Shown here piece by piece: positions 1 to 64,000 of a stretch of DNA of 64,000 bases. Source of the stretch: Paenibacillus polymyxa M1 (GTDB lineage Bacteria > Bacillota > Bacilli > Paenibacillales > Paenibacillaceae); assembly GCF_000237325.1 (NCBI RefSeq), contig NC_017542.1, forward strand, positions 5,264,501-5,328,500. Direction: 5' to 3'. A model generated the notes under the pieces. The model was not told the DNA's origin and searched no databases. It saw only the letters and a program-made list of their open reading frames with translations. A program made the position numbers and the translations under genes. Every line of letters begins with the position of its first letter. Position 1 is the first letter of the stretch.

Positions 1-68
1 ACCGATACTCCTTGAAGTGCGTGGGTCCCGTTCGTATAGGTCTTCCACACATCCTGCATTTCAATCAC
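1..68 (-). CDS. ftsE: Cell-division ABC transporter ATPase FtsE (5' end only)
   Basis: Only the first 22 or so codons are in the window, read from a GTG start at 66-68 and running off the left edge. The visible peptide begins MIEMQDVWKTY and continues with NGTHALQGVS, which matches the conserved start of FtsE, the ATPase partner of the membrane protein FtsX. In Firmicutes FtsEX controls cell-wall hydrolases during elongation or division. A GGGAAG ribosome site sits about 9 bases upstream of the GTG. An ATG 24 bases further upstream is out of frame and quickly stops. The Walker motifs lie outside the window, so the assignment rests on the N-terminus alone. Confidence 0.8.
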   Translation of the reverse strand, partial: MIEMQDVWKTYTNGTHALQGVS

Positions 69-177
69 TCGATCACTTCCCGCTGCTTAATCATATTACG
101 TATAACCTAGTATCCATTCGACATATTCCATGCATTTCCTTTAAAAACTTCTGTATTTCATCATACCGTTTATCATT

Positions 178-193
178 GTAACAAATTTGTTAC
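178..193. promoter_or_regulatory. 16-bp perfect palindrome between ftsE and the VanW gene
   Basis: GTAACAAATTTGTTAC is a perfect inverted repeat in the divergent intergenic region, about 100 bases upstream of the VanW gene start. Size and symmetry fit a dimeric regulator's operator, but the regulator is not identifiable. Confidence 0.4.
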
Positions 194-291
194 CTAAATA
201 GTACCGAAAGTTTTCTGCTTTTGGCACATATATATGAATATTGTGGCACACGAAACGCTATCAAGCTTATCAGACAGGAGACATCTGCATT

Positions 292-1710
292 ATGAAAAAA
301 ATTCATTTATCTGTCATTTGGATATGGTCTGGTGTTCTGGCGCTGGCCGTGCTGTGGGGAGGACTTCATCTGTACGCCGACAGACAAACGCTACCAGAGG
401 GAGTGCGAGTCGGAGGAGTCAACGTAGGCGGTATGCATAAAACGGATGCTCTTCGGCTGGTGGAGAAAAAACTGGATGCATTGAAGCAGCGTCCTCTACT
501 CCTCACGGACAGTGACAGCAGTGCACAGGATATAAAGCTAACACTCGCAGAAGCAGGGATTAGTTATAAAGCGGATGCATTCCGAAATGCGGTGAAGGCA
601 CTAAGCGCGAAGCATCTATGGACTCGCGTACAGACACGTTTTAGCTTTGAGAAGGAATGGTCTATCACACCTTTCCAGCAAGAGAAGATCCTGAAATCCA
701 AATTTGGAGCTGATTGGGAGGAGCAACGATACGGCATGCCTATCAATGCGGTGCGTCAGATTGATGCAAACGATCAGGTTCGTTATATTCCGGAGCGCTC
801 TGCCCGGCGCTTGGATTGGCCCAAACTGGACGTCGTAATGAACCAGGCACTCCCCAAGGATTTTACGGCTTCTGAGGAGCCGATCCGGGTGGAATTACCG
901 TTCTACCAGCTGGAGCCGAAAATTACAGTCGACAGTCTGCGCAGCGAAGGTATAGAGCGAAAAATCACCCAGTTTTCCACCAGTCTCGGCAGCAGTTCGG
1001 AAGGACGTGTGTATAACGTTAATTCAGCGGCAAGCACCGTCGATGGTTTAATTCTCAAACCGGGTGACATATTCGACTACGGCCAGGTGATTGCCAAGGC
1101 TGAGCGCACCCATGGCTTTCGTGAGGCTCCAGTGATCGTGAACGGACGGCTGGAGTCCGGTATTGGCGGTGGGATTTGTCAGGTATCCAGCACGGTGTAT
1201 AATGCAGCGCTGCGAGTCGGCTTGGACATTGTCGAACGCCGTAACCATTCCTTGCCAGTCAGCTACTTACCCAAAGGTCAGGATGCGACTTTTGCTACAG
1301 GGTCCATTAATTTTCGTTTTAGAAATAATACCGGCAAACATTTACTCCTTCGCGCTGTAGTCCAAAATCGAACGCTTACTGTTAAAATTTTTGGTACATT
1401 CCCATCCAATATTTCGTATGAACTTGAATCTCACACCGTTCGCGTACTCCCTATACCGGTAAAAAGAATACGTAATGACTCCCTATCTCCCGGATTCTAT
1501 CAAGTCATTCGACAGGGCAAAGAAGGGTATATGGTAGAAACATTTCGAATAAAAAAGGTAGATGGAAAACCCGTCGAGCGCACCCGAATCAGCCGCGATA
1601 CGTACCGAGCGCAGCAGCGCATTATAGCTAGTTATGGCGGTAGCACATCGTCTGAGCCACAAACACGCGAACTGGAGAAACCTATTGTGGAAGATGGCAT
1701 AAGCGAATAA
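292..1710 (+). CDS. VanW family protein with peptidoglycan-binding and G5 domains
   Basis: A 472-residue exported or membrane-anchored protein. An N-terminal hydrophobic segment spans about residues 5-28. A putative peptidoglycan-binding region follows (about 60-200), then a VanW domain (about 225-365) with the conserved GGGICQVSSTVYNA and HSLPVSY motifs, and a C-terminal G5-like domain (about 400-455). VanW proteins occur beside vancomycin-resistance genes, but most, like this one, stand alone and have no proven activity; L,D-transpeptidase-like chemistry has been proposed. The ATG at 292 is chosen because AGGAG lies 11 bases upstream; upstream in-frame starts lack a ribosome site and would add polar residues before the signal anchor. 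Monocistronic, with a terminator directly downstream. Confidence 0.85.
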   Translation: MKKIHLSVIWIWSGVLALAVLWGGLHLYADRQTLPEGVRVGGVNVGGMHKTDALRLVEKKLDALKQRPLLLTDSDSSAQDIKLTLAEAGISYKADAFRNAVKALSAKHLWTRVQTRFSFEKEWSITPFQQEKILKSKFGADWEEQRYGMPINAVRQIDANDQVRYIPERSARRLDWPKLDVVMNQALPKDFTASEEPIRVELPFYQLEPKITVDSLRSEGIERKITQFSTSLGSSSEGRVYNVNSAASTVDGLILKPGDIFDYGQVIAKAERTHGFREAPVIVNGRLESGIGGGICQVSSTVYNAALRVGLDIVERRNHSLPVSYLPKGQDATFATGSINFRFRNNTGKHLLLRAVVQNRTLTVKIFGTFPSNISYELESHTVRVLPIPVKRIRNDSLSPGFYQVIRQGKEGYMVETFRIKKVDGKPVERTRISRDTYRAQQRIIASYGGSTSSEPQTRELEKPIVEDGISE

Positions 1711-1715
1711 ACGAA

Positions 1716-1776
1716 AAAATCCCCCTTCACTACTGGCTGGATTGGTTCCAGACAGAGTGAAAGGGGTTTTTTTGTT
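1716..1776. terminator. Bidirectional terminator between convergent genes
   Basis: The arms CCCCCTTCACT and AGTGAAAGGGG are flanked by an A-run on the left and a T-run on the right, so it can serve both the VanW gene and the convergent SLH gene. Confidence 0.7.
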
Positions 1777-1782
1777 TCTAAA

Positions 1783-2943
1783 TTACTCGCTGCGTTTACT
1801 TAAAACCGAGATTTCTACAGGCTCACTTTCATGGCCGTCTGTATCTTTAGCTTTGATCACCAGTCTAACTGTCGCTTTTTGAGTAAGCACACTGATGCTA
1901 AATGTGCCGTCATCTTTGGCTACTGCACTGCCGATAGGCAGATCGTTGGAATAGGCAGTTACTGTGGAACCTGCTTTTGCTGTTCCTGTAATTGTACCTT
2001 CACCATCGTACACATCGTTGACTTTCAGTGCATTCGAAGTAGCATCCGCGTCAGTAGCTGTGTCTGTAGTGTTGTCTGTAGTCGTATCGGTATTTGTAGT
2101 TGTCTCTGTTGTTGTAGAGTTGTCTGTAGTAGTCGCAGACGTGCTATCTGTGCTAGTACTTGTGCTGCTATCTTCTGTTTCAGTTCCAGAAGTAGTCGAC
2201 GTATTACCGTAAGTGGAATCTGTCACGTTACCGTACGTGGAATTCGTTACCGTTCCACCAGGAGTCGTGGTCAGATTATCGACAGAGCTCAGGTTGTAAC
2301 CGGATGCAGCATCCAAAATAGCAACCGCCTCTGCACGAGTCAACGGCTTCAGTGGCTGGAATTTACCATCCGGATATCCGTTGATGATTTTTTGCTCCGC
2401 AGCTGCCGCTACACTTTTCTTCGCCCAAGATCCGATTTTGTCGGAGTCAATGAATTTAGTAACATCTGCTGCGTTACCCGCAGTCAGCCCAATAGCTTTG
2501 CCAATGATCGCAGCTGCTTCCTGACGAGTTACCTTACCATTTGGTTTGAGCTTGTTATCTGCATAGCCGCTTATGTAGCCTGCATTCACGGCACTTGTCA
2601 GTTCGTTGTATGCCCAGTGGGATGCCGGAACATCTGTGAACGTTCTGCTTCCATTACCGTTTACCTTCACACCGCCTGCATACGTTACGTCTGTCACTGC
2701 TGGAAGTTCCTGCGTGAACGTTCCCAAGCTGCGGTTCAGAAGAACGATAAATTCTGCGCGTGTGATCGCCGCATCCGGTTTTACCGCTCCATTCAATTGC
2801 CCTGTAGCTGACCAGCGTTGCACCTGATCTCCTGCCCAATGGCCACTTGTAGTTTGAGGAGCAGCTGCCGCTGCGCTGAATGCGCTAAGAATAAGACCTG
2901 TGCTCAGTACACCTGTAATTGTGTTCCTTAACTTTTTCCCCAT
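1783..2943 (-). CDS. S-layer homology (SLH) domain surface protein
   Basis: A 386-residue secreted protein. A signal peptide (basic start, hydrophobic core, then AAAAAP near residue 28) precedes three SLH domains at about 30-75, 100-155 and 160-213. SLH domains bind pyruvylated secondary cell-wall polymer, so the protein should be held on the cell surface. Residues about 215-305 are a low-complexity Thr/Ser/Asp linker that includes a duplicated STYGN motif. The C-terminus (about 306-383) resembles a bacterial Ig-like domain with the GTITGTAKAGSTV pattern. The start has a GGGAGGA ribosome site about 9 bases upstream. The linker codon bias creates long open frames on the opposite strand, which are artefacts. 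The specific role is unknown. Confidence 0.85.
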   Translation of the reverse strand: MGKKLRNTITGVLSTGLILSAFSAAAAAPQTTSGHWAGDQVQRWSATGQLNGAVKPDAAITRAEFIVLLNRSLGTFTQELPAVTDVTYAGGVKVNGNGSRTFTDVPASHWAYNELTSAVNAGYISGYADNKLKPNGKVTRQEAAAIIGKAIGLTAGNAADVTKFIDSDKIGSWAKKSVAAAAEQKIINGYPDGKFQPLKPLTRAEAVAILDAASGYNLSSVDNLTTTPGGTVTNSTYGNVTDSTYGNTSTTSGTETEDSSTSTSTDSTSATTTDNSTTTETTTNTDTTTDNTTDTATDADATSNALKVNDVYDGEGTITGTAKAGSTVTAYSNDLPIGSAVAKDDGTFSISVLTQKATVRLVIKAKDTDGHESEPVEISVLSKRSE

Positions 2944-3210
2944 GCTATAAATTCCTCCCTCAGATTGGATTCATCAATCTTTTTTAAACACTTTACCAGA
3001 AATCAAACCCAAATAACCCCTAAATTAAAAAAATCGTCCCATATAACCATACCCCCTCCTAATGTAGGATAAAAAAGAAACAGGACTTAATACCTAGCCA
3101 TTCACTTGGATATGTATATTTGGACAGGTCACTGTATACTGGATGAATAATCAGTTGTATGCTGGAACAGGTCAATGAGGTCACATCCCCCTAGGAAAAG
3201 AGGTTTTATT

Positions 3211-3999
3211 ATGGCTCTTATTCAATGTCAGTTTTATTCGGAAGTTCTTGGTCTAAGCACATCCATGAATGTTATTCTTCCGCAGGCAACCCGATCACAG
3301 ATTGGAATGGAAGGCAAGCAAGGAATAGGACCACATCCGACACTGTATTTACTGCATGGCCTGTCAGACGATGATTCAACCTGGCTGCGTCGAACCTCCA
3401 TTGAACGCTACGTCGCCTCCATGGGCCTAGCGGTCGTCATGCCTCAGGTACATCGGAGTTTCTATACGAATATGGAGCAAGGAGCAGCTTATTGGACTTT
3501 TATCAGTGAAGAATTGCCAGCTTTGGCACGTTCATTTTTTCCTCTGTCCGACAAGCGTGAAGACAATTTTGTAGCCGGACTTTCTATGGGTGGTTACGGC
3601 GCCTTCAAACTGGCACTTCAGCATCCAGAGCGCTTTGCAGCCGGTGCCAGTCTTTCGGGGGTTATGGATTTACACGCATCACGCACCGATCCTAAGCAAA
3701 GTGCTATGAGTCCAGCGGAATGGCTTAACATTTTCGGGCCAGATGAAATACGCGGAACAGATCACGACTTGCTGGAGCTGCTACAACGTCATGCCACCGC
3801 GGGGACCTCACTCCCCCAACTCTATCAATGCTGCGGTACAGAGGATTTCTTATATAGGGGGAATCAGACTTTTCGTGAAACATGCACCTCTCTTGGAGTT
3901 CCGCTGACCTACGAAGAAGGTCCTGGAGCTCATGAATGGGGATATTGGGACGCTAAAGTCCAGGACGTACTGGCGTGGCTACCGCTTAAAGGACACTAA
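3211..3999 (+). CDS. Alpha/beta-hydrolase esterase (EstA / S-formylglutathione-hydrolase-like)
   Basis: A 262-residue protein of the esterase D / tributyrin esterase family, probably cytoplasmic because no signal peptide is seen. The nucleophile elbow GLSMGG lies at about residues 123-128, with Ser125 the predicted nucleophile. The oxyanion-hole motif LLHGLSDD is near residues 47-54, and a late His is in GAHEWGYWD. The start at 3211 is preferred over an in-frame ATG at 3175: it has AGGAAAAGAGG upstream and gives the family-typical N-terminus [14 protein letters not shown]. The substrate is unknown; short acyl esters are the usual in vitro substrates. Confidence 0.85.
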
Positions 4000-4007
4000 A
4001 ACAGGCA

Positions 4008-4072
4008 AAAAAATCCCCAGGGCCTTTCTCCTCGCACCATGCGAAGGAATTAAGCTCCGGGGATTGTTGTTA
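4008..4072 (-). terminator. Terminator of the glycosylation operon
   Basis: An AATCCCC/GGGGATT outer stem encloses an inner hairpin. Read on the minus strand it is followed by seven T residues. It lies between the convergent esterase gene and the GT-C gene, so it may act both ways. Confidence 0.5.
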
Positions 4073-4078
4073 TGCCCA

Positions 4079-5713
4079 TCAGGGATTTGTCGTTGTCTCC
4101 GTCGATGGAGATTCTTTAGTTAGTGCCTTAGGCAGTACTTTATACAGGCGCCACTCGCCGTTAAACTCACGTTCAAGCTGAACCCATGGGGCACCATGCT
4201 CATATAAATTCGGATATACCATATTAATCTTACTCAGCGGCATGCCTGACATAATCTTAGGTACAAGGATATAGTCCACATGATTCTCCTGCGGATAACT
4301 TAATGCCTTATTGAACGCATAATCACTGGTGATCAGAAAACGTTTGGAATATTGACTGTAGACGATCATTGTGTAGGCTGAAGCTGAATCAGTCATAATG
4401 GTAGACTTCGGCAGATGCTCATCCAGCCAAACGGCAATCTTGCGATCTGATTCCTGTCTCACATAGTTCACATTCCCTGTGCGTGTGAGAAAGCTATTCT
4501 CATCCGGTGCAATATCCGGGCGAGTCAACGCATAGGAGAGTAATCCAGCGGTAAGTAGCAGACTGACGGACACTAGACCAAAGGCCGCCCTCCGCCATCG
4601 TCCCTGAAGCTGGCTCAACTCATAAGGCAACCAGGCTACGGTAATTGGGAATACATACATAAAGTAACGAAACCACCCGTACGAGGATTGTCTCATCATA
4701 AGTAAAAATTGCAAGCCCGGCACAGACAGGAACAATAACAAAATAATCAGGGTTCCCCACCGAAATAAGCGTCCACTCAACAGACGGATGAACAGAATAG
4801 TAAACAATGGTACAGAGTACCAGATGGTTTTGGAAGCAATAAACTTCAAGGCTACCAGTGGATTGGAGAAAATTTCCACAAATTTATCATCATTCAGCAA
4901 CTCTGCCGATTGGGCCGTGTTTGAATACTCTGAATTCAGGAAATAAAAGGCATTCCCCATAATGAGATAGTTAAAGAAAATCCACAACAGCCCGGAAAAG
5001 ACCACAGGAAGCAAAAGAAGTAACCAGGTTGCCTCGACTTTATGCAGCTTTTCCCGCAGGGCCAGCTCGCGTCTACCCAAGTTGCGATGAAGAAATAAGG
5101 TCGCCAAGACTACGCCAACAGCCATTGCCACGCCTAGAGGCACCGCTTCATAACGAGTCCAGAACGCCATGGCAAGCGCTAATCCAGAAACAATCAGACT
5201 TGCCGTCATGCGGTCCTTGAGCCACAGCGCAAATTCAATCACTGTCATCATAATAAAATATATGTATAACGAATCGCTCAGACCGTTGGCACCAAACAGT
5301 AAAATAAACGGATTCAGTGCATACAACAAAGCCAACAGCAAGCTCATCCTAGAGCTAAGCCCTGTTCTGACACCTGCCCGATATAGCAACATTGCGGTCA
5401 AAGCAGAAAAGGTAGCACTCAGAATAACAGCAGCCAATCCATAGGAGGCTAATGCCGGAAAGATTGGATACAGCAATAGAATTACCATTTCCAGAAGACT
5501 GGGTAGTGGATTCCAGATAAATCCGATGGCGCCCAAATGCGGGTCACGGCTGTACAGCACATAAAATGCGTTAGCTACGCGACTGAGCGCATCTGTGTGC
5601 ATATATCCCAGAACATAGCTAAAATAGATGCCCGCAGACAGCTCCAATGCAAGTATAAACACAAACAGACCTATAGCCATCCATCTGCTTGCAGACATTT
5701 TTCGAAAGGACAT
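4079..5713 (-). CDS. GT-C type membrane glycosyltransferase, paralog 2
   Basis: A 544-residue polytopic membrane protein with about ten or more hydrophobic segments. The pattern is that of GT-C (GT39/ArnT/PMT-like) transferases, which use lipid-linked sugars on the outer face of the membrane. The first extracytoplasmic loop has YMHTDALSRV, with the Asp expected for the GT-C catalytic position. A short soluble C-terminal domain follows. It is a close paralog of the neighbour at 5819-7420; both share HTDALSRV, FYVLYSRDPHLGAIGF and LPYELS blocks. It is the last gene of the minus-strand operon, 105 bases after its paralog. The start has GGGGG and AGAGGA upstream; the in-frame ATG at 5698 is an alternative. 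Acceptor and sugar are unknown. Confidence 0.75.
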   Translation of the reverse strand: MSFRKMSASRWMAIGLFVFILALELSAGIYFSYVLGYMHTDALSRVANAFYVLYSRDPHLGAIGFIWNPLPSLLEMVILLLYPIFPALASYGLAAVILSATFSALTAMLLYRAGVRTGLSSRMSLLLALLYALNPFILLFGANGLSDSLYIYFIMMTVIEFALWLKDRMTASLIVSGLALAMAFWTRYEAVPLGVAMAVGVVLATLFLHRNLGRRELALREKLHKVEATWLLLLLPVVFSGLLWIFFNYLIMGNAFYFLNSEYSNTAQSAELLNDDKFVEIFSNPLVALKFIASKTIWYSVPLFTILFIRLLSGRLFRWGTLIILLLFLSVPGLQFLLMMRQSSYGWFRYFMYVFPITVAWLPYELSQLQGRWRRAAFGLVSVSLLLTAGLLSYALTRPDIAPDENSFLTRTGNVNYVRQESDRKIAVWLDEHLPKSTIMTDSASAYTMIVYSQYSKRFLITSDYAFNKALSYPQENHVDYILVPKIMSGMPLSKINMVYPNLYEHGAPWVQLEREFNGEWRLYKVLPKALTKESPSTETTTNP

Positions 5714-5818
5714 TCCTCTCGTTCCCCCTCAAACTTCTTGCGGCGGTGCAGCTGCAGGGAAATTACGCCCGACAGCTGTATCCTTTCCTCCGCTACGATG
5801 CACTAAAATACAATAAAA

Positions 5819-7420
5819 TTATTGCAGTTCTTCATGCTTTATCTTGTACAAACGCCACTCCCCGTCAAAGTCATGCACCAACGAGGCCCATGGCGCCCCC
5901 TTTTCAAACAAATCAGGATAGTTCCGGTTCACCTGATCCAGCGGTACCCCTTCTACCAAGCGCGTAACCAAAACATAATCCACCTTGGAGGCGGGCAGAT
6001 CCGTTAAAGATTTTCCAAAATCATAATCACTCGTGATCATAAACTTCTTCGGAATTTTACTGCTCAAAATGATCGGATAGGCCGTATAAGAATCAGTCAA
6101 AATGAGAGATGAACCATAATGTTCATCCAGCCATGACCCTATTTTCCGTTCAACAATTTGCCGAGTATAGCTTTCATTGCCACTATGCGTCAGATAGCTA
6201 TGCTCATCCGCCGCAATTGCGGGATTCGTCAGTGCGTAGGATAACAAGCCTACTGTTACCAACATTCCTGCCGTTACCAGTGAGATTCCGATCCCCCGCA
6301 TTTTCCCCTTCAACAGACTAAGCTCATACGGCAGCCAAGCAACCGTAATTGGGAATACATACATAAAATATCGGAACCAGCCAAACGAAGAATGCTTAAG
6401 CATAAGTAAAAGCTGAAGCCCGGGTACCGATAAAAAGATAGCCAGCAGCGTTAACGTGCTCCAACTCCACAGACGTTTGTCCAATAGGCGTATAAGCAAA
6501 ATGGCAATTAATGGAGCCGCATACCATAAGGTTCGTTGCCCGACAAACTTTAGCATCAGTACAGGATGAGCAAACATTTCCACAAAGCGTTGATCCTCCA
6601 GCAAAGCCGCTGATTGTGTGGAATTGGAATACTGCGAACGTAAAAAGTAAAGCAGGTCGCCCATGATAATCCAGTTAAAAAAGAGCCACAGTAAACCCGA
6701 AAAGACAAGCGGCAGCAACAATAGAAGCCATGTCGCTTCTACCTTGTACAGGCGCTCTTTTAAAGACAATTGCGTTCTAACGCTCTCTCTGTTTGTACGC
6801 CACCGATGCAGAGAAAAAATCGTCAGTAATACGCCCAAAGCCAGCGCACCCCCCAGGGGAACTGCTTCGTAGCGAACCCAAAATGCCAATGCAAGCGCAA
6901 AACCGGATACGATCAAATTCGCCGCCTTGCGATCCTTAAGCCACATACAGAATCGACTCACTGTCAGCAGGATAAAAAAGATATATGGCGAGTCACTTAA
7001 GCCGTTGAAGCCAAACAGAAACATAAACGGATTCAGTGAAAATAACAGCGCAATCAGCAAACTGGTTGCACCGTGAAGCCCTAGTTCTTTTCCCGTCCCG
7101 TACAATAATGCTGCACTCGCCCCAGCAAACAGGCTGCTCACAATCACTGCTGCCAGCCCATGGGAAGCGAGTGCGGGAAATAAAGGATAGAACAACAGCA
7201 CAATGAGTTCCATCAAACTCGGTAGCGGATTCCAAACAAACCCAATAGCACCCAAATGTGGGTCCCGACTATAGAGTACATAAAATGCATTAGCTACTCG
7301 ACTGAGCGCATCGGTATGCATATAGCCAAGATGCCATGCAAAATAAACACCCACGGCTAATTCTAGAGCAGCAATACAAGCAAACAATGACAACAACTTT
7401 CTATGTTTCCTTACGATCAT
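5819..7420 (-). CDS. GT-C type membrane glycosyltransferase, paralog 1
   Basis: A 533-residue polytopic membrane protein of the same GT-C type as its tandem copy at 4079-5713, with the same first-loop Asp motif (HTDALSRV) and the same closing C-terminal domain. The start at 7420 makes an ATGA overlap with the gtrA stop codon and has AGAGGT upstream. A longer open frame into gtrA exists but lacks a ribosome site. With GtrB-like and GtrA-like proteins just upstream, the expected pathway is: load a sugar on undecaprenyl phosphate, flip it, and transfer it outside the cell by this enzyme. Which polymer or protein is modified is not visible. Confidence 0.75.
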   Translation of the reverse strand: MIVRKHRKLLSLFACIAALELAVGVYFAWHLGYMHTDALSRVANAFYVLYSRDPHLGAIGFVWNPLPSLMELIVLLFYPLFPALASHGLAAVIVSSLFAGASAALLYGTGKELGLHGATSLLIALLFSLNPFMFLFGFNGLSDSPYIFFILLTVSRFCMWLKDRKAANLIVSGFALALAFWVRYEAVPLGGALALGVLLTIFSLHRWRTNRESVRTQLSLKERLYKVEATWLLLLLPLVFSGLLWLFFNWIIMGDLLYFLRSQYSNSTQSAALLEDQRFVEMFAHPVLMLKFVGQRTLWYAAPLIAILLIRLLDKRLWSWSTLTLLAIFLSVPGLQLLLMLKHSSFGWFRYFMYVFPITVAWLPYELSLLKGKMRGIGISLVTAGMLVTVGLLSYALTNPAIAADEHSYLTHSGNESYTRQIVERKIGSWLDEHYGSSLILTDSYTAYPIILSSKIPKKFMITSDYDFGKSLTDLPASKVDYVLVTRLVEGVPLDQVNRNYPDLFEKGAPWASLVHDFDGEWRLYKIKHEELQ

Positions 7421-7836
7421 GAAACCTCTTTCTGACGCTGTTGCGGAACGGAGAAGATCCAATAGCGGTTCCAGATATAATTATGAACTGGCACGATGAT
7501 GGTAGTTAAGACTTCACCGATCAGATATGACCAACCAATCCAGTGAATGGTTACGTACATCAGAGCGGCATTCAGGAGCAAGCCGCAGGTACAGACCAAT
7601 AAATATTTAAGAAACTGAGTGCGGCTCCCTTCGCCGGTAGGCTCGAACGTCCAGTTACGATTCAGCACATACGAAACGAGCAGCGTAACGATAAAACCTA
7701 TGGTAGTAGCCGTTACTGCAGGTATTGCAAACAGCTCCACCAGCAGCACAAGCACACCGACGTGAATGCCTGTACCCAGCAGTCCGACAATACCGTATTT
7801 AATGATTGGATACTTTAGATACGAACGTCTGATCAT
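7417..7836 (-). CDS. gtrA: GtrA family membrane protein (putative polyprenyl-phosphate-sugar flippase)
   Basis: A 139-residue protein with four predicted membrane helices and the GtrA signature: an early IKYGIVG and the VSYVLNRNWTF motif after helix two, with a repeated NYIWNRYWIF near the end. GtrA proteins are thought to flip lipid-linked sugars made by a GtrB-type enzyme. The chosen ATG at 7836 follows GGGAG by about 11 bases and overlaps the end of the upstream GT2 gene by 38 bases. The downstream GT-C gene overlaps its stop by four bases. These overlaps imply tight translational coupling in one operon. Confidence 0.85.
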   Translation of the reverse strand: MIRRSYLKYPIIKYGIVGLLGTGIHVGVLVLLVELFAIPAVTATTIGFIVTLLVSYVLNRNWTFEPTGEGSRTQFLKYLLVCTCGLLLNAALMYVTIHWIGWSYLIGEVLTTIIVPVHNYIWNRYWIFSVPQQRQKEVS

Positions 7837-8806
7837 GTTGATTAAACTCCCTATCCACCCACAATCGGTCAGCATTCGCCCGTTTGTCTGCAATTAGATA
7901 ACGGGGTCTGGCTTTGACTTCGTGATATATGGCGGCAATATATTCTCCTACCACTCCAATCGACAGCATGAGTACACTGCCGATAATCAAAAGCAGTAAA
8001 ATGACAGTGGTAAACCCGGTCACAGCATCACCCGTTATTTTGTGCATTAAGGTTTGAATCCCCAACACGACCGAAATCAGCATGAAAATGAGACCCATTA
8101 AACTCACTACCCGCAAAGGTACCGTCGAGAACGAAACGATCGCTTCCGCGGCCAATCGAAGCAGCCCTAACGGACTCCAGCGGCTTGGACCCTCTTCTCG
8201 TGGAGCCACCCGGAATGTAATCTGGGTTTTACGAAAACCGAGCCAGGCGGTCATCCCGCGAAAAAACGGCATACGCTCTGGCATCGCCATCCAGGCATCC
8301 ACCACTCGTCGATCCAGCAGCTTATAATCGGAGGCATCCTTGAGATTAAAGCCCGTCAAACGATTCAAAGTCGCGTAGAACAAAGAAGCTCCGAGCTTTT
8401 TGCCTACAGACTCTTCTCCCCGAAATTCTTTCACACATTCAACTAAATCATAACCTTCGTTCTGCCATAAACGCACCATTTCCCCGATCATTTCAGGAGG
8501 ATGCTGCAAATCACCGTCCATAACAATGATCGCATCGCCAGAAGCATTTTCCAAACCTGCGCACAATGCCAGCTCCTTACCAAAATTCCGACTCAGCCGG
8601 AGTGCGAGCAAAGAGGGCATACGACGGGACAATTCGGACAGTTTGAGCCACGTATCATCTTTGGAACCATCATCTACAATAATGAGCTCATAACGTGAGG
8701 TGACAACAGACAGCACCCCATCAATCACCTTAAGAGAACGTTCGAGGTGTGAGCCTTCATTGTACATAGGAATGACGACGGATAAAAAAGGGTTTTTTGT
8801 CTCCAT
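7799..8806 (-). CDS. GT2 polyprenyl-phosphate glycosyltransferase (GtrB/DPM1-like)
   Basis: A 335-residue protein. The N-terminal GT2 fold (about residues 1-230) shows VVIPMYNEG, the nucleotide-binding VDDGSKD, and the DGDLQHPP motif that carries the metal-binding DxD equivalent. Two C-terminal membrane helices (about 235-300) are typical of GtrB and YkcC-like enzymes, which move a sugar from a nucleotide donor to undecaprenyl phosphate at the inner face of the membrane. The ATG at 8806 is chosen because AAGGAG precedes it by seven bases; an ATG at 8827 in the same frame has a poor ribosome site. It lies between the MshEN-glycosyltransferase and gtrA. Confidence 0.85.
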   Translation of the reverse strand: METKNPFLSVVIPMYNEGSHLERSLKVIDGVLSVVTSRYELIIVDDGSKDDTWLKLSELSRRMPSLLALRLSRNFGKELALCAGLENASGDAIIVMDGDLQHPPEMIGEMVRLWQNEGYDLVECVKEFRGEESVGKKLGASLFYATLNRLTGFNLKDASDYKLLDRRVVDAWMAMPERMPFFRGMTAWLGFRKTQITFRVAPREEGPSRWSPLGLLRLAAEAIVSFSTVPLRVVSLMGLIFMLISVVLGIQTLMHKITGDAVTGFTTVILLLLIIGSVLMLSIGVVGEYIAAIYHEVKARPRYLIADKRANADRLWVDREFNQHDQTFVSKVSNH

Positions 8807-8829
8807 TCTTGCTCCTTCTTTCTTCATAT

Positions 8830-11289
8830 TCAGGAGGACTGTGCCGGGGCATCATCCAAGTCATGCATATCGGTCAGACCATGCGTCGTTTTCTCCCAAT
8901 AGAACGGCTTGGTTATAAGCTGCCAAGCTGCTTTTATCGCAGCTATACTCATAAGTACCCAATATAACGGCGAGAGTAGCCCATATTTGACCATTGCGTA
9001 TGAAAATGTTCGTTCACCGCGCTCTTCCAGCTCACCGATGACCCAATACATGCCAGCCACATTACTGAATACGAACAGGAAGTTACCGATATAAAATTCC
9101 GCGCTGGCTAGGTAGTACACATAACCCGGGAACAGCTTGGGAATAAAGGACAACTCCCAGCCAAACCATAAAATAAGCAAGCCCCAAAAAATCGGGTTCA
9201 GCAACGGCAACATCGGAGTCGCCAGAATCATTACCTGAAAACCGAAAAAGCCCTTCCAGCCCACTTCGCGCACCAGCTTAACCGGATTACGCATATGAAC
9301 CAGCCATGTCTGCATATATCCCTTGATCCAACGTGAACGCTGACGAATCCAGTTGCCCACGCGGCTGTTCGCTTCCTCCCATGTGCGGGAATCAACAATG
9401 GCCGTTTTGTAACCACCTTTATACAGACGAATGCCCAGATCGGCATCCTCGGTTACATTATAGGGGTCCCACGCATTAATATCTTTCAATACAGATACCC
9501 GAAAATGATTGGACGTACCGCCCAACGGAATAGGGGTATCTAACTGCATAATTCCCGGCAGCAGCAATTCGAACCACATACTGTATTCTTGTGTGAACCA
9601 GCGGGTCAGCAAATTTTGTGTACTGTTAAAATAATTGAGCTTCGCTTGAATACACGCATAATTCTCAGGGAGTGAATCAAACGCTGCAATGACTTTTTTA
9701 AGTTGGTCAGCATCGGGACGATCCTCAGCATCGTAAATGACGACAAACTCGCCGCGGGCGCGAATAAGTCCATAATTACATGCCTTCGGCTTGGTTTTCG
9801 GCAAGCCATCAGGCACGACCAGTGTCGTGTAATAGGCAGGCAGCTTCATTTCACGCAGCAGCTCAATCGTCTCAATGTCGTCCTCTTCAATCAGCAGCCG
9901 TACATCCAGCTTGGACTTTGGATAATCCAGCTGCTCCAAATTCCGCAACAACATCGGAAGCACGCCCGCTTCCTTATACATCGGGACAAGAATCGTATAG
10001 ATCGGCAGTCTTTTTTCATCCATGGCGTCTACCTCTTCCTTCGTGAAGCGAAGCTGCGCCCCACGCCGGGAACCGAGATAGATAATTCCAAATTTGAAAA
10101 GCGTCATCGCAAAATAAAAAAGCTGGATCATCATATTAATGATCAGCACTGTCTTCCAGCTGTTCCAGAAGAGGCCGAGCAATGTGATCATTCCCATGGC
10201 TGCAAACACCCAGAGCTGTCCCTTGGTAAAGGTGGTCCGCGCCGAATTGTGCGGTTCTTTTTCCAACAACCCGGTTGTGCTTTCCTGCATCATTTCCTCG
10301 CCGTAGATTTTACCCCAGAGCTGCTCCATCTCTTCCTTTGTTGCAAGCACTTGCTCTACCGGCATACCCAGAATTTCCTCCAGCTTCAAGCGTCGCTCTT
10401 CTGGTAATGGATCACTGACCGCTACAATATAGCGGTTCATATATTGATGGATGACGACCACGCCATAAGCCATTGCCACTTGCTCGGGTAGCTTGTACGC
10501 CGCATCCAGCGCCAGCTCCTCACCAATACGCCCGATTCGGTTCTGGGTAGCAATCGCGCGGTACAAATCCGCAGGCTCCAGCATTTGCAATGATAGCAAG
10601 ATGTCGCCGAGCAGCCCGCCGCTCTTCGCCTGGAACTCGAGCGCTCGCTCTAGCTGCTCTGGTGTAATATAGCCGGAACGAACCAGCATGTCGCCCAGTC
10701 TCTCCTTGGATTCATCACCGTCAATTTGCTCTTGTAGCTGCTCAGCTGTAATGAAACCCATCTCTACAAGAATATCGCCCAGTCTACCACCGTAACGCTT
10801 CTGGTTGCGGATAGCATCTGTCAGCTGATCCCGGGTAATCATCCCGTTCTCCACCAGCTGATCTCCCAGACGGGCCTTGCCGTTTCGTCCGGTCTGCGTT
10901 CCTGCTGCCGCCTCTCCGCCTTCTGCACCAGGAATACTGGAAGCAAGACCCATGGCTGCTCCTGCCGCTGCCTGTTCCTGTCCAGATGCATACTGGACTT
11001 GCGCCTCCTGCATCTGTCCATCCTGTATTCCTTCATCCAGCAATTGTTCCACAGCTGCTGCTGTATCATTGGCATTCTGTATAGCCTGAATACGAAGTTC
11101 TGTATCCCGAAGTCGTCGTTCCAACTCTTCGATGTGAAAATCAAGCTTGTACAGTATCGGGGCCTGCTCTGCACGCTGAGCCTCTAGCTGTTGTTGCAGT
11201 TGTTCGATTCGCTGACGCTCTTCTTTTATTCTTCTCTTGGTTTGGCGAATTGAAACTCCTCCAACCTGCCACCTAAGCTTGTCACCCAT
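8830..11289 (-). CDS. Processive GT2 glycosyltransferase with tandem MshEN (c-di-GMP-binding type) modules
   Basis: An 819-residue membrane protein. Residues 15-75 form a coiled coil, followed by an Ala/Gly/Gln-rich linker. Four 24-residue MshEN-type motifs follow as two pairs. Motifs 1 and 2 (140-163, 169-192) begin RLGDQLVENG and RLGDILVEMG. Motifs 3 and 4 (197-220, 226-249) begin RLGDMLVRSG and LLGDILLSLQ. Each pair has the five-residue spacer known from MshEN. The rest of a GSPII_E_N fold runs to about 335, then membrane helices (about 355-410), a GT2 catalytic domain with DAED and TEDAD motifs and QRSRW (QxxRW type), and further helices. The layout resembles XagB-like exopolysaccharide synthases. 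Control by c-di-GMP is inferred. The start overlaps the upstream stop by eight bases. Confidence 0.8.
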   Translation of the reverse strand: MGDKLRWQVGGVSIRQTKRRIKEERQRIEQLQQQLEAQRAEQAPILYKLDFHIEELERRLRDTELRIQAIQNANDTAAAVEQLLDEGIQDGQMQEAQVQYASGQEQAAAGAAMGLASSIPGAEGGEAAAGTQTGRNGKARLGDQLVENGMITRDQLTDAIRNQKRYGGRLGDILVEMGFITAEQLQEQIDGDESKERLGDMLVRSGYITPEQLERALEFQAKSGGLLGDILLSLQMLEPADLYRAIATQNRIGRIGEELALDAAYKLPEQVAMAYGVVVIHQYMNRYIVAVSDPLPEERRLKLEEILGMPVEQVLATKEEMEQLWGKIYGEEMMQESTTGLLEKEPHNSARTTFTKGQLWVFAAMGMITLLGLFWNSWKTVLIINMMIQLFYFAMTLFKFGIIYLGSRRGAQLRFTKEEVDAMDEKRLPIYTILVPMYKEAGVLPMLLRNLEQLDYPKSKLDVRLLIEEDDIETIELLREMKLPAYYTTLVVPDGLPKTKPKACNYGLIRARGEFVVIYDAEDRPDADQLKKVIAAFDSLPENYACIQAKLNYFNSTQNLLTRWFTQEYSMWFELLLPGIMQLDTPIPLGGTSNHFRVSVLKDINAWDPYNVTEDADLGIRLYKGGYKTAIVDSRTWEEANSRVGNWIRQRSRWIKGYMQTWLVHMRNPVKLVREVGWKGFFGFQVMILATPMLPLLNPIFWGLLILWFGWELSFIPKLFPGYVYYLASAEFYIGNFLFVFSNVAGMYWVIGELEERGERTFSYAMVKYGLLSPLYWVLMSIAAIKAAWQLITKPFYWEKTTHGLTDMHDLDDAPAQSS

Positions 11290-11533
11290 GAATTCCCGCC
11301 CTTTCAATCCAGCGCCGCTCTTCCGCAAGCGCATCTGCAAGCAGCTGCTTTAACTCGGTATCCCGCTGCTTTTTCCGCTCCAGCGCCGCATGGAAAAGCT
11401 CCCGCTCCTCACGTAGCAACCTCTCTGCCTGGATTCGCTCCTCATGCAATGAGGATACCAATCCATCGGCGTCAGAAGCGCGATAACCGATCCAAGCGCT
11501 CTTTAGCTGACGCGTCGTTCGTTTAGTTCTCAT
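11282..11533 (-). CDS. Small coiled-coil protein heading the glycosylation operon
   Basis: An 83-residue, strongly charged protein with no recognised family. Residues about 28-78 form a continuous Glu/Arg/Leu-rich helix likely to be a coiled coil. No signal peptide or membrane helix is present. The ribosome site AGGGAGG lies five bases before the ATG. Its stop overlaps the start of the MshEN-glycosyltransferase, which itself begins with a coiled coil, so a direct coiled-coil contact between the two is a reasonable guess. It is the first gene of the minus-strand operon. Confidence 0.65.
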   Translation of the reverse strand: MRTKRTTRQLKSAWIGYRASDADGLVSSLHEERIQAERLLREERELFHAALERKKQRDTELKQLLADALAEERRWIERAGIHG

Positions 11534-12048
11534 AATACCTCCCTGGATCGTCCCGACTCTGCCTTTGCTATGTCGCTACTTCAATATTTTTACTGGCTTT
11601 CTTCCAAAACCAGGACACACCTGCTTTCTCATTCAAGCCCTTCATTTACACATTTATGCAATTTCTCTGGTCAAAAAAACCAATAAAAACTTGAAAATGG
11701 TTTATCGCATATGCTTCTTGTTCTATCGAATTGGTAATTCAATGAAAAACTTAGTGCTATTCTACCATAATCCTAGTAGGTGTAGTATACAAAAATGTAA
11801 ATTCTAGAAACTTTCACACTAATGTATAGATAGGTATATAGAACTAGATATTAAACATCTTGGGCGATATTCTTCCAATAAATCTATGTAGTTTATGATT
11901 ATTCTGATCATAAATCATTCAAATACCTCAGAAAACACAAAAGACACCGCGAACGGTGCCTTTGAAAACATAGATGGCAAATATTCTTAAAATCTGATTT
12001 TACACAGCATCCCGTTGCTGTGCAAGAGAATAATTCTTTCTGTATGGA
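11534..12048. other. Intergenic region between argH and the glycosylation operon
   Basis: 515 A/T-rich bases with no credible gene. It holds the argH terminator (11939-11966). A weak sigma-A-like promoter for the glycosylation operon is possible on the minus strand at 11645-11674 (TTGACC, 18 bases, TGTAAA). Nothing else was recognised. Confidence 0.4.
11939..11966 (-). terminator. Rho-independent terminator of the arginine operon
   Basis: On the minus strand AAAGGCACCG, TTCG loop and CGGTGTCTTT form a ten-pair stem with one G-T pair, followed by TTTTGTGTTTT. It lies about 85 bases after the argH stop. Confidence 0.85.
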
Positions 12049-13461
12049 TTATTTTTTTGGCTTATGATTTTCATACCATGTTGACGTGTTCACTAGAAGC
12101 TGTTCACTGCGTCCAATGGCTGCCTGCACCTGACCGGTGGCGGTTCCGCCATACACATTCCGAGCATTGACTACCGCTTCTGGTTGAAGCACCTCATAAA
12201 TGCGCTCGTCGAACAGATCCGAAAACTGCTGGAATTCATCCAGTTTCAAATCAAGCAGATATTTGCCCTGCTGGATGCAATACAGCACCGTTTTGCCGAT
12301 AACCTCATGGGCCTGACGGAACGGAAGCCCCTTGCCGACCAGGAAGTCCGCAATATCCGTTGCGTTGGAGAAATCCTGATTGACCGCTTGACGCATCCGG
12401 TCCTTGTTCACCTTCATCGTGGCGATCATTGGAGCGAACAATTGCAAGGCTCCCTCCAGCGTAGCAACCGTATCGAACATCCCTTCCTTGTCCTCCTGCA
12501 TGTCCTTGTTGTATGCCAGCGGCAAGGACTTCAGTACGGTCAGCAGACCGACGAGGTTTCCATAGACACGCCCGGTTTTGCCACGTACTAGCTCCGGTAC
12601 ATCCGGATTTTTCTTCTGTGGCATAATGCTGCTGCCTGTACAGAAAGCATCATCCAGTTCGACAAAACCAAATTCTGTGCTGCTCCATAGCACCAGTTCT
12701 TCGCTTAGACGGGACAAATGCGTCATAATCAGCGAGGCCCCGGCCAGAAACTCTACGATAAAGTCCCGATCACTGACAGCGTCCAGGCTATTTTCATAGA
12801 CGCCATCAAACCCAAGCTGCTCAGCTACAAAATGACGATCGATCGGGAAAGTGGTTCCAGCCAGAGCGCCAGCGCCCAGCGGCAACACATTGATGCGTTT
12901 GTAGCTGTCCTTGAGTCGGTCAATATCACGCTCCAGCATAGACACATACGCCAGCAAATGATGCGCGAACAAAATAGGCTGCGCACGCTGCAAGTGTGTG
13001 TATCCAGGTACAATTGTGTCCAGATTGTCCTTGGCCTGCCCAATTAATGCAACTTGTACATCATGCAGCATACCCACCAGTGATACGACACGTCCGCGCA
13101 AATACAAGTGCATATCTGTTGCTACCTGATCGTTACGACTGCGTCCAGTGTGCAGCTTACCGCCGACCGGGCCAATGACTTCGATCAGGTTTTTTTCGAT
13201 ATTCATGTGAATATCCTCATCCGAAACGGAAAATTCAATTTCCCCACGGCGGATACGCTCCAGAACGGTGTGCAGTCCTCCCTTGATCGTGTTCGCATCC
13301 TCCTGCGGAATAATACCGCATTTGCCCAGCATGGCCACATGAGCCAAACTGCCTTGAATATCTTCTTCCGCCAACGCCTGATCAAACCCAATAGAAGCCG
13401 TATATTCCTCTACCAGCTTGTTCGTTTGCTTTGTAAACCGTCCGCCCCATAGCTTACTCAT
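12049..13461 (-). CDS. argH: Argininosuccinate lyase
   Basis: A 470-residue cytosolic enzyme that splits argininosuccinate to arginine and fumarate, the last step of arginine synthesis. It starts MSKLWGGRF and carries the superfamily signature [12 protein letters not shown] near residue 280, with HTGRSRNDQ near 100. Length and motifs are typical of the family. The ATG at 13461 has GAGAGGGG about nine bases upstream; a longer in-frame start is not supported. It is the last gene of argCJBDFGH, 87 bases after argG, and is followed by a strong terminator. Confidence 0.97.
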
Positions 13462-13548
13462 TGCATGATCCCCTCTCTGCAATAACAAGCCGCCCTCGTC
13501 GTTTGGACAAGAACGGCCCGCATTCCGTACATTTTTTTAGATTACATC

Positions 13549-14784
13549 TTATTTATGATTTTGTGTTACGCCCGCGTTGACCTTCAAACGCAAAGCATTC
13601 AAGCGGATAAAGCCTGTAGCATCGCCTTGATCGTAGGCTTGTGTCGGATCAGCTTCCATGGTCGCAATGTCTGGGTTGTACAAGCTAACCGGACTTTTAA
13701 CGCCTGCACCAATAATATTGCCCTTATACAGCTTCACGCGCACCGTACCACTGACATTTTTCTGGCTCTCATGAACCAGAGCCTGTAAAGCGACACGTTC
13801 CGGCGCGAACCAGAATCCATTGTACACCAAGGTAGCATAACGGGTAATCAGGCTATCACGCAGATTCATAACCTCGCGATCCATGGTGATCGATTCCATT
13901 TTGCGATGAGCAGTGAACAGGATTGTACCGCCTGGCGTCTCATAGACTCCGCGGCTCTTCATACCCACAAAACGGTTCTCAACCATATCTACACGTCCGA
14001 TCCCGTGCTTGCCGCCCAGTTCATTCAGTTTTTCCATCACTTGCAGCGGAGTTAACTGTTCACCGTTCAAAGCAACGCAGTTGCCTGCTTTAAATTCCAG
14101 CTCCAAGTATTCTGCTTCATCAGGCGCGTCCTCAGGCGCGTTGCTGAGCAAGAACATTTCTTTATTTTCAGGAGCGCTCGGATCAAACCAAGGGTCCTCC
14201 AGCACGCCGCTTTCATAACTGATATGCAGCAGGTTGCGGTCCATGGAGTACGGTTTGGCTGCAGAAGCGGTTACCGGAATACCGTGTTTTTCTGCATAGG
14301 CAATCATTTCTGCCCGACCCGGGAACTGATTGCGGAACTCTTCCAGCCGCCAAGGTGCAATGACTTGGATGTCCGGCGTTAACGCCGCCGCGTTCAGCTC
14401 GAAGCGCACCTGATCGTTACCTTTGCCTGTTGCCCCGTGAGCAATGGCTGTTGCTCCCTCGGCAATCGCAATATCGACCATCCGCTTAGCGATCAATGGA
14501 CGTGCAATACTCGTACCGAGCAAATATTGCCCTTCATATAAAGCACCTGCCTGAAACATCGGATAAATAAAATCCTTGGCGAATTCATCACGCAGATCAT
14601 CGATGTACACTTTGGAAGCTCCCGTAGCGAGTGCCTTTTCCTCCAAACCGTCCAGTTCTTCCTTTTGTCCGATATCTGCAGTGAATGCGATAATTTCAGC
14701 ATCATATGTTTCCTTGAGCCATTTCAGAATGACCGACGTATCCAGACCGCCGGAATATGCGAGTACGATTTTTTCTTTTGCCAT
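13549..14784 (-). CDS. argG: Argininosuccinate synthase
   Basis: A 411-residue ATP-dependent ligase that joins citrulline and aspartate. The N-terminal PP-loop AYSGGLDTS (about residues 9-17) binds ATP, and [14 protein letters not shown] (about 117-130) is the second family signature. The ATG has GGGAGGA about nine bases upstream. It sits between argF and argH, so citrulline made by ArgF passes to ArgG and then ArgH. Full length. Confidence 0.97.
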
Positions 14785-14835
14785 TATTGAAGTCCTCCCC
14801 GAATGCTTATACCTCTATCTTCTTTACGATCAACC

Positions 14836-15792
14836 TTATCCCATTAAAGCAACTAGCAACGCTTTTTGTGCATGCAGACGATTTTCCGCTTCATCAAAAA
14901 TGACCGAATTGGGACCATCGATTACTCCCGCACTCACTTCTTCCCCACGATGTGCAGGTAGACAGTGCAAGAATAAATAATCTGGCTTAGCGAGCTTAAC
15001 CAGCTCCTCATTCACCTGGAAGTCGGCAAAAGCAAGCTCACGCTCCTTTTGCTCTTCCTCAAAACCCATGCTTGCCCACACATCTGTGTAGATCGCATCA
15101 GCATCTTTTACTGCTTCCTGCGGACTTTGAGTGATCACAATTTCACTACCTGTCTGCTTGGCAATCTCCCGGGAAACTGCGATCACACTCGGGTCAGGCT
15201 CGTATCCAGCTGGACTTGCAATGGAGACATGCACTCCGAGCTTGGCTCCACCAATCAAGAGGGAATGCGCCATATTGTTGCCGTCTCCGATATAAGCCAG
15301 TTTGAGCCCTTTTAGCTTACCCTTTTGCTCATACAAGGTTTGATAATCAGCCAGTACCTGACACGGATGCGCCAAATCGCTCAAGCCATTGATTACCGGA
15401 ACGGATGCATAACGGGCCAACTCTACGACATTATCGTGCCCGAAGGTACGAATCATAATGCCATCCAGATAACGTGACATGACTTGGGCCATGTCGCTAA
15501 TCGGTTCACCGCGTCCCAGTTGAATATCATTTTTGCTGAGGAAAAGGGCATGCCCACCCAATTGATACATTCCGACTTCAAAGGATACCCGTGTGCGTGT
15601 GGAAGACTTTTCGAAAATCAGTCCAAGTGTTTTCCCCTTCAGCGGCTGATAAGCTTCTCCGTTTTTGTGTTTACGCTTAATTTCAATGGCGAGATCAATT
15701 AAATACTGGATTTCCTCTGGCGAGTAGTCGTCCAGTTCTAGAAAGTCCCGTCCTTTCAAATTCACCTGTTGCAATGCGCCGCCCTGACTCAT
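14836..15792 (-). CDS. argF: Ornithine carbamoyltransferase
   Basis: A 318-residue transferase that makes citrulline from ornithine and carbamoyl phosphate. The carbamoyl-phosphate motif SSTRTR (about residues 60-65), the HPCQ motif (about 142-145) and the ornithine-binding HCLPAHRG (about 277-284) are all present. The anabolic role is supported by its place in argCJBDFGH. AAAGGAG precedes the ATG by about nine bases. No carbamoyl-phosphate synthase genes (carAB) are seen in the window, so the substrate must be supplied from elsewhere. Confidence 0.96.
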   Translation of the reverse strand: MSQGGALQQVNLKGRDFLELDDYSPEEIQYLIDLAIEIKRKHKNGEAYQPLKGKTLGLIFEKSSTRTRVSFEVGMYQLGGHALFLSKNDIQLGRGEPISDMAQVMSRYLDGIMIRTFGHDNVVELARYASVPVINGLSDLAHPCQVLADYQTLYEQKGKLKGLKLAYIGDGNNMAHSLLIGGAKLGVHVSIASPAGYEPDPSVIAVSREIAKQTGSEIVITQSPQEAVKDADAIYTDVWASMGFEEEQKERELAFADFQVNEELVKLAKPDYLFLHCLPAHRGEEVSAGVIDGPNSVIFDEAENRLHAQKALLVALMG

Positions 15793-15840
15793 GCGTTCCT
15801 CTCCTTTTACACTCTAATCTCGGATGCTTCTGGCTCTACA

Positions 15841-17103
15841 CTAAGCTACGTGCTCCCGAATCAATTCAGCAATCCATGTTACAGCCTGATCTATTTCGTC
15901 TTGCGTTACATACAGGTTAGGCAACAGGCGAATCACGTTCGGTCCTGCTGTAATGAACAGAATGCCCTTCTTCTGTCCTGCCAAAACAAGCTCTGCTACC
16001 GGCTCCGCACACTCAATCCCGACCATCAGACCTTTTCCGCGGATATCCTGGACAAAAGGAATATCTTTAAGCTGTTTTTGCAGACTATGAAAGAGATAAT
16101 CTCCCATTTCGGCAGCGCGTTCTGGCAGCTTGTCATCAATAATCGTTTCAATGGTTGCTTGAACTGCTGCCATGGCAAGCGGTGTACCCCCGAAGGTAGA
16201 ACCATGACTGCCCGCTGTGAACGCTTCACGCAAATATTCTTTGCCTAGCATTGCACCGACCGAAAAGCCACTGCCCAATCCTTTCGCCAATGTAAAAATA
16301 TCCGGTTCTATTCCATAATGCTCAAAGGCAAACAGCTTACCTGTCCGTCCCATACCTGTTTGCACCTCGTCAATGATCAGCAGCAATCCATGCTCGTGGC
16401 ACAGCTTGGTAATCACGTCTACGAAAGCAGGGTCTACCGGATACATGCCACCTTCGGCCTGCACCATTTCCAGCATAATTGCCGCTGTATTCTCATTGAT
16501 AGCTGCTTCGAGCGCAGCCTGATCATGAAGCGGAACGCTTTTGAATCCGGCGGGAAGCGGTAAAAAACCTTCTTTCACTTTGTCCTGACCCGTAGCAGTC
16601 AAGGTTGCCAGCGTCCGTCCGTGAAAGGATTGCGTGAACGTAATGATTTCATAGCGACCGGTCTGCTTCACCTTCTGGTGGTAACGACGCGCCAGCTTAA
16701 TGGCAGCTTCGTTCGCTTCAGCTCCGCTGTTGCAGAAGAACACGGCATCTGCGCTGCTATTGGCTGTCAGCAAGGCCGCGGCCCGTTCCTGCCCGGGAAT
16801 ATGAAACAGATTGGATACATGCCACAGTTCATCGATCTGTTTTTTCAAACGCTCCGCTACAGCTTGAGGCGCATGGCCTAGATTGGTAACGGCAATACCT
16901 GACATGAAATCCAGATAACGTTTGCCCTGATCATCCCACAGCCAGCTTCCTTGTCCTTTCACCAGTGTAAGCGGGTATCTTGCGTAGTTTGGAAAAAGAG
17001 AGCTATCTGCCTGCACTTTTGCCGCCCCCTTTTCCGCTTGCGCTCCGCTTCCATTCGTACTTGGCATTTCCTCGCTCACCAGCGTATTCGGTTCCTTACT
17101 CAT
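15841..17103 (-). CDS. argD: Acetylornithine aminotransferase
   Basis: A 420-residue class-III PLP aminotransferase that converts N-acetylglutamate semialdehyde to N-acetylornithine. The PLP lysine is in LAKGLGSG and the family motif LLIIDEVQTGMGRTG precedes it. The N-terminal ~35 residues are a Ser/Ala/Glu-rich extension before the conserved FPNYARYPL. The ATG at 17103 is preferred because AAAGGGG lies about ten bases upstream; the in-frame GTG at 17112 is almost on top of that site. It lies between argB and argF. Confidence 0.93.
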   Translation of the reverse strand: MSKEPNTLVSEEMPSTNGSGAQAEKGAAKVQADSSLFPNYARYPLTLVKGQGSWLWDDQGKRYLDFMSGIAVTNLGHAPQAVAERLKKQIDELWHVSNLFHIPGQERAAALLTANSSADAVFFCNSGAEANEAAIKLARRYHQKVKQTGRYEIITFTQSFHGRTLATLTATGQDKVKEGFLPLPAGFKSVPLHDQAALEAAINENTAAIMLEMVQAEGGMYPVDPAFVDVITKLCHEHGLLLIIDEVQTGMGRTGKLFAFEHYGIEPDIFTLAKGLGSGFSVGAMLGKEYLREAFTAGSHGSTFGGTPLAMAAVQATIETIIDDKLPERAAEMGDYLFHSLQKQLKDIPFVQDIRGKGLMVGIECAEPVAELVLAGQKKGILFITAGPNVIRLLPNLYVTQDEIDQAVTWIAELIREHVA

Positions 17104-17155
17104 ATCGTTCACGCCCCTTTATCGTTTGGTTATATAGGTTGAGCATATATCGCAA

Positions 17156-17995
17156 TTACTGCATACGCACAATGCGTGTTCCAATCGATTCTCCACCCAG
17201 CACACGGCTGAGTACCTGCGGTTCGCTGCCGTCCACAATGACGACTTCCTTCACTTTACCGTGAATGCAGGCAATAGCCGCTCTCACTTTCGGAATCATA
17301 CCACCGTAGATTTCACCTGTACTGATCATATCTTCAATTTCCTGTATGGTAATTGACTCCATAACCTTCTTTTCTACACCATTCTTTTTCAATATACCGG
17401 GTACATCCGTCACAACAATCATTCGACTGACGCCGAGATGAGAAGCCACCGCGCCCGCCGCTGTATCGGCATTAATGTTGTAACGCTGACCGGATCGATC
17501 AATGCCAATAGGCGCAATAACTGGCATATAGTCCATATCCAGCACACCGGTAATAATCGAAGCTTGAACATGTGTTACCTCTCCAACCCAGCCGACCTCT
17601 GCGGCATTCGTCACAGGCTTCGCTTCAATTAAATAGCCATCACTGCCTGACAAACCCAGCGCTCGCCCTCCGTGCATCCCTATTCTGCGAACAATCTGCT
17701 TGTTAATGCTGCCTGCCAGCACCATTTCCACGACATCCAGCACGGGTTCAGTCGTTTTACGCAATCCATGAATGAACTCCGTTTCGATTCCCAGCTTCGC
17801 CAAATTGTCAGAGATCGCAGGCCCACCGCCATGTACAATGACTGGTTGAAGGCCTTCCGACTGCAGACGGGCCAAGTCGTCAAAAAAGGAATCAGGCAAC
17901 GCAGCCAGCGTACTTCCTCCGCATTTCATCACAAAATTACGACGTGCCACTCCCGCATGTTTCGCTTGATCCGCGTGTCCCACTGCCGATTGCAT
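17156..17995 (-). CDS. argB: Acetylglutamate kinase
   Basis: A 279-residue amino-acid kinase that phosphorylates N-acetylglutamate, usually the committed and arginine-sensitive step. The motifs KCGGS near residue 24, HGGGPAIS, and NINADTAAG in the nucleotide-binding half are intact. The ATG at 17995 has AAGGAGAG directly upstream; the longer frame lacks a ribosome site. The N-terminus has about 20 extra residues before the catalytic Lys, possibly a short tail. Feedback control by arginine cannot be judged from sequence alone. Confidence 0.95.
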   Translation of the reverse strand: MQSAVGHADQAKHAGVARRNFVMKCGGSTLAALPDSFFDDLARLQSEGLQPVIVHGGGPAISDNLAKLGIETEFIHGLRKTTEPVLDVVEMVLAGSINKQIVRRIGMHGGRALGLSGSDGYLIEAKPVTNAAEVGWVGEVTHVQASIITGVLDMDYMPVIAPIGIDRSGQRYNINADTAAGAVASHLGVSRMIVVTDVPGILKKNGVEKKVMESITIQEIEDMISTGEIYGGMIPKVRAAIACIHGKVKEVVIVDGSEPQVLSRVLGGESIGTRIVRMQ

Positions 17996-18112
17996 ATCAT
18001 CTCTCCTTTTCTCCTCTGCACAATTTTGTGCGATTTTCAAATGATGCCGAAGCTATATTCGCTCGCTTCTTCTATTAACTATTAAATATCCATCCGTAAT
18101 TAAATCGGGTAT

Positions 18113-19339
18113 CTATGTCCGATAAGCCGCATTAATCCGCACATAATCATAGGTTAGGTCACAGCCCCATGCTGTAGCGGTCCCATTCCCGTGATGCAAA
18201 TCAACAATAATTTGCACCGTATCTCCACGTAAATAGGAAAGCGCCTCGGCTTCATCAAAAGCTACTGGACTTGATTGGCTTAGCACGATAATATCCCCCA
18301 GGCGAATGTCTACCGTATCCGGATTCACCGGTTCTCCGGCACGTCCGACGGCTGCAATAATCCGTCCCCAGTTGGCGTCTGCGCCAAAAACGGCTGACTT
18401 CACCAGACTGGACCCGATCACAGTCTTGGCTATCGCCTGGGCAGATGCATCGCTTATCGCTCCGCTTACAGACACCTCTACCAGCTTCGTAGCACCTTCT
18501 CCATCACGGGCAATCGCCTTCGCCAGCTCACGGCAGATATAAGTGAATGCCTCGGCAAAAGCCTCCCAATCGGGATGGTCTGTGTGCAACTCGCTGTTGC
18601 CTGCCAGCCCGCTCGCCATAGCGATCAGCATATCGTTCGTGCTTGTATCCCCATCGACTGTGATCATATTAAAGCTGGTATCCGTGGCCTGCTTTAATAG
18701 TTGATGAAGGGCCGTCTGTCCGATGACTGCATCACAAGTTATGAAAGCGAGCATGGTTGCCATATTCGGATGAATCATACCCGATCCCTTTGCTGCCCCG
18801 GCGATGTGCACAGTCACACCATCCACTTCAACTGACACGCACGCTTCCTTTTTAACCAAATCCGTTGTCAGAATGGCTTGGCTAAATTGCTCCGCCCCAT
18901 CGCTTGCCTCGCTCATCCGCTCAGGTAGTGACGATATACCGCCAAGCACACGATCCATTTTCAGATGCTCGCCAATTACACCAGTCGAGGCAACGGCTAC
19001 ATCGCTCTCCGCCACACCCAGCTGATGAGCAGCGGCCGAACGCATAGCGTAAGCATCCTGCTCCCCTTGCTGTCCCGTACAGGCATTGGCGTTCCCGCTG
19101 TTCACTACTATCGCCTGCAATCGACCGTCTGTCAGGCTCTCGCGAGTCACCTTCAGCGGTGCAGCCTGAAACACATTGGTGGTATACACCGCAGCAGCTG
19201 TCGCCTCTACCTCACAGCGAATCGCGCCGATATCGTTGCGATTCGTATTTTTTAATCCACAGTGCAATCCCCCAGCTGTAAAGCCACGGGGAGTTACGAT
19301 GTTGCCCTCATGTACTACTGTAAAGCCTACTTTGCCCAT
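18113..19339 (-). CDS. argJ: Bifunctional glutamate N-acetyltransferase / ornithine acetyltransferase
   Basis: A 408-residue Ntn-type enzyme that recycles the acetyl group from acetylornithine to glutamate. The autoproteolysis site lies in HPNMATMLAF: cleavage between Ala and Thr frees the catalytic Thr of the beta chain. An ArgJ-based cyclic pathway explains why argA and argE are absent from the operon. The ATG at 19339 follows GAGGG by about ten bases; the longer frame from 19375 is not supported. It lies 102 bases after argC. Confidence 0.96.
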   Translation of the reverse strand: MGKVGFTVVHEGNIVTPRGFTAGGLHCGLKNTNRNDIGAIRCEVEATAAAVYTTNVFQAAPLKVTRESLTDGRLQAIVVNSGNANACTGQQGEQDAYAMRSAAAHQLGVAESDVAVASTGVIGEHLKMDRVLGGISSLPERMSEASDGAEQFSQAILTTDLVKKEACVSVEVDGVTVHIAGAAKGSGMIHPNMATMLAFITCDAVIGQTALHQLLKQATDTSFNMITVDGDTSTNDMLIAMASGLAGNSELHTDHPDWEAFAEAFTYICRELAKAIARDGEGATKLVEVSVSGAISDASAQAIAKTVIGSSLVKSAVFGADANWGRIIAAVGRAGEPVNPDTVDIRLGDIIVLSQSSPVAFDEAEALSYLRGDTVQIIVDLHHGNGTATAWGCDLTYDYVRINAAYRT

Positions 19340-19441
19340 AATTATGTGCCCTCGTTCGCAACATATAGGAGGCATGACAGCTGGACGCTTGCGTTCTCCA
19401 ACTCGCTGTCGTCCCCGTAGCCTGTTGCGTTTACGTGCTAC

Positions 19442-20491
19442 TTACGGATATACCGGTATGAAGCCCAGTCCGAGGTTCTCCTCCCATCCCATCATCAAAT
19501 TTAAATTCTGAATCGCCTGTCCGGCGGCACCCTTCACAACATTATCAATGACAGAAATAATGGTAAGACGCCCGGTACGAGCATCTGCTGCAAAACCGAT
19601 GTCGCAGTAGTTTGAACCAAATACTTCTTTCGTTGCCGGCCATATACCTTCGCCACGTACACGGACAAAAGGATGACCTTTATAATAATCCCGGTATAAC
19701 CCGATGAGATCCTGATCCGTATGATCACCTTTCAACGTGACATAGATTGTACTCATAATTCCTCGCGTCATAGGCACAAGCTGTGTCGTAAACGTAATCG
19801 TAACATCCTCGCCCGCAACATCACCCAGTACCTGCTCGATCTCTGGGATATGCTGGTGCTTATTGACCTTATAAGCCTTAAAGTTTTCATTCATCTCCGC
19901 ATAATGCGAAACAAGACTTGTTCCCCGACCGGAGCCAGATACCCCGGATTTGGCATCCACAATCAGTGACCGATGGTCGATCCACCCCGCCTCCAAGGCA
20001 GGAATAATTCCTAATAGTGTTGCCGTTGGATAGCAGCCTGGATTCGAAATGAAAGAAACTCCAGCAAGCTTTTCTGCATACACCTCGCTGAGTCCGTATA
20101 CTGCTTGCTTGAGATACTCAGGTGAAGCCGCAGGCTTTTTATACCAAGCTTCATACACTTCCCCGCTTCGGAGCCTAAAGTCCCCGGAAAGGTCAATCAC
20201 CTTCAGTCCGGCATCCAGAAGCTGTGGCACTAACTGGGTACTAACGCCTGATGGCGTAGCTGTGAAAACCAGATCAGCCTTGGCAGCAATTTCATGGATA
20301 TCGACACCGTCCAAATCCTGCATTACAATATCCGTCAGATGTGGAAACCCATCACTAATCGGGACACCCGCGCTGGACGAAGAAATAACAGATACAATCT
20401 CCACCTGCGGATGATGAACCAAAAATCGAATCAGCTCCACCCCACCATATCCAGTGGAACCGACAATTGCCACTTTTAGCTTACTGCTCAC
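19442..20491 (-). CDS. argC: N-acetyl-gamma-glutamyl-phosphate reductase
   Basis: A 349-residue NADPH-dependent reductase and first gene of the arginine operon. The N-terminal Rossmann motif is VGSTGYGGVELIR, and the active-site Cys lies in FISNPGCYPTA. It starts at GTG 20491 with GGAGGAAGG about four bases upstream. A sigma-A promoter that overlaps an ARG-box-like sequence sits just upstream, so arginine-dependent repression of the whole operon is likely. Confidence 0.96.
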   Translation of the reverse strand: MSSKLKVAIVGSTGYGGVELIRFLVHHPQVEIVSVISSSSAGVPISDGFPHLTDIVMQDLDGVDIHEIAAKADLVFTATPSGVSTQLVPQLLDAGLKVIDLSGDFRLRSGEVYEAWYKKPAASPEYLKQAVYGLSEVYAEKLAGVSFISNPGCYPTATLLGIIPALEAGWIDHRSLIVDAKSGVSGSGRGTSLVSHYAEMNENFKAYKVNKHQHIPEIEQVLGDVAGEDVTITFTTQLVPMTRGIMSTIYVTLKGDHTDQDLIGLYRDYYKGHPFVRVRGEGIWPATKEVFGSNYCDIGFAADARTGRLTIISVIDNVVKGAAGQAIQNLNLMMGWEENLGLGFIPVYP

Positions 20492-20838
20492 AGACCTTCC
20501 TCCATTCCGTCCCTATGAAATATGTATTATTATACGACTCTATTCATATAAATACAACACCTCATGTCATGTTATTCTTCCAAATTTAAAATATGCATTC
20601 TTGCCCATTCTTTTGACCGACAAGCTGTACAGGCTATTAACTGAGGAAACCAAAAAAGACAGCCCCCCTTGTGAATCCAGTCTGCTATTTTGCATAAAAA
20701 AAAACATCGTTCCTTTTATATATTATCTTGTATATTGGTATTCATCCGGATTATCCATTTGCTGCACTTATGTATTCGTTGAACATTGAATAGGGTAAAA
20801 AGAGTGAGTATGTACAAAAATAAACCTATACGTTAGGA
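20492..20838. other. Divergent intergenic region argC / SMP-30 gene
   Basis: 347 A/T-rich bases. The argC promoter is at 20529-20557. The part from about 20600 to 20838 must hold the plus-strand promoter of the SMP-30 gene, but no clear -35/-10 pair was chosen. No gene is seen. Confidence 0.5.
20529..20557 (-). promoter_or_regulatory. argC operon promoter with overlapping ARG-box-like operator
   Basis: On the minus strand TTGTAT (20552-20557), a 17-base spacer and TATAAT (20529-20534) form a near-consensus sigma-A promoter, about 35 bases before the argC GTG. The A/T-rich imperfect palindrome TGTATTTATATGAATA (20541-20556) overlaps the spacer and resembles ArgR/AhrC boxes. The promoter is well supported; the operator is inferred. 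Confidence 0.65.
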
Positions 20839-21759
20839 GTGTTACACATCGAAACCTATACAGCGAATATAGTGATAGATGCTAAAGCCAAATTAGGCGA
20901 GGGTCCTAGTTGGGATCACCAGTCTCAACGTTTATTTTGGGTCGATATTGAAGGCTTTCAATTGCACATCTACGATCCATCTACAGGCACAGATCGTACC
21001 ATAGATGTAGGCGAACATATTAGTGCAGTTGTACCTTATCTTAAAAATAAAGTAATCGTAGCCATGATCAGCGGTCTATACTGTTTGGATATAGAGACAG
21101 GGACCAAAGTATTGATCCACGATCCTGAGGAAGGTCGGCCAGGAAATCGATTTAATGATGGTAAATGCGATCCTGCAGGACGGTTTTTGGCTGGAACAAT
21201 GAGTTTAAATGGCGAACGCGCGCAAGGAGCATTGTATAGTCTGAGCACAAAAGGAAATGTCTCCTTACTGATTGATAATGCTTCCACATCTAATGGCTTA
21301 GCCTGGAGCTCAGATTACCGTACCATGTATTATATTGATACTCCGACCTTAGAAGTGGTCTCCTTCGATTACGATGTGACACAAGGTACTATTAGGAATA
21401 AGCAATTGGTAGCTAGATTGGATGAAAGTGAAGGATATCCCGATGGCATGACCATCGATGCAGAGGGCATGTTGTGGATCGCGCGTTGGGGCGGTAAACG
21501 TGTATCTCGTATCCATCCTGTTCAGGGAGAAGTGATTGCTGAGGTGTTACTTCCAGTCAATCGTGTGACTTCGTGCGCTTTTGGTGGTGAACATCTGGAT
21601 GAGTTGTATATCACAACTGCTCAAGATGACGATAATACCAGCCAACCACTAGCAGGTGGTTTATTTATGGTCAAAACCGGGGTAAAAGGAGTACCCACCT
21701 CATATTTTAATCAAGGACAACCGGCAAATTGGCTTGATCTATTACTAAAAAGGAATTGA
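20839..21759 (+). CDS. SMP-30/gluconolactonase family protein
   Basis: A protein of about 303-306 residues with the SMP-30/LRE six-bladed propeller pattern: LGEGPSWD near the start, then the metal-site motifs NRFNDGKCDPAGRF (about residues 112-125), SNGLAWS, and YPDGMTIDAEG. Relatives hydrolyse sugar lactones such as gluconolactone with a divalent metal; the substrate here is unknown. The start is odd. The only standard in-frame codon is GTG at 20839, which overlaps the AGGAG ribosome site itself, while the ideally spaced position (20848) is ATC. See findings. Monocistronic, with a hairpin downstream. Confidence 0.85.
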   Translation: MLHIETYTANIVIDAKAKLGEGPSWDHQSQRLFWVDIEGFQLHIYDPSTGTDRTIDVGEHISAVVPYLKNKVIVAMISGLYCLDIETGTKVLIHDPEEGRPGNRFNDGKCDPAGRFLAGTMSLNGERAQGALYSLSTKGNVSLLIDNASTSNGLAWSSDYRTMYYIDTPTLEVVSFDYDVTQGTIRNKQLVARLDESEGYPDGMTIDAEGMLWIARWGGKRVSRIHPVQGEVIAEVLLPVNRVTSCAFGGEHLDELYITTAQDDDNTSQPLAGGLFMVKTGVKGVPTSYFNQGQPANWLDLLLKRN

Positions 21760-21777
21760 TAAAGCGGTTCTGAAAAG

Positions 21778-21808
21778 AGAAGAGCCCACTACATCAGTGA
21801 GCTCTTCT
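21778..21808. terminator. Bidirectional hairpin between the SMP-30 and YitT genes
   Basis: AGAAGAGC-C-CACT and AGTGAGCTCTTCT form a strong stem around a five-base loop between convergent genes. T-rich tracts are modest on both sides. Confidence 0.65.
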
Positions 21809-21852
21809 ATATTGATTCAGTTAAGAGCAAGCGTTCAGAAGGTCACATTAAG

Positions 21853-22755
21853 TTAGCCTTCCCTTTTGAACCCTTCACCCAATACTTCACGTGTGTTACT
21901 AATAATCACAAAAGCTTCCGGGTCTACCAAGCGGACGAGCGTTTTGAGGCGGGTTACCTCATTTTGCCCGACTACAACCATAAGTACAGGACGTTCTTCG
22001 TTCGTGTAACCCCCCCGTCCTGCAAGCTCTGTCAAACCCCGATCCAAATCCTGTAAAATCGTTTGCGTAATTTTTTCCTTTTGATTAGATATGATATAAG
22101 CTACTTTGGAGTAGCCCAGCCCCATTTCTACAGCATCAATGACTTTGCCGGTTACAAACAAGCCAATCAATGCATACAGGGCCCGCTCCGGCGATAGGGC
22201 GAAACCAGCTAGCGTGATTACCGTGCCATCCATGAGCATGACACAAAGAGAAAGGCTAAAACCGGTATACTTTTGAATAATCTGCGCCAAAATAGCCAGT
22301 CCACCCGTCGAGCCTCTGCCCCGAAACACAGTGCCCAAACCCAATCCTACTCCGATTCCACCATACAGCGAAGCCAGCAACGGATTGGTTGTCGGTACTG
22401 CCCAATCCTTCGTCACATAAACGAATAGTGGCAGCATGATGCTTCCCAGCAGGGAACGCAAGCCATACTTTTTTCCTAACAGCAGTACTCCTGCTATAAA
22501 TAACGGAATATTCATTCCCCACTGCGTATAGGCCGGTTCCAGGCCAAACAGGTCCTCACCCAAGATAGACAAGCCAGATACACCCCCGGATGCAATCCGG
22601 TTGGGCAGCAAGAACATGTTAAAGGTCAGCGCTGTAATAAAGGAGCCGAGTATAATCAGCAGGACATCGGTCACGTTACGCGCTGGTCCACTGGCGGCAA
22701 TCAGAGGCTTACGCCTTCTTCGGCGGGCAGCGGGAGGATTCAATTGAGACATCAT
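21853..22755 (-). CDS. YitT family membrane protein (DUF161/DUF2179)
   Basis: A 300-residue protein. An Arg-rich N-terminal tail (about residues 10-17) is followed by five or six hydrophobic segments containing LPNRIASGGVSGL and FRGRGSTGG, the YitT pattern. A soluble C-terminal DUF2179 domain (about 220-295) contains RGGYTNEERPVLMVVV. Function is not established; Paenibacillus and Bacillus carry several paralogs. AAAGGAG lies seven bases before the ATG. It is directly downstream of prfB, from which a terminator separates it. Confidence 0.88.
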   Translation of the reverse strand: MMSQLNPPAARRRRRKPLIAASGPARNVTDVLLIILGSFITALTFNMFLLPNRIASGGVSGLSILGEDLFGLEPAYTQWGMNIPLFIAGVLLLGKKYGLRSLLGSIMLPLFVYVTKDWAVPTTNPLLASLYGGIGVGLGLGTVFRGRGSTGGLAILAQIIQKYTGFSLSLCVMLMDGTVITLAGFALSPERALYALIGLFVTGKVIDAVEMGLGYSKVAYIISNQKEKITQTILQDLDRGLTELAGRGGYTNEERPVLMVVVGQNEVTRLKTLVRLVDPEAFVIISNTREVLGEGFKREG

Positions 22756-22789
22756 TCATGTTCTCCTTTAATAAAAAATACCGTCACAC

Positions 22790-22837
22790 AAAAATTCCTA
22801 CAGGCCGCAGGCACATGGACTGCGGTTCTGTAGGAAA
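22790..22837 (-). terminator. Terminator of prfB
   Basis: On the minus strand TTCCTACAG and CCGCAG arms pair with CTGCGG and CTGTAGGAA, followed by TTTTTGTG, just after the prfB stop. Confidence 0.8.
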
Positions 22838-22849
22838 ACGTACAGGCAA

Positions 22850-23963
22850 TTATTCTGCGTCCAGCTTAATTTGGCTGCGCAGGTAACCATCGATGAACGG
22901 ATCGAGATCGCCATCCATAACAGCCCCTACATTGCCAGTTTCCACACTGGTACGATGATCCTTAACCATGCTGTATGGATGGAACACGTAGGAGCGAATT
23001 TGGCTACCCCATGCAATGTCGGACTGTTCACCACGGATTTCGTCCAATTGCTGCTGTTGTTCTTCAATCTTGCGCTCGTAGAGCTTGGAACGAAGCATAG
23101 TCATCGCACGTTCACGGTTTTTGATCTGGGAACGTTCATTTTGACAAGTCACGACAATACCAGTAGGCAAATGCGTAATCCGAACAGCTGAGTCGGTCGT
23201 ATTAATATGCTGACCACCTGCACCGCTGGCCCGGTACGTATCAATTTTAAGATCTTCCGTGCGGATTTCAATATCCACATCATCCGCAATTTCCGGTACC
23301 ACATCACAAGACACGAACGATGTATGTCGACGACCAGAGGAATCAAATGGAGAAATGCGAACAAGCCGATGTACGCCTTTCTCCGCCTTGAGATAACCGT
23401 AGGCATTGTAGCCTTTGATCAACAGGGTTACGCTCTTAATTCCCGCTTCATCACCTGCCAGATAATCCAGGGTCTCCACCTTGAAGCCTCGTTTTTCTCC
23501 CCAGCGTGTATACATACGCAGCAGCATTTGACCCCAGTCCTGGGACTCGGTACCGCCTGCCCCCGGGTGCAGCTCCAGAATAGCATTAAGTTTGTCATAG
23601 GGCTGATTTAAAAGCAATTGCAGCTCAAATTCCTCCAGCTTGCTCAGCAGGGATTTGATACTGTTTTCAACTTCTCCAACCAGCGCTTCATCGCCTTCCT
23701 CTTCAGCCAGTTCAACCATCATACCTGCGTCTTCATATTCCTGACGCAACTGTTCATAGCTGTCCACAGAAGACTTCACAGCATTCATTTCAGCAATTAC
23801 GCCTTGGGCCTTTTCGTTATCGTCCCAAAAATCAGGCGCTGCCATCTTTTCCTCAAAGTTCGCGATCATTTCCTGTTTGAGATCTAAGTCAAAGAGACCC
23901 CCTAAGGTTTGTTAGTTTCTTGCCTATTTCTCGTAAATCATGTTTTACACTTGGATCAATCAT
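22850..23963 (-). CDS. prfB: Peptide chain release factor 2 (programmed +1 frameshift)
   Basis: RF2 releases peptides at UGA and UAA. The gene is in two frames: codons 1-24 from the ATG at 23963 (AAAGGAG about ten bases upstream) end in CTT TGA, and translation continues after a +1 slip, skipping the T at 23891, to give about 370 residues. The main part carries the catalytic GGQ in [15 protein letters not shown] and an [13 protein letters not shown] region. An annotation starting at MIANFEEK (23869) would miss the first 31 residues. UGA recognition by RF2 itself controls the shift, giving autoregulation. Confidence 0.95.
23889..23903 (-). promoter_or_regulatory. RF2 programmed frameshift site
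   Basis: Read on the minus strand: AGGGGG, three bases, CTT, TGA, then C. The Shine-Dalgarno-like AGGGGG three bases before CTTTGAC is the classic +1 frameshift signal and differs at only one base from the well-known E. coli core. Confidence 0.95.
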
Positions 23964-24064
23964 GATGTCATTCTCCTTTTAATATAGGGTTAGGGGGAAT
24001 AAAAGCGTTGTGAGTTACGGCTGGTGGGTAGGCGCTGCGCGAATGATTTGATCTTACGATCGCT

Positions 24065-24123
24065 GTTGCAGCGAGATGCCCTGATTAAAATAACACATTC
24101 AAAGGTTGGCATCTCACTGCAAA
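24065..24123. repeat. 16-bp inverted repeat with 27-base loop
   Basis: The left arm GTTGCAGCGAGATGCC (24065-24080) pairs with GGCATCTCACTGCAAA (24108-24123), with one G-T pair and a weak end pair. It would form a stable stem in RNA from either strand. It lies between prfB and secA. Function unknown. Confidence 0.55.
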
Positions 24124-24241
24124 GGCGAACGCTGGCGCTTCTCCAGATTCAAATCCTCCGCTTCGCTCCCAACCGCCGTAAAGTCAAACCACTTTTAAAT
24201 AACAGGCTCTGGTATGTGAGCCAGATCAACTGCGGAATTGA

Positions 24242-24274
24242 CTGACAAGCAAGCAGGGAACTGCTTACTTGTCA
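24242..24274. terminator. Terminator-like hairpin downstream of secA
   Basis: TGACAAGCAAGCAG and CTGCTTACTTGTCA form a 14-base stem with one mismatch. A TAATTGTTTT tail is on the plus strand; on the minus strand the tail is weak. It may end secA transcription or plus-strand RNA from this gap. Confidence 0.5.
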
Positions 24275-24485
24275 TAATTGTTTTAAAAGTACTAGGAGAG
24301 CACAGTCATCGCCATATTCAACCTGACCATAACCTGACCATCTCACAGAAGAGCTATATTGAATACATCAGCATCGTCCCCTGATGGCACAAAATGGCCG
24401 ACGGTCAGTGGTTGAACTGCCGCCTGCCATTATATGCATTGCAGGGGATAGTGTATATCAAGATCTATCCCTTAATTTCAATCCG

Positions 24486-26936
24486 TTATTTTCTACGCGG
24501 ACGCGAAGGAGCGGATTTCTTTTTAGGAGCCGCAGGTTCGCCACTCGTAGAGATTTTATCTTCATCAACGACAGCCTGACGCTCTTGGTTGGATTCGATT
24601 TGTGCTTTCATGATGTATGTCGCAACTTCCTCTTGGATGCTGGCGATCATAGCATGGAACATTTCGAAACCTTCAAATTGGTATTCACGCAATGGATCAG
24701 TACCACCATAAGCACGCAAGTGAATACCTTGACGCAATTGATCCATAGCATCAATATGATCCATCCATTTGCTGTCAACTGCACGCAGTACGATAACCTT
24801 CTCGAACTCACGTACCATTTCTTCGCCGATCATCTCTTCACGGCTGTGGTATCTGTTGGTAACTTTCTCGAAGATCATATCGACCATCTCTTCTTTTTCC
24901 TTACCCCACAGATCGTCGCGCGAAAGTGTGTTTTCCTCAAGCAGATTGTTGTTCACATACTCTGCTACTTCATCCAGTTCCCAGTTTTCAGGGATATCAT
25001 CACCACAGTGAGCTTCCACTACACGCTCAATGACAGGCTTGATCATGTCGAACACAATTTCCTTGATGTTCTCTGATTCCAGCACCTCACGGCGTTGTTT
25101 GTAAATAATAGCACGTTGCTGATTCATCACGTCATCATATTGGAGAACGACTTTACGCTGATCAAAGTTATTCCCTTCGACACGTTTTTGAGCTGATTCG
25201 ATAGCACGTGAAATCATACGGCTCTCGATAGGTTGATCTTCCTCAAAGCCCAAGCGCTCCATCATATTCAGTACGTTGTCTGCACCAAAACGCTTCATTA
25301 ACTCATCGCCCAGCGATAAGTAAAATTGCGTGGAGCCTGGATCGCCCTGACGTCCTGCACGTCCGCGAAGCTGATTATCAATACGACGGGATTCATGACG
25401 TTCTGTACCGATGATGTGCAAACCACCGAGTTCTGCAACGCCTTCGCCCAGTACGATGTCAGTACCACGTCCAGCCATGTTAGTAGCGATGGTAACCGCG
25501 CCAGCTTCACCTGCACGAGAAATAATCTCAGCTTCTTCGGCATGATACTTGGCGTTAAGCACTTTATGACGAACGCCTTTGCGTTTCAACATTTCAGAAA
25601 GAAGCTCGGAGTTTTCAATAGAAACCGTACCTACCAATATCGGTTGGTTCTTTTTGTTACGCTCCAGGATTTCGTCTACCACAGCATGGAATTTACCTTT
25701 CACGCTCTTGTATACTACGTCAGGCATATCTACACGCTGGTTAGGCTTATTCGTCGGAATTTGGAGCACTTCCAGACCGTAGATTTTTTTGAATTCTTCT
25801 TCTTCTGTTTTCGCTGTACCCGTCATCCCCGCCAATTTGCGGTACATACGGAAATAGTTTTGGAATGTAATTGTCGCCAGTGTCATGCTTTCGTTTTGGA
25901 CAATGATGTTTTCCTTCGCTTCAATAGCTTGGTGCAAACCATCACTGTAACGACGTCCAGCCATCAGACGACCTGTAAACTCATCGACAATCAGAACCTC
26001 ACCATCAGCCACGACATAGTCCACATCCAAACGCATAATAGCGTTAGCTTTCAAGGCTTGTACGATGTGGTGATTGATTGTAACACTTTCCTGATCGTAC
26101 AGGTTTTCAAGACCAAAGAAATTTTCAGCCTTGGATACGCCGTTTTCGGTCAAAGCAACTGACTTCACCTTAATATCCAGCGTGTAATCTTCTTCAACGT
26201 TCAGGCTCTTTACAAAACGATCAGCGGCAAAATACAGCTCGGTCGATTTTTGAGCTTGTCCTGAAATGATCAATGGTGTACGAGCTTCATCGACGAGAAT
26301 GGAATCCACTTCATCAATGATACAGAAGTACAACGGACGCTGTACCATCTGTTCTTTGTAAAGCACCATATTATCGCGCAGATAATCGAAGCCGAACTCA
26401 TTGTTTGTACCATACGTAATATCACAAGCATAAGCTTCCTGTTTGGCAGCATGATCCATATTGGCCAGGTTCAGACCTACGGTCATTCCCAAGAAATTGT
26501 AAATTTGACCCATTTCTCCGCTGTCACGTTGTGCCAAATAGTCATTGACTGTAACCACGTGCACACCTTTACCCAACAGAGCGTTCAAATAAACCGGCAG
26601 TGTTCCCACCAGTGTTTTACCTTCACCGGTTTTCATTTCGGCGATTTTTCCTTCGTGCAACGCAATACCGCCGAGCATCTGTACGTCATAGTGACGTTTG
26701 CCCAGCACCCGCTTGGACGCTTCACGAACCGTTGCAAAAGCTTCCGGCAGCACTTCTTCAGCCGTAGCACCTTGTTCAATCCGCTCTCTAAACTCCGCCG
26801 TCTTGGCTTTCAGTTCCTCATCCGAGAGCTTCTCAAAATCAGGCTCTATTTTATTGATCAGTTCAACCGTCTTCATTAAACGTTTGACGTCACGTTCATT
26901 TGTATCCCCAAAAATTTTTTTGACAATTCCTAGCAT
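24486..26936 (-). CDS. secA: Preprotein translocase ATPase SecA (no C-terminal zinc domain)
   Basis: An 816-residue motor protein that drives secretory proteins through SecYEG. The Walker A motif is in [10 protein letters not shown] (about residue 100), and other markers are [15 protein letters not shown] and [11 protein letters not shown]. The helical scaffold and wing domains are complete. The C-terminus ends in a basic Lys/Pro/Ser/Arg tail and lacks the Cys/His SEC-C metal-binding segment that binds SecB in many SecAs. AAAGGGG precedes the ATG by about seven bases. It lies between hpf and prfB, the usual Firmicutes order, and appears to have its own promoter. Confidence 0.96.
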
Positions 26937-26967
26937 GGTTTACCCCTTTCGCGCAAAACAATTAATA

Positions 26968-27011
26968 GAATCAATTTCACAATAAGAAAGGGTCCATGAT
27001 GAAATTGATTC
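26968..27011 (-). promoter_or_regulatory. Perfect 12-bp inverted repeat in the secA leader
   Basis: GAATCAATTTCA and TGAAATTGATTC flank a 20-base loop, ending 31 bases before the secA start codon. As RNA it would form a 12-pair stem just upstream of the ribosome site. No T-run follows, so it is not a standard terminator; a protein-binding or translational control site is possible. Confidence 0.5.
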
Positions 27012-27068
27012 CCGATATGTTTGACAGGCCCGGCTATACCAGCCCATCGTGCGATGTTCTTTGCATAA

Positions 27069-27097
27069 ATTGTAACAGTTTGTAGGACATGCCGCAA
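27069..27097 (-). promoter_or_regulatory. Candidate sigma-A promoter of secA
   Basis: On the minus strand TTGCGG (27092-27097), a 17-base spacer and TACAAT (27069-27074). Predicted leader about 125 bases. Confidence 0.5.
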
Positions 27098-27216
27098 CAC
27101 AAGCAGCCTGCAGATTTGCATCCGGTTAAAGATACCAAAACAATTGACGCACGAAATACACAATTGGTTACATCGATCTAAGTTTAAATTTCCATTCATG
27201 TTTACAATAAACATAT

Positions 27217-27256
27217 AAAAGAGCCCTATCCCGCCAGGTTCGCAAGGATAAGGCTC
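27217..27256 (-). terminator. Terminator of hpf
   Basis: On the minus strand GAGCC..ATCC pairs with GGAT..GGCTC, followed by TTTTAT, about 90 bases after hpf. Confidence 0.7.
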
Positions 27257-27347
27257 GTGTTATTATCATTTTCCTGATATCCATGAAGCATGCTTCAATC
27301 AAAAAGTTCTATTCATTTTAAAATGCAATAAGTTCTTGCTTTACAGG

Positions 27348-27908
27348 CTATTCCCGTTCGATCAGACCGTATTTACCATCATTGCGTTTGTAAACTACGT
27401 TAACTTCTTCATTATCAATGTTAGCAAATACGAAGAAATTATGTCCAATCATGTTCATTTGCAGAATAGCTTCTTCCACATCCATAGGTTTCAATAAGAA
27501 ACGCTTGGTGCGGACGACTTCCAGCTCATCCAATTCTGCATCCTCATCTTCAGCAACAGCCACACCACCAGCCGGATCTTCCACAAAAAGGGTTTTTAAA
27601 CTGCCTTCCTGCCGGAATTTTCGGTTTAATTTGGTCTTGTGCTTGCGAATTTGCCGTTCTAGCTTGTCTACCACGGCATCAATGGATGCATACATGTCAT
27701 CGCTTTCGTCTTCGGCACGGAGTACAAGCCCCGGCAAAGGAATGGTTACTTCTACAGTGTGCAAATCTCTGGTTGTGCTTAACGTTACACTTCCATCAGA
27801 CGTCGGGGGTGCATCGAAATACTTTTCAAGTCTGCTGAATTTCTTTTCAACGTAGTCCTTCAAAGCGTCGGTAACCTCGATCTGTTGACCTCGTACTGTT
27901 AAGTTCAT
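27348..27908 (-). CDS. hpf: Ribosome hibernation-promoting factor, long form
   Basis: A 186-residue protein that pairs 70S ribosomes into inactive 100S dimers in stationary phase. The N-terminal S30AE domain (about residues 1-100) starts MNLTVRGQQIEVT. An acidic linker (about 115-130) leads to the C-terminal dimerisation domain with KPMDVEEAILQMNMIGHNFF. The ATG at 27908 follows AAAGGAGG by eight bases; the 12-residue-longer frame is unsupported. Located upstream of secA. Confidence 0.95.
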   Translation of the reverse strand: MNLTVRGQQIEVTDALKDYVEKKFSRLEKYFDAPPTSDGSVTLSTTRDLHTVEVTIPLPGLVLRAEDESDDMYASIDAVVDKLERQIRKHKTKLNRKFRQEGSLKTLFVEDPAGGVAVAEDEDAELDELEVVRTKRFLLKPMDVEEAILQMNMIGHNFFVFANIDNEEVNVVYKRNDGKYGLIERE

Positions 27909-28343
27909 AGGGCACGCCTCCTTTGCCTCTTCAGTATAACACATATGTTAACGCCAAGTAAAAAAGGAGATCAACATTTCGAAGATTTTTTACAATTTTC
28001 CTCATGATTCGACAAAACACTTCCCATAACGCCATTCTATGAAAAGGGTCATGTTTAAATTCAGCTCGCATACATATGTGAATAATGAAGAGATATTTAA
28101 AAAGTTACTCTGCTGGTGTCATGACAAATCAACTATTTCGAGTTCATGCTATGTATTTTATCGACTGGGGAGGGAGTTATTTGTCAGACTGAATCCGGTA
28201 TAGAACCTATGCTAAAAGCAAGACCTGACTATCATGCAGGCAATTTATACGAAAGGATCATTACACCCAGCCCAGCGGGCTCTTCCCCTGCAAAAATCCT
28301 AAGACAGCTAATTGGGGAGAGATGGAAAGTAGGAAGTTAATCC
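27909..28343. other. Divergent region between hpf and the giant repeat gene
   Basis: 435 bases with a sigma-E-like promoter candidate on the plus strand (28049-28076). A small plus-strand frame ending at 28340 has no ribosome site and no recognisable product. The leader to the giant gene would be about 260 bases. Confidence 0.4.
28049..28076 (+). promoter_or_regulatory. Candidate sigma-E (sporulation) promoter for the giant repeat gene
   Basis: TCATGTT (28049-28055), a 13-base spacer and CATACATA (28069-28076) resemble the mother-cell sigma-E elements (ATATT-like -35, CATACA-like -10). Mismatches exist at both ends, and the site is 268 bases from the start codon. Confidence 0.35.
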
Positions 28344-28745
28344 ATGGCTTTTATTCAGCGTTATGCAACGAACCAGACCGGGGCTATTACCTTTATAGGA
28401 AATACACTCGGGCTGGCACGTTCTGCTTCGGCGGGGGTGCCAGGTACAGTGACCAGCATTGGCGCTTTCATCACAACCAATACAGCCTCTCGCTTCGGCA
28501 CATATCCATTCGGCACGACTTCTGCTTTTGCCAGTAACTCATCGACGGCATTCCTTGTGCTCCCTGCGGGCAGTACCGTGCTATATGCTGAACTTATTTG
28601 GGGAGGAAGCTATGCCAACGGCAATACCAATGTATTGTCCAGCGCCAGCAATCCGATCACATTTCAGACGCCTGCTTTATCTACTACAGTCAGTCCCGAA
28701 TCTGCAACATCGATCAACGTCACCAGTCTCAGTACCTATGTGTGA
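28344..28745 (+). CDS. Giant DUF11 repeat protein, N-terminal part up to the first in-frame stop
   Basis: 133 codons from an ATG with AGGAAG eight bases upstream, ending at TGA (28743-28745). The next frame (from 28746) continues in the same phase with no shift, and the sense flows across the stop (STYV, stop, TANVTNLVIQGG). Related surface proteins commonly have Arg near this place, so CGA to TGA is a simple explanation. No signal peptide is visible: the start MAFIQRYATNQTG is polar. The segment is the N-terminal beta-rich domain typical of Firmicutes DUF11 proteins. Read it together with 28764-39419 as one broken gene. Confidence 0.75.
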   Translation: MAFIQRYATNQTGAITFIGNTLGLARSASAGVPGTVTSIGAFITTNTASRFGTYPFGTTSAFASNSSTAFLVLPAGSTVLYAELIWGGSYANGNTNVLSSASNPITFQTPALSTTVSPESATSINVTSLSTYV

Positions 28746-28763
28746 ACCGCAAATGTAACAAAT

Positions 28764-31700
28764 TTGGTCATTCAAGGCGGCGCAGGGGCATATACGGTCG
28801 GAAATGTGACGGGCACCATCACGGTTCCCGATTCTACCAACACCAATCACGCTGGATGGACGCTGGCAGTGGTGTACAATAACCCGTCTCTCTCCTTCCG
28901 TAACCTATCGCTGCGTGTAGGTGGTGAAGGGGTCAGCAGCGCTACTGGCTCGGTCAACGTGGTAATAAGCGGGTTTGCCACGCCTGTACAGGGGACTTTG
29001 CGCGGCAGGGCGTTAATTAGCGCCCAAGAGGGTGACGTAGATATCACCGGGGATCGTGCGTTGTTTGGACCTACCACATCCAACTTAACTGCGCTGTCTG
29101 GGCCCAATAATTTTTCGACTAACTTTTTTGCGTCCCAAATTAACGGGGATGACGGCACATTGGTCACGACAGGGACCTTCGGTACCACTAATGCCGTGAA
29201 TGGGACACCTGGGACGCAGGTGACGGGTGGACGGCAAGGCTGGGACATTACCAACGTCGATATCTCCTCCACGCTGTTAAACAGCCAAACCAGTGGTGTC
29301 CTTCAACTAACCACTAATGGGGATATTTATACCGTTAATGCCAATGCCATTCAAATTGATATCAATGCTCCGCTGGTAACCCTAACCAAAACTGCTAGCT
29401 CTACGGGATTGGTTATTGGCGATACAGTTACTTACACGGTTAACATTTCAAATACGGGGCTCGTCAGCGCTTCTAACACAGTACTTACCGATACCATACC
29501 AGTCGGAGCTACGTTTGTACCCGGCAGCGTTATTGTCGCAGGCATTGCCCAGCCCACAGCCAATCCTGCAACAGGTATTACAGTGGGCAGCGTAGCTCCT
29601 TCTTCGACAGTAACCATTACATTCCGAGCAACCGTCACTTCATTACCAGCCAACACGCAACTGGGCAATCAAGCATCGGCAGCCTTTTCCTTTCAAACCG
29701 TGCCTGGCGGGCCTGTCATCTCTGGTAGCGTTCCATCCAACACTACGAGTACACCGATCTATCAACCCGTTATTGGGATTGTTAAAAGTGCCAATACATC
29801 GGCTGCTACAGTAGGAGACACCATTACGTACACGTTTCAAATATCCAACACGGGGAGCATTGCTGCCAATCTCAACTTTATCGAGAGCATCCCGGCGGGC
29901 TCATCCTTTGTTCCGGGCAGTGTGACCATTGGCGGATCTTCCGTGCCTGCTGCTAATCCGGCTACTGGCTTTTCAGTAGGAACGATTAATACGGGGACTA
30001 CTATACCAGTGACCTTTCAGACCCTCGTCAATGCTGTTCCTGCCTCTGGTAACTTGACCGATCAGGCGACTTACACGTACACCTTTACACCACCTGACGG
30101 ACGTGTATTGAATGGAAACGGTACATCCAACACGCTTACCATTCCTGTATCCTCGCCGAATGTGAGCGTGACCAAAGCCTCTTCCCTAGCGGCTGCCGCT
30201 GTTGGAGAAACCGTTCAGTTTACGATAACCGCTACAAACAACGGCATTGCAAATGTGACCAATGTCGTTGTGACGGATCCGCTACCTAGCGGAGTTGCCT
30301 TCGTACCCGGCAGCGTCACTGTAAACGGAACACCAGCTACGACAGCTTCGCCTGTAAACGGGATTCCAATTGGCACTTTGGCTCCAGGCGCATCGGTAAC
30401 TGTTGTATTTCGAGAAGCCATTAATTCATTGCCTTCTCCCGCGCAAATCAACAATCGCGCAACCGTCAGCTTCACCTCTGGTGCCTTTACCGGATCATCG
30501 TTGTCCAATCTTGTAGCTATACCTGTGGTAATTGCAGTGTCGACGATTACCAAAAGCGCAAGCTCCAACCGTGCCAGCGTCGGTGGAACGATTACTTATT
30601 CATTTCTCATCGCCAACACCGGTACAGCCGTGTTAAATATGACCTTAACAGAAACTGTTCCGACAGGCTCCACCTTTATTCCAGGGAGCGTCATTGTCGG
30701 CGGGTCTTCAGTTCCCGGTGCCAATCCCAATACCGGTATTCCAGTAGGTACTGTAAATCCCGGAGCACAAATTACCGTCTCGTTTCGTACCACCGTAGAC
30801 TCTCTACCATCTGGGGGCGGATTAAACGATCAGGGATTACTTCAATATACGTATCAGTTGCAAGACGGGAGAGTTCTTTCCGGTTCGCTTCTATCTAATA
30901 TTGTTTCTGTATCCATTTCGCTCCCCAATGTAGCAGTAACCAAGTCTGCCGGATTCACATCCGTTAGTGTAGGCGAAACGCTGACCTACAGTGTAAGCGC
31001 CGTTAATAACGGAATTGATCCCATCACCAACGCCGTGATTACCGATCCGCTTCCCGGCAGCGTCTCATTTGTACCCGGAAGCGTAACTGTTGGCGGTTCA
31101 CCTGTGAGCACGGCTGACCCCAGAAGCGGCATTCCAGTCGGCAGCATTGGTGCAGGCGCATCTGTTCTAGTGTCCTATGCCGTGCTAGTTAATGCCGTCC
31201 CGTCCGTACAGCCGCTGCAAAACACGGCCAGTGTCAGTTTCACCAGTGGCACCTTTACCGGAACCTCCCAGACGAATACGGTTGCTGTGCCCGTTTATCA
31301 GCCGCGTATTAGCGTTGCCAAATCTGCAAATACAACAGCTGCTACGATTGGCGACACGATTTTGTACACCTTGTCGGTCACAAATAGCAGCAACTATAAT
31401 GCTTCTGTCACGCTGACTGATGCTATTCCTTCTGGGTCTTCTTTTATAGAGAACAGCGTGGTAATCAATGGTGTTAGTCAGCCAGGAGCCAGTCCAGCAG
31501 CAGGTATTTTCATCGGAACCGTGTCACCGCAAAGCCCGATCACACTGACATTTCAAACTGTAGTGACCTCTCTTCCAACGCCATCTGTGCTGACAGACCA
31601 GGCCAACGCCGCCATTTCCTTTACGCTGCCTGATGGGCGAGTGCGAACAGATAGCACATCATCCAACGTGGTATCCATTCCTGTGTCTGCGCCAAATGTG

Positions 31701-34700
31701 TCCATTTCAAAGACTGCAGACCGTTCCACTGCCATTCCAGGCGATTCAGTGTTATACACGCTGACAGTACTTAACAACGGTATCCAGGCAGTGAACAATG
31801 TGGTCGTTTCCGATCCGATCCCCGCCGGTTCCCAATTCACTGCGGGCAGCGTAACACTGAATGGCATCGCAGTGGCTGGCGGAGATCCGAGATTAGGTAT
31901 CCCGGTTGGAAGCATTGCCTCAGGAGGAGGGGCTACGATCACGTTCAGGGTCACGGTATCCTCTCCATTGCCGATCCCACCGCAGCTCACCAATCAAGCG
32001 CGTGTCAGCTATACCAGCGGCGCCTTTTCAGGTGTCTCAGTTTCTAATCCGGTGACGATAGCCGTAAATGCCCCAGTGCTAACTGTAAGTAAAACTGCAA
32101 ATCCCATACGGGCAACGGTTGGCGATATCGTAACGTATTCTGTGGCAGTGACCAACAATGGCAACATAGCTGCTGCTGCCACATTGACAGACAATATCCC
32201 CGCAGGCTCGGCACTGGTGCCGAACAGCGTGGTCGTTAACGGTGCTCCTGCTCCGGGCGCCAGTCCCGCAACAGGTCTGTCTATTGGCTCCATTGCACCT
32301 GGAGCCACAACTCAAACAACTTTTCAGGTGGTGATTACTTCCGTGCCTTTACCTCCCCAACTCACCGACCAGGCGAATATCAGCTTTTCCTTTCAACCGC
32401 CCGATGGCCGGATTGTCAACGGCAATGTTTCGTCCAATATTGTCACAATTCCTGTATCATCGCCCAATGTGCAGGTCAGTAAAAGCACCTCGGCAACTGA
32501 TGCCGTCCCCGGTGACACGATAACCTATACTATTACAGCTACTAATAGCGGCATCGAAATCGTAACAGATGTTCGTGTGACTGATACCATTCCGACAGGC
32601 TCCTCTTTTGTTCCTGGCTCTGTCATCGTAAATGGAACAACATTGTCGTCAGCTAGTCCCGTGACCGGGATTCCAGTCGGTTCGATCGCTGCCGGAGCGT
32701 CAGCAACTGTCACCTTTTCCGTGTCTGTCAATAGCTTGCCTGATCCACCCCAACTGAGTGACCAGGCCACGGTTTCTTTTACCAGCGGCACACTGAATTT
32801 CACCTCTCTCTCCAACACCGTTGTCGTTCCCGTTTACCAACCTATTATCAATCTCGTTAAAACCGCTAATACGAGTCAAGCAACCGTAGGCGATACCGTA
32901 GTTTATACACTTACCGCACAAAATACAGGGAATTTAGCAGCAACAGCTACCTTTACCGATGCCATTCCATCAGGTTCCTCCTTTATACCCAACAGCGTCA
33001 CTGTTAATGGCCTGCCTGTTGCTGGAGCTAACCCTCAAACAGGTGTGGTAGTTGGAAATATTGCAGCGGGAGCCTCTGTCGCATTAACCTTTCAAGTTGT
33101 CATTAATGCTGTTCCTACGGGCTTGGGCCTGCTAAATCAAGGTTCAACCACATTCACTTTCCAGCCGCCTGACGGTCGAACATTAAACGGAAGCGTCCAA
33201 TCGAACCCGGTATTTATTCCTGTATCCAATCCAGATGTCACCGTGACTAAAACAGTCAATCAGACGTCTGTAGCCTTTGGAGATACCATTACGTACACCA
33301 TTACCGCAGCAAACAATGGCATTACACCTGTGACAGGAACGGTCTTTATCGACCCGATTGCTGACGGTACTACTTTTGTATCTAACTCCGTACAAGTCAA
33401 TGGTGTCACTATACCGGGAGCCAACATTGCCACAGGCGTGTCAGTGGGCACTATCCCTTCTGCCAGCTCGGCAACGGTCACTTTCCAGGCCACAGTAACC
33501 TCCTTGCCAGCATCAGGTTTGTCAACGGATCAGGCAACGGTTTCCTTCAATTCTGGGGCTTTCGCAGGTCAGTCCGTCTCAAATCAAGTCAGCCTGCCTG
33601 TATTTCAGCCAATTTTAAATGTGACCAATACTCTGAGCGCAGATCGTGCAACCGTAGGGAATACGCTTGGTTTTGTCATTACTGTCACGAATACAGGCAA
33701 TGCACCGGCAGACACAGTCGTGCTTGATCTGTTATCCAGCTCGCTAAGCCTGAATCAAAATAGCGTGTTGGTCAACGGTGCTCCTATTCCCGGGGCAGAC
33801 CCGATTACAGGCATCAATATCGGATCGGTCGCCCCAGGTGCGACGGTAACCGTCTCATTTAGCGCTGTGGTCATATCGGTACCCCCAGGCTCCATACTAA
33901 CCAACCAAGCCACTGTAAACTACACGTTCCAACTGCCGGATGGACGAACGTTGACCGGTAGCGGTGCAGCCTTGCCCGTATCCATTCCAATCTCATCACC
34001 GAATGTTACAGTCACGAAGGCTGCTGATGTGGCTGTCGCTGTCGTAGGTGATTCTGTTCCCTACGTCATAACTGCGTTCAATAACGGACTCGATCCGGTT
34101 ACTGGCGTAATCGTCACAGATACCATTCCTTTCGGAACCGCCTTTGTACCGGGCAGCGTTACAATCAATGGTACTCCTGTTGTTACAGCCAACCCGCAAA
34201 ATGGTATTCCTGTCGGAACGCTTGGAGCTGGTGGCGGAGCCACCATTCGCTTTTTGCTTAACGTACAATCACTGCCGTCACCAGCATCCATTACCAATGA
34301 AGCGACCGTTAGCTTTACTTCAGGTGCATTTAATGGACTTTCTGTATCCAATCCCGTTACCATCCCTGTGTACCAACCGATCGTTACTGTATCAAAAAGT
34401 GCAGGAACGGGAAGAGCTACGGTTGGAGATACTATAACCTATACAATCTCCATTACAAATTCTGGGAACATCGGCGTAGATACCATTCTTACTGATCCGA
34501 TTCCAGCCGGGGCTGCCTTTATCCCTAATAGTGTAGTGATCAACGGCACCGCCGCACCCGGTTCAGATCCAACCGTTGGGATTCCCTTAGGTATTATAGG
34601 CGCCGCTACGACCGTCGCATTGACCTTCCAGGCAGTTATTACCTCACTGCCCGCGTCGGGTACACTGGTCAATCAGGCGACCGCTGCTTTCAGCTATCAG

Positions 34701-37700
34701 CCACCAGATGGCCGTGTCCTGACCGGAAGTGCGGTATCTCCGGCCGTGACCGTCTCCGTCTCTTCGCCGGATGTGGACGTTATCAAGACAGCCTCCGCCA
34801 CAGATGCCGTAGTCGGAGATACCATTAGTTATACCGTGATCGCTACGAATAACGGAATCAGCCCAGTCGTTAATGCCGTGGTATCTGATCCACTGCCGCC
34901 AGGCACCAGCTTTATCCCCGGCAGTGTGACCGTGAATGGCACATCTGTATCTGCTGCGTCCCCAAGCTCAGGTATCCCTGTAGGCACCATTGCAGTGGGT
35001 GGCTTGGCAACCGTTACATTCCAAGTTTCCGTTGCCAGTCTGCCTCAGCCGCCGCAAATAACCAACCAAGCGACTGTCAGCTTTACTTCGGGCGCGTTGA
35101 CCTCGTCTTCGCAATCCGATCCGGTAACCTTGCCCGTTTATCAACCGATTATCGGTCTGACCAAAACCGCTAATACCCTCAACACACAGATCGGATCGAC
35201 ATTAGTCTACAGCTTGACGCTAACCAATACTGGAAATATCGCCGTTATCCCTGTTCTGTCGGATAACATCCCTGTAGGTTCTGAACTATTGCCTAACAGC
35301 GTAGTCGTTAACGGCATCCTTGTGCCAGGAGCTTCGCCAATTACAGGCATAACACTCGGATCATTGGCCCCTTCAGGCAGTATCACAGTAAGTTTCCAAA
35401 CCATTGTCTCGTCTCTGCCAACTCCGCCTATACTGACCGACCAAGGGCAAGTGAACTTTACGTACTCACCACCGGATGGTAGAGTGCTGAGCGGTACTGT
35501 TACATCTAATACAGTTAATGTCGCTGTGTCTGCACCTAATATTCAGGTGACTAAAACATCCAGTCTGGCAGCCGCTGTAGTTGGAGATACGATCAGATAT
35601 ACACTGAGCATTACGAATAGCGGTGTGGATTCCGTCACAGATACCGTTGTAACCGATACAATCCCAGCAGGTACTTCCTTCGTTCCAGGTAGTGTTCTTA
35701 TCGACGGTGTACCTTTCCCTAACGCCTCGCCAATTGCTGGAATTGCCATTGGCAACGTCGCACCTGGAAATACATTTATCGTGAGTTTCCAAACTTCTGT
35801 CCAAAGCTTGCCGCAGCCACCACTGCTCACGGATATTGCATCCGTCACATTTACCAGCGGAACATTTACCGGCACTGCCTTTTCCGATCCACTCATCATC
35901 CCTGTGTTCCAGCCGTTAATTACACTTACTAAAGCATCGAGCACTCTTAACGCCTCCGTCGGCGATACACTAACCTATACGATTACAGCTGTGAATAACG
36001 GTAATATTGCAGCTGCCCTTACGATTAGTGATAATATTCCCGTCGGCTCATCATTCCTTGCTAACAGTGTCAGCATCGCTGGCAGTCCGCAACCTGGTGT
36101 GTCCATCGAAACTGGCGTCCCGGTTGGATCTGTGCTGCCAGGCGGAACGGTATCCGTAACTTTCCAAACTGTTATCAATGCTCTACCTAATCCACAGGTG
36201 CTGGTCGATCAAGCATCAGGCTCATTCACTTTCCAACCGCCGGATGGCAGAACCGTATCAGGATCAGCCGTATCCAACACAGTTAGCATCTCTGTATCTT
36301 CGCCAGATGTGAGCATTGTCAAAGGAACAGCAGCTACAGACGCCATTGTCGGCGATATCATCACCTATACCTTGGCCGTTTCCAACAATGGAATCAGTAC
36401 TGCCAATAATATAGTGGTTTCAGATATCATTGCGGCAGGAAGCTCCTTTGTGAATGGCAGTGTTACTATAAACGGAACCTCCTTCCCTGATGGAAATCCG
36501 GGATTTGGTATTGCCATCGGTATGCTTGCTCCTGGAGCCGTTACGACCGTTACATTCCAGGTTCGAGTTGATTTCTTGCCTACACCTGCACAATTAACCA
36601 ATCAGGCATCCGTTAGCTTTACCAGCGGGGCATTTACTGGCAGCTCAACATCTAATGTGGTAACTGTCCCAGTCTTCCAGCCAATCCTGACAGCAGTCAA
36701 AACAAGCAGTACCAATAATGCCACCATAGGTGACATCATCACTTACACGATTGTTGTATCCAACACCGGAAACATTGCTGCCTCGACTACGGTAAGTGAC
36801 AATATTCCAGACGGCTCCGTATTCCTTCCAAATACAGTGTCGATTAACGGTATCGCTACTCCTGGTGCAAGCCCAGTTTCCGGCATCCCGACTCCAGCCA
36901 TAGCACCAGGACAATCGGCAACCGTTACTTTCCAAGTGCTGGTATCCTCCATCCCTACAGCTGTACTGCTGGTAGACCAGGCTGAGGTAGGCTATCGCTT
37001 TAGTGCTCCAGATGGCCGAGAGGTCGGCGGCTTCCATTTATCCAACATCGTTGAGGTTGCCGTGTCACCGCTAGACATCACCTTAAGTAAAAGCGTAAGC
37101 TCGCCTTTCGCCACTACTGGCGATACCCTGACGTATGAACTCGTGATTCTTAACGAGGATACGGACACTGTGCAAAATGCCCGTTTGCTGGATACATTGC
37201 CAGAGGATATCGAGTTTATTACAGACTCAGTTCAGATTAACGGGTCTACCGTGGCTGGAATTGATCCTAGTGATGGCATACCGTTGCCTTCATTAGAAGC
37301 GAATACCAAGACCCTTATATCCTTCGAAGTCCGTATCGTAGCTACCGAACAGCCGGGACCGCGCACCAACCAGGCCCGCTTGTTGCTCACGAATGGTGAA
37401 GAATCGAGTGCCATTTTGTCCAATCCTGTGACAGTTGCTATACTCCAGCCTGTAGTGAACCTTACGAAATTAACCAATACAGAGAGCGCACATCCGGGTC
37501 AAAGCGTCACCTATTCTATCATCACAGAAAATGTTGGAAACACAGGTACCTTTGGCTTGTTGACGGACTTATTGGCACCTGATCTTTCCTTTGTTCCCGG
37601 CTCTGTTTCGGTTAATGGAGTGGCCCAATATGGTGTCAGTCCAGAACAGGGTATTGCTCTAGGCGTCATCGCACCAGGAGAAAAAACGACTACCGTCTTC

Positions 37701-38720
37701 TCCGCACTTATCGTTCGTGCCTCTGAATCGGGCTCACTGGTGAATCAAGCTTCGCTGACTTACTCCTACCAGCTGCCGGATGGGCGGAGCCTAGATCAGG
37801 AAATCACTTCGCCTTCCGTCTCGGTTAAAGTAGCCGCTGCTGATCAAGGAGCCTTGTCAGCTGTGCTGCGCACGACGGTATCTACTGTCGCATTGGGCGA
37901 TGCTGTACCTTATCAGCTGACCCTTGTTAATGATGGAGGCTCCGTCGTTACCGACATCGTGTTAGCCGATTACGTACCAAGTGGCACCATCATAAGCCCG
38001 GACAGCTTGAAAATTAACGGTTCACCATCTGCCTCTAGCAAGCCGGGTGAACTACTCTTTATCGGTAGCTTACAGGCGGGACAGACAATTAACGTATCCT
38101 ACACCGTAAATGTTCAATCTCTGCCGGTCGGAGGATACCTGGATAATAACGTGCGGCTTCAGTACGCTGATAATGGCGGTGCGAGCGAGGTCACCAGCAA
38201 TACCGTGACTGTAGCTGTTTTCGATCCGCAGCTTGCCGCAAACATCTCCACAGACCATAAGGTGGCCCAAGCTGGGGAAAACCTGACCTACACGGTACTC
38301 CATAATAACTTTGGCAACATTGCTTCAGAAGTTATTTTTCAAAATTTCATTCCTGCCGGAACCCTATACATTCCTGGCAGCCTCCAACTGAACGATCAAT
38401 CGTTGGCAGAAGCCGATCCTGCCGCCGGAGTTAGTCTTGGGTCTGTGGAACCTGGTCAGTCATTGACCCTGGCTTATCAGCTAACTGTATCCGAGACACC
38501 TCCATCTGGCTACATCGTAAATCAGGCTGCCTTTACTTACTCATTTACATTACCTGGAGGAAGAATCGTACCGGACACATTGACTACAAATACCGTGACG
38601 ATCCCAGTGGTATTCCCACTGCTCGAATTGGTGAAACAGGTAAACACCTATGACGCCTCTGTAGGAGACACTCTTACCTTCACCCTTCAGATTACAAATA
38701 AAGGAGGGGTCTCGGCGTAG
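28764..38720 (+). CDS. Giant DUF11 repeat surface protein, main part
   Basis: An open frame of more than 3,300 codons between TGA 28743 and TAG 38718. There is no ribosome site at the apparent start (TTG 28764), so it is the continuation of 28344-28745. Residues 1-204 complete the N-terminal beta-rich domain. The rest is a chain of 25 DUF11/Ig-like repeats (the last one cut by the stop) of about 125-131 residues. Each repeat has VGDTITYT, IPAGSSFVPGSV, NGTPV and GIPVGT blocks. Such chains form long surface or spore-associated stalks in Firmicutes. No LPXTG, SLH or membrane anchor is seen. The gene reads rightward, away from hpf. Third-position drift without any frameshift over 10 kb suggests recent loss, readthrough or sequence error. 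Confidence 0.8.
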   Translation: MVIQGGAGAYTVGNVTGTITVPDSTNTNHAGWTLAVVYNNPSLSFRNLSLRVGGEGVSSATGSVNVVISGFATPVQGTLRGRALISAQEGDVDITGDRALFGPTTSNLTALSGPNNFSTNFFASQINGDDGTLVTTGTFGTTNAVNGTPGTQVTGGRQGWDITNVDISSTLLNSQTSGVLQLTTNGDIYTVNANAIQIDINAPLVTLTKTASSTGLVIGDTVTYTVNISNTGLVSASNTVLTDTIPVGATFVPGSVIVAGIAQPTANPATGITVGSVAPSSTVTITFRATVTSLPANTQLGNQASAAFSFQTVPGGPVISGSVPSNTTSTPIYQPVIGIVKSANTSAATVGDTITYTFQISNTGSIAANLNFIESIPAGSSFVPGSVTIGGSSVPAANPATGFSVGTINTGTTIPVTFQTLVNAVPASGNLTDQATYTYTFTPPDGRVLNGNGTSNTLTIPVSSPNVSVTKASSLAAAAVGETVQFTITATNNGIANVTNVVVTDPLPSGVAFVPGSVTVNGTPATTASPVNGIPIGTLAPGASVTVVFREAINSLPSPAQINNRATVSFTSGAFTGSSLSNLVAIPVVIAVSTITKSASSNRASVGGTITYSFLIANTGTAVLNMTLTETVPTGSTFIPGSVIVGGSSVPGANPNTGIPVGTVNPGAQITVSFRTTVDSLPSGGGLNDQGLLQYTYQLQDGRVLSGSLLSNIVSVSISLPNVAVTKSAGFTSVSVGETLTYSVSAVNNGIDPITNAVITDPLPGSVSFVPGSVTVGGSPVSTADPRSGIPVGSIGAGASVLVSYAVLVNAVPSVQPLQNTASVSFTSGTFTGTSQTNTVAVPVYQPRISVAKSANTTAATIGDTILYTLSVTNSSNYNASVTLTDAIPSGSSFIENSVVINGVSQPGASPAAGIFIGTVSPQSPITLTFQTVVTSLPTPSVLTDQANAAISFTLPDGRVRTDSTSSNVVSIPVSAPNVSISKTADRSTAIPGDSVLYTLTVLNNGIQAVNNVVVSDPIPAGSQFTAGSVTLNGIAVAGGDPRLGIPVGSIASGGGATITFRVTVSSPLPIPPQLTNQARVSYTSGAFSGVSVSNPVTIAVNAPVLTVSKTANPIRATVGDIVTYSVAVTNNGNIAAAATLTDNIPAGSALVPNSVVVNGAPAPGASPATGLSIGSIAPGATTQTTFQVVITSVPLPPQLTDQANISFSFQPPDGRIVNGNVSSNIVTIPVSSPNVQVSKSTSATDAVPGDTITYTITATNSGIEIVTDVRVTDTIPTGSSFVPGSVIVNGTTLSSASPVTGIPVGSIAAGASATVTFSVSVNSLPDPPQLSDQATVSFTSGTLNFTSLSNTVVVPVYQPIINLVKTANTSQATVGDTVVYTLTAQNTGNLAATATFTDAIPSGSSFIPNSVTVNGLPVAGANPQTGVVVGNIAAGASVALTFQVVINAVPTGLGLLNQGSTTFTFQPPDGRTLNGSVQSNPVFIPVSNPDVTVTKTVNQTSVAFGDTITYTITAANNGITPVTGTVFIDPIADGTTFVSNSVQVNGVTIPGANIATGVSVGTIPSASSATVTFQATVTSLPASGLSTDQATVSFNSGAFAGQSVSNQVSLPVFQPILNVTNTLSADRATVGNTLGFVITVTNTGNAPADTVVLDLLSSSLSLNQNSVLVNGAPIPGADPITGINIGSVAPGATVTVSFSAVVISVPPGSILTNQATVNYTFQLPDGRTLTGSGAALPVSIPISSPNVTVTKAADVAVAVVGDSVPYVITAFNNGLDPVTGVIVTDTIPFGTAFVPGSVTINGTPVVTANPQNGIPVGTLGAGGGATIRFLLNVQSLPSPASITNEATVSFTSGAFNGLSVSNPVTIPVYQPIVTVSKSAGTGRATVGDTITYTISITNSGNIGVDTILTDPIPAGAAFIPNSVVINGTAAPGSDPTVGIPLGIIGAATTVALTFQAVITSLPASGTLVNQATAAFSYQPPDGRVLTGSAVSPAVTVSVSSPDVDVIKTASATDAVVGDTISYTVIATNNGISPVVNAVVSDPLPPGTSFIPGSVTVNGTSVSAASPSSGIPVGTIAVGGLATVTFQVSVASLPQPPQITNQATVSFTSGALTSSSQSDPVTLPVYQPIIGLTKTANTLNTQIGSTLVYSLTLTNTGNIAVIPVLSDNIPVGSELLPNSVVVNGILVPGASPITGITLGSLAPSGSITVSFQTIVSSLPTPPILTDQGQVNFTYSPPDGRVLSGTVTSNTVNVAVSAPNIQVTKTSSLAAAVVGDTIRYTLSITNSGVDSVTDTVVTDTIPAGTSFVPGSVLIDGVPFPNASPIAGIAIGNVAPGNTFIVSFQTSVQSLPQPPLLTDIASVTFTSGTFTGTAFSDPLIIPVFQPLITLTKASSTLNASVGDTLTYTITAVNNGNIAAALTISDNIPVGSSFLANSVSIAGSPQPGVSIETGVPVGSVLPGGTVSVTFQTVINALPNPQVLVDQASGSFTFQPPDGRTVSGSAVSNTVSISVSSPDVSIVKGTAATDAIVGDIITYTLAVSNNGISTANNIVVSDIIAAGSSFVNGSVTINGTSFPDGNPGFGIAIGMLAPGAVTTVTFQVRVDFLPTPAQLTNQASVSFTSGAFTGSSTSNVVTVPVFQPILTAVKTSSTNNATIGDIITYTIVVSNTGNIAASTTVSDNIPDGSVFLPNTVSINGIATPGASPVSGIPTPAIAPGQSATVTFQVLVSSIPTAVLLVDQAEVGYRFSAPDGREVGGFHLSNIVEVAVSPLDITLSKSVSSPFATTGDTLTYELVILNEDTDTVQNARLLDTLPEDIEFITDSVQINGSTVAGIDPSDGIPLPSLEANTKTLISFEVRIVATEQPGPRTNQARLLLTNGEESSAILSNPVTVAILQPVVNLTKLTNTESAHPGQSVTYSIITENVGNTGTFGLLTDLLAPDLSFVPGSVSVNGVAQYGVSPEQGIALGVIAPGEKTTTVFSALIVRASESGSLVNQASLTYSYQLPDGRSLDQEITSPSVSVKVAAADQGALSAVLRTTVSTVALGDAVPYQLTLVNDGGSVVTDIVLADYVPSGTIISPDSLKINGSPSASSKPGELLFIGSLQAGQTINVSYTVNVQSLPVGGYLDNNVRLQYADNGGASEVTSNTVTVAVFDPQLAANISTDHKVAQAGENLTYTVLHNNFGNIASEVIFQNFIPAGTLYIPGSLQLNDQSLAEADPAAGVSLGSVEPGQSLTLAYQLTVSETPPSGYIVNQAAFTYSFTLPGGRIVPDTLTTNTVTIPVVFPLLELVKQVNTYDASVGDTLTFTLQITNKGGVSA

Positions 38721-39400
38721 TTTCCGTTGTTTACGGACCTGTTGCCGCATGGACTTGTTTATGTACCCAACAGCCTGACTATCCAAGAGAAAGCACAGCC
38801 AGGCGCTAATCCTAGCACTGGTATCACACTCCCGGATATTGCACCAGGGGAGACGCTTACGCTTACGCTCCAGGGACAAATTCGTGAAGCACCTGCAGAT
38901 GGAACATTCAGCAACCAGGCTACCATCGAATATACCTCACGTCGTAGTGGTGGAGAGACCTTGAAGAAAACCATCCAAACTAATACCGTAGATTTGACTG
39001 TCATCGCAGCTATTCCTAAACTTACACTTAGCTCCAGTGCTTTGCGTGTCGCGCAAGAAGATACCCTGTCCTTTACACTCCAGGTGGAAAACATCGGAAA
39101 TACTCCATTGGAAGAACTATTGCTCACAGCACCATTCTCAGCCAAATATTTCCTTGTACTTAGAACCGTCACCGTGAACTCAGTGCCGCTTCCGCATCCT
39201 AATTTGCTCCAAGGTATCCCATTAGGTCAGCTTGATCCTGACCACAAAGCCGTCATCGTCTTCTCATTCGATATCGAATCTGCACTCCGCGCGTATCTGA
39301 TCGCCCAGGCCATTCTGCGCTATCAGTTCCGTTATCCAGACGGACGCGTAGAGAAACAATCTGCCTCCTCCAACACCATTTTTGTGGAGATGGCTGACTT
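29376..39400 (+). repeat. 26 tandem DUF11-type repeats in two alternating forms
   Basis: 26 units averaging about 385 bases. From unit 2 to about unit 20 they alternate: even units contain PDGR and end in SSPN or SSPD (about 131 residues), odd units contain SGAFTG-like text and end in VYQP or VFQP (about 125 residues). The higher-order unit is therefore a pair of about 257 residues (about 770 bases). Units 21-26 at the C-terminal end are more diverged. Confidence 0.85.
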
Positions 39401-39419
39401 TGACGGTTCTCTAGAGTAA
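38727..39419 (+). CDS. Giant DUF11 repeat protein, C-terminal part after the second in-frame stop
   Basis: About 230 codons in the same frame as the main part, separated from it only by TAG at 38718-38720 inside repeat 25 (GGVSA, stop, FPLFTDLLPHG). There is no ribosome site, so separate translation is unlikely. It completes repeat 25 and holds repeat 26, ending ADFDGSLE with no anchor motif, then a strong terminator. CAG to TAG would explain the stop. Confidence 0.7.
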   Translation: MFTDLLPHGLVYVPNSLTIQEKAQPGANPSTGITLPDIAPGETLTLTLQGQIREAPADGTFSNQATIEYTSRRSGGETLKKTIQTNTVDLTVIAAIPKLTLSSSALRVAQEDTLSFTLQVENIGNTPLEELLLTAPFSAKYFLVLRTVTVNSVPLPHPNLLQGIPLGQLDPDHKAVIVFSFDIESALRAYLIAQAILRYQFRYPDGRVEKQSASSNTIFVEMADFDGSLE

Positions 39420-39435
39420 AGATACTGTTATGATG

Positions 39436-39466
39436 AGCCCCTTACCCGGTGGTAAGGGGCTTTTTA
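39436..39466 (+). terminator. Terminator of the giant repeat gene
   Basis: AGCCCCTTACC, CGGT loop, GGTAAGGGGCT, then TTTT. A textbook Rho-independent terminator 17 bases after the stop codon. Confidence 0.92.
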
Positions 39467-39482
39467 TGTATTTAGAAAACAT

Positions 39483-39510
39483 AAAAAAGCCCTGGAATAT
39501 ATTCCAGGGC
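39483..39510 (-). terminator. Terminator of the cold-shock gene
   Basis: The palindrome GCCCTGGAAT..ATTCCAGGGC is followed on the minus strand by TTTTTT. Confidence 0.88.
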
Positions 39511-39577
39511 AGTTGCTAGCGCGTTATCCATTGCTAACCATCTTACCAATTATGTAGGTCGGCTATGCCGGGGATGA

Positions 39578-39775
39578 TTATAATTTGGTTACGTTAGCGG
39601 CTTGTGGTCCACGTGCGCCTTCGACGATGTCGAACTCCACGTCTTGTCCTTCTTCAAGTGTTTTGAAGCCTTCTGTTTGAATTGCGGAAAAATGTACAAA
39701 TACGTCGCCGCCGTCAGCCGTTTCGATGAAACCATAACCTTTTTCTGCGTTAAACCATTTTACTTTACCTTGCAT
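39578..39775 (-). CDS. Cold-shock protein (CspA/CspB family)
   Basis: A 65-residue single OB-fold nucleic-acid chaperone. RNP-1 is KGYGFIE (about residues 12-18) and RNP-2 is VFVHFSAI. It binds single-stranded RNA and DNA and melts mRNA structure, especially in the cold. A GAAGGGA ribosome site lies about nine bases before the ATG. The 250 bases upstream have no gene, leaving room for the long leader usual for csp mRNAs. Which paralog (cspB, C or D) cannot be told. Confidence 0.93.
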
Positions 39776-39974
39776 GCACTAACATTCCCTTCGTCATCAA
39801 ATGAAGTGAAGCTCTCGCCCACATTTTTGACTATACCACCCAAAGTTATCCATTGTCAATTGGAATTGATAATGTTTTCATACATTTATTTGCCATCGAT
39901 ATTCTCCTGCTAATACAGTTGAATATCGTTACAATGAATTCTTAATGATTGTATAGAGGTTATAATATAGTAAT

Positions 39975-40013
39975 AACCCGCTTCCCTGTATGCTGAAACA
40001 GGTGAAACGGGTT
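39975..40013 (-). terminator. Terminator of the flaG-fliDST operon
   Basis: AACCCG..CCTGT and ACAGG..CGGGTT form an interrupted stem. On the minus strand it is followed by an A/T-rich tract, 13 bases after the FliT-like gene. Confidence 0.6.
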
Positions 40014-40026
40014 AGGGAAAATATTT

Positions 40027-40362
40027 TTATTTTCGGCGATCCATCAAAATGGCATCAGAAGAATAGGCGGTTTCGTAGGCATTGCGCTGAACTTTGGCCA
40101 TGTTACGCTGTTGGAGCCAGTCGGCTGCTTCTCCTTTTAAGAAATTCATTCTGCTTATGATGGCAGTATCATTACTTAAAAGATTCTTTATACGATCGGT
40201 CTGTCCTACGTCTGCAGCACTTAGCTTAAGAAGTTCCTCTAGTTCATTCACTAGCAACTGACGACTTTCAACAAATCTCACCATCTCTTCATAAGATGTT
40301 ACATTCAGTCGATTCATTAAATCAGCAGTAAGGTTCTCCAGTTGACCGATAAGCTCATCCAT
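40027..40362 (-). CDS. FliT-like flagellar chaperone
   Basis: A 111-residue all-helical, acidic protein. Sequence identity to known FliT is not obvious, but size, helical pattern and place directly after fliS fit the FliT class, which in enterics chaperones the cap protein FliD. The ATG overlaps the fliS stop by eight bases (ATGGATGA), indicating coupling. Last gene of flaG-fliD-fliS-fliT. The name rests mainly on context. Confidence 0.65.
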   Translation of the reverse strand: MDELIGQLENLTADLMNRLNVTSYEEMVRFVESRQLLVNELEELLKLSAADVGQTDRIKNLLSNDTAIISRMNFLKGEAADWLQQRNMAKVQRNAYETAYSSDAILMDRRK

Positions 40363-40759
40363 GGTTGGATCCTATCGCTGTATCCGCAGCGCCAGCCGTC
40401 AACTTACTTGCCTGTACCCAGGTTTCGCGTAATTCGGTGAGATATCCTAGAGCTTCATTGGCTGGATCTGCACTTTTTTTTATGTTGGCTTGAATTAAAA
40501 GATAATTCATGTATTCGTAGAGAGCAAATAAGCTTTTAGAAATATCGTAGGAGTGATCCAATGTCGACATAAGCTCACTAATGATGGTCTGTGCTTTACC
40601 AAGGTTTAGGTTAACCTTTTGATAGTCCTTAGAGTCTAAAGCAACCAGCCCCGCCTTAACAAAGCGAATGGCTCCATCATATAACATAACTACAAGTTGA
40701 GAAGGAGTAGAGGTTTGAACCGAAGACTGCCGATATTTTTCATAAGGAGATGTAATCAA
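40355..40759 (-). CDS. fliS: Flagellin export chaperone FliS
   Basis: A 134-residue helical chaperone that binds the flagellin C-terminus before export. The markers are SPYEKYRQSSVQT, PSQLVVMLYDGAIRFV and a central Asn/Leu-rich helix. TTG at 40759 is chosen as start because AAAGGG lies eight bases upstream and it gives the family-typical N-terminus MITSPYEKY; the in-frame GTG at 40768 touches the ribosome site. It lies 19 bases after fliD, in operon. Confidence 0.9.
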   Translation of the reverse strand: MITSPYEKYRQSSVQTSTPSQLVVMLYDGAIRFVKAGLVALDSKDYQKVNLNLGKAQTIISELMSTLDHSYDISKSLFALYEYMNYLLIQANIKKSADPANEALGYLTELRETWVQASKLTAGAADTAIGSNHG

Positions 40760-40778
40760 TCCACTCACCCTTTACTTT

Positions 40779-42236
40779 CTATTGTAAAAAACTTGTCAGA
40801 CTGGACGACTGGGATTGGTATTTATTCATAGCTTCTTCCATGGCTGAGAATTGTTTGTAATAGCGTGTTTCCATATCACTAAGTCGGCTTTTCATGTCAG
40901 AAATTCGTTTATTGTAATCCGCAAGCTGCTTGCCCATAATACTTTCTGTTTTAAATATACTATTTACATCAGAACTATACTTGGATGTACCTGCCTTCTT
41001 AGCTAGTAAGTCCAATGTTCCGTTCATTTCGTCACTGATTTTACTGTATATCCCTGGAGTAGCGCCGTCTGCACTACCCTGAAAAATATTCATGACTTTT
41101 TGAGGGTCGCTCTGTAAAGCAACCTTGAGCTTCTCCTCATTGATATATATTTTCCCATTTTCATAGTATTGTCCAGTTGTAATGCCTATTGCGCTTAGAT
41201 CACCGAGACTTCCTGTAATCACTGAACGCATCGAGGAGACTGCAGAGGATAGGATATTATCGTTTTTGAGAAGGCCACTTTTAGCCTTTTGTTCCCAAAG
41301 TGTAATATCATTCTCTTTCATGTCTTTCTTTTGTTCATCTGTAAGTGGCTGATAATCACGGTATTTTTCCTCTTTAACTTTCGAACCAAAGGTATTGAGT
41401 AAGTCATTGTAATTTTGAACGAAATTTTTGATCGTATCTAGCGCTTTAGCTGGATCTGTTTGAGTTTGAATTCTCGCAAGATCTGTAGATGTGTTCGTTG
41501 ATAAAAGGGTGAGCGTGATACCATTGACAGTAAGAGAATTGTTATTAGTGGTAAATTCCTTAAAACTTGAACCACCGTCCGTACTAATTCTTACTGTTCC
41601 TGCTGTAGCGTTTTGTATTGTACCCATGCCCAATAATGTTTTCAAAGTACCTGAACCATCTGTAAGATTCGTTCCATAATCTTTTGATGTGATGGAAAAT
41701 TTACCCGATACTTCATCAAAACTCGCATTAACCTTCATATCGGCATCCGTACTAATTGTATTAATAACGTTAGCTATAGTTTTATCGCTAGAAAAGGTTA
41801 AAGATTTCCCATTAATGGTGACTGTATAATCTGCAGCACCTGTACTGGTGGATAGATCTCCAATTTTTGTTGTTAGCGTAGCATCTGTACTAGAGCTAGT
41901 CAATTTACTCTCACTTGTCATATTCGATTTCTGCGCAAGGCTTGTAACTTGTACAGCCATCGCCGCCCCGCTCGCATTAGCATTTGCGTCTGCTTTGATT
42001 GCGGTCGTATTTCCCGATACAACCGCCTGTTGTGTATTCATCGCTGGTGATAACTTAAACTCCGAAAGCTTAGTTCTGAAATCAACAATTTTGCTGTTTA
42101 ACTCTCTATAGCTGTCCCGTGTCCATTCCAAGATTTGTTTCTGTTGATTCAACTTGTTTAATGGTGCTTTTTTGGCAGTCATTAAACTTGTGACCATGCT
42201 ATCGATATCCATTCCGGAAAATCCGTTAATACGCAT
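40779..42236 (-). CDS. fliD: Flagellar filament cap protein FliD
   Basis: A 485-residue protein that caps the filament tip and helps flagellin fold into place. The N-terminal FliD_N domain contains GMDIDSMVTSLM. The central part is Ser/Thr-rich, and the C-terminal FliD_C domain ends in a coiled coil (about 435-480). GGAGG lies nine bases before the ATG. It follows flaG by 15 bases. Confidence 0.93.
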   Translation of the reverse strand: MRINGFSGMDIDSMVTSLMTAKKAPLNKLNQQKQILEWTRDSYRELNSKIVDFRTKLSEFKLSPAMNTQQAVVSGNTTAIKADANANASGAAMAVQVTSLAQKSNMTSESKLTSSSTDATLTTKIGDLSTSTGAADYTVTINGKSLTFSSDKTIANVINTISTDADMKVNASFDEVSGKFSITSKDYGTNLTDGSGTLKTLLGMGTIQNATAGTVRISTDGGSSFKEFTTNNNSLTVNGITLTLLSTNTSTDLARIQTQTDPAKALDTIKNFVQNYNDLLNTFGSKVKEEKYRDYQPLTDEQKKDMKENDITLWEQKAKSGLLKNDNILSSAVSSMRSVITGSLGDLSAIGITTGQYYENGKIYINEEKLKVALQSDPQKVMNIFQGSADGATPGIYSKISDEMNGTLDLLAKKAGTSKYSSDVNSIFKTESIMGKQLADYNKRISDMKSRLSDMETRYYKQFSAMEEAMNKYQSQSSSLTSFLQ

Positions 42237-42251
42237 GATATAATTACCTCC

Positions 42252-42641
42252 TTACGCTTTTTGGTCTACTAGGATTCCTGCTATTTCCATCATCTTAGCT
42301 ACTAGGTCCAATGTTTTTTCTGGGGGAATTTCACGTATCAGTTCTCCGCTCTCTTTATTCAGGACTTTCACCATAATTTGGTGTGTCTTTTCATGTACGC
42401 TAACTTCTAATGTTGTGGAAGGACCCTGTAGAGCCTTAACTGCTCGATCTATTGCCTTAATTAGCTGTTCCTCACCAAGCGAAATGCTAACTCCTTGCTG
42501 TTCAAGCCTACTTAAATCAATCCCGGTTTTTGCTGCCCGCAGAAGCATGCTGCTCTGAGTAACATCTGAATCACTTAGTTGACTTCTCGTACTCGACGTG
42601 GAACTTGCCACATTGGTAGAAAGTGAAAACTGTAGATTCAT
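42252..42641 (-). CDS. flaG: FlaG family flagellar protein
   Basis: A 129-residue protein. The C-terminal FlaG domain contains VKVLNKESGELIREIPPEKTL (Ile/Pro-rich end) and LVAKMMEIAGILVDQKA. FlaG homologs influence filament length. GGAGG lies seven bases before the ATG. First gene of the fliD operon, behind a sigma-D-like promoter. Confidence 0.88.
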   Translation of the reverse strand: MNLQFSLSTNVASSTSSTRSQLSDSDVTQSSMLLRAAKTGIDLSRLEQQGVSISLGEEQLIKAIDRAVKALQGPSTTLEVSVHEKTHQIMVKVLNKESGELIREIPPEKTLDLVAKMMEIAGILVDQKA

Positions 42642-42673
42642 CGTTCATCCTCCGATGGAATTATTTATTATAT

Positions 42674-42700
42674 TTATCGGTTAGTGAGGTTGAAGATTGA
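42674..42700 (-). promoter_or_regulatory. Candidate sigma-D promoter of flaG-fliDST
   Basis: On the minus strand TCAA (42697-42700), a 15-base spacer and ACCGATAA (42674-42681), close to sigma-D TAAA-N15-GCCGATAT. It lies 33 bases before the flaG start. Confidence 0.6.
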
Positions 42701-42811
42701 ATAGGATATCCATTCATACAGAGAAACCATTTTTATGAATTCACTTCCTGTATTCAGGATATATATATAACAATCTCTTAGCAGTCCCCGCTCTTTAAAA
42801 CTAAAAAAATG

Positions 42812-44017
42812 TCATACCTGCTGAGTATACCAATTCTCAATATCGACAAGTTTGATTTTAAGTCCTTTTTGTTTAACTACTTTTATAATCTCATCAAGAT
42901 AATTCGAATTCGTTACTATAATTGTTGACAGTCCCTTATTGCTTAAGCTTTCTATCCCAACTATCTCATGCCCTGTTCCAGGCAAATAATTACCTACTTT
43001 ATTTGGATTGACATCTATTACACAATCAATAAATTTTAACTCAGGATCAATTAAATTTAACAATGTTACGCCCTTAGCCCCCGCTCCCCAAACAGCAGTT
43101 TTTCCTAATTTAGAATATTCAGAAAACTGCTTCAGCGCTCTTCGTTTCCACTCGACTTCGTTTTGGGTAAAATCAATGCTGCTTGTGTCACTACATTCTG
43201 AGTAATTTGTATTTTGTGCGTTTCTCGCGCCTTCTACTGGCCTAGCTTCTACCCACATGTATTGACCATTAAAAATATGTTCTATACTTAATACATCAAA
43301 TCCAGCCAATTCAAATACTTTAGAAATCGAATGTTTATTAAAATAAGAACAATGCTCGTAAAAAAAATCAAACATTATCTTATTATTAAAAATCCAGTCA
43401 ACACATGGCGTCTCAAAAAACACCCTAGCATTTGGAGAATGTACTAGTGTCTTTCTTAAAGACTTGAGCAATATTAAAGGATCAGGGATATGTTCAATAA
43501 CATGCCGACACAGAATAGCATCTGCATTAATGTGAATACTCTCTTCATCGTATAGTCTCTTCTCGAATTTTAATCTGCCATTGAGGTCCACCTCAGGTCC
43601 AATGTAGCTTGGATCAAATCCATATCCATAATTATCGCCGGCCTCAACTAATTTTTTTAGAAAAAAACCTTTTCCGCAACCAATTTCTACTATATTCATG
43701 TTACATACGCCTTTTTTAGTAACAAGCGTATTCACTAGATCATTTAAATAATCATCAAAATAAGAAGAGTATGACTGTGTATTCTCATAAGCACTATTAT
43801 AAATAACTTTGTTTTCATCAAAGATGCAATTATAAACAAAACCACAATCTATACACCTGACGATCTCTAAATCGCCTTTTGGAATCTGTTTCGCATCTTC
43901 CGAGGTATTAATCAACAAATTTTGATATACAGGGATGTTTTTACGAGTTAAAACTGCAGCTATATTTGTTGATTTACATATTGGACAGCTAATATTATCC
44001 ACCTTACTTGCCCCCAT
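42812..44017 (-). CDS. SAM-dependent C-methyltransferase-like protein of the flagellar sugar cluster
   Basis: A 401-residue protein with three parts: an N-terminal zinc-binding domain (CPICK about residue 11, CIDC about 58), a class-I methyltransferase core with VEIGCGKGFFL, and a C-terminal Rossmann-like half with AVWGAGAKGVTLLN. This is the layout of sugar C-methyltransferases that act on NDP-4-keto sugars (NovU/TylC3 type). The ATG at 44017 overlaps the upstream reductase gene by 14 bases; a weak ribosome site makes the start uncertain. It may add a methyl branch to the CDP-sugar made by the cluster. An earlier gene of this same type is decayed at 46314-46841. Confidence 0.75.
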   Translation of the reverse strand: MGASKVDNISCPICKSTNIAAVLTRKNIPVYQNLLINTSEDAKQIPKGDLEIVRCIDCGFVYNCIFDENKVIYNSAYENTQSYSSYFDDYLNDLVNTLVTKKGVCNMNIVEIGCGKGFFLKKLVEAGDNYGYGFDPSYIGPEVDLNGRLKFEKRLYDEESIHINADAILCRHVIEHIPDPLILLKSLRKTLVHSPNARVFFETPCVDWIFNNKIMFDFFYEHCSYFNKHSISKVFELAGFDVLSIEHIFNGQYMWVEARPVEGARNAQNTNYSECSDTSSIDFTQNEVEWKRRALKQFSEYSKLGKTAVWGAGAKGVTLLNLIDPELKFIDCVIDVNPNKVGNYLPGTGHEIVGIESLSNKGLSTIIVTNSNYLDEIIKVVKQKGLKIKLVDIENWYTQQV

Positions 44018-44927
44018 TAAGATTAGATTGCCACCACTGGACAGTTTCATGTAATCCTTCTTCTAAAGTAAATAAAGGATTCCAATCCGTACTTCCTTTC
44101 AGCTTCGTTATATCCGCTAAAACAATTTTAGGTTCATCCACTGAAGTTGGGATAGCTCCTAGATGGACTAATTCCTTATGACCAATAATATCAGCAATTT
44201 TATAGATAATCTCCGATAGGCGTATTGGCGTGCCTGAACCAATGTTAACAGGGCCACTTACTTCACTGTCTAAGAGCTTCACCACCGCTCGTGCTACATC
44301 TTTAACATACAAATAATCACGAATTTGCAATCCGTGGGAACATTTTGCCTTCTCACCATCCAGTAAAGATAAAATCACCGAAGGAACCAAACGTAGTCGA
44401 TGCTCACGAGGGCCGTATAGATAAAAAATCCGTGCCCATGCACTAGAAATTCCAAAGTGCTGTGAATACGTCATCAGCATTTGGTATAGTGAGTTTTTAC
44501 TCGATCCGTAGATAGTATTATAATTCAGGGGAGTATCAGACTCTTTACATCCCTCTTGACTTGAATCATATTCGAAGCAAGAGCCCACTCCTACAATTCG
44601 TTTACCTCCAGCAACACGAAACCGATCAAATAAAGAAAGACTCGCGCTAACCCACTTAAAGTTCGAAGATGAATTCTGGTAATGCCCTGGTGTAGTGTCC
44701 CACGCTAGATGCAGAAGATGCGTGGGTGAAGTGACAATAGAGAAAATTTCATCGATTTGATTATCATCGTGTAAGTTAGCTTTCACCCATGTAACATTAC
44801 TGGTATTTATTTTGAGATCAACTTTTGATGTAATAGCGTATACTTCATCTCCCGTAATCCCTAATTCATCTATTACATGGCTTCCAATAAATCCATTGGC
44901 TCCTGTTACAATTATTTTTTTTTTCAT
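44004..44927 (-). CDS. NAD(P)-dependent sugar epimerase/reductase (SDR)
   Basis: A 307-residue extended SDR enzyme. The nucleotide-binding GANGFIGSH is near the N-terminus, and the catalytic YGSSK (Tyr-x-x-x-Lys) is at about residues 140-144. It probably reduces or epimerises the 4-keto group of a CDP-deoxysugar, completing the sugar begun by RfbF and RfbG. The ATG overlaps the stop of the upstream epimerase gene by four bases. Exact chemistry is unknown. Confidence 0.8.
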   Translation of the reverse strand: MKKKIIVTGANGFIGSHVIDELGITGDEVYAITSKVDLKINTSNVTWVKANLHDDNQIDEIFSIVTSPTHLLHLAWDTTPGHYQNSSSNFKWVSASLSLFDRFRVAGGKRIVGVGSCFEYDSSQEGCKESDTPLNYNTIYGSSKNSLYQMLMTYSQHFGISSAWARIFYLYGPREHRLRLVPSVILSLLDGEKAKCSHGLQIRDYLYVKDVARAVVKLLDSEVSGPVNIGSGTPIRLSEIIYKIADIIGHKELVHLGAIPTSVDEPKIVLADITKLKGSTDWNPLFTLEEGLHETVQWWQSNLNGGK

Positions 44928-45457
44928 GACCGATACCTGTCACAATTCTGGTCTTTTTCTGACATAATTCTCTTTTCTTCTTCAGGCCATTCTATATTAA
45001 ATTCAGGATCATCCCATTTTACTCCGCGGGCATATTCCGCTTTATACATCTGGCTCACCTGATAAAAAACCTCCGTATTATCAGACAATGTTTGATAACC
45101 ATGTGCGAAACCCTTGGGTATGTAGAGCATCTTGTAATTTTTATCTGACAACTCAATAGAAAGCCACTGTTTATAAGTTGGAGAATCTGGCCTCAAATCA
45201 ACGATAACATCATAAATAGATCCTTTCGTACAACGAACTATTTTCACTTCTTCGTAGGGAGGTGCCTGATAATGTAATCCCCGCAGTGTTCCTTTTTTTT
45301 CGTTATAAGAGATATTACATTGAACGAATGAACACTCCAGACCATGTGACTTAAACTCATCTTGGCACCAGGCTCTGGCAAAATGTCCTCGCACATCAGT
45401 TAATAGCTCTAATCCGATCAAATACACCCCTGATAATACAGTTTCCGTAAATATCAT
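44924..45457 (-). CDS. dTDP-4-dehydrorhamnose 3,5-epimerase family protein
   Basis: A 177-residue cupin-type enzyme. GTLRGLHYQ carries the catalytic His region and IPKGFAHGYQ the second conserved block. RfbC-family members epimerise C3 and/or C5 of NDP-4-keto-6-deoxy sugars. Here it is linked to CDP-sugar genes, not to dTDP-glucose genes, so the donor is probably CDP-linked. GGAGGG lies about nine bases before the ATG. Confidence 0.85.
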   Translation of the reverse strand: MIFTETVLSGVYLIGLELLTDVRGHFARAWCQDEFKSHGLECSFVQCNISYNEKKGTLRGLHYQAPPYEEVKIVRCTKGSIYDVIVDLRPDSPTYKQWLSIELSDKNYKMLYIPKGFAHGYQTLSDNTEVFYQVSQMYKAEYARGVKWDDPEFNIEWPEEEKRIMSEKDQNCDRYRS

Positions 45458-45479
45458 CCAAATATCCCTCCATTAATCA

Positions 45480-46214
45480 TTAGTCAGATACACATTTCAG
45501 ATATCCTTCAGGAGCAACGGTTATTAAAAGTTTATCCTCGATATCTCTATCGACAGTGAAACGCTTGTTTTCCTTCAAGAATTGTTTAACAGCACTTTTG
45601 GGACTATTACCCGCTCTCCACGGGCGGTCCTTGAAAAAATGATCCGGCATATCTTCAACAATTGTATCTAATACAACTAAATAGCTCCCATTAGTAACTA
45701 AAGGGGAAAATACCTCCAACTCTTTAAGAACGTGATCGTGAGTATGGTTAGAATCCAGTATGACCAGAACAGATTTACCTCCTGAAATGAGCTCCTTTAC
45801 TTGATCCATAACTTCAAAGCTAGTAGAATCGCCCTCAATTAAATAGACATGATTTGCGAATGGATGATTTTCTATTGCTTCCCGATTATGAGACCTAATG
45901 TCAATATCTATTCCTATGACTATTCCATTGTTACCAATCAGCCTTTGCATGGATGAATGGAAAATAATTGAACCACCACGTGCAATACCTGTTTCAATAA
46001 TTACATCAGGTTTTACTTTCCAAATGATTTCTTGCAAAGAAATAATATCTTGAGGAAATTGAATAATAGGCATTCCCAACCATGTAAAATTGTAAGTATA
46101 GTTATGTTCAAACTGTTGGAGAATAAAATCACGTGCAGTATTTCTCAACTTTACATCTGTGGCCTGTCGTTTAATGTTCTCTTTTTTCTCTAACTCGAAA
46201 CGCTCTCTATCCAC
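45480..46214 (-). CDS. CmcI/rhamnosyl O-methyltransferase family protein
   Basis: A 244-residue class-I methyltransferase of the cephalosporin-hydroxylase (CmcI) family. IIETGIARGGSI is the SAM-binding loop, with GIDIDIR as the acidic strand end and LDSNHTHDHV the metal-site-like block. In sugar clusters these enzymes usually O-methylate a deoxysugar. GTG start at 46214 with AAAGGGATG about 11 bases upstream. The cephalosporin name is historical and does not indicate an antibiotic pathway here. Confidence 0.75.
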   Translation of the reverse strand: MDRERFELEKKENIKRQATDVKLRNTARDFILQQFEHNYTYNFTWLGMPIIQFPQDIISLQEIIWKVKPDVIIETGIARGGSIIFHSSMQRLIGNNGIVIGIDIDIRSHNREAIENHPFANHVYLIEGDSTSFEVMDQVKELISGGKSVLVILDSNHTHDHVLKELEVFSPLVTNGSYLVVLDTIVEDMPDHFFKDRPWRAGNSPKSAVKQFLKENKRFTVDRDIEDKLLITVAPEGYLKCVSD

Positions 46215-46313
46215 TGTTCACACATCCCTTTTCATTTATTCAACAATGTGTATATCCGGTATAGGTAAAATCCATTTTACCTCCCCATTCACGAATGAAT
46301 GAGGTATGTTCTA

Positions 46314-46841
46314 TTATTCATCCTTTAAATTCCACGGCAAAATAAATACATAACTGGTTGGGTTAATTTTAATTTCTCGGGTGAATATACTGGAATTCGT
46401 GCACCAGGCAGGCATCATACGCCGCTATAACTTTCCCTTGGTCTTTTAATTCGATAAGGAACTTCGTAATTCGTCTCTTTAACTGTTCAATTTTTTCCTG
46501 GAACCCTCTATACATCACAATATTCGTCATTCCAAACTTGGCTTCTTTATCAAGCAGCTCATGAACAGATGCCTGTGTTAGAACACAAGGATTCTCTGAA
46601 TGCAGTGACTTAGCCAGCTATCTGAGAAACTACTAAAATAGGCATAATCACTGAATATATGTTCAGGGGTTTCAAATTCGTGCACTTGAACTAAAAAACA
46701 GTGTTCACAAACTTATGTTCTTAGTGGGTAAACATGCTCCATTTGATCTGTTGATTTAACATACGAATTTGCCATTGGAGAAACTCCAAGATCCAAAAAA
46801 ACAGTGTTGAGTTCTTCACCACGAAAACGACAGCTATTCAT
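46314..46841 (-). pseudogene. Decayed sugar C-methyltransferase gene
   Basis: No open frame survives, but translated minus-strand pieces are clear. From ATG 46841: CRFRGEEL..VFLDLGVSPMANSY..VCEHCFLVQVHEFETPE..FSDYAYFSSFSDSWL, the zinc-binding N-terminus, with one in-frame TAA. After a deletion and frame change: ENPCVLTQASVHELLDKEAKFG..YRGFQEKIEQ..FLIELKDQGKVIAAYD. After a second gap: INPTSYVFILPWNLKDE and a stop at 46314-46316. This is a C-methyltransferase of the NovU type with its SAM-binding core and most of the C-terminal Rossmann half lost (about 0.5 kb left of about 1.2 kb). Its ATG overlaps the rfbG stop by eight bases, so it was once coupled to rfbG. Confidence 0.8.
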
Positions 46842-47904
46842 GATGGCTATGCTCCTTTATGATCTCTTCGAAATACGATATTTGATTTAATGTTACTCGA
46901 CGCATATCCTCACCTTGAATGTAAGCTCGAGTCCAATCCACGACCCAATCTATGCTTGTATCAACAGATAAGAGAGAAGACCATCCCAACTTCAACTTTG
47001 CTTTTGAGCAGTCCAATCTTAGATAATTGGCTTCGTGTGGATGGTTACCTTTATCATCATATTGGATATTTAAAGATTCACCCCATGCATTTTCAAACAA
47101 CCGAAGCAATGTTTCTACTGATACAGCTTCTTGGTCCCCAGGACCGATGTTCCATGAATCACCATACTCTTTACCATCAAACCACATTCTTTCTGCTAAT
47201 AGTAAGTACCCGTACAGCGGTTCTAAAACATGTTGCCAGGGTCTAACTGAACACGGATTCCGGATAAAGATAATTTTATTACTTACAATTGAGCGGATGA
47301 TATCAGGCACCAAACGGTCTTCTGCCCAATCTCCTCCCCCTATTACGTTACCAGCACGTACGCTAGCTACTGAAGGTCCGTCGCTAAAAAAGGAGCTTCG
47401 ATACGAGGTTGTAATTAATTCCGCACAACCTTTACTTGCACTATAGGGATCACTGCCACCGAGTGGTTCGTTCTCCCTATAACCCCATATCCACTCTTTA
47501 TTTTCATAGCATTTATCGCTCGTAACGTTAATGATAACTCGGAGACTGTCTACTGAACGAGCAGCCTCAAACAAATTGGCAGTTCCTATAATATTGGTTG
47601 AGAATGTCTCCAAAGGATCGAGATACGATTTTCGCACTAGAGACTGAGCCGCCATATGAAAGATAATTTCCGGTTCAAACGAACATATGAGTTGCTTCAG
47701 TTGGTTAAAGTCCCGAATATCTCCGTATGTTGTTTGCATACCACTTCCTACTTCAGCCTGACTAAATAGATTGGGAGTAGTCAGGGGTTCCATTGAGAAC
47801 CCCATTACTTCTGCCCCCAGTTTTTGCAACCAGATCGAGATCCAACTCCCTTTAAAACCGGTATGCCCGGTTATCAAAACTTTTTTACCCTTCCAAAATA
47901 GCAT
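46834..47904 (-). CDS. rfbG: CDP-glucose 4,6-dehydratase
   Basis: A 356-residue extended SDR enzyme that makes CDP-4-keto-6-deoxyglucose. NAD-binding GHTGFKGSW is at the N-terminus, catalytic YSASK near residue 156, and the subfamily motif RPWQHVLEPL near 220. The start at 47904 shares one base with the rfbF stop (TAATG). The next step enzyme RfbH (3-dehydrase) is absent, so a 3-hydroxylated 6-deoxysugar is the expected product. Confidence 0.93.
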   Translation of the reverse strand: MLFWKGKKVLITGHTGFKGSWISIWLQKLGAEVMGFSMEPLTTPNLFSQAEVGSGMQTTYGDIRDFNQLKQLICSFEPEIIFHMAAQSLVRKSYLDPLETFSTNIIGTANLFEAARSVDSLRVIINVTSDKCYENKEWIWGYRENEPLGGSDPYSASKGCAELITTSYRSSFFSDGPSVASVRAGNVIGGGDWAEDRLVPDIIRSIVSNKIIFIRNPCSVRPWQHVLEPLYGYLLLAERMWFDGKEYGDSWNIGPGDQEAVSVETLLRLFENAWGESLNIQYDDKGNHPHEANYLRLDCSKAKLKLGWSSLLSVDTSIDWVVDWTRAYIQGEDMRRVTLNQISYFEEIIKEHSHHE

Positions 47905-48677
47905 TACGAATCCCACACTTTCCACGGAGCTTCTTTCTTTCCCCACATCTCCTCGAGCTTTACTTTATCTCTTAATGTATCCATAGGTTGCCAGAAACCA
48001 GGATGTTTAAATGCCGATAACTGATTACCTTGGGCGAGCTTCTCTAACGGTCCTGCCTCCCAAATCACGCTATCATCCTTAATAAGACTGAATACTTCTG
48101 GTTCCAAGACAAAGTATCCTCCATTTATCCAGCTTCCGTCACCTTGTGGTTTTTCCTCGAAACTAGTTATTCTATTTTCCAATATATCTAATGCTCCAAA
48201 TCGTCCTGGAGGTTGTACACCCGTTAGAGTAGCTTGTGTTCCTGATCTACGGTGGAAATTAATAAGTTCAGTAATATTGACATTAGAGACCCCATCTCCG
48301 TAAGTAAAACAAAAGGTTTCATTGCCTATATATTTTTGTATCCTTTTAAGGCGTCCACCCGTCATTGTTTCAAGTCCGGTATCTACTAATGTTACTCTCC
48401 ATGGCTCACTATTATTATTGTGAATCTCCATGTTGTTACCTCTCATGTCAAAAGTGACATCAGACATGTGCAAGTAGTAATTGGCGAAATACTCCTTAAT
48501 CAGATATCCTTTGTAGCCAAGACAAATAACAAAATCATTGATCCCGTAATAGGAATAGATTTTCATAATATGCCAAAGGATCGGGTGGCCGCCAATCTCA
48601 ATCATAGGTTTTGGCTTTAAATGAGTCTCCTCACTGATTCTGGTTCCATATCCTCCTGCTAGAATAACCGCCTTCAT
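47904..48677 (-). CDS. rfbF: Glucose-1-phosphate cytidylyltransferase
   Basis: A 257-residue nucleotidyltransferase that makes CDP-glucose. It starts MKAVILAGGYGTRISEET and has KPKPMIEIGGHPILWHI and YGDGVSNV, all typical of RfbF. The ATG at 48677 has an AGGAT-type ribosome site; a four-residue-longer frame exists. It opens the CDP-sugar branch and is followed at once by rfbG. Confidence 0.93.
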   Translation of the reverse strand: MKAVILAGGYGTRISEETHLKPKPMIEIGGHPILWHIMKIYSYYGINDFVICLGYKGYLIKEYFANYYLHMSDVTFDMRGNNMEIHNNNSEPWRVTLVDTGLETMTGGRLKRIQKYIGNETFCFTYGDGVSNVNITELINFHRRSGTQATLTGVQPPGRFGALDILENRITSFEEKPQGDGSWINGGYFVLEPEVFSLIKDDSVIWEAGPLEKLAQGNQLSAFKHPGFWQPMDTLRDKVKLEEMWGKKEAPWKVWDS

Positions 48678-48730
48678 CCTAGTCCACATCCTATCTTGTT
48701 GAGAAAATAAATTGATTTGTAGAACTATGC

Positions 48731-51559
48731 TTACCAGCCGGTAATCTTCCTAAATATATTTGCCGCCCCGTATACATCCGTAACATTAAAATCACTCAGG
48801 TCTAAGGTTAGCCCTCCATTGTATGTGAACCCTTTTTGAAACTTCATTGGCGTTTTTCCCGATCTTCCAAAACCAGATTTCTCAATATAATTCTTTACAA
48901 ACCATTCTTTAAGTCCCTGATCATCTTCTAAGCTGGAGTAAATGATTTGTAGATGTTTTTGAAAATCCTTATCGGTAACATCAAGACTTTCAACACAAAT
49001 TTGTATCATCTTTTGTCTGTTCAAAATGTAATCTGCACTAAAATCCCCTAATAACTGTTTTACGTTTAGAAAAGATTCAGCAATAGGAGCTACAACGTTA
49101 GGTATATCAGGCACAATTTTAAAGCGGGTAGCTCCCAGTTTATTGTTTAGCTTATTAAAATCCTTCTGAATACCCTTGGATTCTTTATCTTTATTCCCAT
49201 GTAGCACTGCAATTCCATTACTTTTACCAGAAGCGCCTCCTATGCTCATAGGGACGTCTACTGCAATGAAATGCTCCTGTATACATGCCAAAGCGAATCC
49301 TGAATAGACATCTGGAATAGTTCCTGCAAATACTGTCCCCGTGATTGTTTTTAGTTTATCAATCAAATCGCGATGAACCACCGCGTTACAGTACAGCATA
49401 GGTAAAGAATTATACGGGATATTAAAATCCACAACATTGTTAATTATATCTTTGCTCTTAATTACCGTTCGATTAATGCTTCCTGTTATAGTCTTAGGAA
49501 TATTAAAATAATTTTCAACACCACCAAGTTTTACATCAGGCCAGCCATAGAAGACGTAGTCCCACTTCAATATTTTCGTATCCAGGGTGTCTAAGAGAAT
49601 ATCTAAGGTACTAAGTGCATGAAGTAGTAAACCATCATCTGAACCCAGTACAATAATGTACTCTCCTTTTGCCTTTGAGATAGCAAAATTAAAATTTTCT
49701 GTCATTGCTAACTCTTGTTCGGTCCGAAAATATTTAATTTTATCATTATTGATACTGGCAACCAAATTACAAGTTGAGTCATTACTACTGTTGTCGCTTA
49801 CCACGATTTCATAATTGTCAAATTCCTGATCAAGACAGGTTTTGAGGGTATATTCTAAAGTCATGTGATTATTTCTGGTTGGAATAACAATACTAAATTT
49901 TAGATGTTCCTGGGACATTGTAACCTTTTTGGCGTACTTTCTACTCTCTATAATTCGTCCTTCTTCTATTAAGGAATTCGCCATATTATGATAAAGTGTC
50001 GGACTGCTGTTTAAAATATTGTTATTATGATTCAGAAGTTTATCGTATATCATAATAGATTGATTGTAGTACCCATTCTCATAATAGTAATTACCGAGAA
50101 TATAGTTATACTCGAATAAGTCCCCTTTTTCCAACTCACTTATCATATTTCTAAGTTCCCTAAACCACTTTGCAATATGAAGTAGCCTGCTCTTAAGAAG
50201 GTTACTCCGATCATTCCGGATCAAAAACTCTATTTCTGCTTTATCAATTTCTGTAAGTTTAGAATCATTTATAATCGTTTCTGCACATTCATTAATGCGA
50301 TTTGCTTCTACTGAAGCAAAAATATAGTTTTTGAGAGTAGAAGCCGTCTGCAGTTCATCGTAAGCACGTTTGGCTAATCCGTAAAACTTGTCTGTCTCTG
50401 TCCCAGCAAATGTAAGCGCGTATAAAGATGATAGGGTAGGGTTTGGCTTATTCTTCAATAGCCCTTCATATCTCTCTCGAATTATTCCAATTTCAAGATT
50501 ATCTGCATGCCCATTAATCATCGACAATAACTCTTTACTTTTAGAACTCCATGAATTCAGACTAAGAGCTTTACCTGAGAATATATTATTTTCACGATCG
50601 TTCTCAGAGTTGTCGCCATTTTCAATTAAATAAACATTTTTATAAATCCCAAGTCTATTAACCAAGAATGATCCAGCATCGTTGGTCGTTATAATATTGG
50701 ATTTCTCCAAGAGAACCGCATGATCTTCAATATTATTTTTTTTCTTTATATATAGAGTTTCCAACTCTTCTTCATCAGGACAATCATAAATAATTTTGAA
50801 GCTGCCCGTAAGTTTATTTAAAACTGTTGCGTGTGCTGGTAAACAACAAATAATTACTATTTCCTCATCGGATAGATCAATTAAACCTTGAATCATATCC
50901 AGATAGTTATCTGAGAGAAATCCGCCATTATGATAGACGGAAATAGGAATATGAACATTCAAAAAACCCAATCGACGCATATTATGTTGACTGTATTTCA
51001 TCATTTCACTGTTTTCCAAGGTTGGTCTCTCTATAGAGACATCAATAAGCGGTTGAATATACTCCACTTGGAATGCTAATCTCGATAGGGATTGAGCAAT
51101 CAACTGGGGCCTGTTCATAACCTCACTCCACTCTCGAGAGCCTAAAACGATGAATTTCTTTTCCGTTGTGTCATCCATCATTTTCAACTTCTTTATGGTA
51201 CTTTTTATACTACTAATCTGTTGGAAATCATCAGTTATTTTCATGACCATCCAATAAAGATTAATTGCTGTACGAAACTCCCCCCTAACCTCGTAAAGAT
51301 AACCTAGGTTGTATAAAATATCTTTGTTTTTATTATCTAAATCTACACCCTTCCATAGTAAATCCTCCGCTTCGTCATATTTCCCCTCTATAAATAGAAT
51401 AATGGCTTTCATGCTCCATATATCAGCATCATAAGGGGCAAGGGTTTCAAATTGACGTATAAGATCTTTTGATTGTTCGATTTCTCCGTTGTTTATTAAT
51501 AATTCTATATTCTCTTTAAATATTTTTTTTTGTTGCTCCATCTCTTTATTATTCGACAT
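48731..51559 (-). CDS. Large TPR glycosyltransferase with two transferase regions
   Basis: A 942-residue cytosolic protein. TPR-like helices (about 1-120) come first. A GT-B-like region (about 135-350) contains FIVLGSREWSEV and YDCPDEEELETLY, resembling teichuronic-type GT4 proteins. More helical repeats follow (about 380-550). A GT2 domain begins FSIVIPTRNN (about 560), with VSDNSSND and the metal-binding GSDDG. The start at 51559 has TGGAGAT upstream; the longer frame overlaps the previous gene. Placement in the hag-flaG gap suggests transfer of sugars to flagellin, the TPR part binding the protein. The acceptor is inferred from context. Confidence 0.75.
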   Translation of the reverse strand: MSNNKEMEQQKKIFKENIELLINNGEIEQSKDLIRQFETLAPYDADIWSMKAIILFIEGKYDEAEDLLWKGVDLDNKNKDILYNLGYLYEVRGEFRTAINLYWMVMKITDDFQQISSIKSTIKKLKMMDDTTEKKFIVLGSREWSEVMNRPQLIAQSLSRLAFQVEYIQPLIDVSIERPTLENSEMMKYSQHNMRRLGFLNVHIPISVYHNGGFLSDNYLDMIQGLIDLSDEEIVIICCLPAHATVLNKLTGSFKIIYDCPDEEELETLYIKKKNNIEDHAVLLEKSNIITTNDAGSFLVNRLGIYKNVYLIENGDNSENDRENNIFSGKALSLNSWSSKSKELLSMINGHADNLEIGIIRERYEGLLKNKPNPTLSSLYALTFAGTETDKFYGLAKRAYDELQTASTLKNYIFASVEANRINECAETIINDSKLTEIDKAEIEFLIRNDRSNLLKSRLLHIAKWFRELRNMISELEKGDLFEYNYILGNYYYENGYYNQSIMIYDKLLNHNNNILNSSPTLYHNMANSLIEEGRIIESRKYAKKVTMSQEHLKFSIVIPTRNNHMTLEYTLKTCLDQEFDNYEIVVSDNSSNDSTCNLVASINNDKIKYFRTEQELAMTENFNFAISKAKGEYIIVLGSDDGLLLHALSTLDILLDTLDTKILKWDYVFYGWPDVKLGGVENYFNIPKTITGSINRTVIKSKDIINNVVDFNIPYNSLPMLYCNAVVHRDLIDKLKTITGTVFAGTIPDVYSGFALACIQEHFIAVDVPMSIGGASGKSNGIAVLHGNKDKESKGIQKDFNKLNNKLGATRFKIVPDIPNVVAPIAESFLNVKQLLGDFSADYILNRQKMIQICVESLDVTDKDFQKHLQIIYSSLEDDQGLKEWFVKNYIEKSGFGRSGKTPMKFQKGFTYNGGLTLDLSDFNVTDVYGAANIFRKITGW

Positions 51560-51591
51560 AAATTCATCTCCATCGGATCTTAATACTTGCC

Positions 51592-53481
51592 TTATACCAT
51601 TGAAAATCCCTTGACCCAAGTAGCTAGAGGGAATTTACGCTTTATCTCTTCCTTTATCACACGCATACCCTGTACATTCTCACTGACTTCATACAGGTCA
51701 TAGCACCTTTCATATGATGAGTAATCAGGCTTTATCTCCAGCAACTTGTTATAAAATAGTTGGGCATCTTGCAAATAACCCGATTTCAGGCAAATATCTC
51801 CTAGCAGACTAACTAAAGAAGAACTATTAGGTTTCTTTTCAAAACACTTCACAAGAATATCAATTGCCACCTCATGAAAACCGTAAGATGTCAAAACCTC
51901 GCCTAATTTTTGTTTTATTCTGTCACTTTCGCTTGTTATTAACACCAAGGAAATACTCTCAAATATCTCAAACTCCTGTAAAACTATCAGATGAGAGATT
52001 ACTTTTAGTATCATCCCCTCCAAATTAGTAGTCATTGACAGTTTGGTTAAATTTCCACCAAAAAGTATACTCTTGAACATTTTTCTTTCATTAACACTTA
52101 AATTTAAGATCATTTGAGCAGAATTATACAATCCTTCGTCCTGAAGAATAATTGCAAGAAGAACCACGTCCAATGCATTTTCTTGATCAAGAGGAACTTT
52201 ACCCCAGTATTGTTTAGACTCCTCATATTTTTTATCAAATAGGAGGGCAACCGCTTTGATTTTAGCTTCAACAGTCAAATTATAAGTAATTAAATATTCA
52301 TTAAGTAGGGGGTGTCGTAATGAGTACATAGATTCCATAAGCCATCGTAACTCTTCAACATTCGATACATTGTATATATCATTTATATTGAATTTCACAT
52401 CGTTGAAAGGAATATTACTTTTCAGTATGACATCAAAATAATGATTCAGACCAGGTACAAACAGCTTTTTTTCTTGAATCACTTTAATGATCTCATCATA
52501 ACTTTTTGCCAGCTCACCTTTTTTATAATAAAGCAGGGATAGATAATAGTGAGCACCGTAACCCCCAGCTCCCTCAGTTACAGTTATTCCCTTATCACCC
52601 ATTATTAAACATTTCCGAAATGCAAGCTCAGCATCTTTTAAATAATCAGCTTCGAAATAAATTTTACCTTGTGCATAACGCAAATCCACTGTATTTGGAA
52701 ATATCTCAACTGCATCTTCTAAAACTCTCAAACCTTCCTCATGTTTGCCCAAATAACTCAGGCATGTTGCTATTTTAGTTAAAAGTTCTGGAGCATAAGA
52801 TTTATCCTTACTGAGTGGGTATGATCTTTGATAGAACTCTATCGCCTTTTTATAGTTACCCAGGGAGTAGTATACGTTTCCTGTGTTAAACAAATTGTAG
52901 CCATTTGGATTTTCAGCGACTTCTCTTAACATAATAGGCAGGTTTCTGGATAGCTTATCTTTTTCCGCCACAGTTTCATTCATATAACCAGTATGGAGAA
53001 TAACAAACTCTGCCATTTCAGTTGAATACTCATAATTCTCGTTCATAGTATCTAGATGCTCGTGTAGACGATTTTTATATTTTAACTGTGGTTTATTTAC
53101 AAACAATCGAATTGCAGTATGTGTATGCGCCCAACCAAAAGATAGCAAATTTCTGATTCTTGTTAAGTAATAATCATTACCTGACTCGACAACTTTTTTT
53201 AAGTCCGCATCCGACTCCAAGTACTCATCTGCATCCAGAACAAGAATATAATCAGATTTAGCATATTCTAAGGAATGATTACGGGCTGCTGCGAAATCAT
53301 CGTCCCACTGATAGGAATATACTTTCTCTGTATATTTCCTTGCCATTTCCATCGTTGAATCTGTTGAGCCAGTATCTAATATAATGATTTCATCGACTTT
53401 GTTTACAACACTACTTAAACATCTATCTAATACTTTCTCTTCATTTTTGACGATCATGCACAAAGAAATAGTTTTGTTCAT
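51592..53481 (-). CDS. TPR glycosyltransferase (GT2, N-terminal)
   Basis: A 629-residue protein. An N-terminal GT2 domain (about 1-220) contains LCMIVKNEEKVLDRCL, ILDTGSTDST and the metal-binding LDADEYL. About 400 residues of TPR-like helices follow (for example YSLGNYKKAIEFYQRSYPL). Such GT2-TPR proteins are common beside flagellin genes in Firmicutes and are thought to modify it. AAAAGGAG precedes the ATG by about seven bases. It is the first gene of the sugar cluster, behind a sigma-D-like promoter and after the hag terminator. Confidence 0.83.
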   Translation of the reverse strand: MNKTISLCMIVKNEEKVLDRCLSSVVNKVDEIIILDTGSTDSTMEMARKYTEKVYSYQWDDDFAAARNHSLEYAKSDYILVLDADEYLESDADLKKVVESGNDYYLTRIRNLLSFGWAHTHTAIRLFVNKPQLKYKNRLHEHLDTMNENYEYSTEMAEFVILHTGYMNETVAEKDKLSRNLPIMLREVAENPNGYNLFNTGNVYYSLGNYKKAIEFYQRSYPLSKDKSYAPELLTKIATCLSYLGKHEEGLRVLEDAVEIFPNTVDLRYAQGKIYFEADYLKDAELAFRKCLIMGDKGITVTEGAGGYGAHYYLSLLYYKKGELAKSYDEIIKVIQEKKLFVPGLNHYFDVILKSNIPFNDVKFNINDIYNVSNVEELRWLMESMYSLRHPLLNEYLITYNLTVEAKIKAVALLFDKKYEESKQYWGKVPLDQENALDVVLLAIILQDEGLYNSAQMILNLSVNERKMFKSILFGGNLTKLSMTTNLEGMILKVISHLIVLQEFEIFESISLVLITSESDRIKQKLGEVLTSYGFHEVAIDILVKCFEKKPNSSSLVSLLGDICLKSGYLQDAQLFYNKLLEIKPDYSSYERCYDLYEVSENVQGMRVIKEEIKRKFPLATWVKGFSMV

Positions 53482-53519
53482 GGTAAAACTCCTTTTGTAG
53501 TAAGTGCCTTATACAACTT

Positions 53520-53547
53520 TTATCGGCTGTATCTTAAGTATTGATTA
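53520..53547 (-). promoter_or_regulatory. Candidate sigma-D promoter of the glycosylation island
   Basis: On the minus strand TAAT (53544-53547), a 16-base spacer and GCCGATAA (53520-53527). The -10 is a full match to the sigma-D type; the -35 has one mismatch and the spacer is one longer than ideal. It lies about 39 bases before the first glycosyltransferase ATG. Confidence 0.65.
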
Positions 53548-53573
53548 GCTTTAAAAAAAGAGTTTTTGCTAAC

Positions 53574-53607
53574 AAAAAAAGGAATCCCATAATTGGGATT
53601 CCTTTTT
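53574..53607 (-). terminator. Terminator of hag
   Basis: AAAAAAGGAATCCC, four-base loop, GGGATTCCTTTTT: a symmetric hairpin 17 bases after the hag stop, with T-runs on both strands. Confidence 0.92.
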
Positions 53608-53623
53608 AACACTAGGGAAAAAA

Positions 53624-54451
53624 TTAACGAAGCAATTGCAGAACACCTTGAGGCTGTTGATTGGCTTGAGCCAACATAGCTTGAGCAGCTTGTGCAAGAA
53701 TGTTGTTCTTCGTTTGGTTCATCATTTCTTTTGCCATATCTACGTCGCGAATACGGGATTCAGCTGCAGATAGGTTTTCAGAAGAAGTATTCAGGTTGTT
53801 GATTGTGTGCTCCAGACGGTTTTGGTTCGCACCCAGTTTAGCACGCTCACCAGAAACTGTTTCGATTGCAGCGTTAATTGTGGAGATAGCTGCGTCGGCC
53901 GCAGTTTGAGTAGAGATATCGATACCGCTTGTGGCAGATTGTGCAACACCCAAAGTACTGGCATCCATAGAACCAATAGACAAGCTAATGTTTTGACCTG
54001 TGTTAGCACCAATGTGGAATACTACACCGGAAGCAGTACCATCCAACAATTTCTTAGTATTGAACTCAGTAGTGCTGGAGATTCTTGTGATCTCTTTGGA
54101 GAGTTCATCAACTTCTTTTTGAAGAGCGCCGCGGTCTACAGTAGTGTTAGTATCGTTAGCGGATTGAACAGACAATTCGCGCATACGTTGAAGGATACTG
54201 TGAGTTTCGTTCAATGCACCCTCAGCTGTTTGGATCAAGGAGATACCATCTTGAGCATTTTTGGAAGCCATATCCAAACCACGGATTTGACCGCGCATTT
54301 TTTCGGAAATTGCCAAACCAGCAGCATCGTCACCAGCACGGTTGATACGCAGACCGGAAGACAGCTTCTCGATAGCTTTGTTAGTGTTGCCTGTGTTGAC
54401 AGCCAATTGACGGTGAGTGTTCATTGCAGCGATATTGTGATTGATAATCAT
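53624..54451 (-). CDS. hag: Flagellin
   Basis: A 275-residue flagellin. The N-terminus MIINHNIAAMNTHRQL and the C-terminus with IRDVDMAKEMMNQTKNNILAQ and LQLLR form the conserved D0/D1 coiled coils. The central variable part (about 140-205) is short and rich in Ser/Thr/Ala, offering O-glycosylation sites. The start at 54451 has GGGAGGA eight bases upstream; a longer frame is unsupported. A sigma-D promoter, a CsrA hairpin in the leader and the neighbours csrA and fliW show the usual homeostatic control. FliS, coded in the next operon, should bind its C-terminus. Confidence 0.96.
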   Translation of the reverse strand: MIINHNIAAMNTHRQLAVNTGNTNKAIEKLSSGLRINRAGDDAAGLAISEKMRGQIRGLDMASKNAQDGISLIQTAEGALNETHSILQRMRELSVQSANDTNTTVDRGALQKEVDELSKEITRISSTTEFNTKKLLDGTASGVVFHIGANTGQNISLSIGSMDASTLGVAQSATSGIDISTQTAADAAISTINAAIETVSGERAKLGANQNRLEHTINNLNTSSENLSAAESRIRDVDMAKEMMNQTKNNILAQAAQAMLAQANQQPQGVLQLLR

Positions 54452-54480
54452 TTTAAATTTCCTCCCTGAAGGTAAATGTC

Positions 54481-54494
54481 CCACATCCATGTGG
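54481..54494 (-). promoter_or_regulatory. CsrA-binding hairpin in the hag leader
   Basis: CCACATGGATGTGG is a perfect five-pair stem with the GGA of the CsrA consensus (ACARGGAUGU type) in a four-base loop, 30 bases before the hag ATG. A second GGA lies in the GGGAGGA ribosome site, fitting the two-site hag control known in B. subtilis. Confidence 0.8.
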
Positions 54495-54556
54495 TTTATT
54501 GTTGTTACAGCTATCCGTTGAAGTCGGCCGCCCCTCCGCAATAGCTTGTACTATAT

Positions 54557-54582
54557 ATATCGACATTCTCGTCGAACTTTTA
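54557..54582 (-). promoter_or_regulatory. Sigma-D promoter of hag
   Basis: On the minus strand TAAA (54579-54582), a 14-base spacer and GTCGATAT (54557-54564). One mismatch to the sigma-D consensus. Leader about 100 bases, containing the CsrA hairpin. Confidence 0.75.
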
Positions 54583-54602
54583 ATAGCATTTTAGGATTTT
54601 TT

Positions 54603-54842
54603 TTATTTTCCGTTGTTTTTATTTATCATCTTGCGCAAAGCATCCAAATTTAGCTGCGAATAGGCAGCAGATTCACGGTTGGACTCTTGAATGGATAAAT
54701 AGATTTCTTTGCGAAAGATGTCCATCTGTTTGGGTGCTGAAATCCCTATACGGACGGTATCTCCTTCTACTCCGAGCACTGTGACCTCAATGTGATCCTG
54801 AATGATAATAGACTCGCCTTTTTTACGCGAAAGCACCAGCAT
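54603..54842 (-). CDS. csrA: Carbon storage regulator CsrA (translational repressor)
   Basis: A 79-residue RNA-binding protein starting [14 protein letters not shown], with the IGISAPK strand that contacts GGA motifs. In Bacillus it represses hag translation and is antagonised by FliW. GGAAGGTG lies about nine bases before the ATG, and the gene starts two bases after the fliW stop, so the antagonist pair is co-expressed. Confidence 0.96.
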
Positions 54843-54844
54843 GA

Positions 54845-55297
54845 TTATTCACCTTCCTTTGAACGGATGGTTTCGTCTTCCTTAATAGGTTGCAGTGAAT
54901 GCTTGGTCAGATAAGAAGACTGGTACAAAACAACCTGCTTGGCTTGCCTATTATCGGGATTGAATACCAAGGGTGCCAATAGATTGATCGTTGAGTTTTC
55001 CACCTGCTCCTGTAATGTTAGTATGCTGCGAACGACTAAATTAGATTCAATCTTCAGTTCTTCTGCTTCGCTATCAGGGAGCTCAAACTCATATTCAGGG
55101 TAAAAAATAAAAGGATCCACTACAACAAAAGAGAGTTCTTTTTGCTGAAGGGACTGGAGATAGTAAAAGGGTGCCTCATCTTGATCGAGCAACACAAATT
55201 CAGTCGTCTCCTCAAATCCCGGAATTCCTTTTTCAAAACGATATATTTCTTTGTCATTAACTTCAATGTCACCCCAAATAGATGTGGATATAATCAC
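54845..55297 (-). CDS. fliW: Flagellar assembly factor FliW (CsrA antagonist)
   Basis: A 150-residue protein. [10 protein letters not shown] is the family signature, with a central acidic stretch and a C-terminal [18 protein letters not shown]. FliW binds either flagellin or CsrA, linking flagellin level to its translation. GTG start at 55297 with GGAGGAAT about eight bases upstream. Directly upstream of csrA and hag. Confidence 0.95.
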
Positions 55298-55338
55298 TAA
55301 TATTCCTCCAATATTTAATCAGATCTATACGTTTTATT

Positions 55339-55379
55339 AAAAAAAGGCTATAGACGGCTTGAATAACCTCTATAACCTT
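55339..55379 (-). terminator. Terminator-like hairpin between yviE and fliW
   Basis: On the minus strand AGGTTATAGA and CTATAGCCT pair (one mismatch), followed by seven T residues. It could end the flgM-to-yviE transcript, or act as a partial attenuator before fliW-csrA. Confidence 0.6.
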
Positions 55380-55387
55380 AACTTATT

Positions 55388-55957
55388 TTACATCATGACA
55401 TCAATTTCAGGCGGAATATAGGCCACAGATGGATACTGCTGCATATAAATCTCCAGTTTCCCCCGAGTATACTCAATCTCTGGACGATTAACGGTCACAT
55501 GCATTTCCGATACAGCAGGTGTATATGTAATATCAGGTGCATGCGTTTCAACATGAATATCGACATTATCCATAGATGCCGGACCCCTAAATTCAGAAAG
55601 CACATGTGTTTCTGTATCCTCTCCATAAACATTGGCTACAGTATTACCAGGAATGTGAATCGCCGCCATTTGGTTGCCTTGCTCCACTTTATGCGCAATA
55701 GCTTGTAAAAAAATCTGCGGCAATCCGGAATAAATTCGATTATTCATCTCAAGGTAATTGCCACCATTATAGGCAGAGAAGGCCGCACTTTGATCTATGG
55801 TCAGCTGTGGCTGGTACTGGTGAATTTCCAGTTGAGCTCGTCGTGTCTTTAATTCCATATCAGCCGAGGGCTGTCGAATCGAATACTGCCCAGGGTCTGC
55901 GTCAATATGCAGGATAGCCGGAGTTTGCCGGATCTGAAGCATCGGAATAATGGGCAT
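55388..55957 (-). CDS. yviE: YviE/DUF6470 family flagellar-region protein
   Basis: A 189-residue protein with repeated short beta-strand-like motifs (LQIRQTPA, LEIHQYQPQL, VDIHVETHAPDITYTP, LEIYMQQYPSV). It matches the DUF6470 protein found between flgL and fliW in Bacillus. Function unknown. GGAGGGGGAGAG lies just before the ATG. It starts 17 bases after flgL. Confidence 0.82.
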   Translation of the reverse strand: MPIIPMLQIRQTPAILHIDADPGQYSIRQPSADMELKTRRAQLEIHQYQPQLTIDQSAAFSAYNGGNYLEMNNRIYSGLPQIFLQAIAHKVEQGNQMAAIHIPGNTVANVYGEDTETHVLSEFRGPASMDNVDIHVETHAPDITYTPAVSEMHVTVNRPEIEYTRGKLEIYMQQYPSVAYIPPEIDVMM

Positions 55958-55974
55958 CTCTCCCCCTCCTTAGA

Positions 55975-56895
55975 CTACCTTAAGAAATCAACTAATGATG
56001 CGGATATGATCTTCGCTCCCGCTGACAAAGAAGCATTGTAAATATTCTCTTGAATCTTGGAATTCATTAAAAGCTCAGCATAATCCGCATCTTCCGTTTT
56101 AGATTGCAAGTCCGTTAAGTTTACTTCCAAATCACTCAAGCGGTTCTGCATCAGCTCAACACGATTAGATTTAGCACCCATTTCTGACTGAACTTTCAGC
56201 ATTTTATCCATACGTGAATCAATATTAGCAAGTTGATCCCCACTTGTTTTAATATCACCGCTTGCCAGAGATGAAGAGAGCTGATTAAAAATAGTAAACA
56301 AATTGTCGGCATCCGCACTCGTTCCTACGACTTCATTGCCAGTAACATTAATGGGTAAAGCTACATTTTCCCCTACTATAAAATTAACATTGCCTGTATC
56401 CGTAGCAATGGATGCTGCTCCAGACGTATCATGCGTATTATCAGCGTTCAAAGGAAGGTCATAAGGTTTTTTGTCATAGGTTTGCCCATTAAATATATAT
56501 TTACCGTTCAATTGGCTGTTTACAACATCAATCATTTGTTCCTTAAGCTGACCAATTTCTTTGTTAATGCTGTCCAACGCAGATTGTGGATTAGTCCCCG
56601 TAGAGGCCTGTACTGTAAGTTCACGTACTCTTTGCATAATTTGGCCAGCCTGATCCATGACCGTATCATTAAAGTCAAGCCAAGACACTGCACTATCCAC
56701 ATTCCGTTGGTATTGTTCATTTGAAGACAGTTCAGATCGGTACCTTAAGGAATACGTAATGCCCACAGGATCATCAGAGGGTTTGTTCAACTTACGTCCA
56801 GTCGACATCTGGTTCTGCGTATTATTCATACGCTCAGAATTTCGATTTAAATTAAGCAAAAGCTGTGAGCTTAGCATATTGTTAGTAACGCGCAT
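55975..56895 (-). CDS. flgL: Flagellar hook-filament junction protein FlgL
   Basis: A 306-residue flagellin-like protein that joins FlgK to the filament. The N-terminus MRVTNNMLSSQLLLNLNRN and the C-terminal helix with ENIYNASLSAGAKI are typical. GGAGGG lies about eight bases before the ATG. It follows flgK by 64 bases. Confidence 0.94.
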   Translation of the reverse strand: MRVTNNMLSSQLLLNLNRNSERMNNTQNQMSTGRKLNKPSDDPVGITYSLRYRSELSSNEQYQRNVDSAVSWLDFNDTVMDQAGQIMQRVRELTVQASTGTNPQSALDSINKEIGQLKEQMIDVVNSQLNGKYIFNGQTYDKKPYDLPLNADNTHDTSGAASIATDTGNVNFIVGENVALPINVTGNEVVGTSADADNLFTIFNQLSSSLASGDIKTSGDQLANIDSRMDKMLKVQSEMGAKSNRVELMQNRLSDLEVNLTDLQSKTEDADYAELLMNSKIQENIYNASLSAGAKIISASLVDFLR

Positions 56896-56959
56896 AGTTA
56901 TATCCCTCCGTAATTAAATATCCAGCTGTATATAAACATCAGATATTTAATCCCAATTC

Positions 56960-58528
56960 TTATCTTCCTACTACACCTGTGGAGTTAATTAATTTATCTA
57001 ATAATTGATCGAATGTGGTCATAAACCGAGCAGCGGCACTATAGGCATGCTGAAACTTGATCATATTGGACATTTCTTCATCCAGTGAAACACCGCTCAC
57101 AGATTGACGCATAGTTTCTACCTGAGATACAAGAGCTGTCGAGTTTTGTGTCTGTCTTGTAGCCTCTTGAGCCTCTATCCCCAACTGACCAACCATAGAA
57201 CTGAAGAAGCTATCAATAGTAGCTGTATTCCCTGTAGAAACCGAAGTGAAATTGCTTAATTTCAAATTGGACATCAAGGATGCCAATGTATTATTACCCT
57301 TAACCAACTCCTCAGTAGGAGCAGTGCCTGTTACCCGAAGGGATGCTGCAATAGCGTTAGGATTATCTACTATAGCAGTGTTTAACGTGATATTGCCTGC
57401 TGTTATTGTCCCACCATTATTTGAAGTTACAAAAAAAGGTTTACCTGCAACCATATTACCGTTAGCATCTTTATCTTCTTGGGTATAACCCAGTTGATGC
57501 AAACCATTAAGACCTTTAACTGTAACTGTTAAATCCGATTGAAGTGTTCGGTTGGTCCCTGTGTAAGTCACTCCATTCAGTACAGTACCTTCTGGCAAAA
57601 CTGAGCCTTTAGGTAGCGTTACAGTAATATTACCTGTCGCCAATGTGTTGGCGAGGTTATCCATTTGGGCTGTGTAATCAGCTACAAATCGATCCCTTGA
57701 GAAAATCATTCCATGCACTTCGCCACCTTGTAAATCATTAGAGGCAAAAGCTGCTTGTAAAAAAGCGCCGTTAATTCCAGTAGTCGGTTCAAATCCAGTT
57801 ACTAATGCTTGACCACCCATATTAACATTGTAGCCTTGATCGGTATCAGTCACCGTTACATTAACGATTTTTGAGATTTTATCGACAATCAAATCACGTT
57901 GGTCACGTAGATCGTTAGCATTATCGCCCAAACCTTCAATTTTAGTAATCGATTGGTTCAAATCAGCTATGGAGTTTACATAACTTTGTAACTCACTAGA
58001 CTTAGCCTCCACATTAGAGGTTAAATCCGCAGATAAATTACTCAACTGTTTACTCATATGATTCATTGCATCAGTCAAGGCAAGTGCATTTTCTTTAACA
58101 ATAGTTCGTGCAGTCACACTTTCTGGGTCTTTACTTAAGTCAGACCAAGATTTATAAAAGTTATCTAGAACCTTCCGAATCCCTGTATCAGACGGCTCAT
58201 TCATAATCTGTTGTAGCTTATCAAGCGTATTACTACGGATTGTCCAACTACCCAGTTCAGTATTTTCTCCGCGATACTGGCTATCCAAGAACTTTTCACG
58301 AATACGTTCAATAGCGTCAAATTCAACACCTGTTCCCAATTGGCCAGGTACATTAGAACGGTTAATACCGTAAGCCTCCATGGGGATGGAAGCCTTCATT
58401 TTGACCGTCTGCCGTGTGTAGCCTTCCGTGTTAGCGTTAGCTATGTTGTGTCCTGTTGTATTTAAAGCTGCTGTTTGTGTAAAAAGACTTCTTTTAGCTG
58501 TTTCTATGGAATGAAATGTGGATGGCAC
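56960..58528 (-). CDS. flgK: Flagellar hook-associated protein FlgK
   Basis: A 522-residue junction protein. The N-terminus has FHSIETAKRSLFTQTAALNTTGHNIANANTEGYTRQ-type sequence (rod/hook signature ANTEGYTRQ) and the C-terminus ends in SLDEEMSNMIKFQHAYSAAA. A GTG start at 58528 follows GAGGAGGAAA by about five bases. It lies 18 bases after flgN, its export chaperone gene. Confidence 0.94.
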   Translation of the reverse strand: MPSTFHSIETAKRSLFTQTAALNTTGHNIANANTEGYTRQTVKMKASIPMEAYGINRSNVPGQLGTGVEFDAIERIREKFLDSQYRGENTELGSWTIRSNTLDKLQQIMNEPSDTGIRKVLDNFYKSWSDLSKDPESVTARTIVKENALALTDAMNHMSKQLSNLSADLTSNVEAKSSELQSYVNSIADLNQSITKIEGLGDNANDLRDQRDLIVDKISKIVNVTVTDTDQGYNVNMGGQALVTGFEPTTGINGAFLQAAFASNDLQGGEVHGMIFSRDRFVADYTAQMDNLANTLATGNITVTLPKGSVLPEGTVLNGVTYTGTNRTLQSDLTVTVKGLNGLHQLGYTQEDKDANGNMVAGKPFFVTSNNGGTITAGNITLNTAIVDNPNAIAASLRVTGTAPTEELVKGNNTLASLMSNLKLSNFTSVSTGNTATIDSFFSSMVGQLGIEAQEATRQTQNSTALVSQVETMRQSVSGVSLDEEMSNMIKFQHAYSAAARFMTTFDQLLDKLINSTGVVGR

Positions 58529-58546
58529 TCTATTTTCCTCCTCGGC

Positions 58547-59047
58547 TCAAGCCTTAGTGTCGAACAATCCAGGTCGTGCGTGTTGATTACTCTTCTGATC
58601 AGGATGCATATAAGTCATTTCCTGATTAGGACGTCCTACAAGTAGATCCAAAGAGTAATCAATAAACACCAACGATTGCTCGATGAGTTTTTGATTGATT
58701 TCATTAATTTCCTTTAATTCTGAAAGAGTGTGGGATAAGCGGCTCTGGACACTGAGGAGTTTGTTCTTATCTTCTGGATCAAAGACAAGGCGCGCCAGCT
58801 CGGTTATAGTCAAATTAAGCTGAGACTTAATACCACGTTCACGAAGAAGCTCATACGAAACCTCCATACGAGCTTCTTCCAACTGTTCTACTTGTTTAAG
58901 GAGTCTGGATTCCTGGTTCAAATGCTGTACCAGACTATCCATATCATTTTCCATGACAATCTTTTTTTTGCTTTTCGCCAGTTCTAATAAAATAAGATGC
59001 TTTTGATCTAGCTGTTCCAGCACACCAATCAAACGCTCTAAAGGCAT
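58547..59047 (-). CDS. flgN: FlgN family flagellar chaperone
   Basis: A 166-residue helical protein with the FlgN pattern: LERLIGVLEQL at the start, a long coiled coil and LLVGRPNQEMTY late. FlgN chaperones FlgK and FlgL, which are the next two genes. The ATG at 59047 follows AGGTGAAGGA; a GTG at 59056, directly after the flgM stop, is an alternative that would add three residues. Confidence 0.88.
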   Translation of the reverse strand: MPLERLIGVLEQLDQKHLILLELAKSKKKIVMENDMDSLVQHLNQESRLLKQVEQLEEARMEVSYELLRERGIKSQLNLTITELARLVFDPEDKNKLLSVQSRLSHTLSELKEINEINQKLIEQSLVFIDYSLDLLVGRPNQEMTYMHPDQKSNQHARPGLFDTKA

Positions 59048-59056
59048 ATCCTTCAC

Positions 59057-59332
59057 CTAGCTTTCGGAAGACTGCTTAAAGAAAGGTAACAGCTTCTCTG
59101 CAATTTTATCAGCATCTACACGATAGGTTCCAGAAGCTACTTGCTGCTTAAGCTCCTGAATTTTCTTAACGCGGTCTGCATCACTGCTGCGGTTCAGCAT
59201 TTCCATTGCTTCTGGAGAAATGGAAACCTCGTCCTTGCGGCGGGATTTCTTTTGCTCCTCCTGGCGTCCTGTTTCAATATTTCGCTGATATGGATTAATA
59301 GCTCCGATGCGGTTGGTCTCGTTAATTTTCAT
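59057..59332 (-). CDS. flgM: Anti-sigma-D factor FlgM
   Basis: A 91-residue protein. KINETNRIGAINPYQ and VSISPEAMEML are FlgM markers, and the C-terminal half (IQELKQQVASGTYRVDADK) binds sigma D. It holds late flagellar genes off until the hook is complete, which fits the sigma-D-like promoters found before hag, flaG and the sugar cluster. The ATG at 59332 has GAAGGTGG seven bases upstream. Confidence 0.93.
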   Translation of the reverse strand: MKINETNRIGAINPYQRNIETGRQEEQKKSRRKDEVSISPEAMEMLNRSSDADRVKKIQELKQQVASGTYRVDADKIAEKLLPFFKQSSES

Positions 59333-59443
59333 AACTTCCACCTTCCTTAGTTATTTGATATGGTCAGAATGTATCAGACGACATAGCGTCGAACATGGTT
59401 CGTATTATGCCTTACTTCTTTATTTTGTGCATGGTTGCTAAAA

Positions 59444-59478
59444 TAAAAAAACCGATAAGCTCTATAAAGATTATCGGC
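59444..59478 (-). terminator. Terminator after yvyF
   Basis: CCGATAA..TTATCGG stem followed on the minus strand by TTTTTTT. It separates yvyF from flgM, which may then need its own promoter. Confidence 0.8.
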
Positions 59479-59527
59479 GGTATTTGAAACTTTTTGAATA
59501 GCTGAATGCGTATTTAATTCCCCTGTA

Positions 59528-59938
59528 CTAGTTTCCGCGAAGTTTATCCATCGCGCTGTAGGTACCTGAGCCCATATTATTACTTTGATCCTGATTACTA
59601 CTTTCGCGTATGGCCTGATTCAGGTCTTTAGTCAGACGTGTTCGACAAGAATCGCACATATGCCCATCACGAATCGGTATCCCGCATACCTCGCAAGGAT
59701 ACGTCATATTGGGCGCATTAGCAATGGAAATACGTCCCTCACGTATAAATGTCGTGATTTGTTTAACAGAGACACCTGTAGCTTCCGAAAGCTCATGCAT
59801 ATGAACACCTTTATTTTCACGTATATGTTTGACACAGTGCTCGTATTCAACCTCAATTTCTTTAATACAGTTCTGGCAAATCCCTCTGACATTCTTAACA
59901 AACAACTTTCCACAGCGAGGACAGTTATCCAAATTCAT
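59528..59938 (-). CDS. yvyF: YvyF/TIGR03826 flagellar operon protein (zinc-ribbon)
   Basis: A 136-residue protein. An N-terminal zinc ribbon (CPRCG about residue 6, CQNC about 21) and a second Cys pair set (CEVCG, CDSC about 83-98) flank a small helical domain containing EATGVSVKQITTFIREGRI, a helix-turn-helix-like sequence. Found next to flgM in Bacillus and relatives; function is not established. AAAGGGG lies about 12 bases before the ATG. Confidence 0.85.
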   Translation of the reverse strand: MNLDNCPRCGKLFVKNVRGICQNCIKEIEVEYEHCVKHIRENKGVHMHELSEATGVSVKQITTFIREGRISIANAPNMTYPCEVCGIPIRDGHMCDSCRTRLTKDLNQAIRESSNQDQSNNMGSGTYSAMDKLRGN

Positions 59939-60674
59939 CCTCTGTAGCGCCCCTTTCCAAGTTCCGGTCTTTAATTACTATTATCCTTACATTAACTTAT
60001 AGTGAAGAGCCTCGTCTAGCAAATATTCCAAATTTTTTTTTAGTTTTAACACAATTCTACATTTCGTTCGTTATCATAGTAAAAGTTATAAGAGAGGAAG
60101 ATTAAACGGGTAAAATCTTTCCCATCTCTATGCACATTAATATGCAACAACATAAAGTGTAGAGGCAAATAAGCCCTTCTAATCCAGCCTATTACATGTG
60201 AGTATTTATCGTCAAACATCCCTCCTTACTTTAGATAAAAAAATAAAATAAGCGCCATTCCTGTTATTCTCGGGAATAGCGCTTCATTATCATTAAATAG
60301 CTATATATGAATATGGTTAAAATGTAGAAATAAAATGAGGGGAAAACCGGGCGAAACAATCCTCAGAAGAATTCATGTTCACCTGTGCCCCGATGCATCA
60401 AGAAAATGCTATAAATCCGGGGGATCGGCGTCCATACGAATGCTCCGCACATGGAGTGTGGGTATTCATAAATCTCATACACCTAACATCATTTCAACTT
60501 ATAACCTATCTGAAATTAAGCAAGATGTACCATTGGAAATTTGCAGCCCAAAAAAACAAGCGATTTTACAAATAATTATTCAAAAAAGCATTGTTTTAAT
60601 AGAGGCCTTCCCGTATACTATAGTCAAACGCTTGGTTTAATAAATACATTTTATAAAACAGTTTATAATGTTAA
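59939..60674. other. Large intergenic region between yvyF and the LysM gene
   Basis: 736 bases. A strong minus-strand terminator lies at 60237-60284. The part 60335-60490 is G/C-richer than its flanks and has several small inverted repeats (for example TGAGG..CCTCA, and CCCCGAT..ATCCGGGG). A 101-codon plus-strand frame here has no ribosome site and no recognisable product. The rest is A/T-rich with nothing seen. Confidence 0.4.
60237..60284 (-). terminator. Minus-strand terminator downstream of the LysM gene
   Basis: AAGCGC..ATTCC pairs with GGAAT..GCGCTT, followed on the minus strand by an A/T tract of mostly T. It is about 390 bases after the LysM gene stop. Confidence 0.65.
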
Positions 60675-61121
60675 TTATTTATTTGTATTTGTTTGTGGTA
60701 CTTGCAGTTCTTGACCAACTTTTACCAAGTTATTGATTTTAACCAGTTCTTCAACAGTTACACCGTATTTTTCAGCAATAGAAGCCAGTGTGTCGCCTTC
60801 TTGAACATTTACAGTGATAGTTTTTACAGTTGTTGCTGATTTTGTAGTTGTTGTTTGGTTGTTGTTCTCTGTTGTTGATTGAGTAGGTGTTGTAGTTGTT
60901 GCATTTTCAGTAGTTTCAGTTCCAAAAACTTTTGCTTCAAATGCTTTTTGTGCTGCTTCTTGTTGTTGAATCTTCTCCAATTGTTCAGCTCTATCTTTGT
61001 TACGTTCCTGCCCGGATGCAGCTAGTGCATCACCAGATGCAAGTGGACTCAACAAAGATACTGCACCTAAACTAACTGCCAACATGCCAGAAACTGCTAC
61101 TTTTTTCATTACGTTTTTCAT
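60675..61121 (-). CDS. Secreted LysM-domain protein
   Basis: A 148-residue protein. A signal peptide (MKNVMKKVAVSG, hydrophobic core, cleavage near ALAAS about 33-36) is followed by a charged helical segment, a Thr/Gln/Asn-rich linker (about 72-97) and one C-terminal LysM domain (VQEGDTLASIAEKYGVTVEELVKINN region, about 105-145) that binds peptidoglycan. No catalytic domain is seen. GAGGAGAG lies about 11 bases before the ATG. It has its own sigma-A promoter and a leader of about 220 bases. Confidence 0.88.
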   Translation of the reverse strand: MKNVMKKVAVSGMLAVSLGAVSLLSPLASGDALAASGQERNKDRAEQLEKIQQQEAAQKAFEAKVFGTETTENATTTTPTQSTTENNNQTTTTKSATTVKTITVNVQEGDTLASIAEKYGVTVEELVKINNLVKVGQELQVPQTNTNK

Positions 61122-61504
61122 GATTTTGTTCTCTCCTCTTTTTAACTTTAAATTTTAATTAACTGCTTTACTACTGAGCGAGACACTCCCAATGTCCGCT
61201 CTTTTGTCGTTAGCTGATCACTTATTACCAATCATGTTAGCTATCAACAGATAGAAATTGTACTCCTCTTTTCCAAAAAAATCAACCTCTAAATTGAAAT
61301 ATTCTGATTTCATCCCTCACTTCCTAACTTTTTGTTCGTCTCTATATTTTTATTATATACCTCTCTCTAGCTTGTTGTCAAATTCTGCTGATTGTACGGT
61401 TTAAAAGGCTTCTGCTCTATCATTTGATCCTTCTTTCAAAAGAATTATAACCTTTTTTTCATAGTTTCAGGCACAAAATTATGGAATATAATAGAAATTC
61501 AGAC
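61122..61504. other. Promoter and long leader of the LysM gene
   Basis: 383 A/T-rich bases between comFC and the LysM gene. It contains the promoter at 61352-61381 and a leader with two AGCTAAC direct repeats and a GAGCG..CGCTC hairpin. No gene. Confidence 0.5.
61352..61381 (-). promoter_or_regulatory. Sigma-A promoter of the LysM gene
   Basis: On the minus strand TTGACA (61376-61381), an 18-base spacer and TATAAT (61352-61357): consensus hexamers. Start point about 61345, leaving a leader of about 220 bases. Confidence 0.8.
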
Positions 61505-62386
61505 TCATGATCTCGCGAAGGTTAGGCAAAAGATAGCCAAATGTACTCCTTGTTCTAATGCCATTTCTCTCAAAACGCGTGCACATGCCTGCAATGTACT
61601 CCCCGTCGTATAAATATCATCTACAAGCAAAATTGTAACGGAATGCCTATGCTCCGTAGCACGTTGAGATCCGGCTTTTAAAATAAAGGAATTCACCAAA
61701 TTCACCATATTGGGGATAACGGAAAATGCATTATTCATTGTATTCATGCGTTCATTTTTTGATTTAAAGCTTTGTTTGCCTGTATCTTGCGGGCGAACAA
61801 GCAATGGTAGAAAGGGGAGCTTATTTCGCTTTGCAATCTCTTCTGCCAAAATTTCAGCCTGATTAAAGCCTCGCTCCGTCAGCCTCTTTTCACTTACCGG
61901 GACACAGGTCACTATATCTACATCCCACAAAGATCGCTTGAAACGATTACAATCATGCCCTGCAAACTCATGTCTCATCGCCTGATAGGCTCGGTTCATG
62001 ATCTCGCCCAGCAGGGGACCAAACTTTTCATTGCCACGATATTTGAACTGCCCAATCCATTCTCTCACCATCGGCGTATAGCTGGTCGCACTCCGATTGC
62101 ATATATAGTAACGCGCTAATCGGTCAGGCCTGACGCAATCCGGACAAAACGTCGGGCGTCCACAATGTACACAACGAATGTTGTAAATCCAAGGAATTTG
62201 AATCGAACAATGAGTACAAAGCCCAGTAAATTCGGAAAAATGACCTGCGAACTTGCCACAAGCAACACATGTTTGCGACTGACGATGGAATAACCAATTC
62301 AAAAACAGACGGGTTCTTGGAATCATCCCCATACCAAAATGCACCTTTCCTGGTAGTTTACGTACCAACATTGTTTCAGGTTTCAC
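61505..62386 (-). CDS. comFC: ComFC family phosphoribosyltransferase-like competence protein
   Basis: A 293-residue protein. The N-terminal zinc part has CVACG, CTHC, CVHCG and CPDC (about residues 40-85). The C-terminal type-I phosphoribosyltransferase fold has the PRPP motif LLVDDIYTTGST. ComFC is needed for DNA uptake during transformation and works with ComFA, whose gene lies directly upstream. The GTG start at 62386 has a weak GGAAAT site; ATG at 62371 is an alternative. The yvyF-flgM-flgK order continuing after comF is the same as in Bacillus. Confidence 0.9.
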   Translation of the reverse strand: MKPETMLVRKLPGKVHFGMGMIPRTRLFLNWLFHRQSQTCVACGKFAGHFSEFTGLCTHCSIQIPWIYNIRCVHCGRPTFCPDCVRPDRLARYYICNRSATSYTPMVREWIGQFKYRGNEKFGPLLGEIMNRAYQAMRHEFAGHDCNRFKRSLWDVDIVTCVPVSEKRLTERGFNQAEILAEEIAKRNKLPFLPLLVRPQDTGKQSFKSKNERMNTMNNAFSVIPNMVNLVNSFILKAGSQRATEHRHSVTILLVDDIYTTGSTLQACARVLREMALEQGVHLAIFCLTFARS

Positions 62387-62418
62387 ATTTCCAAAAAAAC
62401 TTTTTTTATTTAATGCAT

Positions 62419-64000
62419 TTAGTGCTTCATCACTTTCAGATATCCTTTTTTCCGAGCCAGTGCATTCATGCGTTTAATCTGCTTAATCGCTCTCTTTTGA
62501 CCGCTAGTCCATTGAGGGGATATAAAAATAACACTACCACATGGATCATCCTTAGATCTTCCCGCGCGACCAGCCATTTGGACAAGGGATGCTTCATCAA
62601 AAAGACTGCTGTCCGCGTCTAGTATATACACATCACTTCGTGGAACAGTCACACCCCGCTCCAAAATAGTGGTTGTGACCAGCACACGTATTTCAGTACC
62701 TCGAAACAAACGCACCTTAGCGGTTCGTTCTTCATCCTGCGATGAAGTGCCGGCAATAGGTATATCAGGCAATTGTCTAATCAGCAATTCCACAAGACCT
62801 TGAATATGTGAGATTCGTGTCACAAACAGAAAGACCTGCGCGCCTCGTTGAATGGATATGTATAGGTGCTGAATAAATGAAGCAGGAAGCTGGCCTTTTT
62901 GCAGCCAATGATGCACTGAAGCAGTCCCCAAACGAATGGGGACAGGTAGGGGATGACGATGAAAACGAACGGGAACCTTGGCATGTGGCAGTTGACCACG
63001 TGCAGCCTCTTTCTGCAAAGGACGCGGCGGCGTCGCAGACAAAAAAATAAATTTCCCTTCCTGCTTGCATACTGCTTGGGCAGCAAAGGCAAGCATTGGA
63101 TCATTGTGATAAGGAAATGCATCAATCTCGTCGATTACAACCAAATCAAAGGCCTGGCGATAACGCAACAGCTGATGTGTTGTTGCCAGTGTCAGTTGTC
63201 CCCTTTGCCACCGTTCTGCACTCCCTCCATAAAGTGTCACCATACTAACTTGAGGAAAGGCAACTGCCAAGCGAGGTACCAACTCCAATACCACATCTCG
63301 GCGTGGTGTTGCTACAAGCGCTGTCCCTCCGCGCTCCAACACATGCTGTAAAAGCGGAAACATCATTTCCGTCTTGCCTGCGCCAGTCACGGCCCAGAGC
63401 AGAAAACGTTTGGCCGCAGAATCAGGTAATTGCCGGCCAGCAATCCCCCAAGCACGCTCGCCAGATTTGGACGATGACTGCTCGTTGAGGGCAAGAGTGC
63501 TGCCATGCGCAGCGGCAGCACCTAATTCCTGGCGCACACGCATGCTGCGCCGGAATAATTCGCGCGCTCGTTGCCATTGGCCTTCCGAGCGGGAGCATTT
63601 TCGCACCCTGCGGGGTGGTGCAGCCAAAAAGCGCAGCGCTACTTCGGCGGCAGCACGTTGTGCAGGACTCAGCCCCCAGCGGTCGAGATTCGCCGCCGGC
63701 GTTACCTCTGCCACGCGCGGCATGGCAGGTTTCGCTGTACCGCGAAGCAGCAGCGAGCACTCACGGCTGCGCCCAAGTGTGAGACATGTCTCGCAGTAGG
63801 CGCAGGCCTTACGGCCGCACGATGCGCAGCTTGTGCGGTGCACCTTTCCACTGCCACAACGGTTGCAGCGGAGTTCATGTCTACGCGCGGCAGACCAGCG
63901 CGCGCGTGGTGCTGGAGCCAGACCAGCAGCAAAGCTGAGTCGGCCTTGCAGATATGCAAGTTGCGCAGCTGAACGCCAAGTATGCTCCAAATCCGGGGCT
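62419..64000 (-). CDS. comFA: ComFA-like DNA helicase/translocase (5' end outside the window)
   Basis: At least 526 residues; the frame runs off the right edge, so the true start is not seen. A four-Cys zinc cluster (CNRCG, CASCG, CAYC, C) lies near the visible N-terminus. The Walker A motif is AVTGAGKTEMMF, the DEAD-like box VVIDEIDAFPY, and motif VI lies in QMAGRAGRSKDD. ComFA is an ATPase that powers single-stranded DNA import across the membrane. The visible part is already longer than the 463-residue B. subtilis protein, with a G/C-rich, Ala/Arg-rich N-terminal part. Followed 32 bases later by comFC. Confidence 0.92.
   Translation of the reverse strand, partial: APDLEHTWRSAAQLAYLQGRLSFAAGLAPAPRARWSAARRHELRCNRCGSGKVHRTSCASCGRKACAYCETCLTLGRSRECSLLLRGTAKPAMPRVAEVTPAANLDRWGLSPAQRAAAEVALRFLAAPPRRVRKCSRSEGQWQRARELFRRSMRVRQELGAAAAHGSTLALNEQSSSKSGERAWGIAGRQLPDSAAKRFLLWAVTGAGKTEMMFPLLQHVLERGGTALVATPRRDVVLELVPRLAVAFPQVSMVTLYGGSAERWQRGQLTLATTHQLLRYRQAFDLVVIDEIDAFPYHNDPMLAFAAQAVCKQEGKFIFLSATPPRPLQKEAARGQLPHAKVPVRFHRHPLPVPIRLGTASVHHWLQKGQLPASFIQHLYISIQRGAQVFLFVTRISHIQGLVELLIRQLPDIPIAGTSSQDEERTAKVRLFRGTEIRVLVTTTILERGVTVPRSDVYILDADSSLFDEASLVQMAGRAGRSKDDPCGSVIFISPQWTSGQKRAIKQIKRMNALARKKGYLKVMKH

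Follow-up and report, generated by a model that had tools for sequence, protein, structure and literature searches.

A putative c-di-GMP-gated glycan synthase encoded together with a three-component glycosylation gene set in Paenibacillus polymyxa

Several bacterial systems already described contain parts of the gene set reported here, namely GT2-MshEN synthases (NfrB), three-component decoration systems, and a Streptococcus c-di-GMP module. For the Escherichia coli exopolysaccharide synthase NfrB, c-di-GMP binding and activation have been reported (PMC8669469), and like the synthase GT2M studied here it joins a GT2 domain with DxD/TED/QxxRW-type motifs to MshEN (PMC8669469). NfrB carries its MshEN at the C terminus, is partnered by NfrA in the outer membrane, and is proposed to use UDP-ManNAc as donor; its homologues are rare in Gram-positive bacteria, with Eggerthella named (PMC8669469). 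GT2M, unlike NfrB, has an N-terminal and doubled MshEN and is encoded with GtrB, GtrA, and GT-C proteins. The Streptococcus module (Liu et al. 2020, as described in PMC10333796) comprises a diguanylate cyclase, a Dpm1-GtrA hybrid, a cellulose-synthase-like protein, and a 16-TM protein. Going by that description, the module resembles the P. polymyxa operon in that its c-di-GMP context includes a GT2 synthase, a large membrane protein, and a protein of GtrB-GtrA type, and GtrB-GtrA fusions also occur among relatives of the P. polymyxa locus; the module differs in having its own diguanylate cyclase, and the description in PMC10333796 mentions no MshEN.

Other systems match at single points. Three-component systems of the CsbB-GtcA-YfhO type, as outlined in PMC8035078, consist of a GT-A loader, a GtrA-type flippase, and a GT-C enzyme, several of the latter PMT_2, as here; in the P. 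polymyxa operon, by contrast, the three components accompany a synthase of processive type that bears a c-di-GMP-type sensor. Bacillus subtilis YdaJ-N is also a c-di-GMP-dependent exopolysaccharide system of a Gram-positive bacterium, but its receptor is a separate degenerate GGDEF protein, YdaK, and the cited part of PMC5422440 names no Gtr or GT-C partner. XagB of the Xanthomonas xagABCD locus (PMC3609779) is a GT2 synthase behind a biofilm polysaccharide and in that respect of the same type as GT2M. Homopolysaccharide production in Lactobacillus johnsonii requires a bactoprenol glycosyltransferase and a flippase (GtrA-GtrB), comparable to the Gtr genes here, but a c-di-GMP link is not mentioned in the cited part of PMC7117936. 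For P. polymyxa itself, the exopolysaccharide engineering described in PMC7911366 deals with the pep clusters.

We analyzed a 64,000-nucleotide stretch of the 6.23-Mb P. polymyxa M1 genome (NC_017542.1, positions 5,264,501 to 5,328,500), hereafter the window, whose numbering is used throughout. We read a minus-strand operon within it as a surface-glycan module, in which a c-di-GMP-gated processive synthase would make a product to which a Gtr three-component system would add a sugar, perhaps mannose, outside the cell; we give this reading a probability of about 0.6. A preliminary description of the same DNA had not recognized this exact set as a described system, and our literature search likewise returned only NfrB, YdaJ-N, the Streptococcus module, and similar relatives. 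In the literature searched, in which few subscription papers were covered, we found no published account of an N-terminal double MshEN combined with GT-C, Gtr, a manC-like gene (as in relatives), and a head-sharing partner.

Operon layout and recurrence of the gene set

The preliminary description placed six minus-strand genes, several of them overlapping, at 4079 to 11533; the ORF list places all six ORFs exactly there, with three starts revised (GT2M, GtrA, and GT-C 1), and Pfam supports its assignment of a GtrB-like enzyme, GtrA, and two GT-C enzymes. The operon opens with a gene for a small coiled-coil protein (11282..11533, 83 aa; a diverged DivIVA-like G-Y head, then a helix), whose ATG is preceded by an RBS-like AGGGAGG. 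The MshEN-GT2 synthase GT2M follows (8830..11289, by Pfam/NCBIfam, AF2, and BcsA fold); its start is most likely ATG 11289, giving 819 aa, and not TTG 11340, and this ATG overlaps the small-gene stop as ATGGGTGA. Two bases past the GT2M stop begins the gene for a GtrB/DPM1-like polyprenyl-phosphate glycosyltransferase (7799..8827, 342 aa, by Pfam), within whose 3′ end falls the start of the gene for a GtrA flippase-type protein (7417..7836; start probably ATG 7836, with the open frame reaching back to TTG 7893). GT-C enzyme 1, the lineage-specific duplicate (5819..7420), probably starts at ATG 7420 in an ATGA overlap with GtrA, its ORF also being open from TTG 7462, and about 105 bases separate it from GT-C enzyme 2, the conserved copy (4079..5713). 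An intrinsic-terminator-like hairpin at the operon end (4000..4066, minus strand; −29.8 kcal/mol), read from 4066 to 4000 and followed by a T run, has a z score of −3.5, with 0 of 200 shuffles equally good, and a second terminator-like hairpin separates the operon from argH (11940..11963, minus strand); across the region 15 terminator-like sites were found versus 10.0 expected. Sigma-70-like sites in the window were no more frequent than chance would give (17, against 15.2 expected), the window contains no tRNA, and no Rfam RNA, c-di-GMP riboswitches included, reached the gathering threshold. Directly downstream of the operon, both in the window and in ten compared same-genus loci, is a gene for an SLH-domain protein.

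The four genes downstream of GT2M encode a GT-A loader, a GtrA-type flippase, and GT-C enzymes together, which is the gene set of three-component transmembrane glycosylation. GtrA matches Pfam GtrA_DPMS_TM (PF04138) at 5.9e-29 and 101 bits. The GtrB-like protein matches Glycos_transf_2 at 3.6e-27, and its best NCBIfam model is PgfS (250.5 bits, under that model's cut-off of 500). The GT-C pair matches PMT_2 at 4.3e-9 and 1.8e-7, both over the cut-off (37.2 bits for GT-C 1), and a PMT-type GT-C fold is predicted.

The preliminary description had proposed a survey of whether the six genes occur together, and the set does recur. Gene order is constant (small gene, synthase, GtrB, GtrA, GT-C) in the ten compared same-genus loci, and three loci from two other families (L042 to L044) hold the same gene types in two differing orders, with a manC-like gene immediately upstream in each and the small gene in two of the three (ORF lists and HMM search). 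Our test set of 39 loci combined L042 to L044 with 36 that came from scanning named genomes (best 80 of 569 matches). Excluded were the group to which the window belongs, further near-duplicates, and the fragmentary loci L086 and L096; for one member of the set, L107, membership in the Bacillota is not certain. Counting genes within 5 kb and on the same strand as the synthase, GT-C was present in 36 of these 39 loci, GtrB in 29, GtrA in 26, a manC-like gene in 25, and the small gene in 17, with GT-C, GtrB, and GtrA jointly in 24 (the scan loci are among the best 80 of 569 matches and hence not a random sample). The 31 distant control loci, likewise among the best 80 of 569 matches, had GT-C in 1, manC-like in 2, and GtrB, GtrA, the small gene, and the joint GT-C, GtrB, and GtrA set in none. 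This contrast could be partly taxonomic or due to cut contigs, because most controls belong to other phyla and less than 5 kb is available on one side in 14 of 31, versus 6 of 39 test loci; the 17 controls with both flanks (among the best 80 of 569 matches) show GT-C in 1, manC-like in 2, and GtrB and GtrA in 0. Since GtrB was not found near the synthase in 10 of 39 test loci and GtrA in 13 of 39 (best 80 of 569 matches), such relatives may rely on genes elsewhere for outer-face decoration or do without it. GtrB and GtrA are fused in seven loci among the best 80 of 569 matches, two of which (L067 and L073) are confirmed by Pfam.

The manC-like gene bears on the sugar donor. We call it manC-like because the proteins of six relatives have GMP_PMI as their best NCBIfam model yet reach 140 to 293 bits versus a cut-off of 373. 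For one relative, all three PDB matches are mannose-pathway sugar-phosphate enzymes by name, the best being a mannose-1-phosphate guanylyltransferase (5e-28). No manC-like gene lies within the P. polymyxa operon, and three homologues of 36 to 42% identity are found elsewhere in the genome. A mannose donor is suggested by these homologues, by a manC-like gene near the synthase in 25 of 39 relatives (best 80 of 569 matches), and by the PMT-type GT-C fold; the GDP-mannose user could be GtrB or GT2M.

A different division of labor would separate the two halves of the operon, with the synthase making a c-di-GMP-controlled polymer and GtrB, GtrA, and GT-C decorating a secondary cell-wall polymer, teichoic acid, or S-layer proteins. 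Gram-positive systems of Gtr/GT-C make-up are indeed described as modifying LTA, WTA, and wall polysaccharides (PMC8035078), and the SLH-domain gene just downstream, in the window and the ten same-genus loci, would fit this reading. Against this, the SLH query had no match in L042 to L044, the operon genes overlap or abut, and GT-C lies within 5 kb of the synthase in 36 of 39 relatives (among the best 80 of 569 matches), a proximity that holds in Clostridium, Sporolactobacillus, and Desulfosporosinus loci. We consider separate targets unlikely, if still a serious alternative, and favor decoration of the synthase product.

MshEN motif pairs and the synthase domain

An MshEN domain consists of two 24-residue motifs with a 5-residue spacer, in which Arg, Gly, Leu, and Gln positions bind c-di-GMP or shape the site (Wang et al. 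2016, PMC5013675). In GT2M, with residues counted from the ATG start, an N-terminal coiled coil (residues 14 to 114, 10948..11250; AF2 helices 14 to 85 and 90 to 114) precedes two such pairs, both delimited by the NF053729 profile, and all on the minus strand. Pair 1 (residues 140 to 192, 10714..10872) has motif 1 at 140 to 163, spacer 164 to 168, and motif 2 at 169 to 192, and matches profile positions 1 to 48 of 53; pair 2 (residues 197 to 249, 10543..10701) has motif 3 at 197 to 220, spacer 221 to 225, and motif 4 at 226 to 249. A C-terminal MshEN subdomain follows (residues 253 to 335, 10285..10533; Pfam MshEN profile positions 20 to 88 and AF2). NF053729 (cyclic di-GMP-binding domain-containing protein, MshE-related) scores 125 bits over the two stretches, about 73 bits for each pair, versus a cut-off of 38, and Pfam finds MshEN (PF05157) at 34.7 bits (cut-off 23.1) along with GT2 families. 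These matches bear out a processive-type GT2 with MshEN, for which the preliminary description had asked for an HMM search; the four motifs in two pairs with five-residue spacers that it noted also hold in both pairs, as does the loss of Arg and Gly from motif 4.

Motif 4 has Leu226 in place of Arg and Gln235 in place of the turn Gly and keeps Gln249, whereas pair 1 is canonical at its Arg, Gly, and Gln positions except for Asp192, which replaces the final Gln of motif 2, a change that the preliminary description does not mention. Position 21 is Ile instead of Leu in motifs 1, 2, and 4 (residues 160, 189, and 246). Two positions of motif 4 and one of motif 2 depart from the relaxed 2016 motif quoted in PMC5013675. 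We counted motif residues in 23 of 33 rows from Paenibacillaceae (NCBI sense), 10 near-duplicates having been removed, and in 18 other homologues. All 23 Paenibacillaceae homologues have Met, Leu, Val, or Ile for the motif 4 Arg and Arg, Gln, Lys, or His for the Gly, and all retain Leu-2, Gly-3, Leu-17, and Gln-24 of this motif; the altered motif 4 is thus a fixed trait of the lineage. The Gln of motif 2 is kept in 9 of the 23 and lost in 14. Of the 18 homologues from outside the family, 11 carry Arg or Lys at the Arg position of motif 4, and 10 carry Gly at its Gly position. Distant homologues carry at most a counterpart of pair 2, often degenerate, with pair 1 absent or unrecognizable. By eye, some Clostridium-type homologues have extra RLG-like motifs upstream of pair 1.

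These changes could mean that the MshEN region no longer senses c-di-GMP and serves as a structural or docking element, the synthase being constitutive or otherwise controlled. Such a loss would fit the changes in the Paenibacillaceae homologues, all 23 of which have the altered motif 4 and 14 of which lack the motif 2 Gln, and for RiGT2, a PilZ-bearing Gram-positive synthase, PilZ is described as needed, yet without c-di-GMP binding (PMC10374906). However, motifs 1 and 3 of the same homologues retain Gln in 23 of 23 each and Arg in 22 of 23 and 20 of 23, both pairs of GT2M score nearly twice the profile cut-off (about 73 versus 38 bits), and the genome has 11 GGDEF matches (one of them interrupted by an internal stop and located where a contig ends) but few recognized receptors: GT2M is the only MshE-type-motif protein found by NF053729 profile search, beside one PilZ protein. 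None of the GGDEF matches falls in the window. Loss of sensing therefore strikes us as quite improbable, and we retain c-di-GMP gating in the favored reading.

The membrane-embedded GT2 domain of GT2M (residues 356 to 806, 8872..10224, minus strand; by motifs, AF2, and fold match) has DD at 470 to 471, DAED at 520 to 523, TED at 613 to 615, and QRSRW at 650 to 654 (QxxRW); the second catalytic motif is thus DAED and not DxD. In the AF2 model (mean pLDDT 88.0, pTM 0.79), residues 376 to 816 have the predicted BcsA/hyaluronan-synthase fold, transmembrane region included, and GT2M is in motifs and predicted fold a BcsA-type processive GT2. The NfrB equivalog model of NCBIfam gives it 58 bits versus a cut-off of 1170. 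The 31 distant control proteins, which we label XagB-like, are 40 to 48% identical to GT2M (among the best 80 of 569 matches). They differ in having no recognizable motif pair 1, and their loci are mostly without Gtr or GT-C genes (best 80 of 569 matches). One metagenome relative is annotated "glycosyltransferase XagB" by its source.

Of 35 loci (among the best 80 of 569 matches), 12 encode a BcsB-type protein near the synthase, eight of them downstream, and PF03170 confirms BcsB in six (L053, L061, L066, L068, L073, and L079). A genome-wide search finds BcsB in 9 of 27 genomes and in none of the other 18, including that of P. polymyxa M1 (0 matches). Not every synthase of this fold needs a BcsB partner, hyaluronan synthase being an example. 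That GT2M adds a single sugar, for instance as a GDP-mannose-dependent lipid glycosyltransferase, is very improbable given the QxxRW motif, the BcsA/hyaluronan-synthase fold, and the BcsB genes in 12 of 35 relatives (best 80 of 569 matches), and we continue to treat it as a polymerase candidate.

History of the locus and the small coiled-coil protein

GT2M is 97% identical to a P. polymyxa protein and 92 to 98% identical to synthases of P. ottowii, P. brasilensis, P. farraposensis, and P. terrae. Across 99 genomes, its own included, the synthase (at least 65% identity over at least 670 residues) occurs in 11 of 60 from the same genus and 3 of 39 others; 64 plasmid records match part of GT2M, and none covers 80% of it. 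This patchy distribution within the genus is what a chance run of unrelated glycosyltransferase genes might give, but the set recurs, with changed order, in other genera and classes, and the locus counts already contradict the idea: the gene set is no chance neighborhood.

A second GT-C gene is present in 7 of 11 same-genus loci, the window counted. In a GT-C tree of 54 rows, from which near-duplicates were dropped, the GT-C 1 and GT-C 2 sequences from the P. polymyxa group fall in a single clade (support 99/99) inside a poorly resolved Paenibacillaceae GT-C group. The tree indicates that the twin GT-C genes are a lineage-specific duplication, of which GT-C 1 appears, by inspection, to have been lost later in at least two lineages. 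Tandem GT-C pairs in Desulforamulus and Desulfosporosinus arose independently according to the same tree.

Eleven same-genus genomes without the synthase were searched for the empty site and ten compared, one (G001) being left out with argH at a contig end. The esterase gene and argH adjoin in 6 of the 10 (five gaps of less than 0.3 kb and one of 2.2 kb with an unrelated gene), about 11.5 kb lie between them in 3, and in the remaining genome the compared stretch gave no esterase match. Two of the three 11.5-kb intervals were inspected by eye and contain genes resembling those of purine/allantoin degradation. Since the esterase-argH interval differs among synthase-free genomes, the operon occupies a variable site, and we consider a gain by the P. 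polymyxa group more probable than repeated loss.

The small protein and its relatives have a common G-Y head followed by a helix. DivIVA is the Pfam family best shared by the aligned small proteins (10 of 15 match it at an E value no higher than 0.1, the best being 8.8e-6, compared with 2 of 15 for the next families); two relatives score 20.4 and 21.0 bits with PF05103 versus a gathering cut-off of 28, and the window's own protein has no PF05103 match at E 0.1. We compared small-protein profiles by hhalign with a DivIVA/GpsB profile of 11 proteins, which did not include the genome's own DivIVA and one further of 13 DivIVA loci. Twenty small proteins without P. polymyxa-group copies gave 87% (score 35.5), and 30 with these copies gave 77% (score 32.0). 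Column shuffles of the small-protein profile reached at most 17.4 in 60, and shuffles of 7-column blocks reached 34.2 in 40, so that the real score of 35.5 is barely higher and the DivIVA signal sits in short stretches such as the head. By part, the head alone gave 69% and the coil alone 21%. In a PDB profile search of the small protein, DivIVA (2wuj) ranked fourth at E 0.14, with phage gp5.9 ahead at 0.014.

Profile comparison of the GT2M N-terminal head with the small-protein head gave 93%. A DivIVA-like nature of the GT2M N terminus itself was rejected (3% over a 95-residue segment, 12% for the head alone), and any DivIVA link therefore runs through the small protein only. We read the small protein and GT2M as having a common head, DivIVA-like in the small protein, and for the latter we would guess at a role in placing or clustering. 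Foci of YdaK, YdaM, and YdaN, mostly at septa and poles (PMC5422440), are a precedent for the placing idea.

Proposed mechanism and meaning

In the favored reading, a rise in c-di-GMP would lead to its binding to the GT2M MshEN region and to opening of the active site. The GT2 domain, whose fold is predicted, would then polymerize a sugar derived from a nucleotide sugar, and the chain would exit via the synthase's own membrane channel. With the three-component gene set present, GtrB would put a sugar, most likely mannose from GDP-mannose, on undecaprenyl phosphate, and GtrA would flip the lipid-linked sugar so loaded. One or both GT-C enzymes, again of predicted fold, may move this sugar onto the emerging polymer at the outer face. 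As the most tentative step, the small DivIVA-like coiled-coil protein might pair with the similar GT2M N terminus and cluster or place the synthase at the membrane.

A bolder extension, which we regard as doubtful, would make this a Bacillota-wide machine: a BcsA-type synthase under dual MshEN control, its chain mannosylated at the channel exit by a GtrB/GtrA-fed GT-C, with the small protein and the GT2M head holding the complex at curved or septal membrane, so that a single site on the cell receives the polymer. Dual MshEN control here would refer to a diverged, always-present pair and an added second pair.

To our knowledge, few c-di-GMP outputs are known in Gram-positive bacteria. If the favored reading is true, the genome's only MshEN candidate receptor would be tied to a recurrent synthesis-plus-decoration set, and this set (GT2, GT-C, GtrB/GtrA, manC-like, and sometimes BcsB) would span Paenibacillaceae, Sporolactobacillaceae, and clostridial lineages. 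It raises the questions of whether a three-component glycosylation system decorates a nascent, synthase-made chain, and of why the number of stacked MshEN pairs varies among relatives (one, two, or more) with motif 4 fixed in a noncanonical form. The operon may also have a bearing on exopolysaccharide engineering in P. polymyxa.

BcsB-type neighbors and MshEN motifs of the synthase

In loci from other genomes compared with the window, genes for BcsB-type proteins lie close to the MshEN synthase, the BcsA-like GT2 protein that in the window has two N-terminal pairs of MshEN motifs (L053, L060, L061, L066, L068, L073, L075, L077, L079, L080, L090, and L107; in L066 the BcsB-type gene is on the opposite strand). 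These loci are of Clostridium type or, in some cases, from Paenibacillaceae, and PF03170 confirms six of the BcsB-type proteins near MshEN synthases. The synthase and its BcsB-type neighbor are BcsA/BcsB-like pairs in Gram-positives.

The N termini of Clostridium-type synthases, viewed by eye in L068, L069, L073, L075 to L077, L079, L080, L082, and L090, carry apparent additional RLG-like MshEN motifs ahead of pair 1, from which MshEN pairs appear to have undergone modular expansion among synthases. In Paenibacillus macquariensis (L049:2919-13359), the block of manC-like gene, small coiled-coil protein gene, synthase, and GtrB is present in two tandem copies.

Insertion site and low-GC DNA

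The junction between the esterase gene and argH (window 3999-12049) is a variable insertion site. In relatives without the operon, the gap is either small or about 11.5 kb (L163, L167, and L168); by eye, the long insert reads like purine/allantoin degradation genes in the two inspected, L163 and L168. One relative has at this junction a 365-amino-acid gene (L165:10146-11243) whose product, judged by eye, resembles an HD-GYP-type phosphodiesterase.

Elsewhere in the window, GC drops to 0.34 to 0.42 across about 22 kb (40001-62000), the preceding part being mostly 0.43 to 0.52, and this fall suggests acquired DNA.

Downstream SLH-domain protein

A short way downstream of the operon, on the minus strand (window 1783-2943), lies a gene for an SLH-domain protein with a Big_6 domain, which is retained in all ten same-genus loci compared; its product is a possible target of glycosylation.
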